From: a virus
Virus record (IMG/VR): IMGVR_UViG_3300039100_000006
Location: 1-40,649 of that record
DNA length: 40,649 nucleotides
Direction: 5' to 3' (one strand)
The notes below the pieces were generated by a model. The model had not been told where the DNA came from, ran no database searches, and was given only the letters and a program-made list of their open reading frames with translations. Shown one piece after another: positions 1 to 40,649 of the stretch. Made by a program: the position numbers and the translations under genes. Positions within the stretch are counted from its first letter, which is position 1; each line of letters begins with the position of its first letter.

Positions 1-211
1 CGACTGTAATGTCATAGCCTAGATAGTGAGCATTAGTAATAGATGCTCCTGCTGGGCGAATTGCAATACGGAACGTTGCTGCAGTTGCTGTTAGGTTTGC
101 TACTGAGATAGATGAGATTACTGATGCTGTTGCTGCTGGTACTGTGTATAGCGTTGTTAGGGTTGTGGCACTTGGGTTTGACTGACCAAGCACTTTGTAA
201 GTTGTTGGCAT
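1..211 (-). CDS. Small virion/fibre-associated protein, C-terminus cut by window edge
   Basis: The reading frame starts at ATG 211 and runs off the left edge after 70 codons. The visible sequence (start MPTTYKVLGQSNPSATTL) is a close paralogue of the complete 109-residue protein at 40065-40394. It shares TTLYTVPA near the N-terminus and the stretch ITNAHYLGYDITV. It is Thr/Ala/Val-rich and probably all-beta, as expected for a small fibre or decoration protein. It lies directly downstream of the 245-784 gene, matching the order of the paralogous pair at the right edge. Function beyond a virion role is inference. Confidence 0.7.
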   Translation of the reverse strand, partial: MPTTYKVLGQSNPSATTLTTLYTVPAATASVISSISVANLTATAATFRIAIRPAGASITNAHYLGYDITV

Positions 212-471
212 TTATTTCTCCTTATTAGTTGTTTGGTTAGTTTGTTATCCGCCCATAAGCATCAGTGAGTCAGAGACTGAAGCGCCTCCGCCTGTACTTG
301 CTGCCCATTTGACGCCTAGTGTTTGGGTTGCATCTGCTGTCAAGACTTGTCCATCAGTTCCCACGGCAAGGTTATCTACTACACCACTTGCGCTGGCAAC
401 GAGTAAGTCTGCCTTGGCAGTTACTACTGTCTCAGGGATTGCTGCATCTGCTGTAGCCACACCTGCTGTAT
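1..471. repeat. Left copy of a diverged terminal near-repeat
   Basis: This segment aligns end to end with 40184-40649. The first 55 bases are identical, the last 79 bases (393-471) are identical, and the middle carries scattered substitutions plus a net 5-base insertion in the intergenic spacer near 225-245. It holds the start of one minus-strand gene and the end of the gene before it. Because the copies differ, it is not a simple direct terminal repeat. It is either a tandem duplication of a gene pair or two strain variants of one locus at the ends of a circular assembly. Confidence 0.85.
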
Positions 472-784
472 AAAAGTTAAGATCAGCACTGGTTAGTACG
501 TGCTTGACCGTAGCACCGCCACTATGTGAGATAGCAGAAGTACCTGCCTGACCACGAACGATGGTAAATGTATCGCTAGATACTTGCGTGATATAGACGA
601 CTTCTTCGTTCTGTGTATCTACATCGAGTGCAACTGTGAAGATGTCTGTGTTGCCTGGTGCAAGGGTTACACCACCCATAAGGGCAGAACCTGCACCAGA
701 TGCAACTGTCATAGAAGTTGCGCTGTTAGAGATTCCCGTAGCCAGCGTTGTCTCAACGCTGATGGACGAATACTTACGAGTCAT
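245..784 (-). CDS. Tail/head fibre-type structural protein with modular C-terminus
   Basis: The product is 179 aa, with an ATG start after a GGAAAG-type ribosome site. Residues of about 20-95 form a Thr/Val-rich beta domain with an acidic E-E-V-V-Y step, then V-R-G-Q-A-G-T and a later His. The same pattern occurs near the N-terminus of the 798-1700 product. The last 60 or so residues contain LAVGTDGQVLTADATQTLG followed by K-W-A-A and end SLMLMGG. That C-terminal module recurs in the collagen-like fibre and in the truncated right-edge gene. It is probably a small fibre or adaptor. The exact role is unknown. Confidence 0.7.
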   Translation of the reverse strand: MTRKYSSISVETTLATGISNSATSMTVASGAGSALMGGVTLAPGNTDIFTVALDVDTQNEEVVYITQVSSDTFTIVRGQAGTSAISHSGGATVKHVLTSADLNFYTAGVATADAAIPETVVTAKADLLVASASGVVDNLAVGTDGQVLTADATQTLGVKWAASTGGGASVSDSLMLMGG

Positions 785-797
785 TTGCTTTCCTTAC

Positions 798-1700
798 CTA
801 GCGGGTGTAGTGAATACGGATTGGATACTTGTCTGCCAACTTCAACGCTTCTTCATTAAGTCGCTGTTGATAGAGAGCAAAGATATAACGAGATGCTGCA
901 GCACCTGCCGATGATGGCAACTTGCTATCGTTTAGATCTGCCTCAGCCGAAGAGAGATTGATTCGTCCAGCGTCAAGATAAGACAGTAGTTTGTATGCGG
1001 CTCCAAGTACGACAACATCCTTACAAGAATCTGGTAGACCAGACACGTCAGCAAAATCATCTGTGTTGGCATCAAGTGTATTTGGCGTGGCTGTATACCA
1101 AACCTGAATAGTACGACCAGGTTGTACGTTCTCATAGATGTTAAGTGTATTGTTTGTATTGAAGGTAGCAGCATTAGCCATACCATCTAAGCGCCAGCGA
1201 TTTACTGGTAGCCATTCCTGGCTAGAACCTGTTGTCTGCCAAGAGATAAATAGGACACCCTCAACATCATCTGGTAGTGGGTATGTAACCTGAGATGCGT
1301 TAAAGGTAAATGTATAAGAGTTAATAATCCACAACTTCGGATAGAAACTGTTGATCGTATCGTTAATAGCCTTCTTAATAGAGTTACGCGGGAAGGTTGG
1401 AGATAGAGTTACTGGCGCATACTGTGCGTGAGGTGATGCTGTAGTTCCTTGATATCCACGACCAAAGCCTGGGATAACATTGAGTACGTTATTGGCCTTG
1501 TCGAATGAATCAATCCAGATAAGTTCAGAATCAATTTCGATAATACCTTTAGCAAGGTTTCCTCCAGAGCCAACAGTAATTTCAGTGCTGGTGGTTGTTA
1601 AACCAGCAGGGTTGGCAACATAGGTGATGCGGTCCTGACGAAGTGCGTAACCTTGTAGGTTAGCCTTTACTTCGTCTACCAGTTCGTCAAGTGTTGGCAT
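798..1700 (-). CDS. Head-tail adaptor or upper-tail structural protein (putative)
   Basis: The product is 300 aa starting MPTLDELVDEVKANLQGY at ATG 1700. After a helical N-terminus there is a beta region (about residues 28-95) with I-I-E-I-D-S-E-L-I-W-I and later G-R-G-Y-Q-G-T plus His, resembling the domain in the next gene. The middle (about 105-215) is beta-rich and aromatic, and the C-terminus is helical. It sits between a glycosyltransferase gene and fibre genes in the late operon. Length and position suit a tail or neck protein of a short-tailed phage, but no motif proves that. Confidence 0.55.
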   Translation of the reverse strand: MPTLDELVDEVKANLQGYALRQDRITYVANPAGLTTTSTEITVGSGGNLAKGIIEIDSELIWIDSFDKANNVLNVIPGFGRGYQGTTASPHAQYAPVTLSPTFPRNSIKKAINDTINSFYPKLWIINSYTFTFNASQVTYPLPDDVEGVLFISWQTTGSSQEWLPVNRWRLDGMANAATFNTNNTLNIYENVQPGRTIQVWYTATPNTLDANTDDFADVSGLPDSCKDVVVLGAAYKLLSYLDAGRINLSSAEADLNDSKLPSSAGAAASRYIFALYQQRLNEEALKLADKYPIRIHYTR

Positions 1701-4053
<2,353 letters not shown>

Positions 4054-4057
<4 letters not shown>

Positions 4058-4338
4058 GATGACACCGCTCTGAGAGCCTGCGCTGCAGGTAATTGAAAAG
4101 TGCTAGCGAGGAGATTGCATACGCCATTATAGTCAAGACGACTATTACCAGTCCTACCCGCAATCGCATTAAGAATCCCTACTGTGTCTGTGTAATTTGT
4201 AGTTACTGAGCGTTGGGTTGCCCATTGCTTTGCAGCAAGGGCTTCGCCAACCATCGCTCCTGGTGCTCTATAGGTGCCACCATTAGCCAAACGATTAAGT
4301 TCATCTAATAACGTCGTGCCGTATGTTCCTAGTGCCAC
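4054..4338 (-). CDS. Small hypothetical structural protein
   Basis: The product is 94 aa, with a GTG start at 4338 preceded by AAGGAG. The sequence is alanine-rich and predicted helical (ALAAKQWATQRSV, NLLASTFQLPAAQALRAV). No recognised motif is visible. It lies in the virion operon between basic small proteins and a fibre-adaptor gene and overlaps the following gene by a TTGA junction. Confidence 0.65.
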
Positions 4339-4349
4339 CTATATCTCCT

Positions 4350-4514
4350 TTACTTCTTCTTGGTTTTCTTTGCTGCAGCGTTATCTACTAGATTTGGATA
4401 TGGTCGTCCTGCTGCTTTGGCTCTTGCCTTTGCTTGTTTCTTTTGCTCTGGCGTTAAAGGCTTTGACTTTTTGTTGGGGTTTGGTTTATCCCAAAATGCT
4501 GCTTTCTTTTTCAT
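4350..4514 (-). CDS. Very small lysine-rich protein
   Basis: The product is 54 aa, starting MKKKAAFWDKPNPNKKSKPL and ending K-K-T-K-K-K. It is strongly basic. ATG at 4514 overlaps the stop of the upstream gene in an ATGA junction, which supports real translation. One of five consecutive tiny genes between capsid and fibre genes. Function is unknown; a packaged, nucleic-acid-binding role is an inference from charge only. Confidence 0.65.
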   Translation of the reverse strand: MKKKAAFWDKPNPNKKSKPLTPEQKKQAKARAKAAGRPYPNLVDNAAAKKTKKK

Positions 4515-4789
4515 TTGCAACTACAATCCCAGGCACGAAGTGACTTGTTAATTCTTGAGTTCGGATCTCTAGCAGTCTTACTAGAAGTGTTCTTTGCTTT
4601 CATCCCACACATACGACCACAGAAAGACTTACGTCGTCCTGCAGACTTTGGAGACTTAGCAGCCTCAGCCTTCTTGACTGGAGGCTTGAGGTTCATCCCC
4701 TGCGCTTTGGCAGAGGCACGACCCTTTGCGTTGAGGCCACCCTTTGGGTTCTTGCCCTCTGCTCTTTGCCACGCTGGAGACTTAGCCAT
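4511..4789 (-). CDS. DUF6321-like basic phage protein
   Basis: The product is 92 aa with N-terminus MAKSPAWQRAEGKNPKGGLN, followed by K-G-R-A-S and, further on, R-R-K-S-F-C-G-R-M-C-G-M-K. This pattern matches a small family widespread in phages that I recall as DUF6321; its function is not established. It has four cysteines in the C-terminal half, so metal binding is possible. The start at ATG 4789 overlaps the stop of the gene upstream. Confidence 0.75.
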   Translation of the reverse strand: MAKSPAWQRAEGKNPKGGLNAKGRASAKAQGMNLKPPVKKAEAAKSPKSAGRRKSFCGRMCGMKAKNTSSKTARDPNSRINKSLRAWDCSCK

Positions 4790-4947
4790 TACTTCTTCTT
4801 AGCCATCTTTGCTTGAGACAAAGCGATAGCAACTGCTTGCTTCTTGTTCTTTACTACTGGTCCTCTACTAGAACCAGAGTTAAGAGTGCCTGCCTTAAAC
4901 TCACGCATTACCTTGGCAACCTTTTTCTTCTGTGCTGCCTTCTTCAT
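4789..4947 (-). CDS. DUF6496-like small basic protein
   Basis: The product is 52 aa. The core KVMREFKAGTLNSGSSRGPV followed by K-N-K-K-Q-A-V-A-I-A-L-S-Q-A matches a short phage family I recall as DUF6496. It is lysine-rich at both ends. ATG 4947 shares its A with the upstream TAA, and its own TAA overlaps the next ATG, so it is embedded in a chain of coupled small genes. No function is established. Confidence 0.75.
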   Translation of the reverse strand: MKKAAQKKKVAKVMREFKAGTLNSGSSRGPVVKNKKQAVAIALSQAKMAKKK

Positions 4948-5099
4948 TACTTGGCAGCCTTGCCCATTGCACCTGTCTGGACTGACTCATAAGATGAATA
5001 CTTTGCTGCGTTTGGATATTGCTTATCCATTGATGGGTAAGGCATTAGATCTTCTTCTAAGCCCATATCATCCATCTTGCCGTTTTCTGAATTCTTCAT
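4947..5099 (-). CDS. Small hypothetical protein
   Basis: The product is 50 aa, start MKNSENGKMDDMGLEEDLMP, end A-M-G-K-A-A-K. Unlike its neighbours it is roughly neutral to acidic and has a Y-P-S-M-D-K-Q-Y-P segment. The start overlaps the TGA of the upstream gene. No recognisable domain. Confidence 0.6.
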   Translation of the reverse strand: MKNSENGKMDDMGLEEDLMPYPSMDKQYPNAAKYSSYESVQTGAMGKAAK

Positions 5100-5221
5100 C
5101 ACTTCTTCTTTCCCATCTTCTTAATGGCTGCCTTCTTCATCATCTTCTTTTTCATTTCCATCTTTGCATCCATCTTACCTTTTGCTGTGTATGGAAACTT
5201 CTTTCCGTCTACGTTTGGCAT
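5099..5221 (-). CDS. Very small lysine/methionine-rich protein
   Basis: The product is 40 aa, start MPNVDGKKFPYTAKGKMDAK, then a run of Lys and Met residues ending G-K-K-K. A good GGAG ribosome site precedes ATG 5221. It opens the chain of five tiny genes. The charge suggests nucleic-acid or capsid-interior contact; no homologue is recognised. Confidence 0.6.
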   Translation of the reverse strand: MPNVDGKKFPYTAKGKMDAKMEMKKKMMKKAAIKKMGKKK

Positions 5222-5231
5222 TGTTATCTCC

Positions 5232-5504
5232 TTAGTTCTTGAAGGTCATTGAGATCCCATCGAAAGCCTTACCAGCCTCGTTGGAAAGTTGGACTGCTGC
5301 ATCTATATCTTTACTCTTTGTTGAGCGTGGTTCTATACCTTGACGCGTTGCATCGTAATAGGACTGTAGTTCTTTATCGTGTTGCTTTGCAGTAGGTATA
5401 CCTCTGTGGTTAGCAACGCCAACGCTTAGTTCTAGTTCGCCTACCTTGCAGCCGAAGCATCCTTCGACATACTCAAGGTGGGTTGTGCGTCTATGTAAAC
5501 TCAT
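5232..5504 (-). CDS. Hypothetical protein with paired cysteines
   Basis: The product is 90 aa. N-terminal half: H-L-E-Y-V-E-G-C-F-G-C-K-V-G-E-L (a C-x2-C pair), then A-K-Q-H-D-K-E-L-Q-S-Y-Y-D-A-T-R-Q-G. I recall similar short proteins downstream of capsid genes in actinobacterial phages, without known function. A single CxxC could bind metal as a dimer. Its ATG overlaps the end of the upstream gene. Confidence 0.65.
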   Translation of the reverse strand: MSLHRRTTHLEYVEGCFGCKVGELELSVGVANHRGIPTAKQHDKELQSYYDATRQGIEPRSTKSKDIDAAVQLSNEAGKAFDGISMTFKN

Positions 5505-5827
5505 ACTATTGGTGTCACATATTCGCCGTAGCCAGCATCAATAAGAACTTGTGCCTGGTAATCACTGAGTACATACTCGTGACCACCAAGGAAATAGTAA
5601 CTTGCTGCTGCTAATTCATCTTGGCTAGGTGTTAAAGTAATAGTTACCTGAGTTCCATTAACGATCAATGTCTGACCGCGAGCAACATCAGTAAGGCTGA
5701 TTGGAATAGGTCCGTTAATAGTTCCACCATTAAAGCGACGACCAGCAAGGCGTGAGTATGGAGTGAACTCGTTATACCCTGTTCCCCACGTTTGCCACTG
5801 GTACGGAGTTACTAGTGTGTATGGCAT
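5501..5827 (-). CDS. Head-completion / neck-type structural protein (putative)
   Basis: The product is 108 aa from ATG 5827 (MPYTLVTPYQWQTWGTGYNE); a TTG two codons upstream is an alternative. It is rich in Tyr, Thr and Gly, with beta character and a short alpha segment near D-Y-Q-A-Q-V-L-I-D-A-G. It lies directly after the major capsid gene, where decoration or head-tail joining proteins are usual. No diagnostic motif. Confidence 0.6.
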   Translation of the reverse strand: MPYTLVTPYQWQTWGTGYNEFTPYSRLAGRRFNGGTINGPIPISLTDVARGQTLIVNGTQVTITLTPSQDELAAASYYFLGGHEYVLSDYQAQVLIDAGYGEYVTPIV

Positions 5828-5890
5828 ATCCAACCTTTCATAAGTGACAGAGGGAGAGTTTCCCCTCCCCCTGCCGTTGCACTATCTGAA

Positions 5891-7069
5891 TTATCCGTTT
5901 GTTGCAGATGACTCAATGCGGAATAGAGCCGCTTCACGAAGACGTGCAAAGCCTCCGAAGTAGTACCAACCGATTGTACGGAAGCGACGTAGTGCGTCGA
6001 TCTCTGGACCGATAACGGTTGAGATATCTGCAGCCTGTGCTTCAGCCAATGCTTCACGACCTGCGATAATCGCACGGTAGTTGTTGGTGAATGTAACAGT
6101 ACCTGTGTCTGCAACAGAAGTGATAGCACTTCCTGCAAGAGCATAAGTAAATGTTGTTGACGCTACACCTGTGATGGTGAATGTGCCGTTAACTGCTGTG
6201 TTTGTAGTAGCAGCAACTGTTACAACCTGACCTACGCCAAGACCGTGAGCAACTGCTGTAGTAATAGTTACTACGTTAGATGTCAAAGCGACGTTTGTGA
6301 TTGCAACTGTAGGTGTGATACCTGTAGCCAACTTTAGACCGTTAAGAACACGTGGTGTCTCAACAATGAAAGCGCCTTCGATAACGCCTACTGCACCAGC
6401 AACGAACGGTGTACGCTCAACGTACTTTGTTAGTTCCTGGAATCCACCTGTACCAGTTTCAGCACGAAGATCGGCTGACTGACGTGGATGTAGGTATGCA
6501 GCATATAGTTCACCCATACGAGGCAATGCCTTGTTTGTGCGTAGTGAAACAACAGCGTTACGGATATCCGATACTGTCATTGTGTCTACTGGTAGAACTG
6601 TTGCTGATGATGTTGGAGCAGTTCCTGATGGACCGTTTGAGTAGATTACGTTCTGTCCTGCGGATAGAACCTGACCTACAACATTGTCAATAGAGTCTGC
6701 TGCGTTGTAAGCGATGATGTCAGCAAGTGCTGAGTCAACATCGTTGAATGAAGTTAGGTTTAACTTCTTTGTTGTTGTAACTGCTGAGCCGTATTCGTTC
6801 AGTGTTACTGTAACCTGTGATGGGTTACCTAGAGCAATGCTTGATACATCTGATGTTTCTGTCAATGTAGAAGTAGCCTGAGCCAAATCTGAGTAGATTG
6901 AGAAAACAACTGATGATCCTGGCATTGCCTGTTGCACTGGCTTAACATCTGCAAGTGAACGCATAACAGGAATGGAACGTAGTGCCATTCTTACATACTG
7001 ATCGTATGCTGCTTGTACGAGGTTGCTGATGCTAGACGTGGTGGTAGGGGTACCTTGAGGGGTTGCCAT
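5891..7069 (-). CDS. Major capsid protein, N4-gp56-like, with inserted Ig-like domain
   Basis: The product is 392 aa, ATG at 7069. The N-terminal A-A-Y-D-Q-Y-V-R-M-A-L-R-S and C-terminal RTIGWYYFGGFARLREAALF resemble N4-gp56-type HK97-fold capsid proteins. Order supports this: it follows a short acidic scaffold-like gene. Residues of about 250-330 form a separate beta module (VALTSNVVTITTAVAHGLGV, then G-T-F-T-I-T-G-V) that also occurs in the large tail protein at 33815-36022. It probably projects from the capsid surface as a built-in decoration. The capsid call is strong by context; the family name is from memory of motifs. Confidence 0.85.
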   Translation of the reverse strand: MATPQGTPTTTSSISNLVQAAYDQYVRMALRSIPVMRSLADVKPVQQAMPGSSVVFSIYSDLAQATSTLTETSDVSSIALGNPSQVTVTLNEYGSAVTTTKKLNLTSFNDVDSALADIIAYNAADSIDNVVGQVLSAGQNVIYSNGPSGTAPTSSATVLPVDTMTVSDIRNAVVSLRTNKALPRMGELYAAYLHPRQSADLRAETGTGGFQELTKYVERTPFVAGAVGVIEGAFIVETPRVLNGLKLATGITPTVAITNVALTSNVVTITTAVAHGLGVGQVVTVAATTNTAVNGTFTITGVASTTFTYALAGSAITSVADTGTVTFTNNYRAIIAGREALAEAQAADISTVIGPEIDALRRFRTIGWYYFGGFARLREAALFRIESSATNG

Positions 7070-7098
7070 TTCTGGTCTAGCCTTTCGTTAGGATCGGA

Positions 7099-7566
7099 TT
7101 AGAGTCCAGACAATCTAATGACTTCATCCAGTTCTTCACGACTGTTTGCATTCATAAGTTTCTGCATAATGTTGTCGTTGTGTTCAGGAGATGCTCCTGA
7201 TTCGACAGCATTAGTCATACGCTTATATGCAGCAGCCTGTGCTGGATCTACATTAGGTGTTGCCTGGGTTTGGTTAGATTCAATTCCGAATACATCGGAG
7301 TAATCTTCTAACCATTTAGATACAGACTCTTCAGTTGGGTCTATATCCTGTGGGATAAATGCAGCAATTTTGCTGTTTACCCCGCGACTTGCGAGGGCAT
7401 CTTTGATTGCTCGTTCTCTTTGCGCTTTGTTAAGACTTTCAAACTGTGCCTTTAGTTCGGACAGTTCCTTGTCTTTTTGCTTAGTAGCCTTACGCAGTTG
7501 TTTTACAAGGTCATTGCCTGATGAGTCCGTATCGAAGTCATCATCCTCGTAGTCATAGTTGGACAT
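7099..7566 (-). CDS. Capsid scaffolding protein
   Basis: The product is 155 aa from ATG 7566, chosen because GGAGAAGG precedes it; an in-frame ATG at 7581 would place that site inside the gene. The N-terminus is very acidic (Y-D-Y-E-D-D-D-F-D-T-D), then comes a charged coiled-coil segment (L-R-K-A-T-K-Q-K-D-K-E-L-S-E-L), then a C-terminal helical region (NDNIMQKLMNANSREELDEV). This matches scaffolds that occupy the procapsid interior. Position immediately before the capsid gene agrees. Confidence 0.75.
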   Translation of the reverse strand: MSNYDYEDDDFDTDSSGNDLVKQLRKATKQKDKELSELKAQFESLNKAQRERAIKDALASRGVNSKIAAFIPQDIDPTEESVSKWLEDYSDVFGIESNQTQATPNVDPAQAAAYKRMTNAVESGASPEHNDNIMQKLMNANSREELDEVIRLSGL

Positions 7567-7694
7567 AGGTCCTTCTCCCATTCTTGTTAGATTGACGCAA
7601 GCCTCACATTCACCTTGGGGAAAGTGGTGTGGCTCTTGCTACTGGTTTTAATCTCACTCCAACGGACCAGTCGTCCCATTGGCAGGCTTGTTAT

Positions 7695-8954
7695 TTAGAA
7701 GGCACCAGCACGATCACGTGCTATTGCTCCTGTTCCAGCACTGGCGCTAAATGCGGCAGTTTCTAGTTGTGTCAGTTTCTTACGCTGCCTTGCAGCATCT
7801 ACTGATCCAGCAAGTCCAAAGACTTCCTGCTCTGCTGTTGTCTGCGTGTATGGATCCTGCTTGTAAATATCTGCAAGTACACCACCACGTGGTGCAACCT
7901 CTGCAACTGTCTGGAATCCTTGCTGTGCTTGGGCCTTAGTAATACCTGCAGCAGCAAGTTCTTCTGCACGAGTCATACCAGCCTTGAGTCCTGCTTGTGT
8001 AGCAGCACCACCGATTTCAGCAGCAGTTACCTTACGCTTAATGTTTTCAATAGCGTTGGCTGGATCTAGTACATAAGCCAAGATATCTCCATTAGAGATA
8101 CCAGGATAAAATTCTTTAAGTGCCTTAGCAACTTCTGGGTTAGAGTTAACCACACGATTGTTTGCTGTCTGGATGCGGTCTTCTAGTTCTACTGCAGATA
8201 CATCTCCTGCTAAGAACTTCTCGAATCCAGTCTGGATACCCATTTCACCCTTTGTGTAATAGGACTCTGGTAAACCATAGCGGCGCATTACGTCTTGGTA
8301 TTGATCTTCAGTACCAATGTATTCAGCCTCAGATAACGCACGTAATCCCTTAGCCACACGCTGTGCATTAGCAGCAAAGCGCTTCTTGTAGGCATCTGTC
8401 TCACGTAGACGAAGCGTAAACTCCGATGGAGATACACCTTCTTCAATCAAAGATTTTAATGGCGTTACTAGCGCTTCTAATCCGTACTGCTTAAACTCTG
8501 AATACAGTAAATCAAAAGCGGATCTGCGGTCCTCTTTTTTTTGATCTGAGTATGCATTTGCAGCAAGTTGATCTGCATATGTTAATCCACTTACATTGGA
8601 AGAGCCAGATCCTGATTGAAAATTTGACATTGCAAGATCATCTGCAGCCGCAATTGCTTCTGGTGAATCTGGGTTAGCATCTATGTACCCTTGAACTTTT
8701 GCCGCTCTTGCTGCGTTTAACGCTTTACCTCTATCTAATCCAGATTTACCAGCAAGTGCTGCTCTATATTCGGCATCATTAAGATCAAAGTTTGGATTAT
8801 ATGAGTCGCCATACATTGAAGTAACTGGGTTAAGACCACCACGTGATTCAAGATATTCCTCAGCAGTCATCCCTTGAGATTTAGCATTAGCAGCAATAAC
8901 TTCTTTACTACTCTTAGAAATAGCATTGAGGTCCGTTGAAAATTGGTCAGCCAT
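7695..8954 (-). CDS. Putative internal virion / ejection protein
   Basis: The product is 419 aa, largely alpha-helical, Ala/Glu/Lys-rich, with no signal peptide or membrane segment. A motif-like stretch PLKSLIEEGVSPSEFTLRLR followed by Y-K-K-R-F resembles repeated segments in large phage internal proteins. It is the last of four large consecutive genes between portal and scaffold, in the same operon with minimal spacing. I do not recognise a catalytic domain. Role as a DNA-ejection or internal core protein is inferred from location and composition. Confidence 0.55.
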   Translation of the reverse strand: MADQFSTDLNAISKSSKEVIAANAKSQGMTAEEYLESRGGLNPVTSMYGDSYNPNFDLNDAEYRAALAGKSGLDRGKALNAARAAKVQGYIDANPDSPEAIAAADDLAMSNFQSGSGSSNVSGLTYADQLAANAYSDQKKEDRRSAFDLLYSEFKQYGLEALVTPLKSLIEEGVSPSEFTLRLRETDAYKKRFAANAQRVAKGLRALSEAEYIGTEDQYQDVMRRYGLPESYYTKGEMGIQTGFEKFLAGDVSAVELEDRIQTANNRVVNSNPEVAKALKEFYPGISNGDILAYVLDPANAIENIKRKVTAAEIGGAATQAGLKAGMTRAEELAAAGITKAQAQQGFQTVAEVAPRGGVLADIYKQDPYTQTTAEQEVFGLAGSVDAARQRKKLTQLETAAFSASAGTGAIARDRAGAF

Positions 8955-8958
8955 TTAT

Positions 8959-10467
8959 TTACCCCTGGAATCCGAAGTTACGAAGAACTCCTAGCACTGC
9001 ATCAGATGATTCTTCTCGTGCATTGTTTGTGTACTGCCAGCGTGGATCCTTACGGAGTGTGCGCTGGAAATCATAGATAGACATTTCTTTCTCAGGACCA
9101 ATAGCCATACGTAATGTCTTATCGTCTAGGCTAATTGAATCAGGTGCTACTTCTAGCACAGATGCCATAACCTTTTTGTATGGGTCATAGATATCTTTGA
9201 GGTCTAGTCCTTGGTCTAATAGGTTTGCTACCTTGTCTGGTAGACCTAACTTAGCAGCACCACGGATAGTGTTCTTGAATGTCTCAATAGACTCACCCTT
9301 GGCAAGACGCTGTAACCAGTCATTGATACTAGAACCAAATGATGTGTCTAGGTCAAATCCATTAGCACGTGCTGTAGCACGAAGAGTTGTTAGATCTCCA
9401 CCTACCGCTCCACCTAGTTGCATACCAGGCTTGTAAGATACAAGTGCAGCCAATTCACGGTTAATGATATTTGGATCTTTGTCATTGGCTGAGTCATACA
9501 TACGCTTGACAAATGCGTCAAGGCGCTCAGGTGACATAGTTCCAGTAAGACCCGAAGCAGTCGCTTCGATGTAAGCCTTAGCAGATTCAAGTCCACGAGC
9601 ATAAGCAGATGTGGTCTTTAGTTGTCCAATCTTAGAAAGGATTACATCTTTCTTGTCTTGGGTATCAGCCATCTCTAATTGTCTTGTGTACTTGTCAAGA
9701 GTCTCTGTATACTCTCTGCGTTGTGCATCACGTGCACGATATGTTCCTGCATTGCGGATAGCCCATTCAGATGCATTAAGACGACGAAGAAACTCTGTCT
9801 CTTCCATATCGTCTTTAGCAGTTGCTGGATCACCAACAGCATCAATAAGAATCTTTTTTAGTTCTGGATCATACAAGAAAATAGAATCTACGTTGCCATA
9901 CTTAGATCTAGCAAGATCATAAATAGCATTGATATCTTCATTGCCAGTAGCAGTTAAAGTGCCAGTCTTGTTTACCTTAGCCATAGATGCTTCATCGGCT
10001 TGACGGAATGTTCCTACATTAAACCCAGCAGGAATAACAGCATCTGGTTTTGGCTTTGCTGATGGCTTGGGCTTTGGCTTGGCAATTACTTCTTCTGTTA
10101 CTACCTCAGCCTTTGGCTTAACTTTAGGTTCAGGTTTTTTTGTAACCTTTGGCTCTGGCTTAGGCAAGCCCTTTTTAGTAGCATCTGCAATGATCTTCTC
10201 TTGTGCAGAGATAGAAGGTGCAACACCAGGTGTGCCAGGATCTAAAGCATTAAGACGATCAAGTTCTCTTTGAGCCTTTTGAACTACAGATAAGTTCTTT
10301 TCTAAACTGGACTCTTCTTTAAGTTGCTTGAGTTTTTTATTAAGTTCTTGAGCCTTAGACTTTAAGGAAGCCTTCTTAGCAATATCGTCTTCTTTTGCTG
10401 CTTGATTAAGAAGCCCAGCAATCTCTGACTGTAACTTATCTTGGGTCTGCTTTAATGTCTCTGCCAT
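8959..10467 (-). CDS. Putative internal virion protein with Lys/Pro linker
   Basis: The product is 502 aa. Residues 1-75 are coiled-coil-like (Q-D-K-L-Q-S-E-I-A-G-L-L-N-Q-A-A-K). Residues of about 100-145 are a low-complexity K-P-E-P-K/K-P-K-P-K linker, and the remaining 350 residues are helical. The ATG overlaps the upstream stop. Such modular helical proteins with flexible linkers fit structural internal proteins that must be threaded through the portal. No enzyme motif is visible; the assignment is contextual. Confidence 0.55.
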   Translation of the reverse strand: MAETLKQTQDKLQSEIAGLLNQAAKEDDIAKKASLKSKAQELNKKLKQLKEESSLEKNLSVVQKAQRELDRLNALDPGTPGVAPSISAQEKIIADATKKGLPKPEPKVTKKPEPKVKPKAEVVTEEVIAKPKPKPSAKPKPDAVIPAGFNVGTFRQADEASMAKVNKTGTLTATGNEDINAIYDLARSKYGNVDSIFLYDPELKKILIDAVGDPATAKDDMEETEFLRRLNASEWAIRNAGTYRARDAQRREYTETLDKYTRQLEMADTQDKKDVILSKIGQLKTTSAYARGLESAKAYIEATASGLTGTMSPERLDAFVKRMYDSANDKDPNIINRELAALVSYKPGMQLGGAVGGDLTTLRATARANGFDLDTSFGSSINDWLQRLAKGESIETFKNTIRGAAKLGLPDKVANLLDQGLDLKDIYDPYKKVMASVLEVAPDSISLDDKTLRMAIGPEKEMSIYDFQRTLRKDPRWQYTNNAREESSDAVLGVLRNFGFQG

Positions 10468-11219
10468 TAGCCTCTCCCAATGAACTTGTTGAATACTTCA
10501 TAGAATCCCATAACGCTACTTGCCTTAGCAGGATCACCCTTAGATACCTCTTCGATAAGGTATGCCTCTGGACTAAACGCTGCCTCTGTTGTGATCTGGC
10601 GTTGTACGCCACCACCCATATTCTTGTACTCAGTTTGAGCAAGGTTCTTTGGATCAGCCAACTGCTTCTGAATATTCTTTGTGTACTTGGCAATTTGTGC
10701 TTGAGATGCACCAGAACCTGTTAGGTCACGGAATACTTTATCAATGCTTGCTTCGATACTATCTGGGCTAAGTTTTCTTTGTTGCTGGATCTTGGTAATC
10801 TTGTCAGAACCGCTACCGTCATCTGTTATCTGGTTAGATAAAAATGTTTCAAGGTTATCCACAGGTGTAGTCTGTTGTGCTGCACCAGGAAGACGTGTGA
10901 ATCTGTCGCGTGTATAGGCATTAAGATCTTCGTAAGCAGTAAAGTATGCTTCTTGCAACTTTAGAGTTGGCTTACCAGTAACATCACCACGGTAATAGCC
11001 AGCAGCCTTTAACTTCTGTGACAAAGCCTTGCGGTAGTCAGGAGTAAATCCTTCAAAATCTGCAAGCAGTTGATTTGGATTTGCAAATGTTGGCTCAGAT
11101 ACAACAACATCTACAAGGGTAGAACCCTGGTATCGCTTGGTCTTTGATGTCGTGCCACCTGTAATAATGGATGTTGATGGTACCTTCTTTGGGTCAAAAG
11201 GTATAAATGTTTCTGCCAT
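10467..11219 (-). CDS. Putative internal virion protein with peptidoglycan-binding-like segment
   Basis: The product is 250 aa. Residues of about 61-100 (DYRKALSQKLKAAGYYRGDV then T-G-K-P-T and an Ala-rich helix) resemble the L-x3-L-x3-G-Y-Y-x-G-x-V-x-G core of PG_binding_1 domains. The rest is helical and polar. It overlaps both neighbours at stop-start junctions. If the resemblance is real, this would be a virion-borne cell-wall-contact protein used during DNA entry; that is an inference. Confidence 0.5.
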   Translation of the reverse strand: MAETFIPFDPKKVPSTSIITGGTTSKTKRYQGSTLVDVVVSEPTFANPNQLLADFEGFTPDYRKALSQKLKAAGYYRGDVTGKPTLKLQEAYFTAYEDLNAYTRDRFTRLPGAAQQTTPVDNLETFLSNQITDDGSGSDKITKIQQQRKLSPDSIEASIDKVFRDLTGSGASQAQIAKYTKNIQKQLADPKNLAQTEYKNMGGGVQRQITTEAAFSPEAYLIEEVSKGDPAKASSVMGFYEVFNKFIGRG

Positions 11220-14200
11220 TATTCACCAATCAATCTGCTAAATAGAACGCTGTATGTGGATATCGCACTAGGATCCCCTGCTGCAATTTCCTGCAAGCGT
11301 AGTCGTAATGATTCTTTGTATGACTTACGCACTCTAATATCACGGTCTGAGTTTGAATTGTACTGAGTAGTAGTGAGTACTTCATACTCGTCATACTCAC
11401 GCACCATATCTCGCAAACGGCTGATAGTAGGTCCTGTAAGGTTTGGTTCTGTAATCATCTCACGCAAATCAGCAAATGCTGCGTCACGCTTGATGGTGTT
11501 TTCTGCTGCACTAGCAAACTCCATACGGAGCAATGGACGTGCTGTTAGAAATTCTTTTGACCAAGCCTGCCAGTTATCGTTAATGATTACTCGCTGACGA
11601 TCACTAACTACTCCAGTCAAGGCTTCATCACGGATAGCCTTTTGTGAGTAGTAAATCTGCTCGTCCTTGGCTACTGATACTTCCTTGAGGTAATCACCAA
11701 TCAACTTCTTCTGGCGATAGCCATTGTTCATCAGTGTCTGGTATGCATCGTAGGTAAACTCACCAGTGTTTGGAATCAAGAATGCTGAACCCTGTGGGTA
11801 CTTCTTAACCAAAGCACGGTTATCTTCTACCCACTTTGATGCTGCATTACTGGACTGGAAGTATGGCAATACCTGCGGATCTGACTCATTAACAGTAAAT
11901 GGAACCTGCTTAGGGAAGAACTTAACCCAGTCAGCCATTGCTTCGCCGTAAGGATCTTCAGATCCTTGCTCTGCGTACTTGCTAATCAGTTTATTCCAGG
12001 TCTGCTTGAAGTTAACGCTACCGTTATCTCGTGCCCACTCAGCCATATCTGATTTTAGAGATATAGATGGGCTTGCTGGAGCAAAGAAACCTGCAACAAA
12101 GCGCACACTAAGAATACTTTGTACGCTTGATTCTAATGCTTCTTGATAATCCTTAATCTCACCTGGAGATGCATCAGCACCTGGTGTTGCACCTGCTGCT
12201 TCAAGATATGTTACAGCCTTGCGGAATGCTGATGCGTATTGTGACTCACGCTCATCCTTATTAAGACGAGCAAGGAATCTATTAACGTGTGCTGGCATCA
12301 TTGAAGCAAGAAGTCCCTGATCTTCACCAATAGGACCTAAAGTTGCACGCTGTACTGAACCAAGTTCCTTACCAGCGCGAGCCATAATTGCATTCTCTGA
12401 CTTAGCAAGAGATGGAACTACAGAATAAACCAACTTCATTGGTACTGCTGCTAATGGACCAGAGAATGTTGGTGCCCAAGACTCAGGATCAAAAGATGGT
12501 GTGAGCATCTTTAACTTTCCGCTGAATTCTAGTGGCATTGGTGCAACAAATGAATCTCCAAGACCGAATACATCTAGTGCTTTCTTCATCGCACCGTATA
12601 CAGGAGCCAAACCTGGGTAGATAAAGTACGCTTCACCCTGGTCATCCTTCTGTATAAACCCAGAATGTGTTACACCTTCATAGGTTAGTGCTGCTTTCTG
12701 TATAGCCTCTGGGTTATACTTGGCAGTACGGTACAAACGACGATAGAAGTCTTCAGTTGCACGGTAGAAACGAGCAAAGTTACGTGCAGACCACGCTAAC
12801 TGTGTACGAAGTGCAGGGTTATCCACAAATGCAAGCGTAGATTCCAGTGCAAGTTCTTCAGATATGCGTACAACCTGTGACTTTGCAGCATCTGTTGCTG
12901 CTGCACGTGCTGCAGGGTCTGTAATCCCATTGGTGTACTGCTTGATTAAGTCTTCTGCGTAGCCACCAGGTGCGTTTAAGTCATCATAGTAGCGAACTGC
13001 AGCGTTAACTACCAATGGTTCACGTGAGAAACGTGCGTTTGACTCACCCATCCAAGTCCATCCACGCTTAGATAGGTCAGTAAAGATGTTCTTACTTTCC
13101 ATCACTGGGATAAACTGTGGACCTGCAATAGATGCTGGTAGATCTTCAATGTTTGTTGGCAGATCTTCTAGGTTAAAGTCTTCTAGATCGATGAACGCCT
13201 TGCCGTTTTCATCAACTTTACGGATCTTACCTAGTAAATCCATATTAACAGACTTACCATCTTGACGACTAAAGAGATTCTTTAGGTCATCATAGATTGC
13301 AGCAGCGTGCTGCTGCGATGTGTAGGTATCATCTGAGTATCGGATAAGGTCAGACTTTAATCCATCACCAAGTGAATCAATGTATGGTGCTAGTTCTTTT
13401 ACAAAATCTTCTTGTGTAATCTTATCGTCAAAGAGTTGAATGCCGCGTTGACCGACATCATCAGTTCCACGGATAAGGATATTCCAACCCCAGGCAAGTT
13501 TGCCTTGGTCGTCAATAAGAGATCTTTGAACGATTGGGCTTCCACCAATTGGACGCATCGCAGTGTCATTGAAAGAAAGTGCTATCGTCTTACCGTTACG
13601 GTCTGCAGTTGCTACCGCACGTGAAGAAGCGTTAAGTCCGTTGATTGCATTAGATGCACCTTCACCCGCTCCACGCAATAGCGAGTTCAGGTTACCGTAC
13701 TTAACGAAGTCCTTGATGTGTGATGGTACCTTTTCCAAGATATCAGCGTTAGCAACATCGTCAATCTTGTCCTTCATAAAAGCCTCTGCCATAATAATAC
13801 GGCGTTGAGTTAACTTTTGCTGTGGTGTCATATTGCGATAACTTATGACATCTTCTTCTTTTAGAATACCCTTTTTAACAAGGTCATCAATTGCACCTGA
13901 TTGACCTTCAACTGCAGCAAGACGAGTCTTGAAATACTCTTGATCGTTGCGCTTAATAACGCGGTTAAACATACCTAGATCTTGTCCAGATCCTAAGCGA
14001 ACCTTAGTCGCTGTGCGACGTGCTTGTGCAGTCTTGATAAGAGACTGACCGTTAAGAATACCCATTGTGTAATCTTCAATAGCGTTACGTACTGGGAAAC
14101 GAGGACCAGCAATAGTTCCAAATGTCCAGGCATCAATTACACCATCTGCAGCAGCGCTGTACTGAACACCTAAAACTCTACTAAAGAAACTCTCACGACC

Positions 14201-16054
14201 TGCAAAGCGTTGCATATCACGAAGACCAATAACGCGAGATAGGTTAGATGTCTGTGCAGGATATAGTGCACTATCGATACCGTTGACTACTGAAGGAACA
14301 GCACCATCTGCACCACGTGCTGAGTATGCAACACCTGCGTAAGCATCATCTGACATAGCCCTAAGCAACTTACGTCCACCATCGGTCTTGTCTAGTCCGA
14401 TAAGGTTTCCAACTGTTAATTGGATACCCTTCATCATTGCTTTGCGTTGACCTAAATCTGCTGATGCATAGATCTCAGTAAATGCCTTAGCGTGATATGA
14501 ACCTAGTGCCATACGTGAGTAACGGAAGAAATCTTGTGGTGCTGTCTTTGATGCGTGGTCAAAGGCTTCATCATCTATCAGGGAAGCAATAGGTGTGAAC
14601 TTCGCTTTGATACGATCAATACGATTAGCGAAGTACTCTGGAGTAAACTTCTTGATGTTCTGACGACCTTCAATAATCTTGCCAGCAAATGAAGCACTTG
14701 CTTCTACTGGAGATAATGTCTCAGTACCTACAACAGCCTGAAGCAATGCTGCATCATCTGTTAGTTCCATAGTTTCGATAAGAGCACGAGAATCTTTATC
14801 GATATCAAATACACGTCGTCCTGTAGTCAAAGCAAGTACTCGTGCCTTGCGTGCAGGAGACATACGTGGTGCCAACTTAATGCGAGCACCAGCCTGACCG
14901 TAGAGCATAGACTCAACCTTTGAGGCATCTGATAGATAAGCCTTAGCAGTATCTAAGTTCCAGACACCACCGAACTCTTTATCTCCAAAAGATTTGAAGG
15001 AAAGAATAAAGTCATCCTGTAGTTCTGGTGCAAGGTCATTAAGTGCTGTGCGTGCTTTAACGATCTCATCATTGTTGCCTGAGTTCTTTGCAGCAGCATA
15101 CTTAGTAAAACGATCTGTGTAATCTGTCCATAGGTTCTGTACATTCTTTGTACCAAAGATATCTGTAGTATCAAAATACTTAGATACCTTCTCAGCGCTA
15201 CCAAGTTTTGCAGTTGCTGCATACTTGCCAGTAACTTTAAGAGCCTGTGATCCACCAAGGTAAACCTTGCGTGCCTTGCCTAGAGCAAGTGTTGGATCCA
15301 TAAACAAACGGTAGGTTGCATCTACTGAACCTGAGATCCAAGAATATAGTGGACCTTGACCTTCTAGGTCTTTAGTTAAGAATAAGTTTGCAATCTGACG
15401 ACCTGGAGAATACTTAGCAGCGTTTACTTCTGCGACTGCATCACGCAGTAGCGGATCCATAATGTCGCCAGTTTCGCTCTGTTGTGCTTGAGCGGCAATC
15501 TGCTTTTCTTCTTCGTTCTGTGCTTCTGCAAAGATAATCTCTGGAGCAACACCTGCAGCAATACGCTTTGCAACGTTTACACGTGCTGCGCCATAGCGAG
15601 ATGTTGCAGTGTTAATGCGGTCTTGGATGAACACGTTCTCACCATCGCGACCAGCCTTACCCCAGGCATCACCAAAGTTAATGTTTTCATTTGCAGCGAT
15701 AGCACCAGTACGGTAGACACGAGTCATCGTATCTGATGCATAATCAAGCACATCAAATAAAGTCTTTGCTGCAGTCTTAAAAGGTAAGAACGCATAGTGT
15801 GCACCAGATTCAAGCCAAGAACGATCTGGGTCGTCATCTGCTTTACTAGTACCAGTCATTGATACAAGAGATTGCTTCTTGTTGTTAGGTAACTTATTAA
15901 ACTCTTCGACTGCGTATTGCTTAGGCAAATCCGATAAGCGCTGGTGTGTAGATAGCGCTGATGCAAGACCATCGATCTGACGAGTCTGTGACGGATTAAG
16001 ACCTGCACGAAATGCAGCCTGAGATAAGTTAGAGTTCTTTGGCGTTTCTGCCAT
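11219..16054 (-). CDS. Very large virion protein, candidate DNA-ejection protein
   Basis: The product is 1611 aa, by far the longest here. It is overwhelmingly helical, soluble, with no obvious membrane segment. The N-terminal region lists helical stretches (YGAARVNVAKRIAAGVAPEI). A conserved-looking aromatic block lies at about residue 1100-1140 (L-A-W-S-A-R-N-F-A-R-F-Y-R-A-T-E-D-F-Y-R-R-L-Y-R). With no tail-tube or sheath genes nearby and no tape-measure hydrophobic pattern, it looks more like the large internal/ejection proteins of short-tailed phages (compare the role of T7 gp16) than a tape measure. It begins with the same M-A-E-T as the next two genes. Confidence 0.6.
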   Translation of the reverse strand: MAETPKNSNLSQAAFRAGLNPSQTRQIDGLASALSTHQRLSDLPKQYAVEEFNKLPNNKKQSLVSMTGTSKADDDPDRSWLESGAHYAFLPFKTAAKTLFDVLDYASDTMTRVYRTGAIAANENINFGDAWGKAGRDGENVFIQDRINTATSRYGAARVNVAKRIAAGVAPEIIFAEAQNEEEKQIAAQAQQSETGDIMDPLLRDAVAEVNAAKYSPGRQIANLFLTKDLEGQGPLYSWISGSVDATYRLFMDPTLALGKARKVYLGGSQALKVTGKYAATAKLGSAEKVSKYFDTTDIFGTKNVQNLWTDYTDRFTKYAAAKNSGNNDEIVKARTALNDLAPELQDDFILSFKSFGDKEFGGVWNLDTAKAYLSDASKVESMLYGQAGARIKLAPRMSPARKARVLALTTGRRVFDIDKDSRALIETMELTDDAALLQAVVGTETLSPVEASASFAGKIIEGRQNIKKFTPEYFANRIDRIKAKFTPIASLIDDEAFDHASKTAPQDFFRYSRMALGSYHAKAFTEIYASADLGQRKAMMKGIQLTVGNLIGLDKTDGGRKLLRAMSDDAYAGVAYSARGADGAVPSVVNGIDSALYPAQTSNLSRVIGLRDMQRFAGRESFFSRVLGVQYSAAADGVIDAWTFGTIAGPRFPVRNAIEDYTMGILNGQSLIKTAQARRTATKVRLGSGQDLGMFNRVIKRNDQEYFKTRLAAVEGQSGAIDDLVKKGILKEEDVISYRNMTPQQKLTQRRIIMAEAFMKDKIDDVANADILEKVPSHIKDFVKYGNLNSLLRGAGEGASNAINGLNASSRAVATADRNGKTIALSFNDTAMRPIGGSPIVQRSLIDDQGKLAWGWNILIRGTDDVGQRGIQLFDDKITQEDFVKELAPYIDSLGDGLKSDLIRYSDDTYTSQQHAAAIYDDLKNLFSRQDGKSVNMDLLGKIRKVDENGKAFIDLEDFNLEDLPTNIEDLPASIAGPQFIPVMESKNIFTDLSKRGWTWMGESNARFSREPLVVNAAVRYYDDLNAPGGYAEDLIKQYTNGITDPAARAAATDAAKSQVVRISEELALESTLAFVDNPALRTQLAWSARNFARFYRATEDFYRRLYRTAKYNPEAIQKAALTYEGVTHSGFIQKDDQGEAYFIYPGLAPVYGAMKKALDVFGLGDSFVAPMPLEFSGKLKMLTPSFDPESWAPTFSGPLAAVPMKLVYSVVPSLAKSENAIMARAGKELGSVQRATLGPIGEDQGLLASMMPAHVNRFLARLNKDERESQYASAFRKAVTYLEAAGATPGADASPGEIKDYQEALESSVQSILSVRFVAGFFAPASPSISLKSDMAEWARDNGSVNFKQTWNKLISKYAEQGSEDPYGEAMADWVKFFPKQVPFTVNESDPQVLPYFQSSNAASKWVEDNRALVKKYPQGSAFLIPNTGEFTYDAYQTLMNNGYRQKKLIGDYLKEVSVAKDEQIYYSQKAIRDEALTGVVSDRQRVIINDNWQAWSKEFLTARPLLRMEFASAAENTIKRDAAFADLREMITEPNLTGPTISRLRDMVREYDEYEVLTTTQYNSNSDRDIRVRKSYKESLRLRLQEIAAGDPSAISTYSVLFSRLIGE

Positions 16055-16458
16055 TACAGACCTCTAGATACGGCTTGCTGATAAAGGATTGCTATTTCAC
16101 CATCTGTATCGTATGGAAGCATTTGAGAAAGAATGTCAGATAGTTTTTCTGACTGACCTGCATAGCCCATTACTTCTGGTCCTGGGCCTGGTCCTACTGC
16201 AACACCTGATGTGATTGGTTCATCTGGACGTTGTGTTGGTGCATATAATTCTGTGACAGGTGCTTGCGGCGCAGCCTGTGCTGCAGCCTGAACTTGACCT
16301 GTAGGTAATCCGCGAACATCTGCTGTTCTAGCGGTAGGTGCTCCTGCTATTTGTTCTGCCATAGCCTTACGGTCACCGTAGTTTTGTGATGCTGGTAAAT
16401 CTGTACGTACAGAGAATTTGCCAGGACCTGATACGCCCCTGATTGGGTTATCTGCCAT
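16054..16458 (-). CDS. Hypothetical protein of the portal-adjacent set
   Basis: The product is 134 aa, mostly disordered. Start MADNPIRGVSGPGKFSVRTD, then L-P-A-S-Q-N-Y-G-D-R-K, an Ala/Gln/Pro-rich middle, and a folded-looking C-terminus (LSDILSQMLPYDTDGEIAIL). I recall similar short proteins next to portals in aquatic phages, with no known function. Its stop overlaps the 1611-aa gene start. Confidence 0.6.
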   Translation of the reverse strand: MADNPIRGVSGPGKFSVRTDLPASQNYGDRKAMAEQIAGAPTARTADVRGLPTGQVQAAAQAAPQAPVTELYAPTQRPDEPITSGVAVGPGPGPEVMGYAGQSEKLSDILSQMLPYDTDGEIAILYQQAVSRGL

Positions 16459-16672
16459 CGGTTTCCTCCTGTATCTTTTCTAAATCATTTGTAAATTGCT
16501 CCCAAGCCTTATTGACTTTAGAGTTTCTATTAGCGTTATAGATTGCTATTTCCATTATCTCTTCTGTAAATGTAGATACAGATGATGCAATGTTGTGTGC
16601 AAGTCCTGAAAGGGTAACTAAGAAATCAGCGAAGTGTACTGGACGCGGAACATCATTGTTATTGTTATCCAC
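16448..16672 (-). CDS. Small hypothetical helical protein
   Basis: The product is 74 aa, GTG start at 16672 after AAAGG. The N-terminus is Asn-rich; the remainder is amphipathic helix (A-W-E-Q-F-T-N-D-L-E-K-I-Q-E-E-T). Overlaps the next gene by 11 bases. No recognised family. Confidence 0.55.
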   Translation of the reverse strand: MDNNNNDVPRPVHFADFLVTLSGLAHNIASSVSTFTEEIMEIAIYNANRNSKVNKAWEQFTNDLEKIQEETDGR

Positions 16673-16698
16673 GCCCAGTACCTTTCATTAGAATTATA

Positions 16699-16839
16699 TT
16701 AACCCTTTTTTACCGCGTTGCCGCGACGACCTGCTGGCATCATTGATGGTACTACCTTGCCACCTGCTGGCTTAGAAGTATCCTTCTTGCCTTCAACTGG
16801 CTTTGACATTGGTGCTGCTGCACGTGATCCTTTGTTCAT
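16699..16839 (-). CDS. Very small basic protein
   Basis: The product is 46 aa, MNKGSRAAAPMSKPVEGKKD to R-R-G-N-A-V-K-K-G. ATG 16839 is preceded by AGAGGGGG. It fills the gap between portal and the next gene. Low-complexity and basic, probably disordered. No function can be assigned. Confidence 0.55.
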   Translation of the reverse strand: MNKGSRAAAPMSKPVEGKKDTSKPAGGKVVPSMMPAGRRGNAVKKG

Positions 16840-16854
16840 ATTTACACCCCCTCT

Positions 16855-18609
16855 TTATGCTGCCCCGCCAATGGCGGCTAGTAGGTTTGCTATATCTGGA
16901 CGTTGAGCAGCAGCGGGTGCGCCTCCTGGTTGTTCTGGAGTTGGCTGCGAGGCAGGGGCAGGGAGTGCCCCCGCTGCTGGAACTTGAGGTGCACCTGGCA
17001 TTAGTTCTGGTGCTACTGGCATCTCTGGCGCAGGTTCTGGCGCAAATGCCTTACCAATAATAGTTTCTAGTTGGAGTCCCTTTTGGCGACCTTGGATAAC
17101 TTCTGCAATACGCGTAATGATTTGCGAAGGATCCTGACCTTGCGCTGCAAGGGCTGGAATGGCTTGAGCATACTGAGCAACAGCCACCCGCAAAGAATCG
17201 CGCATTTCTTCGATATCAACACGTTGTTCCTCCTGCGTTACATTTAACTCCATTGGAATCTCACGACGTACATAGTCACGAGATACGAGTTTGTCTGAAC
17301 GCATTTGTAGTAAAGCAATGATGGCACGGTTTGGATCCATACCAGACATAATGCCGTAGCGAACATCTACACCGTAGTTACCATCAATCTGCTTTGATGG
17401 GATGTACTTCATATTAAATGGAGTACCGTCGTCTACGCCCTTAATTTCTTTCTGCATAGAGCCAAAGATCTTCTCATCTACTTCAAAGCAAAGAGAAGCA
17501 AGGTCTGTGAACATACGAGCAAACTGTGCTTGTGCTGACTTGATCTGTGTATCAAAGCCTGCTTGTAGCGCTTGTACACCGCGACCTGTAACGATAGATG
17601 CATCGATGTTACCTGAGCGAACCTCTGGGTAACGAGAACCTAAACGTAGTTCACGCTCTAGTACACCTGACTCTTGGAAGACTCCAGGTGGTAGTTCCAA
17701 AGGAACACGGCGAATACCTTGTGGGTTTGCAGAACGCATAATCGCATCAGGGCCAAGTGCAAGTTCTTGCACATCTTGTGGAATAGCAATAGGTGCTTGG
17801 ATAGATTTCTCTGCTGCTTGGATCTGTAGTACTGCAAAGCGAGCACGAGCAAGTTGAACCGATAGAACATCATCAAACTGTCCACGTGCTTCACCATCGA
17901 TAGATGAGCGCATAGCAACGTATGCCATACACTTACCGATAGGGTTTGGAATGTTTGAGAGTACTAGGTTCTTACGCTCTGGGATAAAGATTAGATCTTG
18001 GTCTTTGTCGTGGTAGCGAACTAGTGACACATAAGGTGAGCCAGGAGAGTAAACATTCTTTGGCATAATCTGGTCATAGAACTCTGGGTACTGCATTGCA
18101 AGTGTTTCAGCATCAGTTGCCATTACCTGCGTGAGCGAGATGGTACGACCAAATCTATCAATCTCAGGATAAGTACCAAAAGGATTAAGCAGACGTATTC
18201 TTGGATTATTGGTTTCATAGTCCATCTCTACAATGCCTGGCAACATACCGTAGGTGTTAAACCAATCAGCACCAGTATACATTTGAATTTGTAGTTCAGA
18301 TGCACTGATGTAATGGTTAACAATACGAGTACGTGTGTCTGCTGCTTTGCGTGCTGAGTCTGAAACCATATTGGTTGCAGCACAGTTAAATGATGGTAGC
18401 GGTGCCATTGCTTCTGCAAGGTCACGTGCTGCTACGTCAATGAAGTTAGCAACTAGAGGCTTTGGGTATTCCTCAGAAAACATTGCAGGGTAAACCTTGC
18501 TAATATCTCCCTGACGTACAGAGAGCACATCACGCATTCTCTGGTCACGTGCGGAGTAGCGTGTTTGTAGACGTGCTACCTTTGCTACTACCTCTTTAGT
18601 TGATAACAA
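16855..18609 (-). CDS. Portal protein
   Basis: The product is 584 aa. The portal forms the dodecameric DNA channel at one capsid vertex and docks terminase. Support: size, position two genes after the terminase and upstream of scaffold and capsid, and portal-like features: an N-terminal V-Y-P-A-M-F-S-E-E-Y-P segment, N-P-F-G-T-Y-P-E-I-D-R-F, a long helical region near S-A-Q-A-Q-F-A-R-M-F, and a C-terminal Pro/Ala-rich tail (about 500-570). The start is TTG at 18609 with AAGGAA upstream; no in-frame ATG fits better. Confidence 0.85.
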   Translation of the reverse strand: MLSTKEVVAKVARLQTRYSARDQRMRDVLSVRQGDISKVYPAMFSEEYPKPLVANFIDVAARDLAEAMAPLPSFNCAATNMVSDSARKAADTRTRIVNHYISASELQIQMYTGADWFNTYGMLPGIVEMDYETNNPRIRLLNPFGTYPEIDRFGRTISLTQVMATDAETLAMQYPEFYDQIMPKNVYSPGSPYVSLVRYHDKDQDLIFIPERKNLVLSNIPNPIGKCMAYVAMRSSIDGEARGQFDDVLSVQLARARFAVLQIQAAEKSIQAPIAIPQDVQELALGPDAIMRSANPQGIRRVPLELPPGVFQESGVLERELRLGSRYPEVRSGNIDASIVTGRGVQALQAGFDTQIKSAQAQFARMFTDLASLCFEVDEKIFGSMQKEIKGVDDGTPFNMKYIPSKQIDGNYGVDVRYGIMSGMDPNRAIIALLQMRSDKLVSRDYVRREIPMELNVTQEEQRVDIEEMRDSLRVAVAQYAQAIPALAAQGQDPSQIITRIAEVIQGRQKGLQLETIIGKAFAPEPAPEMPVAPELMPGAPQVPAAGALPAPASQPTPEQPGGAPAAAQRPDIANLLAAIGGAA

Positions 18610-18618
18610 TTGAGTTCC

Positions 18619-19314
18619 TTACTTCTTCTTTTTCTTATTAGAATTAGTTACGGCTGCACGTGCTGGAGCACCTGCTGCAGCGCCAGCAGCACCACCTACG
18701 ATTTTACCCGCTGTTGGTTTCTTTGAAGCCTTTACTGATGCCTCGCGTGCACGAGCAGCATCTGCTTTTGCATTTCCATAACGTAATCTATTAGATTGAG
18801 CGGTACGCATATTTGCCATATCGCGTGTAACTTCTTTTTCTACAAGTCGAACAGTAGGCTTTCTAGTGTTTGTCTTAATTGACTTTTCACCAGTCTTGCT
18901 GATGTAACCTTTATCCTTAATAGGAATTACTCTGTCGTCTGTTTTGACAACAACATCACGCTTAGGAGCAGTTGCTGTCTTCTTACCCATTGCTGGCTTT
19001 GGATAAACCATAGAGCCAGAACCTCTTGCCTTATTAGAACTTTTCAAAACTTCTTTGCCAACCTTCTTAGAGGTTGTTCTTGCTGCTGCTTTACCAGCAG
19101 TTGCACCAATCTTGGCACCAGCCTTTGCTGCAAGACCTGCACCAGATACTGTTGTGCCTGCTTCAAATGCTGCAGTTGCTGCAGATTTGATAGCACCCTT
19201 GATGTCACCCTTTTTGGCTTTATTAAATGCACGCTTAGCATCATCAATGCCCAGCATCTCGTTGGCTACAAAGCGACCAACCTTCTTGGCGTTGCTATCT
19301 TTCTTCTTAGCCAT
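18619..19314 (-). CDS. Lysine-rich protein of the packaging region
   Basis: The product is 231 aa from ATG 19314 (MAKKKDSNAKKVGRFVANEM), nested in the tail of the previous gene; a start eight codons upstream is possible. N-terminal third: K-R-A-F-N-K-A-K-K-G-D-I-K-G-A-I-K then an Ala/Gly-rich helix. The rest is disordered and basic, ending in N-S-N-K-K-K-K-K. Composition is histone-like (Lys/Ala). It may coat or organise DNA, but that is inferred only from charge and location between terminase and portal. Confidence 0.6.
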   Translation of the reverse strand: MAKKKDSNAKKVGRFVANEMLGIDDAKRAFNKAKKGDIKGAIKSAATAAFEAGTTVSGAGLAAKAGAKIGATAGKAAARTTSKKVGKEVLKSSNKARGSGSMVYPKPAMGKKTATAPKRDVVVKTDDRVIPIKDKGYISKTGEKSIKTNTRKPTVRLVEKEVTRDMANMRTAQSNRLRYGNAKADAARAREASVKASKKPTAGKIVGGAAGAAAGAPARAAVTNSNKKKKK

Positions 19315-19732
19315 AGATCTTGCCGTACTTCTTCTCAAGAATCTTCTTCATTGCTGCATCTTGAGGAGTCATCTTCTCTGGCTTCTTTGTAGTTTTAGGC
19401 GTAGGAGTTTTAGCAGGTGCCTTAGTTGTTGTCTTAGCAGGAGCCTTTACTGCAGGCTTAGCCATTGGTTTTGCTGCTGCCTTCTTTGTTACTGGCATTG
19501 CTTTCTCCTTAACGGTTGTCTTTGATTTATTTGACTTAACTGCTCCGCTAACTTTGCCCGATTGCACATCAGTGGCTGAAGGAGATTTAGTCTTTACATT
19601 TAATATGCGCTTACGCATACCTTCTTTTAACTTGCTTGCTCTTTTCATAGCCTGTTCTTTTTCATCTTTGCGCTGCTGCGCTACAGTGCGCTGGTCAACA
19701 CCATTGATGTAATTATCTGGGTTGTATGCCAT
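19307..19732 (-). CDS. Lys/Ala/Pro-rich histone-H1-like protein
   Basis: The product is 141 aa from ATG 19732, preceded by AAGGAGAT and partly inside the terminase stop region. Start MAYNPDNYINGVDQRTVAQQ. Residues of about 75-120 are a low-complexity K/A/P/T block (K-P-A-V-K-A-P-A-K-T-T-T-K-A-P-A-K) like the tail of H1-type proteins. The C-terminus forms a short helix (D-A-A-M-K-K-I-L-E-K-K-Y-G-K). Probable nucleic-acid contact; function not established. Confidence 0.6.
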   Translation of the reverse strand: MAYNPDNYINGVDQRTVAQQRKDEKEQAMKRASKLKEGMRKRILNVKTKSPSATDVQSGKVSGAVKSNKSKTTVKEKAMPVTKKAAAKPMAKPAVKAPAKTTTKAPAKTPTPKTTKKPEKMTPQDAAMKKILEKKYGKIYG

Positions 19733-19742
19733 TGGTATCTCC

Positions 19743-21602
19743 TTAGATGAATGTGCGATCTTTTTCTGCGAGCAGTTCATCTATATTGATAACTGTTCGT
19801 TTGCCTATCTCACTACGAGACAGGAATGGATTCTTCATATGGTGCGTCTTGTGCATACCTTGGTTAAGCATCTCGCGTGCTCTGATCTCACAGAACCACA
19901 GTGCCATCACCATATCGGTCTTACCCTTAGTAGTAGGTGACCAGGTAATTAGTTGCTCGATGAGCGCCTTAATGTTTTCAGTTTGGTCAGAAGGTAAATG
20001 AATAAGGTTGTCTCTGTGGTGCTTTCCATCGTGCTGCTTGGTGCCGAACAAAGTTGACATTGATGCAACACCAAAGCCTGAATCCCATTTATTGGATCCA
20101 GTATGGTGTTCCCGCAGTAGCACTCCTCTAGAGGCCAGGTTTTGACGGATTCCCTCATCTTGCGTAAGGAATGATTGGAAAGCATTCTTTTCTACAATCC
20201 ATTCGGTAGGCTGGTAGAGCGCAGTCCAGTCAAAGATTATCTGACGGATTGCAGCAGGCGTAGGACGAGTAATCTTAATAGCATCAACGATATAGCGTTT
20301 ATGACTAACCCGATCAATAGCGTAACAAACGACGGCTGTATCACCAACCATAGCGGGATCAAGACCACAAATAATTGAAAAGCCACTAAGGTCACGCGGA
20401 TGGCCTGGGTGACCAGGAACCAAGCGACCTGCTTTACGCATACCATCTATAGAACCTCGCACACATACTGGGTCAAAGATTGCATCATCTGATATATCCT
20501 GCTGCTGGTAAACCAACGCCCAGGTAGATGCATCCATTGCTTGTCGTTCATTGTAAAGGTTACGACCATTCCATCTAGGGTATAGTCCGTCCTCATTCAA
20601 ATCTGATTCCATCTGCCCATCAAAGGGAGCATCGGATGCGGGCCACAAGGTAACCCACTTGTCGGGGTCTTCGTGTGTCTCCAGTAATGCTGGCATAGCC
20701 AAGTACTTCCACGGAACCAGTCCACCAGGGTAGCGGTCTTCGGAGCGTAGTTCTTTGTAGAGATCAATTGCTGTAACGCGGGTACCGATAATGATTAACT
20801 TACCAGTAGGGTTAAGACGGGAACGCACATCCTGGGTTAACCAACGGATTTGCTTCTCAAACTCGTTAGCGTTCTTTAATGTCACCGCATCGTCTACAAT
20901 AATCATATCTGCACGCTTACCGTAGATCTGACCACCGATACCGACGGCTTCGATGTTTGGATCTTTTTCTGAGGATTCTCTCAGTTCATCACCAAAGGTC
21001 ACACGGGTTGCTTGCCAAGAAGCGGTCTTAGAGTTAAACCCTACGCCAGCAGCGTAAGCCTGTTGCAGTGCTTCATAGTTAGGATGAGTCAGGCGTTGCT
21101 TGATGGCGTAGAGAAAGTCTGCTGCTAGTTGCTGAGTTTGAGAGACAATCAGCACACGAAAGTTAGGGTTCTGACACACCTGCCAGGTAACGTAGTCAAT
21201 TGTCACCGTCATCGACTTGGCGTGGTTGGGCGGGATATTGATAAGGATACGGTTACTAGCCAGCCCTGGTTCGTACTTCATACTGGGATGTAGCCAGGAA
21301 GGTTCTCGTCCCTCGATTACATCTATCAGGTTCTGCTGATGGGCAAAGGTCTTAGAGTGTAGGTAGCGTTCACGGAACTCTGTAAAGTTTAGGTCGTGGA
21401 CATCGGATGAGGCAAAGTTCTTATCCTTCAAACCTAGCCGTGTTCGGTCCATCTTGTCTGCAAAGACCTTATCGGTCCTGCGGTAGTACTCGTAGGTCTT
21501 ATAGGATTTACCAGATGCAGCCGTGGCTGCCTCGATGGTTAGACCTTCTGCTACACCTGAAAGGATCAGACGCTTGGCGATGTCACTGGACTTCTCCGTC
21601 AT
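19743..21602 (-). CDS. terL: Terminase large subunit
   Basis: The product is 619 aa; ATG 21602 is chosen because GAGGAGAG precedes it, although the frame is open further upstream. It is the ATP-driven DNA packaging motor and headful nuclease. An N-terminal helix-turn-helix-like segment (about 5-45) could replace a separate small terminase, which I do not see. Walker A variant PPNHAKS at about 125-130, Walker B ADMIIVDDAV at 231-240, coupling motif near I-I-I-G-T-R, and an RNase-H-like nuclease beginning S-I-I-C-G-L-D-P with Asp near 415. It heads the late operon. Confidence 0.92.
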   Translation of the reverse strand: MTEKSSDIAKRLILSGVAEGLTIEAATAASGKSYKTYEYYRRTDKVFADKMDRTRLGLKDKNFASSDVHDLNFTEFRERYLHSKTFAHQQNLIDVIEGREPSWLHPSMKYEPGLASNRILINIPPNHAKSMTVTIDYVTWQVCQNPNFRVLIVSQTQQLAADFLYAIKQRLTHPNYEALQQAYAAGVGFNSKTASWQATRVTFGDELRESSEKDPNIEAVGIGGQIYGKRADMIIVDDAVTLKNANEFEKQIRWLTQDVRSRLNPTGKLIIIGTRVTAIDLYKELRSEDRYPGGLVPWKYLAMPALLETHEDPDKWVTLWPASDAPFDGQMESDLNEDGLYPRWNGRNLYNERQAMDASTWALVYQQQDISDDAIFDPVCVRGSIDGMRKAGRLVPGHPGHPRDLSGFSIICGLDPAMVGDTAVVCYAIDRVSHKRYIVDAIKITRPTPAAIRQIIFDWTALYQPTEWIVEKNAFQSFLTQDEGIRQNLASRGVLLREHHTGSNKWDSGFGVASMSTLFGTKQHDGKHHRDNLIHLPSDQTENIKALIEQLITWSPTTKGKTDMVMALWFCEIRAREMLNQGMHKTHHMKNPFLSRSEIGKRTVINIDELLAEKDRTFI

Positions 21603-21620
21603 CTGCTCTCCTCTAATAAA

Positions 21621-21633
21621 GCGCCGAAGGCGC
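21621..21633 (-). promoter_or_regulatory. GC hairpin immediately upstream of terminase
   Basis: Read on the minus strand: GCGCC, loop TTC, GGCGC, followed by TTTATT and then the terminase ribosome site; a run of seven T lies before the stem. It could act as a weak attenuator or mRNA-end stabiliser for the late transcript. The short T tract argues against a strong terminator. Confidence 0.4.
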
Positions 21634-21641
21634 GAAAAAAA

Positions 21642-21675
21642 TTTTATACTGGAGGGGAAGATCTCTATACTGGAG
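21642..21675 (-). promoter_or_regulatory. Direct repeat and -10-like box upstream of terminase
   Basis: TATACTGGAG occurs at 21645-21654 and again at 21666-21675, exactly 21 bases (two helical turns) apart. On the minus strand the nearer copy runs into TATAAA (21642-21647), a good -10 hexamer, but no -35 match lies 17 bases upstream. This could be an activator-dependent late promoter with a paired binding site. Confidence 0.35.
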
Positions 21676-21809
21676 ATAGAACTATCCCCACTAAATTCAG
21701 TAACCGTTTCGGGCTTAACGCCCGAGCAAGCCACAGCGTAGCGAGGGGTAAGTTGGTGCTCGTCCTAGGGGGACTCGCGTAGTGCCAACGTAGCGAGTAT
21801 CGGTCGTAA

Positions 21810-21823
21810 AACTAGTACTAGTT
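21810..21823. promoter_or_regulatory. 14-bp perfect palindrome
   Basis: AACTAGTACTAGTT is fully self-complementary, and it is flanked by a further inverted pair GTAAAAC / GTTTTAC. An AT-rich TATATATA tract lies just to the right. Such a dyad is typical of a dimeric repressor or replication-protein site; no cognate protein is identified. Confidence 0.5.
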
Positions 21824-22062
21824 CGTTTTACTCCCTACTATATATAAGGCAGGAAAAATAACCGATTTCCCGTCTACGGTAGATTTTATTTTCGTTTTGT
21901 TACCAAGGTCACATAAATATGTGTACAAACTAGGACATTTACGGGGATCTCACTTTAGCGCAAATTTCTTTTGTGGGAGTATGTGTATGTCCGCCGTGGA
22001 ACTTAACACCTGGGGGTGCCCTTTTGCGCCACGCCCGACCGCGTTGCCAACTGTCCACAGCC

Positions 22063-22083
22063 TGTGGATAACCTTGTGGATAA
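22063..22083 (-). promoter_or_regulatory. Two perfect DnaA-box 9-mers (candidate origin)
   Basis: TGTGGATAA occurs at 22063-22071 and 22075-22083. Each is the exact complement of the consensus DnaA box TTATCCACA, and a half-site TGTCCACA lies just to the left. Spacing is 12 bases. Host DnaA boxes in a phage control region suggest host-assisted initiation or DnaA-responsive transcription. Confidence 0.6.
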
Positions 22084-22259
22084 CTTTATAGCAAAACAGG
22101 GGGCGGGCTCTACTTCTGGCGGATCTACACATCATCATCATCTGTCCAATAATAAACTCTTCCCATAGACTTAGACATATCCTTAACAATTGTCTACCCA
22201 CTAAGTTACTCACGAGTAATAAAGTAATTGAAGATTCAACTATCGAACACCTCTTGAAT

Positions 22260-22275
22260 TGTCGACATATCGACA
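22260..22275. promoter_or_regulatory. Inverted repeat TGTCGA-N4-TCGACA
   Basis: A 6-4-6 perfect inverted repeat about 80 bases upstream of the early promoter -35. It is a plausible operator half-site pair. Binding factor unknown. Confidence 0.4.
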
Positions 22276-22313
22276 CGATTGCACCTTGTTATTCTCAGGA
22301 ATCATTCAGCCAA

Positions 22314-22335
22314 TCGTTATCAAATCGTTATCAAA
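22314..22335 (+). repeat. 11-bp tandem direct repeat (iteron-like)
   Basis: TCGTTATCAAA is repeated twice with no spacer (22314-22324 and 22325-22335), ending 16 bases before the -35 box at 22352. A related TTGTTATCG follows. Phasing of one helical turn puts both copies on the same face, as for an activator or initiator site. Confidence 0.6.
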
Positions 22336-22351
22336 ATACCCTTGTTATCGC

Positions 22352-22380
22352 TTGACATACGGTAGACAACCGCATATTGT
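22352..22380 (+). promoter_or_regulatory. Early rightward promoter
   Basis: Consensus -35 TTGACA (22352-22357), 17-base spacer, -10 TATTGT (22375-22380), then a leader of about 45 bases to the first early ATG with AGAGGAGA before it. It is the only near-consensus sigma-70-type promoter that I see in the control region. Confidence 0.65.
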
Positions 22381-22429
22381 TCTCTTATCAAGCCAAACGG
22401 TTTGAACTAACCTAAGAGGAGATAGAAGA

Positions 22430-22606
22430 ATGACCCGTAAAGACTATGTAATGTTAGCAGAAGTTATCAACAAGAATGCAACATCATCAACAGAAGCAAC
22501 ATTCATCCACTTCGCAAGAATGGCGGAAGATCTAGCCACAGAATTACAGAATGATAACCCTAGATTCGACCGCGCCCGCTTCCTTACCGCTTGCGGGGTG
22601 AAGTAA
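22430..22606 (+). CDS. Early small protein 1
   Basis: The product is 58 aa, MTRKDYVMLAEVINKNATSS, with the C-terminal motif N-P-R-F-D-R-A-R-F-L-T-A-C-G-V. That ending recurs in short phage early proteins that I recall as uncharacterised. First gene after the early promoter, strong AGAGGAGA site. Helical; no catalytic motif. Confidence 0.75.
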   Translation: MTRKDYVMLAEVINKNATSSTEATFIHFARMAEDLATELQNDNPRFDRARFLTACGVK

Positions 22607-22773
22607 TGATTTACAACCCAGACGAGCAGGCAGGGCATCTTGTCCTAGATCTAATTGACCATATGCAGAATGAGCAAGAGTTCGACAATGTAGTGAGCCT
22701 GCTAGTGGAATGGGGCTTAATCGGGGCAGGGCTAGGGGCTATCGCCCCCGAGATGTGGAAGGAGGGGAAGTAA
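22606..22773 (+). CDS. Early small protein 2
   Basis: The product is 55 aa starting at ATG 22606 within a TAATG junction with the upstream gene. Start MIYNPDEQAGHLVLDLIDHM; the C-terminal half is hydrophobic and Gly-rich (W-G-L-I-G-A-G-L-G-A-I-A-P), possibly one short membrane helix. Unknown function. Confidence 0.65.
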   Translation: MIYNPDEQAGHLVLDLIDHMQNEQEFDNVVSLLVEWGLIGAGLGAIAPEMWKEGK

Positions 22774-22883
22774 TGATTACGATTCAAACTAAGGCGAGAT
22801 GCGTAGAATGTGCGAGAGTCTTCAACCTAATGGACGAGGACGACGCGGGAGAATGGTATTACGGGCACGATTGCGAGGTCTAG
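22773..22883 (+). CDS. Early small zinc-binding-like protein 3
   Basis: The product is 36 aa, MITIQTKARCVECARVFNLM to Y-Y-G-H-D-C-E-V. C-x2-C near the N-terminus plus H-x-C near the end form a possible treble-clef-like zinc site in a minimal protein. It begins in a TAATG junction. Its TAG stop (22881-22883) lies inside the first strand of the hammerhead ribozyme. Confidence 0.65.
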   Translation: MITIQTKARCVECARVFNLMDEDDAGEWYYGHDCEV

Positions 22884-22934
22884 ACCGAAACGGGCGCAAG
22901 CCCGTCCACCCGTAAGGCGGGTGCTGATGAGGTC
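22883..22934 (+). ncRNA. Type II hammerhead ribozyme
   Basis: All core nucleotides are present in circularly permuted (type II) order. Stem II 3' strand GACC (22883-22886), GAA A (22887-22890), stem III CGGGC (22891-22895) with GNRA loop GCAA and GCCCG (22900-22904), U16.1 (22905), C17 (22906), stem I CACCCG (22907-22912), loop TAAGG, CGGGTG (22918-22923), core CTGATGA (22924-22930), stem II 5' strand GGTC (22931-22934). Predicted cleavage is between 22906 and 22907. It occupies the gap between early genes 3 and 4, on their transcript, and overlaps the stop codon of gene 3. Confidence 0.93.
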
Positions 22935-22962
22935 ATCAGATAGGCTCAGGAAGGGGCTTAGA

Positions 22963-23157
22963 ATGGCAACGACACAAGATAGTTATGGGCTAGTAGTAGG
23001 AGGATACCGCGTGACAATTATGAATTGGAACGGCAACGGGCGCGAGATGTTCTTTCAAAATAAGTTCGACGCTAACGAATACCTCGCAAGGTACAAGGCT
23101 TTCGGCTATGAAGGCAACGTTGAGACAATTCACTTACACGTTAAGGGGGCAAACTAA
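22963..23157 (+). CDS. Early small protein 4
   Basis: The product is 64 aa from ATG 22963 (MATTQDSYGLVVGGYRVTIM), preceded by AGGAAGGGG just beyond the ribozyme. An upstream in-frame ATG at 22921 lies inside the ribozyme and is rejected. Mixed alpha/beta; the pattern K-F-D-A-N-E-Y-L-A-R-Y-K suggests a helix. Unknown function. Confidence 0.65.
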   Translation: MATTQDSYGLVVGGYRVTIMNWNGNGREMFFQNKFDANEYLARYKAFGYEGNVETIHLHVKGAN

Positions 23158-23348
23158 TGGCAAAGTGGAAGAACATCAACAACGGCGACACAATTGAGGC
23201 AGAAGGAACCCGCTACACGATCACGAGGAACGGCAACGCGATCACGGCAGACGTGAGCAAGTGGTGCCACAGCGCGGAACTATGGATTCAAAACGATATC
23301 AAGGCTGGCTACTATACCGAGTTCTTACTAGAAGGGGGCAGAGAATGA
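23157..23348 (+). CDS. Early small protein 5
   Basis: The product is 63 aa, MAKWKNINNGDTIEAEGTRY, beta-rich N-terminal half with T-R-Y-T-I-T-R-N-G-N-A-I-T. Starts in a TAATG junction. No recognised family. Confidence 0.65.
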   Translation: MAKWKNINNGDTIEAEGTRYTITRNGNAITADVSKWCHSAELWIQNDIKAGYYTEFLLEGGRE

Positions 23349-23506
23349 CAAGAGAAGAGGCGCTAAGCCTTTACGACCAAGGGATACCCGTGGCGATTCA
23401 AGACCCTGTCTTGAAGTTGTATCTAGAGGGGCACAGATTCGGCTATCACCCAAACCAACAGGCGCGAGGCTATTGCCCCGCTTGCGACAGAGAGGAGGGC
23501 AAGTAA
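23345..23506 (+). CDS. Early small protein 6, CxxC-containing
   Basis: The product is 53 aa from ATG 23345 (ATGA overlap with the upstream stop). Start MTREEALSLYDQGIPVAIQD; ends G-Y-C-P-A-C-D-R-E-E-G-K. A C-terminal C-x2-C is preceded by two histidines (H-R-F-G-Y-H), so a single zinc site is possible. Confidence 0.65.
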   Translation: MTREEALSLYDQGIPVAIQDPVLKLYLEGHRFGYHPNQQARGYCPACDREEGK

Positions 23507-23838
23507 TGCAAACCACAATTGAAGAAGTTCGCAGTCTTGTGGCAGTTTTGGAGAAGTTAATCGAACCCTTGTTTGAGGGTGAAGTGGTGGAAGATGCGCC
23601 TTATGAATCTATGAAGCGCCCGCACCTAGTATTACAAGAGGGAAGCAAGACATACGGGCGAGCCTGGCGCGTCCACTTTACAGGAGGCAGTAAGTACGGC
23701 TCAGGACACTGGGAGCCACGCGGATTCAGCGACTATCTAGGCGGAAGCAAGGCAGAAGCAGCGCACAGTCTACGCAAGTTGATCGCGGGCATACATACAG
23801 GGCTATTGATTGCAGAGAAGAAGGAGGACGTGGCGTGA
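23506..23838 (+). CDS. Early protein 7
   Basis: The product is 110 aa from ATG 23506 in a TAATG junction (MQTTIEEVRSLVAVLEKLIE). A helical N-terminus is followed by a central segment with W-R-V-H-F-T-G-G-S-K-Y-G-S-G-H-W-E-P-R-G and a C-terminal helix. Aromatic and Gly-rich middle may form a small beta sheet. Unknown function. Confidence 0.65.
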   Translation: MQTTIEEVRSLVAVLEKLIEPLFEGEVVEDAPYESMKRPHLVLQEGSKTYGRAWRVHFTGGSKYGSGHWEPRGFSDYLGGSKAEAAHSLRKLIAGIHTGLLIAEKKEDVA

Positions 23839-24008
23839 AAGATTTGGAACAGTTCCTCAATGTAGAGGCAGAATGGGTGCTTGAAAGGTTGAGCACTAGC
23901 ACGGAGGCAAACGACCGCAACTATTATCAGGGCAGAATAGATCAACTGGCGCAGGTCAGACGGCTATTGAATCACCCGCAGATATTGAGAGAGGAGAAGA
24001 CGGCGTGA
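23835..24008 (+). CDS. Early small protein 8
   Basis: The product is 57 aa with a GTG start overlapping the upstream TGA (GTGA). Start M-K-D-L-E-Q-F-L-N-V-E-A-E-W-V-L-E-R-L; entirely helical and charged, probably a helical hairpin. Unknown function. Confidence 0.6.
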   Translation: MKDLEQFLNVEAEWVLERLSTSTEANDRNYYQGRIDQLAQVRRLLNHPQILREEKTA

Positions 24009-24238
24009 GATTCTTAATCCAATGGAAGGATAGCAAAGAAGAAGAGTTACACCGCTTCGGTGTGCTGGATGAGGGGCAGATAGAACCAAACGCACAGCAA
24101 CTAGAAGATGAAGATGACAGCACCTTCTTCTGGCTCACGCGAGAGGAATACCTAGCGATAGGAGAAGGATACGACGGCGGGGATTGGGTAGTCTTGCGGT
24201 GTGCTTGTGATGAGTGCGAAAGAGAAGACAATGAATGA
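24005..24238 (+). CDS. Early acidic protein 9
   Basis: The product is 77 aa, GTG start in a GTGA junction (MRFLIQWKDSKEEELHRFGV). Very acidic, pI clearly low by composition, ending R-C-A-C-D-E-C-E-R-E-D-N-E with three clustered cysteines. An acidic small early protein may act as a DNA mimic or inhibitor, but no motif supports a specific target. Confidence 0.6.
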   Translation: MRFLIQWKDSKEEELHRFGVLDEGQIEPNAQQLEDEDDSTFFWLTREEYLAIGEGYDGGDWVVLRCACDECEREDNE

Positions 24239-24341
24239 TGCGGTAGTTTTGTGGGGTTTGCTGTTAGTATATGGAATTCCAATAGTCACCGTGGCTTATT
24301 GGTTGGAGAAGATGATAACCAAAGGAGAAGATGATGAGTGA
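24231..24341 (+). CDS. Early tiny membrane protein 10
   Basis: The product is 36 aa, start M-N-D-A-V-V-L-W-G-L-L-L-V-Y-G-I-P-I, one predicted transmembrane helix then a charged tail (L-E-K-M-I-T-K-G-E-D-D-E). Overlaps the previous gene by 8 bases. Could be an accessory membrane or holin-like peptide; unproven. Confidence 0.5.
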   Translation: MNDAVVLWGLLLVYGIPIVTVAYWLEKMITKGEDDE

Positions 24342-24576
24342 GCAGGATAAGATGGCGCAGTTTGTATTTACTGTAGTGATTGCACCCGCCAACAAGCAGT
24401 ATGACGTGGAACTGTGGGACTTTGCAGGCGATGAGCCTAAGCAGTTATCCACAGGGCAGGCAACCAACTGGCGCACGGCGCTAGGTGAAGCCCTATCTAA
24501 GATCGAATTACCTACGGACAAGGTGGACAAGACCATCAATGATGTAATCAAGGAAGGTGTGGAAGATGAAGGATAA
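24334..24576 (+). CDS. Early protein 11
   Basis: The product is 80 aa from ATG 24334 (MSEQDKMAQFVFTVVIAPAN); an ATG one codon earlier is equally possible. N-terminal beta hairpin, then amphipathic helices with T-A-L-G-E-A-L-S-K-I-E-L-P and a long acidic C-terminal helix. GGAGAAG precedes the start. Unknown function. Confidence 0.65.
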   Translation: MSEQDKMAQFVFTVVIAPANKQYDVELWDFAGDEPKQLSTGQATNWRTALGEALSKIELPTDKVDKTINDVIKEGVEDEG

Positions 24577-24721
24577 GTGGCTAGTAACACTAGAGATTGA
24601 AACCTATGACGGCAACCCTAAAGATTGGGATTGGGAGACACTATCTACTGGCGAGGATGTATTTAAGTTAATCAGTAGTGACTTTAAGGGTCGCGTACTG
24701 AAGGAGGATTCTAATGTCTGA
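24566..24721 (+). CDS. Early small protein 12
   Basis: The product is 51 aa, MKDKWLVTLEIETYDGNPKD, then W-D-W-E-T-L. Overlaps the previous gene by 11 bases and the next by 8. Mixed alpha/beta. No family recognised. Confidence 0.6.
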   Translation: MKDKWLVTLEIETYDGNPKDWDWETLSTGEDVFKLISSDFKGRVLKEDSNV

Positions 24722-24890
24722 ACCTACGGTAGAGTACTGGCGTGCAAAGGCTGATCTATGTCGTGACCTTGCGCTGATACAGATTGAAGATGAAGACACA
24801 GAGAAGGAGGCAGGGATGAACCTAATGCGTATGACCTACGCCCTGTCTATGGTAGATACATTCAACGAAGGAGGAAGTGATGACAACTGA
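24714..24890 (+). CDS. Early small protein 13
   Basis: The product is 58 aa, MSEPTVEYWRAKADLCRDLA, largely one or two helices, ending N-E-G-G-S-D-D-N. AAGGAGG lies before its start, inside the previous gene. Unknown function. Confidence 0.6.
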   Translation: MSEPTVEYWRAKADLCRDLALIQIEDEDTEKEAGMNLMRMTYALSMVDTFNEGGSDDN

Positions 24891-25137
24891 GGACAATGTG
24901 GTGGGATTCCACCCAAAGAATAAACTGGTAAACTTCTACGAGATAGCAACGGCAGAAGGCAACGCAGTATGGGGCGGGGAAGATCCGCATAGCGCAGTCC
25001 AATGGCTACGCCAATCACCCTTGAACTCACGCCTGTTGGTGTCCTGCTGGGAAGCAGGGGAAGAGGATGCACGATTGATTATCGAACCCATTGACATCAC
25101 AAAGATTGTGTTCGCAGTAATGGCAGGTGCACAATGA
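24880..25137 (+). CDS. Early protein 14
   Basis: The product is 85 aa from ATG 24880 (MTTEDNVVGFHPKNKLVNFY); GGAGG five bases upstream decides this over a GTG one codon earlier. Contains W-G-G-E-D-P-H-S-A-V-Q-W-L-R-Q-S and an alternating hydrophobic C-terminus. Unknown function. Confidence 0.65.
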   Translation: MTTEDNVVGFHPKNKLVNFYEIATAEGNAVWGGEDPHSAVQWLRQSPLNSRLLVSCWEAGEEDARLIIEPIDITKIVFAVMAGAQ

Positions 25138-25226
25138 CATACTGGATAGGGATAGCGGTCATAATGCTGATAGCCTATGTTCTAATTGTATGGGAGGACA
25201 AGACAAATAATGGAGGCAGAGAATAA
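25134..25226 (+). CDS. Early tiny membrane protein 15
   Basis: The product is 30 aa, start MTYWIGIAVIMLIAYVLIVW then a polar tail. It is a single transmembrane helix and little else. ATGA overlap with the upstream gene. Its place just before a secreted cell-wall enzyme hints at a membrane or lysis accessory role. Confidence 0.5.
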   Translation: MTYWIGIAVIMLIAYVLIVWEDKTNNGGRE

Positions 25227-25515
25227 GAGATTGCGCGGTGCTGCTAACCAAGCAGTGCGCCAACGTAACTACAGAAGGGCAAGAGATCGTGCGCTAGTAC
25301 GCCTTGCTCATCTTTACCCTGATACCTATAAGCAGTTGCTCGAAATGGAGAAGAAGACAGATGAACAAGAAGGCAAAACGTGGCTTGACCTTAGCGGTAA
25401 TACTGTTCCTGTTGTCGGTGTTCGTATCCGCACAGCAGACGGACGAGGTGCACCTATCCTCAAAGAAAACATACATAGAAGCACGGACGAAGGCAACGAT
25501 GGAGGAGAAGCGTGA
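25210..25515 (+). CDS. Early basic protein 16
   Basis: The product is 101 aa from ATG 25210. N-terminal half is very basic and helical (N-Y-R-R-A-R-D-R-A-L-V-R-L-A-H-L-Y-P); then a segment K-T-W-L-D-L. I recall related R-x-R-x-R-A-L-x-x-L-A phage proteins of unknown function. The 3' half (25361 onward) also encodes, in another frame, the signal peptide and N-terminus of the transglycosylase-like gene. Its TGA overlaps a GTG start of a further frame. Confidence 0.6.
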   Translation: MEAENKRLRGAANQAVRQRNYRRARDRALVRLAHLYPDTYKQLLEMEKKTDEQEGKTWLDLSGNTVPVVGVRIRTADGRGAPILKENIHRSTDEGNDGGEA

Positions 25516-25786
25516 GAACAAGGCACTTGCAATTAGTTACGCACGAGCACTCGGATACAACCAGCAGCAGATCAGGTGTCTTGTCACCTTATGGACCCGT
25601 GAAAGTAGGTTTGACCACCTTGCAGATAACCCAAGAAGCACGGCTTACGGAATTGCTCAACTCCTTAGAGAACGTAGTGGACAACCTGAACTTCAAATCC
25701 TTCACGGTTTACGATACCTTGGTCATCGCTACGGAAAATCTGCGTGTCGCGCTCTCCAACATAGCGACAGAAGAGGCTGGTACTGA
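25361..25786 (+). CDS. Secreted lytic-transglycosylase-like protein
   Basis: The product is 141 aa from ATG 25361. Residues 1-25 form a signal peptide (K-K-A-K-R then L-T-L-A-V-I-L-F-L-L-S-V-F-V-S-A). Residues of about 58-141 match actinobacterial SLT-like domains: A-R-A-L-G-Y, catalytic-type Glu81 in L-W-T-R-E-S-R-F, N-P-R-S-T-A-Y-G-I-A-Q, then Q-I-L-H-G-L-R-Y-L and R-Y-G, ending G-W-Y. It would cleave peptidoglycan glycan strands outside the membrane. It is nested in other frames of its neighbours. Confidence 0.8.
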   Translation: MNKKAKRGLTLAVILFLLSVFVSAQQTDEVHLSSKKTYIEARTKATMEEKRENKALAISYARALGYNQQQIRCLVTLWTRESRFDHLADNPRSTAYGIAQLLRERSGQPELQILHGLRYLGHRYGKSACRALQHSDRRGWY

Positions 25787-25796
25787 TACACTTTAA
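25512..25796 (+). CDS. Overlapping frame at the end of the early operon (possible overprinted gene)
   Basis: A 94-codon frame with GTG start sharing the TGA of gene 16 (GTGA), the same junction used throughout this operon. It lies almost wholly within the transglycosylase-like gene in a different frame. The C-terminal half (LTELLNSLENVVDNLNFKSF, then T-E-N-L-R-V-A-L-S-N-I-A) looks like a normal helical protein, whereas the first 35 residues look less so. It may be a real overprinted gene or a chance frame. Confidence 0.4.
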   Translation: MRTRHLQLVTHEHSDTTSSRSGVLSPYGPVKVGLTTLQITQEARLTELLNSLENVVDNLNFKSFTVYDTLVIATENLRVALSNIATEEAGTDTL

Positions 25797-25821
25797 TCGC
25801 ATCCTCCTTTCGGGCGACAAC

Positions 25822-25865
25822 GAACCTCACCGCAAACCCTTCCTGCGGTGGGGTTCTTTGCTTTT
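25822..25865 (+). terminator. Rho-independent terminator of the early operon
   Basis: A 13-bp stem (GAACCTCACCGCA with TGCGGTGGGGTTC, one G-T wobble), 9-base loop, then TTTGCTTTT. It starts 26 bases after the last early stop. Confidence 0.85.
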
Positions 25866-25872
25866 GCAAAGA

Positions 25873-25904
25873 CAAAAAGCCCTAGTCAATTAAGACTAAG
25901 GCTT
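25873..25904 (-). terminator. Rho-independent terminator of the leftward metabolism operon
   Basis: On the minus strand: an 11-bp stem with one mismatch (25877-25887 with 25894-25904), 6-base loop, followed by TTTTTG. It lies about 50 bases beyond the FmdB-like gene and converges with the early-operon terminator. Confidence 0.8.
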
Positions 25905-25912
25905 GTTGCCAG

Positions 25913-25939
25913 CACTCAACAGGCGGTCGCCTGTCAGTG
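25913..25939. other. Additional hairpin between convergent operons
   Basis: ACAGGC / GCCTGT with loop GGTC, extended outside a small bulge by CACT / AGTG. There is no T run on either side, so it is not a standard terminator; it may stabilise the 3' end of the leftward mRNA. Confidence 0.4.
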
Positions 25940-25953
25940 ATTAAAGCATAGCA

Positions 25954-26127
25954 CTATCCACCAGTAGAGTAAAATCCTTTACCCTTAAATGTAATGGATG
26001 GTGCATCCCACTTACGTACCATAGGTATGTGGCACTCAAAGCAGGATGGCTCACGTGGTTGCTCGTGGATGCTACGTTCAATAGTAAGTTCTGCCTTACA
26101 GTCAGGACAGTTGTAGTCGTACATCAT
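25954..26127 (-). CDS. FmdB-like zinc-ribbon protein
   Basis: The product is 57 aa from ATG 26127, whose ATGA overlaps the sigma-like gene stop. M-Y-D-Y-N-C-P-D-C-K, then C-F-E-C-H-I-P-M-V-R-K and the ending F-K-G-K-G-F-Y match the FmdB family. Four cysteines in two C-x2-C pairs would bind one zinc. Members are small putative regulators of unclear mechanism. Last gene before the leftward terminator. Confidence 0.85.
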   Translation of the reverse strand: MMYDYNCPDCKAELTIERSIHEQPREPSCFECHIPMVRKWDAPSITFKGKGFYSTGG

Positions 26128-26771
26128 TGATAAGGTGATTCCCCTCCCATAAAGTTAAGTATCTTACGCAGTGCGTTGCTACATCTGCGATCAGCGGTAG
26201 AGATAGCACACTCTGTTGCCTCACTTAACTGTTGCAGTGTGTAGTTCTCGTGGTATCTAAGACGCAGGATGTTCTTCTCATCTTCTTCTAGTAACTCATA
26301 AGACTTCTTGATATCAATGAGTGTGGCTAACAGGTTGCCACCTTCTGCTGGTGCAGCGGGCTTGCGTGGTGTGCCATCATTGACTAGGTTCTGTGCTTGT
26401 TCGATAGCAGTATCATTGACCACGCTTGCGATAACATATGGTAACAACTGTGCAATGGTAGTCACATCATAGAAGGACTCATCATTGGTTTGATACCCAG
26501 ACCTTGTAGCCTTCTCCTTGCGGGCATAGCGTTCAATGCCACGCCTCATCTGAAATGCAATACGCTTCTGATTGATAAGACGTTTAGTATCATCCTCTTC
26601 TGCAAGTAACCCATTGAAGTAGGACACACGTGTCATCAGCCAAGCGTATGCTTCTTGCGTTAGGTCAGCACGATCTACATACTTACGATAGCGACGGTGC
26701 ACAATGGTGACCACGCTAGGTACTAGGTCATCTAGTATTGGGTGTGGCTTAGTCACGAGGCCAAGTTCCAT
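26124..26771 (-). CDS. Sigma-70-family-like transcription factor
   Basis: The product is 215 aa. An N-terminal region-2-like segment has V-D-R-A-D-L-T-Q-E-A-Y-A-W-L (about 32-45). The C-terminal region-4 helix-turn-helix spans about 160-206, with L-L-E-E-D-E-K-N-I-L-R-L-R-Y and A-I-S-T-A-D-R-R. ECF-like architecture with a long middle linker. It probably directs host RNA polymerase to phage late promoters, or acts as an anti-host factor. It overlaps the upstream gene by 23 bases. Confidence 0.75.
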   Translation of the reverse strand: MELGLVTKPHPILDDLVPSVVTIVHRRYRKYVDRADLTQEAYAWLMTRVSYFNGLLAEEDDTKRLINQKRIAFQMRRGIERYARKEKATRSGYQTNDESFYDVTTIAQLLPYVIASVVNDTAIEQAQNLVNDGTPRKPAAPAEGGNLLATLIDIKKSYELLEEDEKNILRLRYHENYTLQQLSEATECAISTADRRCSNALRKILNFMGGESPYQ

Positions 26772-27156
26772 CTAATACCATCAGTGCAATGGCACTGTAG
26801 TTAAGTAGATCAATAAAGGAATCACGTAACGATTCATTCTCAGGTGTTGCACCGCTATCAATCAAGTGATTGATGCGTGCAGTCTTGTCGTGCATACGTA
26901 CACGCAGACCATTCAATGGCCCACCAGGGGACAGACTAATGTTAGTTGGGCCGTAATCGTGGTGCTTCTTAATAAGCAGGTTGCCTGCGCTATCTAATAT
27001 GCTCCACACATCAATGATAAAGTCATTACTTACCTTGTCGGTATCGGACTTATTAAGATGGTTTCCTGTGATAGATCGTGGCTGAGGATTCGGAAGCCCA
27101 TATGCTGTAAAGTTTGTAGCATCGTGACCCATTCGCTCTCGGTCATTGTCATACAT
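26749..27156 (-). CDS. Nmad1 (DUF1599)-like nucleotide-modification-associated protein
   Basis: The product is 135 aa. Core: K-K-H-H-D-Y-G-P-T-N-I-S, G-L-R-V-R-M-H-D-K-T-A-R-I, and S-L-R-D-S-F-I-D-L-L-N-Y-S-A-I-A-L. This matches the family I know as DUF1599/Nmad1, linked to modified-nucleotide pathways in phages. The Arg/Asp/His-rich helices suggest phosphate handling. No DNA-modifying partner enzyme is evident in the window, so the substrate is unknown. Confidence 0.75.
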   Translation of the reverse strand: MYDNDRERMGHDATNFTAYGLPNPQPRSITGNHLNKSDTDKVSNDFIIDVWSILDSAGNLLIKKHHDYGPTNISLSPGGPLNGLRVRMHDKTARINHLIDSGATPENESLRDSFIDLLNYSAIALMVLDGTWPRD

Positions 27157-27797
27157 TAAACGCCTCCAAATAATTTCAACGCCTCATCTTTACCGTGTGT
27201 AAGATAGAAGTCATTGATGTCCATTGATGCGGGCAATGATACTATACGTGAGTTCATTACCTCTTGTGACACACGACGAGAGAACTCAGCACCTGGGTTA
27301 GTGCCATCCTCTTTGATGTCATTGTCACCGACTATGTACACAGTGTCATAGCCTGTAAATAACTTATTAAAGTGTGGCTTCCAAGCCTGTACTCCTGGTA
27401 CTCCGACGGCTGGTAGGTTCAAGATACCTGATACAACCACCGCATCTAACTCACCTTCACATACAACTACAACAGGTGAATCAATGGTGATGTCAGCAAC
27501 GTTATATAGGTGACCCTTCTGTCCTGCTGGTGCACCATATCTAGGCTTACCATCATCTAGCCTGCGAAACTTTACTCCCACGCACATACCAAGTGCAGTC
27601 AGATAGGGCACAGAAAGCCAGCCCGCGTGCGTTTCGTGACCATTGATAGGGTCTGTTACAACACCCAACGAAAACTGTTGGGCAACATCTTCAGAGATCC
27701 CACGTCCTTCGAGGTAGGCCAGCGCCCTTTCGTCCAGGCTTTTGCTGTAATGTGTGACCGCTTCCAGCAGTGATTTCAATTGCTCTTTTGAGTGCAT
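27156..27797 (-). CDS. Toprim-domain primase subunit
   Basis: The product is 213 aa. The N-terminal helical part (L-E-G-R-G-I-S-E-D-V-A-Q-Q-F-S-L-G-V-V) and middle R-Y-G-A-P-A-G-Q-K-G are typical of phage primases. The Toprim signature is V-V-V-C-E-G-E-L-D-A-V (Glu115) and Y-I-V-G-D-N-D (158-160). It would synthesise RNA primers together with the zinc-finger protein encoded just upstream; normally the two are one polypeptide. It ends in a TAATG overlap with the next gene. Confidence 0.85.
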   Translation of the reverse strand: MHSKEQLKSLLEAVTHYSKSLDERALAYLEGRGISEDVAQQFSLGVVTDPINGHETHAGWLSVPYLTALGMCVGVKFRRLDDGKPRYGAPAGQKGHLYNVADITIDSPVVVVCEGELDAVVVSGILNLPAVGVPGVQAWKPHFNKLFTGYDTVYIVGDNDIKEDGTNPGAEFSRRVSQEVMNSRIVSLPASMDINDFYLTHGKDEALKLFGGV

Positions 27798-28068
27798 CCT
27801 TAAACTCCAAGTTCTCTATGATACTGACAACATTTACTGCGTTGCCACCCTTTCCACAGGTGTGACAAAAGAATAAGTTGTCATATGTATTGATGACAGC
27901 ACTACGCCTTTTGTCTGGGTGGATGCAGCACCTAACAGATGCGCTCCTACCCTCTCTTACTTCTCCACCGTAGTGAAGAACGATTGCTCCTATGGGGATT
28001 GTGTTTGCATCAACGGGACCTTTGAACCCGCCCGCTTTACGTACCCTGGACCAGTCTTGTGCTGGCAT
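27691..28068 (-). CDS. CHC2-type primase zinc-finger protein
   Basis: The product is 125 aa from ATG 28068 with AAGGGG upstream; a GTG two codons earlier is an alternative. The zinc site is C48-x-H50 in R-C-C-I-H-P-D-K plus C68-x2-C71 in F-F-C-H-T-C-G-K-G-G. This is the template-recognition module of DnaG-type primases. Its last 36 codons overlap the Toprim gene in another frame, an unusual split of a normally fused enzyme. Confidence 0.85.
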   Translation of the reverse strand: MPAQDWSRVRKAGGFKGPVDANTIPIGAIVLHYGGEVREGRSASVRCCIHPDKRRSAVINTYDNLFFCHTCGKGGNAVNVVSIIENLEFKDALKRAIEITAGSGHTLQQKPGRKGAGLPRRTWDL

Positions 28069-28169
28069 ACACACCCCTTGTCATTGCACTTATCGTGATA
28101 CTTACTAGCACGTTTGTAATGGGCTATAGAATTTTCTACACCTGCATCCATACAGTTATTGCAAATCAT
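27990..28169 (-). CDS. Small cysteine-rich protein
   Basis: The product is 59 aa from ATG 28169 (MICNNCMDAGVENSIAHYKR). C-x2-C at the start, then H-D-K-C and G-C-V-C-Q-H-K-T-G, giving five or six potential zinc ligands. I recall similar small proteins in actinobacterial phages near WhiB and primase genes, with no known function. Overlaps the zinc-finger gene by about 80 bases. Confidence 0.65.
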   Translation of the reverse strand: MICNNCMDAGVENSIAHYKRASKYHDKCNDKGCVCQHKTGPGYVKRAGSKVPLMQTQSP

Positions 28170-28651
28170 TAGAACTCCTTCAACTCTGTTACTGGTACAC
28201 GCCATCCACCGATGGCTTCATCCCTGTACTGGGACTTTGCATACTCTTCAGGGTTGCACCAACCATATACTTCAACCTCTGAGTAATAATCTTCATCAAG
28301 AATCTTTGTGCCTACTATGATCTTGCCGTTATCCTTATTCCAAAATGGAATTGAATCACGTGTGCGTACCGTGCGTACCTCAAAGTTAACACCCACATCA
28401 GGCAACTTAGCACGACGAGGATGTAGTTCATTGGGATACCACGGTACATTCCAAGCAGTATCAGTAAGAGATGCAACCGCCCACTCAGATACGTTGGCTC
28501 GCACATTGGCAAGAAGTTCGTGCTCTAAGTAGCCGTTCTTCTTACCCTCTGCATAGTTAGGTCTGTCTACAGAACCATACTTAGCAAGCCAACGCTCTGT
28601 AGCAAGCAGCGTACAAACTCTTACTTCATCCCTGCTCAGGCGTACTATCAT
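28169..28651 (-). CDS. Conserved-looking hypothetical protein
   Basis: The product is 160 aa from ATG 28651 (MIVRLSRDEVRVCTLLATER), preceded by GAAGAAGAGG. Pattern: N-Y-A-E-G-K-K-N-G-Y-L-E-H-E, then F-E-V-R-T-V-R-T-R-D and a C-terminal G-G-W-R-V-P-V. The E-x-R and W-rich strands could belong to a nuclease-like fold, but the required acidic residues are not clear. Lies with recombination genes. Confidence 0.65.
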   Translation of the reverse strand: MIVRLSRDEVRVCTLLATERWLAKYGSVDRPNYAEGKKNGYLEHELLANVRANVSEWAVASLTDTAWNVPWYPNELHPRRAKLPDVGVNFEVRTVRTRDSIPFWNKDNGKIIVGTKILDEDYYSEVEVYGWCNPEEYAKSQYRDEAIGGWRVPVTELKEF

Positions 28652-28745
28652 CTGCCTCTTCTTCAGTAGTTGAATCTTCAACCACTTCTTCTACTACTGG
28701 TACTAGTATTTCTGACGTTGTTATTTCTCCACCTGGTACTGGCAT
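28626..28745 (-). CDS. Very small acidic protein
   Basis: The product is 39 aa, MPVPGGEITTSEILVPVVEE, then a run of Glu/Asp to P-E-Q-G. It starts in a TAATG junction with the resolvase gene and overlaps the next gene by 26 bases. Probably disordered. It may mainly provide translational coupling. Confidence 0.45.
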   Translation of the reverse strand: MPVPGGEITTSEILVPVVEEVVEDSTTEEEADDSTPEQG

Positions 28746-29095
28746 TATTGTTTCTCCTTTAGCCATTGAGTTAAGTCTTGGATTACCCAAGCCTGATCTA
28801 TTGATGCGTTGCGACGCTTAACTACAACGTAAGACAGAGGGACTTCCCCGATACCTCGTGCCTTTGCGTAGTTAAGCGCCTCAACTTGTGCTTCTCTCCA
28901 GAACTCAGGCAGGGAAAGGGTCTGCCTGTTCTTGAGTTCAAGGATGTAGGTTTCTCCAGATATGATAACAACCATATCCCCTTCATCCTTTGCCCCAGCC
29001 TTAGTCAAACGTTCTGCCATAACTCCCGCATTGCGTAGCCATTTCATTACATCTGTCTCAAACTGAGAACCTTTACGTCCATTCTTGTTAGCCAT
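28745..29095 (-). CDS. Holliday junction resolvase-like PD-(D/E)XK nuclease
   Basis: The product is 116 aa. Catalytic pattern: Glu13 in Q-F-E-T-D-V, Asp40 in D-E-G-D-M-V-V, and E53-x-K55 in I-L-E-L-K-N-R. Length and motif order match small Hjc/RecU-like or VRR-type phage resolvases that cut branched DNA before packaging. The start is ATG 29095, overlapping the helicase stop. Confidence 0.8.
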   Translation of the reverse strand: MANKNGRKGSQFETDVMKWLRNAGVMAERLTKAGAKDEGDMVVIISGETYILELKNRQTLSLPEFWREAQVEALNYAKARGIGEVPLSYVVVKRRNASIDQAWVIQDLTQWLKEKQ

Positions 29096-29925
29096 TAGCC
29101 TCGCAAGTATGCTCTGCCTTGTGCATCTTGATCTCCAATCTGACAGGAAGCAAAGTCAACAAATAGTGTAGCCCATTTCGAGGCATCTGCTGTGTGTGGA
29201 CCGAAGCGATTCTTCACTGCAGCCACACGCAACATACCTCCACCTTGACCTGGTTCATAACCCAATGTAAGTATCAGTGCAGGTAACTGACTGACCTTAC
29301 CGTGGATCGCACGACGTGGTGGTGGCATCATCGGTGAACCGTACTCTGACTGTTCAGATACGTGATGGAGTACTAAGACACAAGCCTCTGTCTTGCGTGC
29401 CATATCGTGCAACTCCATCATAATTGCACGTAGCCCTGCCCATTCATTGTCTGTTTCGGCAGCAACATTCATTAAGTTATCAATGATAATTAACTCAGGT
29501 GCTATTCCATACAGTTCAACGTAGGCTTTAATTTCTAATTCAATGTCATCTAATGATGGACTTGAATCAAAGACCCACTGTATATGTGACATCTTACTAA
29601 GATGGTCAGCGTAGTAGTCAGGTTTGTAATCCATATTGGATTCAACTGTTAACTGTGTGTGCCCTGAGACCTGCGCTGCAGATCGCATTAGCACTGTAGC
29701 AGTATCAGTATCTGCGGAAAAGAAAAGTGTTGGTACCTTTGCCTTGATTGCATAGACAAGAGAAAACATACTCTTACCAGCATTAGGTGCAGCAGCAACC
29801 ATACATACTTGCCCTCGTCTAAACTTGATGGACTGACTAGACAACGAAGTCCATACATCAGGCAATGGCACAGCCTTAGTAGTGCTAGTGCCTAGCGCCC
29901 TCTTTAGATCAAGCAACTTCCTCAT
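29095..29925 (-). CDS. DnaB/RecA-like replicative helicase ATPase
   Basis: The product is 276 aa from ATG 29925, directly after GGAGGGG; a TTG three codons earlier is possible. Walker A A-A-P-N-A-G-K-S (45-52), Walker B P-E-L-I-I-I-D-N (about 125-132), then V-L-V-L-H-H-V-S like the DnaB sensor region and K-N-R-F-G near the C-terminus. It is shorter than DnaB and lacks the N-terminal collar, as in many small phage helicases. It works with the split primase downstream. Confidence 0.85.
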   Translation of the reverse strand: MRKLLDLKRALGTSTTKAVPLPDVWTSLSSQSIKFRRGQVCMVAAAPNAGKSMFSLVYAIKAKVPTLFFSADTDTATVLMRSAAQVSGHTQLTVESNMDYKPDYYADHLSKMSHIQWVFDSSPSLDDIELEIKAYVELYGIAPELIIIDNLMNVAAETDNEWAGLRAIMMELHDMARKTEACVLVLHHVSEQSEYGSPMMPPPRRAIHGKVSQLPALILTLGYEPGQGGGMLRVAAVKNRFGPHTADASKWATLFVDFASCQIGDQDAQGRAYLRG

Positions 29926-30175
29926 CCCCTCCAAGATTTATTCTGCGAACTCTTCTTATCGCAAGGCGTTCACGTGGTGCTAGACCACCCCATATTCCGA
30001 ACTGTTCCTTGTGGATTCCCCACTCAGCGCATTCGATCTTATGAGTACAACCCTTGCAGATTGATTTCGCATACTGACTTTCACTGAAACTTACTGTTCC
30101 CTCTTTGTCAGGGAACCAGAAGTCTCCACCTATCTGTGCACATAGCGGGTTCTCGTACTCACGAGGTTCCCGCAT
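29909..30175 (-). CDS. whiB: WhiB-family Fe-S transcription factor
   Basis: The product is 88 aa. Cys12, Cys40-x2-Cys43-x5-Cys49 would bind a [4Fe-4S] cluster, followed by the family turn G-I-W-G-G (60-64) and a basic C-terminal stretch (R-R-V-R-R). Wbl proteins bind sigma region 4 of the host polymerase and are confined to Actinobacteria and their phages, so this is the best host marker here. Encoded just before the helicase, overlapping it. Confidence 0.93.
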   Translation of the reverse strand: MREPREYENPLCAQIGGDFWFPDKEGTVSFSESQYAKSICKGCTHKIECAEWGIHKEQFGIWGGLAPRERLAIRRVRRINLGGDEEVA

Positions 30176-30179
30176 CGTA

Positions 30180-30572
30180 TTATCTTAGGAAGATAGGGTC
30201 GCACTTATCTGCTGCACCCTTTGGTGCGGCACACATCCACGCTCTCCACGGTCCTCGTGCTGAAGTACCAGTACGGTGCACCATATTGCCGTGCTTACAG
30301 GTAGGAGCCTGTCCTTCTGTAACTGCTGGAGCAGGTGCTGCAACTGGTGTTGCGTTAAAAGATTCTGCAACTGATGCAACTGTTGGTGCTGGTGCTGGTG
30401 GTGTGACGTAACCTGTTAGGTCTCCACCTGTTGTACGGATAAGTGCTGCAACCATACCTAGATCGTTAAGACCTGTCTCTAAATCCTTTACATCTGTTGC
30501 GTAAAGATTGATAAGTGTTCCGTCGTTTAACTTATAGTTAATCTGGAACTTTGTGTTTTCGTTTGCAGCCAT
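30180..30572 (-). CDS. Hypothetical protein with C-terminal Cys/His segment
   Basis: The product is 130 aa. The N-terminal 55 residues look like a small beta/alpha domain, followed by an Ala/Pro linker (P-A-P-A-P-T-V-A) and a C-terminal segment with C-K-H-G-N-M-V-H, W-M-C-A-A-P-K and D-K-C, which could bind zinc. The domain plus linker plus zinc tail in a recombination operon suggests nucleic-acid binding, possibly single-stranded DNA. Unproven. Confidence 0.6.
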   Translation of the reverse strand: MAANENTKFQINYKLNDGTLINLYATDVKDLETGLNDLGMVAALIRTTGGDLTGYVTPPAPAPTVASVAESFNATPVAAPAPAVTEGQAPTCKHGNMVHRTGTSARGPWRAWMCAAPKGAADKCDPIFLR

Positions 30573-31520
30573 TTACTTTCCTCCAGTTTGTTTGATTTGT
30601 AACCGCTGTGATTCACTGCCTGACTTCTTAGGTACAAACCCAAGTAGTTTTTCTACCTCTTCACTGTCAATACTTTCACGTCCCTTGACAGTTGTCCAAC
30701 TGACTTCCACTCCACTATGCGTAGTGCCTAGTAGTCCTTCAAAAGAAGTCTTCAAAGAGTCTTGGTGCTTTTCTAACTCTTTAATCTGCGCTGCTAATTG
30801 TAGATATAACAGTGCATTCCTGTCAATATCAGCATCATCAATGATTACATCACTGACTGCCGTATGTTCTTTTTTTATACCAACGCATCCCATCTCACCT
30901 GATGCATCGTAGAACTTGCAATAGAACTTACAGTAACTAGCATCTCGTTCTGGATCTGGTGCCTCTGTTGCTACCTTGATTGATGCTAACCAGTTCAATG
31001 CCTGTAGTGCAACGCTCTCATCATAATCTTCTGTATGTACTTTGACATCTCGCTCATCACCATCACGTGCAATAGCAACAAGCGAGACGCGCTTCACATC
31101 ATAGCCATTCTTTGCTAGTAGGTAGCCGTATGTCTGCACCTGCCAGCGTTGCTGTGTTGATGGGAAGTACGAAAGGTTCTTCACCTTGCTTGTCTTCCAA
31201 TCAATGACATCTCCAGTACCAGGTACGAAGCAGTCGATGTGTGCTTTCATACCGTTGTACTCAACTGCAGTTTCAATCATCACATCTGGGTTATCTGCTA
31301 GTGCTCGCTCAATCTCTGCGTGGATAGCAGTACCCATAATCGCTGCTAACTTCATCTCGTTCTCATTAGTTTCAGGTTGATCGTTAAGTCTGTACCAGAC
31401 CTTACGACGACAGCCACCTAACTCTGATGGTCCTATCTGTACCTGTGTAGAACGTGAACGCTTAGCATCACCTGCACGCAGTGCAGTTAGTAGTAATTCT
31501 TTTGGGTCAGTTACTGTCAT
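30573..31520 (-). CDS. Cas4/RecB-like Fe-S nuclease
   Basis: The product is 315 aa. PD-(D/E)XK exonuclease motifs: G-T-A-I-H67 in the N-terminal part, D-V-I-D107-W-K109-T, and Q127-T-Y-G-Y. Cys37 together with Cys197, Cys201 and Cys212 matches the one-plus-three spacing of the iron-sulfur cluster in Cas4 and AddB. It probably resects DNA ends for recombination or degrades host DNA. No cas genes or arrays are nearby, so a CRISPR role is not implied. C-terminal 100 residues are helical. Confidence 0.85.
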   Translation of the reverse strand: MTVTDPKELLLTALRAGDAKRSRSTQVQIGPSELGGCRRKVWYRLNDQPETNENEMKLAAIMGTAIHAEIERALADNPDVMIETAVEYNGMKAHIDCFVPGTGDVIDWKTSKVKNLSYFPSTQQRWQVQTYGYLLAKNGYDVKRVSLVAIARDGDERDVKVHTEDYDESVALQALNWLASIKVATEAPDPERDASYCKFYCKFYDASGEMGCVGIKKEHTAVSDVIIDDADIDRNALLYLQLAAQIKELEKHQDSLKTSFEGLLGTTHSGVEVSWTTVKGRESIDSEEVEKLLGFVPKKSGSESQRLQIKQTGGK

Positions 31521-31629
31521 CGTTAGCCTCTTCGTGTAATTTGTAGGCTAAGCGACAAGCCTTCCAACCCATATCATAAAAGTAATGAGCAGCATATTCA
31601 TCTGTCATTGATATTGCTTGAATCTCCAT
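31507..31629 (-). CDS. Small hypothetical protein
   Basis: The product is 40 aa, MEIQAISMTDEYAAHYFYDM, then G-W-K-A-C-R-L-A-Y-K-L-H-E-E-A-N. GAAAGG before the start lies within the end of the upstream gene; overlaps the nuclease gene by 14 bases. Helical. Unknown function. Confidence 0.55.
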   Translation of the reverse strand: MEIQAISMTDEYAAHYFYDMGWKACRLAYKLHEEANDDSN

Positions 31630-31631
31630 AA

Positions 31632-32189
31632 CTACATCCTTTCCTGGACCACCAACTGTAAAGGCTTACCAGTGTTAGCGTCAAGTACCGACGCAATCTC
31701 TACGGCTTTACGGGCGTGTCTCTTGGCGTAGGCTAGGTCCATATCAGGCTTGACAATTGAATACAGGTAGCCAAGAGCAAGTTGACCCCCACTACCAATG
31801 CCATACGCTCCGTGATTTGCTTGGAAAAAAGAGAGATCACAAGCAATACGAAAGATATTGCCGTTAAAAGCAATGAGATAATCGAAGCCACCATCTTTGT
31901 CCACCTTGTTATAGTCGTAGTTGTTATCTGTAAATGCTTGGTTGATACTTGGGATAATCTTCTTACCCATAAATTGTGCTGGGTCTTCACCACGATACAA
32001 CGGTGGCTTCCAGTTGTAGGCAAGGATATCTCCTGGTCGTGTATCACCTGAGACACCTATAAGGTACTTGCCAACCTCAACGATCTTAGGTGTACTAGTT
32101 GCTAACGTCACAAGATTATCTTCTGTGATCTGTGAATCTGCCACGAGTACTGCATAGTCGATGCCTTCTATCGCTGCGATTGTTGTCAT
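31632..32189 (-). CDS. Proteasome beta-subunit-like Ntn hydrolase
   Basis: The product is 185 aa. After removal of Met, Thr2 would be the N-terminal nucleophile (M-T-T-I). The Asp17-equivalent is in V-A-D-S-Q-I-T, the Lys33-equivalent in T-P-K-I-V-E-V, the G-I-G-S-G-G-Q-L-A-L-G-Y motif follows, and a late D-A-N-T-G completes the set. No propeptide, so it resembles HslV/Anbu-like simple forms more than host PrcB. It could degrade or process proteins, or interfere with the host proteasome. First gene of the leftward operon; no ribosome site precedes it. Confidence 0.82.
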   Translation of the reverse strand: MTTIAAIEGIDYAVLVADSQITEDNLVTLATSTPKIVEVGKYLIGVSGDTRPGDILAYNWKPPLYRGEDPAQFMGKKIIPSINQAFTDNNYDYNKVDKDGGFDYLIAFNGNIFRIACDLSFFQANHGAYGIGSGGQLALGYLYSIVKPDMDLAYAKRHARKAVEIASVLDANTGKPLQLVVQERM

Positions 32190-32196
32190 ACTGGAT

Positions 32197-32202
32197 AGTG
32201 TA
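32197..32202 (-). promoter_or_regulatory. -10 box for a candidate leaderless transcript
   Basis: On the minus strand TACACT (matching TANNNT) ends 7 bases before the ATG at 32189, and no Shine-Dalgarno sequence is present. That spacing would start the RNA at or next to the ATG, a common actinobacterial arrangement. No convincing -35 box. Confidence 0.4.
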
Positions 32203-32277
32203 CTAGAGATCGGCGTGTCGTTGCGTTAGCAACGCTACTAGTTACTACAATATGAGCCGTGAGGCGAATAAAACAGG

Positions 32278-32294
32278 GTGCCCCGAGGGGGCAC
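32278..32294 (+). promoter_or_regulatory. Hairpin sequestering a ribosome site
   Basis: GTGCCCC pairs with GGGGCAC around loop GAG (7 bp). The GAGGGGG that would serve as Shine-Dalgarno for the ATG at 32301 lies in the loop and 3' strand. A separate stem CGTTGC/GCAACG lies upstream near 32219-32234. Confidence 0.45.
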
Positions 32295-32300
32295 GATGGT

Positions 32301-32555
32301 ATGGTACTGACTGTGCGGTTCCGTCTACCAAGGCTGCCGAAATTCAGGGCTAAACTACCAGACAAATTCGGCACTGACCTACGAGGTCTGGGTCCAGTAC
32401 ACGTCTGTCCTTGTGGCTCACAAGTCTTTTCTATAATGGCGTCCTTTGAGGATCACGAACTAGTCTGGTACTTCCTTGATGGTACCTGTGTTAATTGTGG
32501 CAACATCGTAACTGTCCCTTGTCCAGTAGATAAAGATGAATCACAGACTCTCTGA
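32301..32555 (+). CDS. Zinc-ribbon protein
   Basis: The product is 84 aa from ATG 32301; an upstream GTG at 32259 lacks a ribosome site. Two knuckles, H-V-C-P-C-G and G-T-C-V-N-C-G-N, separated by about 30 residues form a C4 zinc ribbon. Basic N-terminus (F-R-L-P-R-L-P-K-F-R). It is co-transcribed with an HNH endonuclease gene, which it overlaps by 20 bases. May bind nucleic acid; exact role unknown. Confidence 0.7.
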   Translation: MVLTVRFRLPRLPKFRAKLPDKFGTDLRGLGPVHVCPCGSQVFSIMASFEDHELVWYFLDGTCVNCGNIVTVPCPVDKDESQTL

Positions 32556-32886
32556 GATCAACGAAGAAGAACGCACAGGAGTGTGCACAGTTTGTGGTCC
32601 CACCAGATTAAAGATGCGGGATAAGTCTAAGCCTTTGACTGGTAGATACAGGTGCAATACCGTATACAAAGTCAACCAAATGAAACTGCGTTCTCCTTAC
32701 CACGCATACCGTAAGGACTACTGCGAACAGTGTGACTTCAAGCCAGTTCACATCAGTCAGTTAGATGTAGACCACATAGACGGTGATCGCTTTAACAATG
32801 ACCAGTCAAATCTACAGACACTATGTGCCAATTGCCACAGACTCAAGACCCACCTGGCAGATGATTACAACTCAGGCATAAATTAG
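32536..32886 (+). CDS. HNH endonuclease
   Basis: The product is 116 aa. HNH core: L-D-V-D-H-I-D-G-D-R-F-N-N-D (first His near 80), N-L-Q-T-L-C-A-N-C-H-R-L-K-T. Two additional CxxC pairs (C-T-V-C-G near 17, C-E-Q-C near 63) supply structural zinc. Freestanding HNH enzymes next to terminase or at operon borders may nick DNA for packaging or act as homing enzymes. Here it sits alone on the plus strand opposite the late-operon end, which fits either. Confidence 0.88.
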   Translation: MNHRLSEINEEERTGVCTVCGPTRLKMRDKSKPLTGRYRCNTVYKVNQMKLRSPYHAYRKDYCEQCDFKPVHISQLDVDHIDGDRFNNDQSNLQTLCANCHRLKTHLADDYNSGIN

Positions 32887-32890
32887 GCAA

Positions 32891-32927
32891 CAAAAAACAG
32901 GCCCCCATCCCCGAAGGGATGAGGGCC
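32891..32927 (-). terminator. UUCG-capped terminator of the late operon
   Basis: On the minus strand: GGCCC, one mismatch, CATCCC, tetraloop TTCG, GGGATG, GGGCC, then TGTTTTTTG. It lies 20 bases beyond the last lysis gene and 5 beyond the HNH stop on the other strand; the T run makes it effective leftward only. Confidence 0.85.
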
Positions 32928-32946
32928 ATTGCCTCGCGCTAGTGGG

Positions 32947-33138
32947 TTACTTAGACCCACGTCCAAACTCTGCTGCCTTTGGGTCTAATGCCTTTAGCAG
33001 TGGACCTGCAACTGCAGCAAGTGCTGCTGATGCTAGGGCTTTTGGATCTGTTACACCTGCAAGGTATAAAGCGATTACTGATGCGATACCAGCACGTAGG
33101 TACGTTGCTGCTACTGCCTTTAACTTGTTCTTATCCAT
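32947..33138 (-). CDS. Holin-like membrane protein
   Basis: The product is 63 aa, MDKNKLKAVAATYLRAGIAS then V-I-A-L-Y-L-A-G-V. Two short hydrophobic helices separated by a T-D-P-K turn, with a charged C-terminus (E-F-G-R-G-S-K). I recall near-identical layouts in phage lysis cassettes. It follows the endolysin and would permeabilise the membrane. Confidence 0.65.
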   Translation of the reverse strand: MDKNKLKAVAATYLRAGIASVIALYLAGVTDPKALASAALAAVAGPLLKALDPKAAEFGRGSK

Positions 33139-33140
33139 TG

Positions 33141-33614
33141 TTACTCCTTTGGACTTGTTGGTTCTTTCTTCTTTGGTAAAGGCCTAACTGCTGCCTTAAC
33201 TTTTGCGACAACTTTTGGTGTTCCCAACCAAGGGAACCACGGGGAAGTGTCGTCTCCACATCCTTCTTTGATCGAGATGTGAAGATGTTTGTTGTGTTTA
33301 TTGCTACCTGTGTAAACACGGTCACCCTCTGAGGCACGCTCTGTTGACCAGATCTTGCCCTGAAAAATTAAATACTTAACACGCTTGTCTGCTTTGAGTT
33401 GTTGGAATAAAGCAAAGCAATCAATGCCACCCAACTTATCGTGGGTTAGGTCTACTGCATAACCTGTATTGTGGTCAGAGTTAGGACTCTGATGGATGTG
33501 TGCCTTGCTCGGCAGTAGTCCATCTGATGCTTTCTTGCGTAATGGTGCTATCGCTGTGGCTTGTCGAAGGACAGCAATAGCGGCAGGCGTGGCTCTCTTG
33601 GCAACAGGTTTCAT
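33141..33614 (-). CDS. Endolysin, M15-type D-Ala-D-Ala carboxypeptidase-like
   Basis: The product is 157 aa. Zinc ligands and catalytic pattern of M15/VanY-like peptidases: S-D-H48-N-T-G-Y-A-V-D55-L-T-H and H-N-K-H110-L-H112-I-S-I. It would cut peptide stems of peptidoglycan at lysis. Cationic Pro/Lys C-terminal tail (about 135-157) may bind cell wall. It is flanked by two small membrane proteins, forming a lysis cassette. Confidence 0.85.
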   Translation of the reverse strand: MKPVAKRATPAAIAVLRQATAIAPLRKKASDGLLPSKAHIHQSPNSDHNTGYAVDLTHDKLGGIDCFALFQQLKADKRVKYLIFQGKIWSTERASEGDRVYTGSNKHNKHLHISIKEGCGDDTSPWFPWLGTPKVVAKVKAAVRPLPKKKEPTSPKE

Positions 33615-33620
33615 CGTTAC

Positions 33621-33815
33621 TCATTTCTCTGCAATCAATCGGTACAGGTCATCTATACGTTCTTCTAATCTTGTGACTGAATCTTTAAGTGATGAACCAC
33701 CGTTAGGCTTGAGTTCATTGAGGTAGTGCTTAACCATCCAGCGTACTGCTGCACCGAAGCCACCTACTATTGTGCATACTGCAACAGCAACTGTTGCGTA
33801 GTCTTGTGCCTGCAT
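33621..33815 (-). CDS. Small membrane protein with coiled coil (holin-like)
   Basis: The product is 64 aa: one N-terminal transmembrane helix (Y-A-T-V-A-V-A-V-C-T-I-V-G-G-F-G-A-A-V) and a C-terminal coiled coil (V-T-R-L-E-E-R-I-D-D-L-Y-R-L-I). Such proteins next to endolysins are holins or holin partners. Confidence 0.65.
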   Translation of the reverse strand: MQAQDYATVAVAVCTIVGGFGAAVRWMVKHYLNELKPNGGSSLKDSVTRLEERIDDLYRLIAEK

Positions 33816-36022
33816 TAGACCGTCCTAATGGTTACTAGGAGCGTTCCACCGTATCCGCTGAAGCGCTTATCTGAAGGGGTTGTATTTCTGAAATCAAGTT
33901 CTTCGATAAGTCCGATGTAGGACTCACCAGTTCTAAAGTCTTCAACGCGGATGGTGTCACCCACATTTTCAATCTGTTCTAGTTGACTCATACGGTCATA
34001 GGCAGAACCTTCAAAGCCAATCTCAACCCCGAAGTGATCTGATTCGTGGTCAAAGCAAGACAGTGGATACTGGATTAAACGCTGACGTGGGATAGCAGGC
34101 AGTGCCTTGATCTGGTATCCAGTAAATAGTGGACCCTTAGAACTATCGGTAGTTGAACGAGTTAGTGTGAACTGGAAGCCAAGGTACTCTTGTGATGCTT
34201 GAGGATAGTTGATGTTAACCTCTGGAACAGTTGCCTCTTGTGCAAAGGTACCAATGCGATAGTAGTTATCGGCATAGTCAATAGAGTCAATGTTTAATCC
34301 ACCGTTAGTGGTATCTACACGAGCCTGCATCAACTTAAAGATCTTGAGTTCTAGTGTGTTATAGCGTACATAACCTGTACGCAAGAAGCCTTCTGCCAAT
34401 AAGGTAGATGCTGATTCAATGTAGATAGTTCCATCTGATCCATTACCAGCATTGCAAAATGCTAAGCGGTTAGTATCTCCTAGGAAAGCACAGGCTGTGG
34501 TGTAACTAAGCAATGTATCTGCTGGGTTGTACAAGTCATAGGAATAAGGGAACTGAAGGTTACCTAATGGTTGACCCATATCTACACGAGTCACACCGAC
34601 CTGACCATCAACGCCAGAGGCAGCCCAAATATATCTATCACGGAAACCAAAGTCATAGACTGGTTGTTGCGATTCAAAGATTAAAGCACCGTAGGTAATG
34701 GAGCCATCGAGTTGACTTGCATCTGCCATACGCATACCTTGGCTAGTACCAATAGCCATATTGCCAAGGTAGTAGGCAATCTTAAATACAATCTCACCTA
34801 CTGGTAGTTCTGCTGCAGTGATAGCACTGGTCAGGGTAGGCATAGCACCAGCAGTAGACAAGGTAAACTTGTAGATATTGGACTGGATACCTGAGTAGCC
34901 TGAGATGTAGATAGCAGCACCACTAGATGTAATGCTAGTAAAGATATGATCTGGGTCATTGTGTGAATAGACCGCTGCTGGTAGTGATGTTGCGCTACTA
35001 GCAAACTCATAGACCTTATCGTTGACACACATCACAATACGTTCTTTGGTGTACTCCATAACAGCGTTAGTTACAGTGATGCTGTTTTCAGTAATCATTA
35101 GAGTAGGCGATACAGAACTATCATCCGATAGTAACTTTTTGTATACTCTTAGTCTTGGAGTTCCAGCATTAAGTACGTTAGTAACCCAGTAGGCATAGAC
35201 ACCATCATCACAGATAGCGTGTACTGCGTAGTCAGTACCTGATATGTAATCAATGAAGTGGATAACATCTGCCACGCCTGTACCTACTGGAGATACAGCA
35301 GTAGATGCTACGTCGGCAGCAACCTTGGCATATGTAAAAGTGGTAGTTGTAGGTACACCTGTGATGCGGTACTCACCATTGAAGGTAGCATCCACACCAG
35401 TAATAGTAATCTGCATACCCACAGATAGGCCGTGTGCTGCAGTTGTGGTCAGCGTTGCTACATTTGTAGTAAGCGCCTTGTTGTTGATAGATACAGTGAT
35501 TGCTGGAAAGATCTTGTCTACGTCATACTCATCGGCAAGAAGCACACCGTTGTAAAGGTTGCTGTTCTTTGTCCACTGAATAGAACGCATCATCTGCCAC
35601 GGACGACCATCAGTTCTGATGCCACCTGTGGTAATGTGCTGGCTATCTGATTGCTTGAGTAGTGTTGCCTGTCCTTTGGTCCAGACATCTAAACCTTTAG
35701 ACTCTGTGTACTGGAAGCGAAGCGACTCATCCTGGATAGGTTCAAAGAACTTGATGCCTTGTCCATAGTGGAAAGAGGATTGGCTACGTAGCCACCAACC
35801 AGTCAGTGTCTGCTCACCAGGCTCACGGCTCTGGTCAATCTGTTGCTTACGATACTGCGCTGTTACGCGACGATATGGTGAATCGTCAGAGTTCAACAGA
35901 AAGAACGGTAAGCCTGCGATTGCTACATCGTAGGCTTCACCTGTTGCTGAGTAGTTTGTAGCACCTGCTGGATTGGAAAGGGTATATACCAGACCCTCGG
36001 TAATGTCGTCGCCGTATGGCAC
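33815..36022 (-). CDS. Large tail protein, propeller-like, with Ig-like insert
   Basis: The product is 735 aa, GTG start at 36022 after AAGGGG. Residues of about 188-262 are an Ig-like module (A-L-T-T-N-V-A-T-L-T-T-T-A-A-H-G-L) also found in the major capsid protein. From about 265 to 620, repeated beta blades with Y-W-V, Y-I-S-G-Y and I-W-A-A-S-G-V-D-G suggest a beta-propeller, as in tubular-tail or nozzle proteins of short-tailed phages. The C-terminal 100 residues include F-R-T-G-E-S-Y-I-G-L. Likely the tail nozzle or hub. Confidence 0.65.
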   Translation of the reverse strand: MPYGDDITEGLVYTLSNPAGATNYSATGEAYDVAIAGLPFFLLNSDDSPYRRVTAQYRKQQIDQSREPGEQTLTGWWLRSQSSFHYGQGIKFFEPIQDESLRFQYTESKGLDVWTKGQATLLKQSDSQHITTGGIRTDGRPWQMMRSIQWTKNSNLYNGVLLADEYDVDKIFPAITVSINNKALTTNVATLTTTAAHGLSVGMQITITGVDATFNGEYRITGVPTTTTFTYAKVAADVASTAVSPVGTGVADVIHFIDYISGTDYAVHAICDDGVYAYWVTNVLNAGTPRLRVYKKLLSDDSSVSPTLMITENSITVTNAVMEYTKERIVMCVNDKVYEFASSATSLPAAVYSHNDPDHIFTSITSSGAAIYISGYSGIQSNIYKFTLSTAGAMPTLTSAITAAELPVGEIVFKIAYYLGNMAIGTSQGMRMADASQLDGSITYGALIFESQQPVYDFGFRDRYIWAASGVDGQVGVTRVDMGQPLGNLQFPYSYDLYNPADTLLSYTTACAFLGDTNRLAFCNAGNGSDGTIYIESASTLLAEGFLRTGYVRYNTLELKIFKLMQARVDTTNGGLNIDSIDYADNYYRIGTFAQEATVPEVNINYPQASQEYLGFQFTLTRSTTDSSKGPLFTGYQIKALPAIPRQRLIQYPLSCFDHESDHFGVEIGFEGSAYDRMSQLEQIENVGDTIRVEDFRTGESYIGLIEELDFRNTTPSDKRFSGYGGTLLVTIRTV

Positions 36023-36032
36023 TTAGTTCCCC

Positions 36033-36404
36033 TTAGTTTGTTGGGCCTGTTAATTCAATCCACTGTTGATTAGGTTCAAACCACGCATAAGCCTTGTCAT
36101 CTTCTGGCTTAGCCACAGGTGGTTGCCAGTTAAGGTCAGCATCTAGTACCCAAGATCCGTATGGCTGAGGTGTGATGAAGGCATCCTTGTCAGGATCGTA
36201 AGTGTAACTGATACCTGCATAACGCTTACGGATTGTGCCGTTGTAAGAAGTCTGCACCCACTTGGTATCTTCACCAAGTAAAGACTTGCAGAACGCAATA
36301 CCTTTAGCCTCTGACTCAACGCCATTGTCTAGTAGTTCTTCATTAGCCACCACAATTACTTGTGTGACTACATTGTTATCATCTAGTTGTGCAAAGTGTG
36401 CCAT
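36033..36404 (-). CDS. Conserved small tail-fibre-region protein
   Basis: The product is 123 aa from the second of two tandem ATGs (36404), because AAGGAG then has proper spacing. Motifs: H-F-A-Q-L-D-D-N-N-V-V, G-I-A-F-C-K, W-V-Q-T-S-Y-N-G-T-I-R-K-R-Y-A-G, P-Q-P-Y-G-S-W. I recall this as a widespread, uncharacterised family in cyanophages and other aquatic phages, next to fibre genes. Possibly a fibre-assembly or capping protein. Confidence 0.7.
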   Translation of the reverse strand: MAHFAQLDDNNVVTQVIVVANEELLDNGVESEAKGIAFCKSLLGEDTKWVQTSYNGTIRKRYAGISYTYDPDKDAFITPQPYGSWVLDADLNWQPPVAKPEDDKAYAWFEPNQQWIELTGPTN

Positions 36405-36413
36405 CATATCTCC

Positions 36414-37280
36414 TTAAAAAGTTATGCTTCCTGAACCAGTAAAACGATAAATTCTAAATCCACCCGTTGTGGTTATTGTGGGTGATCCTGTTGTTGATGT
36501 AGCAAGTGCAAATGAGTCTGCATAACGCAAAACTACAATTCCACTTCCTCCTGAACCGCTTGTACAAGTAGGTGTAGCGTTTCCATCACGCGTTCCACCT
36601 CCACCAGTTCCAGTATTATTGCCTCCGTTTGCTCCAACGCTAGGAGTTCCAGCACCGCCTGACGCTGATCCACTACCGCCTAAACCACCTTGTGCATAAG
36701 TAACTGCCGAACCACTTATACTATTAGATAATCCAGCGCCACCTAAACCACCAGTGTTAAAAGAAGCATTGCCTCCAACTCCACCAGCACCTCCGCCACC
36801 ACCTGACCCAAATCTATTAGCAGATGTGGCTTCAGTACATACTCCACCATTGTTTCCCTGTCCAGCAGTACCCAATCCAGGTAAACTAGTAGTATTAAAA
36901 CTACCACCTCCTGAACCGCCAGTTGCACCAGCACCACTAGATGCATTTCCGCCACCACCTCCAATAGAAGTAATGGTACTAAAAACTGAGTTGTTGCCAT
37001 TTGCGCCTGGACTTGTGGCTGTGTTTGTTGTACCAGCCCCACCAGCACCAATGGTTATTGTTATTGGTGTTCCTGCGGTAACAGCAAATCCTGATGCAGT
37101 TCTATAGCCTCCTGCACCACCACCGCCGCCAGCAAAGTTCACGTTACTCCAAGCGTTACCGCCTGCAGCACCACCTGCAACTACTAAGTATTCAACATTT
37201 GGTGTTACTGGATTATAGAAAGCGTTACCAACAAGCATACTGCCTGAGCGAGTTTTATTCTTTACACTTTTGTTTGCCAT
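36414..37280 (-). CDS. Glycine-rich fibre/adhesin protein A
   Basis: The product is 288 aa. The N-terminal docking motif S-V-K-N-K-T-R-S-G-S-M-L-V-G-N is shared with two other fibre genes. The middle is glycine-rich (G-G-G-G-G-A-G-G repeats) of the type that forms polyglycine-II bundles in phage receptor-binding tips. The C-terminal I-V-V-L-R-Y and beta end resemble protein B. Probable receptor-binding protein. Confidence 0.8.
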   Translation of the reverse strand: MANKSVKNKTRSGSMLVGNAFYNPVTPNVEYLVVAGGAAGGNAWSNVNFAGGGGGAGGYRTASGFAVTAGTPITITIGAGGAGTTNTATSPGANGNNSVFSTITSIGGGGGNASSGAGATGGSGGGSFNTTSLPGLGTAGQGNNGGVCTEATSANRFGSGGGGGAGGVGGNASFNTGGLGGAGLSNSISGSAVTYAQGGLGGSGSASGGAGTPSVGANGGNNTGTGGGGTRDGNATPTCTSGSGGSGIVVLRYADSFALATSTTGSPTITTTGGFRIYRFTGSGSITF

Positions 37281-38173
37281 TATCCACCCACCTGTGCTCT
37301 TGTGTATCGAACTACAACAATTCCTGATCCGCCTGTGCCGCCAGTTCTGCTTGTGGTTACTCCTGCAGCATTTGCTGCCCCACCTCCACCGCCACCTGTG
37401 TTAGCAGTTCCTGCGGTTCCGTTTGCACTGTAGCCACCAGCACCACCACCACCAGAACCACCAGAGGCTGATGCAGTCGTGTTACCGCCAGCACCTCCGC
37501 CAGCGTATGTAGTGCCAAAGTAAGATGCACCTGCTCCGCCTGCTGACTGTGAGCCAACAGCACCTGCACCTCCACCGCCACCTGCAGTAGCAGATGGTGC
37601 ATAAGGATTTGCAGCACCACTTGAACCAGCAAAACCTTGTCCTACTGTTCTGGTTCCAGCACTTCCAGCGCTTCCACCTTCAGAGGGAACGTTGACAAAG
37701 GCGAAGCCACCTCCACCTGAGCCACCATTGCCTGTTGCAACGTCATAACCACCACCACCACCGCCACCAATGGCTGTCGTTGAACCAAAAACTGTGTTAG
37801 TTCCATTTGTACCAGTGGTTGTATAGCCAGTACCTGCACCACCACCACCAATAGTTAAAGTGATATTGGCTGCACTTGATTGTGATGTTGAATAAGCAGC
37901 ACCACCAGCACCACCGCCGCCACCTGCATAAGCAAAAGCACTGGTGCTACCAGATCCACCAGCACCACCGCCGCCACCAGCAATAGCAATTACATCATAG
38001 GTTAAAGTACCAACAGAAACTCCAAGAGTCCCACTAGATGTAAATGTTCGGTAATAGTATGTTGCATCAGATGTTAATGTTCCACCAGTAACTACTGGCT
38101 GTGGCATAAAAGCGGAATTACCAACCAAGAGGCTTCTACTGTACGTCTTATTCTTTACGCTAAAAACAGCCAT
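37280..38173 (-). CDS. Glycine-rich fibre/adhesin protein B
   Basis: The product is 297 aa, paralogue of protein A. N-terminus S-V-K-N-K-T-Y-S-R-S-L-L-V-G-N; long glycine-rich core with repeated G-G-G-G-A-G; ends G-I-V-V-V-R-Y-T-R. It overlaps protein A at the stop-start junction. Sequence variation with conserved N-terminus fits alternative or heteromeric receptor-binding tips. Confidence 0.8.
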   Translation of the reverse strand: MAVFSVKNKTYSRSLLVGNSAFMPQPVVTGGTLTSDATYYYRTFTSSGTLGVSVGTLTYDVIAIAGGGGGAGGSGSTSAFAYAGGGGGAGGAAYSTSQSSAANITLTIGGGGAGTGYTTTGTNGTNTVFGSTTAIGGGGGGGYDVATGNGGSGGGGFAFVNVPSEGGSAGSAGTRTVGQGFAGSSGAANPYAPSATAGGGGGAGAVGSQSAGGAGASYFGTTYAGGGAGGNTTASASGGSGGGGAGGYSANGTAGTANTGGGGGGAANAAGVTTSRTGGTGGSGIVVVRYTRAQVGG

Positions 38174-38198
38174 TAGTTACTCCTTGATTAGTTGATAA

Positions 38199-38423
38199 TT
38201 ACTTAGATAGTGCTGCGATTTCCTCGGCTGTTAGGCCAAGGGCTGCGAGTTTTGCTTCTGCATTAGCCTTTGCTTCAGCAACTGCTGCTGCTTCTGCCTC
38301 TGCTTCGTGTGCTTCTGCTGCAGCCTGTGCTGCTGCTGCCTCGTTAGATGCGATCTCTTCGGCTGTCAAAGGACGTTCAGTGACCTCGCCTGTAGTGCAG
38401 TTGATTTCGATTGCTGTTGTCAT
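38199..38423 (-). CDS. Small Ala/Glu-rich coiled-coil protein
   Basis: The product is 74 aa. A short beta N-terminus (T-A-I-E-I-N-C-T-T-G-E-V) is followed by a long Ala/Glu helix. The motif L-T-A-E-E-I-A occurs twice, at about 19-25 and 64-70. Similar small proteins occur among phage fibre genes; perhaps a trimerisation or chaperone element. Function unknown. Confidence 0.65.
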   Translation of the reverse strand: MTTAIEINCTTGEVTERPLTAEEIASNEAAAAQAAAEAHEAEAEAAAVAEAKANAEAKLAALGLTAEEIAALSK

Positions 38424-38432
38424 TGTTGCTCC

Positions 38433-38957
38433 TTATGATTTCGATATGCCGTATAGATAGAAAGATGAACCTGATACATAGTTAGGGCCATTAGAAGGCG
38501 CAAAAGATAGAGAAGTAATTGCGCTAGTGTTTCTGTATAAATGAGCCTGAAGCGAGTTATAAGTGGTTGCAGCAGTGGAGTTATCCTCACGCATAATCAC
38601 AGTCGAGATTGGCTTATTAACAGTAGATAAATAGTTAGGTATGTAGATCTCTGTGCTATCAAATGTATTAGATGTGGCTGTGTTGCCGTCTGTGTTTTCT
38701 ACTGATAGGAAAGTGTTGCCAGTATTGAGGTTAGATGTAGCAGATGTGCCATCGCCGCGCAATCTTATGAATGAATAGATTGTTGAACTATCTGAGTTTA
38801 TAGTCATCTTAGTCGTATCAGATGTCGCGCTTCTATCTGTTCTTGCGCTAATCCTTATTACCAAATCCGTATAAGTTGCAGGAATTGCAGAGAAAGTAAC
38901 AGATGCAGCAGAACTAGCAAGAACATTGGATGAGATGAGTGTGTAGGTACTAGGCAT
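38433..38957 (-). CDS. Beta-rich fibre paralogue 1
   Basis: The product is 174 aa from ATG 38957 (MPSTYTLISSNVLASSAASV). Shares with the two following paralogues the pattern F-S-A-I-P-A-T-Y-T-D-L and the C-terminal Y-L-Y-G-I. Likely a jelly-roll or similar beta domain at a fibre tip. An upstream ATG at 38990 is inside the preceding gene and lacks a ribosome site. Confidence 0.7.
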   Translation of the reverse strand: MPSTYTLISSNVLASSAASVTFSAIPATYTDLVIRISARTDRSATSDTTKMTINSDSSTIYSFIRLRGDGTSATSNLNTGNTFLSVENTDGNTATSNTFDSTEIYIPNYLSTVNKPISTVIMREDNSTAATTYNSLQAHLYRNTSAITSLSFAPSNGPNYVSGSSFYLYGISKS

Positions 38958-39441
38958 TTTTGATCCCATAGATAGTAGCGGTTGAACCAATATTAAAATT
39001 TCCAGTTGCAGGAAAAATTCTTACAGATGTAATGGCTGCTGTGTTTCGCCATAATCCAACGACAATATCTTTTCGTCCAGTTCCATTTTGGTCATTGGAT
39101 GTGTCTGTTAAAGCAGTCTTAAATGTAGAATTAGCATAGGAAAATACATCAACAGAAAACAAGATTGGATTAGTAGCCGTTATTCCAACCCCGCCACGAA
39201 TAAAGGATGTTGTAACTGCACGCGCTGAGGCAGCAGTAGTGCCATCACCGCTAAGTCTTGTCCAAGAATAATTAGTTCCCGTATCAGAATTAAATTGAAG
39301 AGAGGGATAAGTTCCAGCCGATGGTACAAAAGTAAAAATTATTTTTAAGTCTGTATAAGTACCAGGTATAGAACTAAATATAATTTCTGATGCCGCAACG
39401 CCTAAAGTAGTGGTAGCGATTGGCTCATATGTTAATGGCAT
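38950..39441 (-). CDS. Beta-rich fibre paralogue 2
   Basis: The product is 163 aa. F-S-S-I-P-G-T-Y-T-D-L near the N-terminus and T-I-Y-G-I-K at the C-terminus; W-T-R-L-S-G-D-G-T-T matches F-I-R-L-R-G-D-G-T-S in paralogue 1. It lacks the S-V-K docking motif, beginning directly with the beta domain. Confidence 0.7.
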   Translation of the reverse strand: MPLTYEPIATTTLGVAASEIIFSSIPGTYTDLKIIFTFVPSAGTYPSLQFNSDTGTNYSWTRLSGDGTTAASARAVTTSFIRGGVGITATNPILFSVDVFSYANSTFKTALTDTSNDQNGTGRKDIVVGLWRNTAAITSVRIFPATGNFNIGSTATIYGIKNA

Positions 39442-39450
39442 TGTTGCCCC

Positions 39451-40065
39451 TTAATTGATTCCGTATAGTGAAAAGACTGAGGATGTAGTGAAGTTAGTGC
39501 CACCGTCTGTGATAATGCTTAGTGAGGTTACAGCAGTTGTTGCAGCATAAAGACCAGAACCTAAAGTGACATAAGAGGCATTTGTTCCTGAGTCATTGCA
39601 CTCTGTTCCGCCAAAATAACGAATAGTTTTATTTTTAGTACTTGAAGCGTAGTCGTGGATGTCTATAATGGCCACGCCCATAATGCTTGTCATATTAGGC
39701 GCAGATGTCATAGAAGATGCTGATATCTTCCACAATGTTGTGGAAGTAGTAGATGGGCTATTGCCAGGACTTGCTGATGCTGTTGCTCCGTTACCAGTCA
39801 AAAAGTGTTCAGAGTAAATAGCACTAGAAGAACCATTAAGTCTAATAATTGCAGGATAAGCGGCAGCCCCTGTAGCAGTACCTTTACTCAAAACACGAAT
39901 CTGTAAATGCTTATAAGTGCTAGGGATGCTAGAAAATGTAATAGTTCCAGAAGATCCTGTACCTGTAGCAGTAGCAATAGACTCAAATGAGGGTGGCATA
40001 TAGGCAAGATTGCCTGCGAGCAGGCTATCCCCAATAGCGCCAGTCTTGACGCTACTGATAGTCAT
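39451..40065 (-). CDS. Beta-rich fibre paralogue 3 with docking motif
   Basis: The product is 204 aa. It combines the docking motif S-V-K-T-G-A-I-G-D-S-L-L-A-G-N of the glycine-rich proteins with the F-S-S-I-P-S-T-Y domain of paralogues 1 and 2, ending S-L-Y-G-I-N. It is therefore a natural chimera linking the two fibre groups. Confidence 0.75.
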   Translation of the reverse strand: MTISSVKTGAIGDSLLAGNLAYMPPSFESIATATGTGSSGTITFSSIPSTYKHLQIRVLSKGTATGAAAYPAIIRLNGSSSAIYSEHFLTGNGATASASPGNSPSTTSTTLWKISASSMTSAPNMTSIMGVAIIDIHDYASSTKNKTIRYFGGTECNDSGTNASYVTLGSGLYAATTAVTSLSIITDGGTNFTTSSVFSLYGIN

Positions 40066-40394
40066 TAAGAAACCTCGCTACCGAAGGCCTGAAATACTAG
40101 GTTGGCTGTAGAAGCGTAGACAGATAGCACATCTGTTGTAGCCATAGTTACACCAACAGTAATGATTGTTGTATCTGATGCACCGACTGTAATGTCATAG
40201 CCTAGATAGTGAGCATTAGTAATAGATGCTCCTGCTGGACGGATTGCAATGCGGAATGTAGCTGCAGTTGCTGTTAGGTTTGCTACTGAGATAGATGAGA
40301 CTACTGTTGCTGTTGAAGCTGGTACTGTGTAGAGCGTTGTCAAGGTCGTTGCTGCTGGGTTCGACTGTCCCAACACCTTGTAAGTTGTTGCCAT
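40065..40394 (-). CDS. Small virion/fibre-associated protein (complete copy)
   Basis: The product is 109 aa, MATTYKVLGQSNPAATTLTT, all-beta, ending Q-A-F-G-S-E-V-S. It is the complete paralogue of the truncated gene at 1-211. It resembles short phage proteins near fibres or capsid decoration genes; role not established. AAGGAG precedes its start. Confidence 0.7.
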   Translation of the reverse strand: MATTYKVLGQSNPAATTLTTLYTVPASTATVVSSISVANLTATAATFRIAIRPAGASITNAHYLGYDITVGASDTTIITVGVTMATTDVLSVYASTANLVFQAFGSEVS

Positions 40395-40649
40395 TTGTTT
40401 CTCCTTATTAGTTGTTGGTTAGTTATCCGCCCATAAGCATTAGCGAGTCAGAGACTGAAGCGCCTCCACCTGTACTTTCTGCCCATTTGACACCTAGTGT
40501 TGCTGTTGCATCTGCTGTCAAGACTTGACCGTTAGTTCCCACGGCAAGGTTATCTACCACACCGCTTGCACTGGCAACGAGTAAGTCTGCCTTGGCAGTT
40601 ACTACTGTCTCAGGGATTGCTGCATCTGCTGTAGCCACACCTGCTGTAT
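40184..40649. repeat. Right copy of the diverged terminal near-repeat
   Basis: Matches 1-471. Identical at both outer edges (40184-40238 and about 40571-40649), about 94% identical by hand count across the fibre-gene end (14 differences in roughly 230 positions), and lower in between. The window ends inside the identical stretch, as expected for an assembly stopped by a repeat. Confidence 0.85.
40423..40649 (-). CDS. Fibre-type structural protein, N-terminus cut by window edge
   Basis: Only the C-terminal 75 or so residues are inside the window, including LAVGTNGQVLTADATATLG and the ending SLMLMGG. It is a near copy of the C-terminus of the 245-784 product (for example D to N, Q to A and A to E changes). 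The reading frame is open to the right edge, so no start is assigned. Confidence 0.75.
   Translation of the reverse strand, partial: TAGVATADAAIPETVVTAKADLLVASASGVVDNLAVGTNGQVLTADATATLGVKWAESTGGGASVSDSLMLMGG

Follow-up and report, generated by a model that had tools for sequence, protein, structure and literature searches.

Type II hammerhead ribozymes have been described in prophages, where tandem copies flank genes; the function proposed for them is to divide phage transcripts into gene-length mRNAs (Perreault 2011, PMC3088659). Operon processing has already been suggested for phage hammerheads in general, with the precedent that tandem phage and prophage copies cleave in vitro and that one array does so in E. 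coli as well (PMC3088659). What these ribozymes do for the phage has been a standing question since 2011. Self-cleavage within mRNA is also a feature of glmS and other bacterial mRNA-cleaving ribozymes, which leave a 5'-hydroxyl on the downstream piece.

Here, we analysed a viral DNA record of 40,649 nucleotides (IMG/VR IMGVR_UViG_3300039100_000006; "the window" denotes this whole stretch), which carries a complete hammerhead at 22883-22934 with a full core and three perfect stems (Table 1). By structure this ribozyme is a type II hammerhead, a known class, of which intercistronic phage examples are also known. Like glmS and the other mRNA-cleaving ribozymes, it is predicted to cleave within an mRNA and to generate a 5'-hydroxyl downstream piece; unlike them, it has no ligand domain, adopts another fold and is intergenic rather than placed in a 5' leader. 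It shares with the hammerheads of RF02276 and of PMC3088659 the core, the three stems, the open stem II and a position between phage operon genes. It differs from them in its 5-nt stem I loop without a pseudoknot between loop I and the 3' tail, in its 4-bp stem II, in a tail that pairs with the catalytic core strand, in scoring below the Rfam cut-off and in being a single copy in its genome.

Table 1. Coordinates of the features discussed; positions without a contig prefix refer to the window.
Feature	Position	Strand	Basis or remark
Promoter-like TTGACA-17-TATTGT	22352-22380	+	10/12 consensus bases, upstream of small-gene operon; weak evidence
Gene 3 (36 aa)	22773-22883	+	Stop TAG at 22881-22883 shares G22883 with stem II
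Stem II, 5' strand (GACC)	22883-22886	+	Pairs with 22931-22934; paired in 10/10 family members
Core GAAA (G12 A13 A14 A15.1)	22887-22890	+	Coordinate check; RF02276 alignment
Stem III, 5 bp, GCAA loop	22891-22904 (22891-22895/22900-22904)	+	Closes on A22890-U22905
Cleavage site UC (U16.1 C17)	22905-22906	+	Predicted cut 22906/22907, placed by hammerhead rule
Stem I, 6 bp, loop UAAGG	22907-22923 (22907-22912/22918-22923)	+	All six positions paired in 10/10
Core CUGAUGA (C3-A9), N7 = U22928	22924-22930	+	Coordinate check; RF02276 alignment
Anti-core hairpin CUGAUG-AGGU-CAUCAG	22924-22939 (22924-22929/22934-22939)	+	N7/tail covariation in 63 hammerheads
Stem II, 3' strand (GGUC), 4 bp	22931-22934	+	Structure-registered family alignment
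Third hairpin of 3' product	22941-22960	+	Predicted fold; Shine-Dalgarno AGGAAG in loop
Gene 4 (64 aa), first gene 3' of ribozyme	22963-23157	+	No family or close relative found
Element B	L026:6710-6799	-	Same slot as window hammerhead
Element B	L012:6538-6625	-	Same slot as window hammerhead
Element B	L011:1889-1978	-	Same slot as window hammerhead
Long hairpin RNA	L055:2334-2436, L058:2613-2705, L080:2566-2662	reverse-complement coordinates	Common to all three

A preliminary description of this DNA, made from its letters, had called the motif a type II hammerhead, and its positions for the core and the cleavage site were all exact, as were its stem lengths, stem III having the A22890-U22905 pair in addition. 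All invariant core positions of the class (C3 U4 G5 A6 N7 G8 A9, G12 A13 A14, A15.1-U16.1, H17) are present, and the topology is that of permutation II, in which loops close stems I and III while stem II is open. A strict structural search of both strands of the window returned this one motif in total, and none of 1000 dinucleotide-preserving shuffles contained one as good (two did at much weaker stem thresholds). Further hammerheads flanking single genes were not found in the 40.6-kb record.

The best Rfam family, by a wide margin, was Hammerhead_II (RF02276), matched over its full length with 32.1 bits and an E-value of 6e-5 (2e-6 when only the record itself was searched). The covariance check therefore agreed on family and extent and fell short on score, since the gathering score of RF02276 is 37 bits, which is a database inclusion rule rather than a structural feature; at the gathering level, no Rfam match was obtained anywhere in the window. 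A twister-sister candidate (RF02681) was dropped, as it reached 15.4 bits against 34 (E 1.1). The likely reason for the low hammerhead score is that RF02276 apparently models hammerheads in which the 3' tail is paired to the loop of stem I, a pairing absent from the window hammerhead with its 5-nt loop. Such a pseudoknot is common in the published type II consensus and not obligatory. Among the matches listed in our collection (see below), it was present in 93 of 103 long-loop hammerheads versus 48 in shuffles, whereas the short-loop class had it in 52 of 316 versus 53 in shuffles, so that no tertiary contact for fast cleavage was found in the short-loop class. A blastn search of the hammerhead region against phage records gave no match; an ssRNA phage shares 20 nt with it inside the RdRp gene, but has no hammerhead core there, and this match was put down to chance.

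To place the motif in an evolutionary context, we gathered 80 relatives in IMG/VR through the terminase gene. In nine of them, a type II hammerhead occupies the equivalent site, on the divergent strand and 1.1-1.8 kb from the terminase, and further hammerhead-bearing relatives were reached through gene 13. In a structure-based registration of the window and the nine terminase relatives, none of the 15 stem pairs was unpaired in any of the ten sequences, and all three stems showed two-sided changes: a single position of stem I had as many as five pair types, the second pair of stem II had a CG/UA change, and stem III had GC, CG and AU alternatives without a broken pair. Every catalytic core position was kept in all family members while the stems diverged. 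Judged from this alignment, the stem changes are compensatory evolution of a working structure, and together with core, stems and synteny they support the original identification, which had named alignment of related phages as a check. The nearest terminase relatives (97%) are without the hammerhead, and the ribozyme is therefore dispensable.

The hammerhead lies in the sense orientation in a 79-nt gap between genes 3 and 4 (22884-22962) of a small-gene operon divergent from the terminase. This gap had been presented as the only sizeable one in the gene chain; the same strand also has gaps at about 24239-24330 and 25138-25209. The description of the transcript as early is in keeping with its divergence from the terminase and with the promoter-like match upstream, but matches of that quality are no commoner in the window than in shuffles. 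Likewise, the assignment to an actinophage type received partial support: the terminase is 43% identical to those of Streptomyces phages, and Streptomyces phage Abafar has genes with similar annotations (sigma-K, Toprim primase, DnaB and PDDEXK). For gene 4, a GTG at 23011 is an alternative start and has a stronger Shine-Dalgarno sequence. Searches matched gene 4 to no family or close relative, and phage relatives sought through it gave no confirmed case; a 48% relative is present in L012. Elsewhere in the window, a 735-aa protein (33815-36022, minus strand) matches phrog_11667, a phage family without known function, at 8.6e-166.

We then asked how such ribozymes are placed in general. Pattern scans with unconstrained flanks, together with the terminase loci, yielded at least 426 distinct type II hammerheads in viral contigs; because the scans were pattern-seeded and the figures come from the matches listed, frequencies in this collection are not population estimates. 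Context was evaluated for the 298 short-loop hammerheads with enough flank among the matches listed, against 1580 random same-strand places. An ORF stop fell between -40 and +12 of stem II in 277 of the 298 (93%), compared with 386 of the 1580 random places (24%), and it overlapped or abutted stem II in 158 (53%) compared with 40 (2.5%). A Shine-Dalgarno sequence and start codon followed within 75 nt in 226 (76%), compared with 264 random places (17%). The window hammerhead, intercistronic, 3' of a stop and 5' of a Shine-Dalgarno sequence, conforms to this pattern, and its stop overlap is thus the ordinary layout of the listed short-loop class. The overlap itself is real, although the gene 3 stop codon, said to lie in the stem II strand, shares only G22883 with it and is not inside the stem.

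The analysis also revealed a second fold, which, like the exchange with another RNA described below, is absent from the preliminary description. The tail following stem II, CRUCAG, can pair with the core strand CUGAYG, forming an anti-core hairpin that cannot coexist with the catalytic fold. N7, a core position thought free to vary, takes part in this pairing. A C?UCAG tail was present in 63 of the 316 short-loop hammerheads among the matches listed, and in these N7 and its tail partner were C-G in 33 cases, U-A in 28, U-G in two and C-A in none. Watson-Crick pairs were thus found in 61 of these 63 listed hammerheads, whereas 10,000 trials with shuffled N7 averaged 31.7 such pairs and never exceeded 47. 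The 63 fall into 47 flank-sequence clusters, a grouping that reduces and does not remove shared ancestry, and none contradicts the rule; one contig, L377, holds both versions. Moreover, an AG 3' of stem II was found in 107 of 131 listed hammerheads in which it completes UCAG (stem ending in UC) versus 44 of 185 elsewhere (p 3e-25, nominal, since the sequences are related). UCAG is kept in all ten family members, and a member found later, L607, has the weaker CAUUGG. No C?UCAG tail was detected in 22 similar hammerheads of bacterial genomes, and the hairpin is therefore not universal. From this covariation, we take it that a subset of phage hammerheads has a genuine anti-core helix maintained by selection. 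The hairpin was not mentioned in the literature searched, in which full-text coverage of type II hammerheads is narrow, and its novelty is accordingly provisional.

In fold calculations, the anti-core hairpin had a pairing probability of about 1.0 in the predicted 3' product. It was also part of the lowest-energy fold of the precursor, at -31.5 to -32.8 kcal/mol versus -25.1 kcal/mol for the catalytic fold with tertiary contacts left out, and cleavage could therefore be slow. In relatives with element B (see below), the third hairpin of the product has the identical sequence.

From the motif, its synteny, the compensatory evolution of the stems and of the anti-core hairpin, and the placement of stop and Shine-Dalgarno sequence, we infer cleavage, a lock role and an effect on gene expression: very probably, intercistronic self-cleavage divides the transcript between genes 1-3 and the genes from 4 onward, with the anti-core hairpin locking the 3' product. 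The transcript of the small-gene operon would be cut between C22906 and C22907, 3' of the gene 3 stop and 5' of the gene 4 Shine-Dalgarno sequence, a position at which neither product would be a broken message. The upstream piece would retain its stop codon and end in the stem III hairpin with a 2',3'-cyclic phosphate, and the downstream piece would begin with the stem I hairpin, bearing a 5'-hydroxyl; with hairpins at both new ends, each half could be degraded and translated on its own. Cleavage would be followed by refolding of the core strand CUGAUG with the tail CAUCAG, which would release the upstream piece, block religation and add a further, stacked hairpin to the new 5' end. For the hairpin considered separately, we lean, if only slightly, towards such a product lock. 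The maintenance of a helix against the catalytic fold by compensatory change implies that refolding is part of the function.

Alternatively, and with distinctly lower probability, the hairpin could act as a brake: the nascent RNA would fold into the inactive form first, and ribosomes terminating at the overlapping stop codon, or the lack of them, would gate the catalytic fold, turning the ribozyme into a translation-controlled switch of the downstream genes. The greater stability of the anti-core fold in the precursor, the compensatory preservation of the helix and the sharing or abutment of stop and stem II in more than half of the listed class are all consistent with this idea. However, the tail is transcribed later than stem II and the core, and bacterial-genome hammerheads of similar shape do without the hairpin, which indicates that it is not needed for control generally. 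The stop overlap, from which coupling of cleavage to translation had been proposed before, is explained equally well by compact packing, although it is real and typical of the class; ribosome coupling is possible, but the data do not call for it.

In most other relatives, the slot that the hammerhead occupies in the window contains a conserved RNA of about 90 nt, which we call element B. It folds into a three-way junction, its 7-8 bp stem enclosing two hairpins, one of them T-loop-like, and it also has a Shine-Dalgarno hairpin. RNAalifold analysis of 22 sequences gave 16 pairs, eight of them with two-sided changes, and a covariance model scored above 70 bits at 26 terminase loci and recovered 45 gene-13 loci (the contigs being partly shared), with no match in the window. 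The L012 copy had no match in Rfam, and tRNA or tmRNA identity was rejected because ARAGORN was negative in 24 loci. The exchange can be seen between the window and L026, whose left flanks share gene 3 (103/111 nt; 96/111 in L035) and whose right flanks share the 29-nt leader TAGGCTCAGGAAGGGGCTTAGAATGGCAA; between these flanks, the window has the hammerhead and L026 has element B. On a tree of neighbouring genes, the distribution of the two RNAs needs at least four changes. No third element was found in the slots with neither RNA (L605, L634, L638, L641 and L650).

Such an exchange implies that the role of the unnamed RNA should resemble that of the hammerhead. Self-cleaving ribozymes of different classes have been noted at similar places in phages (Weinberg group, PMC10085705), which makes element B a candidate ribozyme by analogy, while its tRNA-like look makes cutting by a host RNase another option; it may thus be a new self-cleaving ribozyme or a host-RNase cut site. 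In L312, element B is present as three diverged neighbouring copies (8551-8642, 8786-8878 and 9146-9236, plus strand), a cluster that resembles hammerhead arrays, and the same contig holds a type II hammerhead at 7774-7823. Separately, three relatives share a long hairpin RNA, TTAGTTAGTGGCGTACTATCTT...AAGGTAGTATCTTACTAA, in a gap.

That relatives have a very different structured RNA in this position could also mean that the slot needs structure only, the hammerhead being kept for another role (as a site for a protein or antiterminator, or as a fold that stabilises mRNA) with cleavage incidental or absent. We consider this improbable, since the core is fully kept in every family member despite stem divergence and a purely structural function would not preserve GAAA, CUGANGA and UH. 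Excision or circularisation of a small RNA, retrozyme or viroid-like, as reported for hammerheads elsewhere (PMC4918200), is very hard to reconcile with a single hammerhead between coding genes in 40.6 kb. A chance or dead remnant, which patchy presence among close relatives might suggest, is just as implausible in view of the shuffles and of the compensatory changes without a broken pair in ten sequences.

Two aspects look new: a short-loop, pseudoknot-free subclass with an anti-core hairpin, and a slot in which this ribozyme is exchangeable with element B. We tentatively extend this, with somewhat less than even confidence, to a large phage type II subclass that would be bistable, with N7 tied to the CRUCAG tail, the hairpin serving as a lock or as a ribosome-read switch, and element B acting as a functional equivalent.

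Type II hammerheads were also found, unannotated, between or next to genes of the cultured Streptomyces phages R4, Wentworth, phiRKBJ001, Dryad and Spernnie, and some of them pass the Rfam cut-off. R4 (L661, NC_019414.1 47437-50456) has four within 3 kb, all intercistronic, over the cut-off and unannotated. The tandem copies of R4 and Spernnie resemble the window hammerhead in being intercistronic, on the gene strand and 5' of the next Shine-Dalgarno sequence; unlike it, they belong to the long-loop pseudoknot class, and the CRUCAG tail was seen in none of the cultured Streptomyces phage hammerheads examined. R4, grown on S. coelicolor, is a possible laboratory system for transcript cutting.

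Among bacterial-genome contigs, some of them from Gastranaerophilales MAGs, six (L547, L549, L562, L568, L501 and L516) carry type II hammerheads with a near-identical stem III (CGGTCGGCTAAC..GCTGACCG), in some cases in two copies, each 5' of a start codon. Finally, the viral contigs L103, L117, L085, L106 and L094 hold four to nine type II hammerheads each, and some of these array members directly precede a Shine-Dalgarno sequence and start codon.
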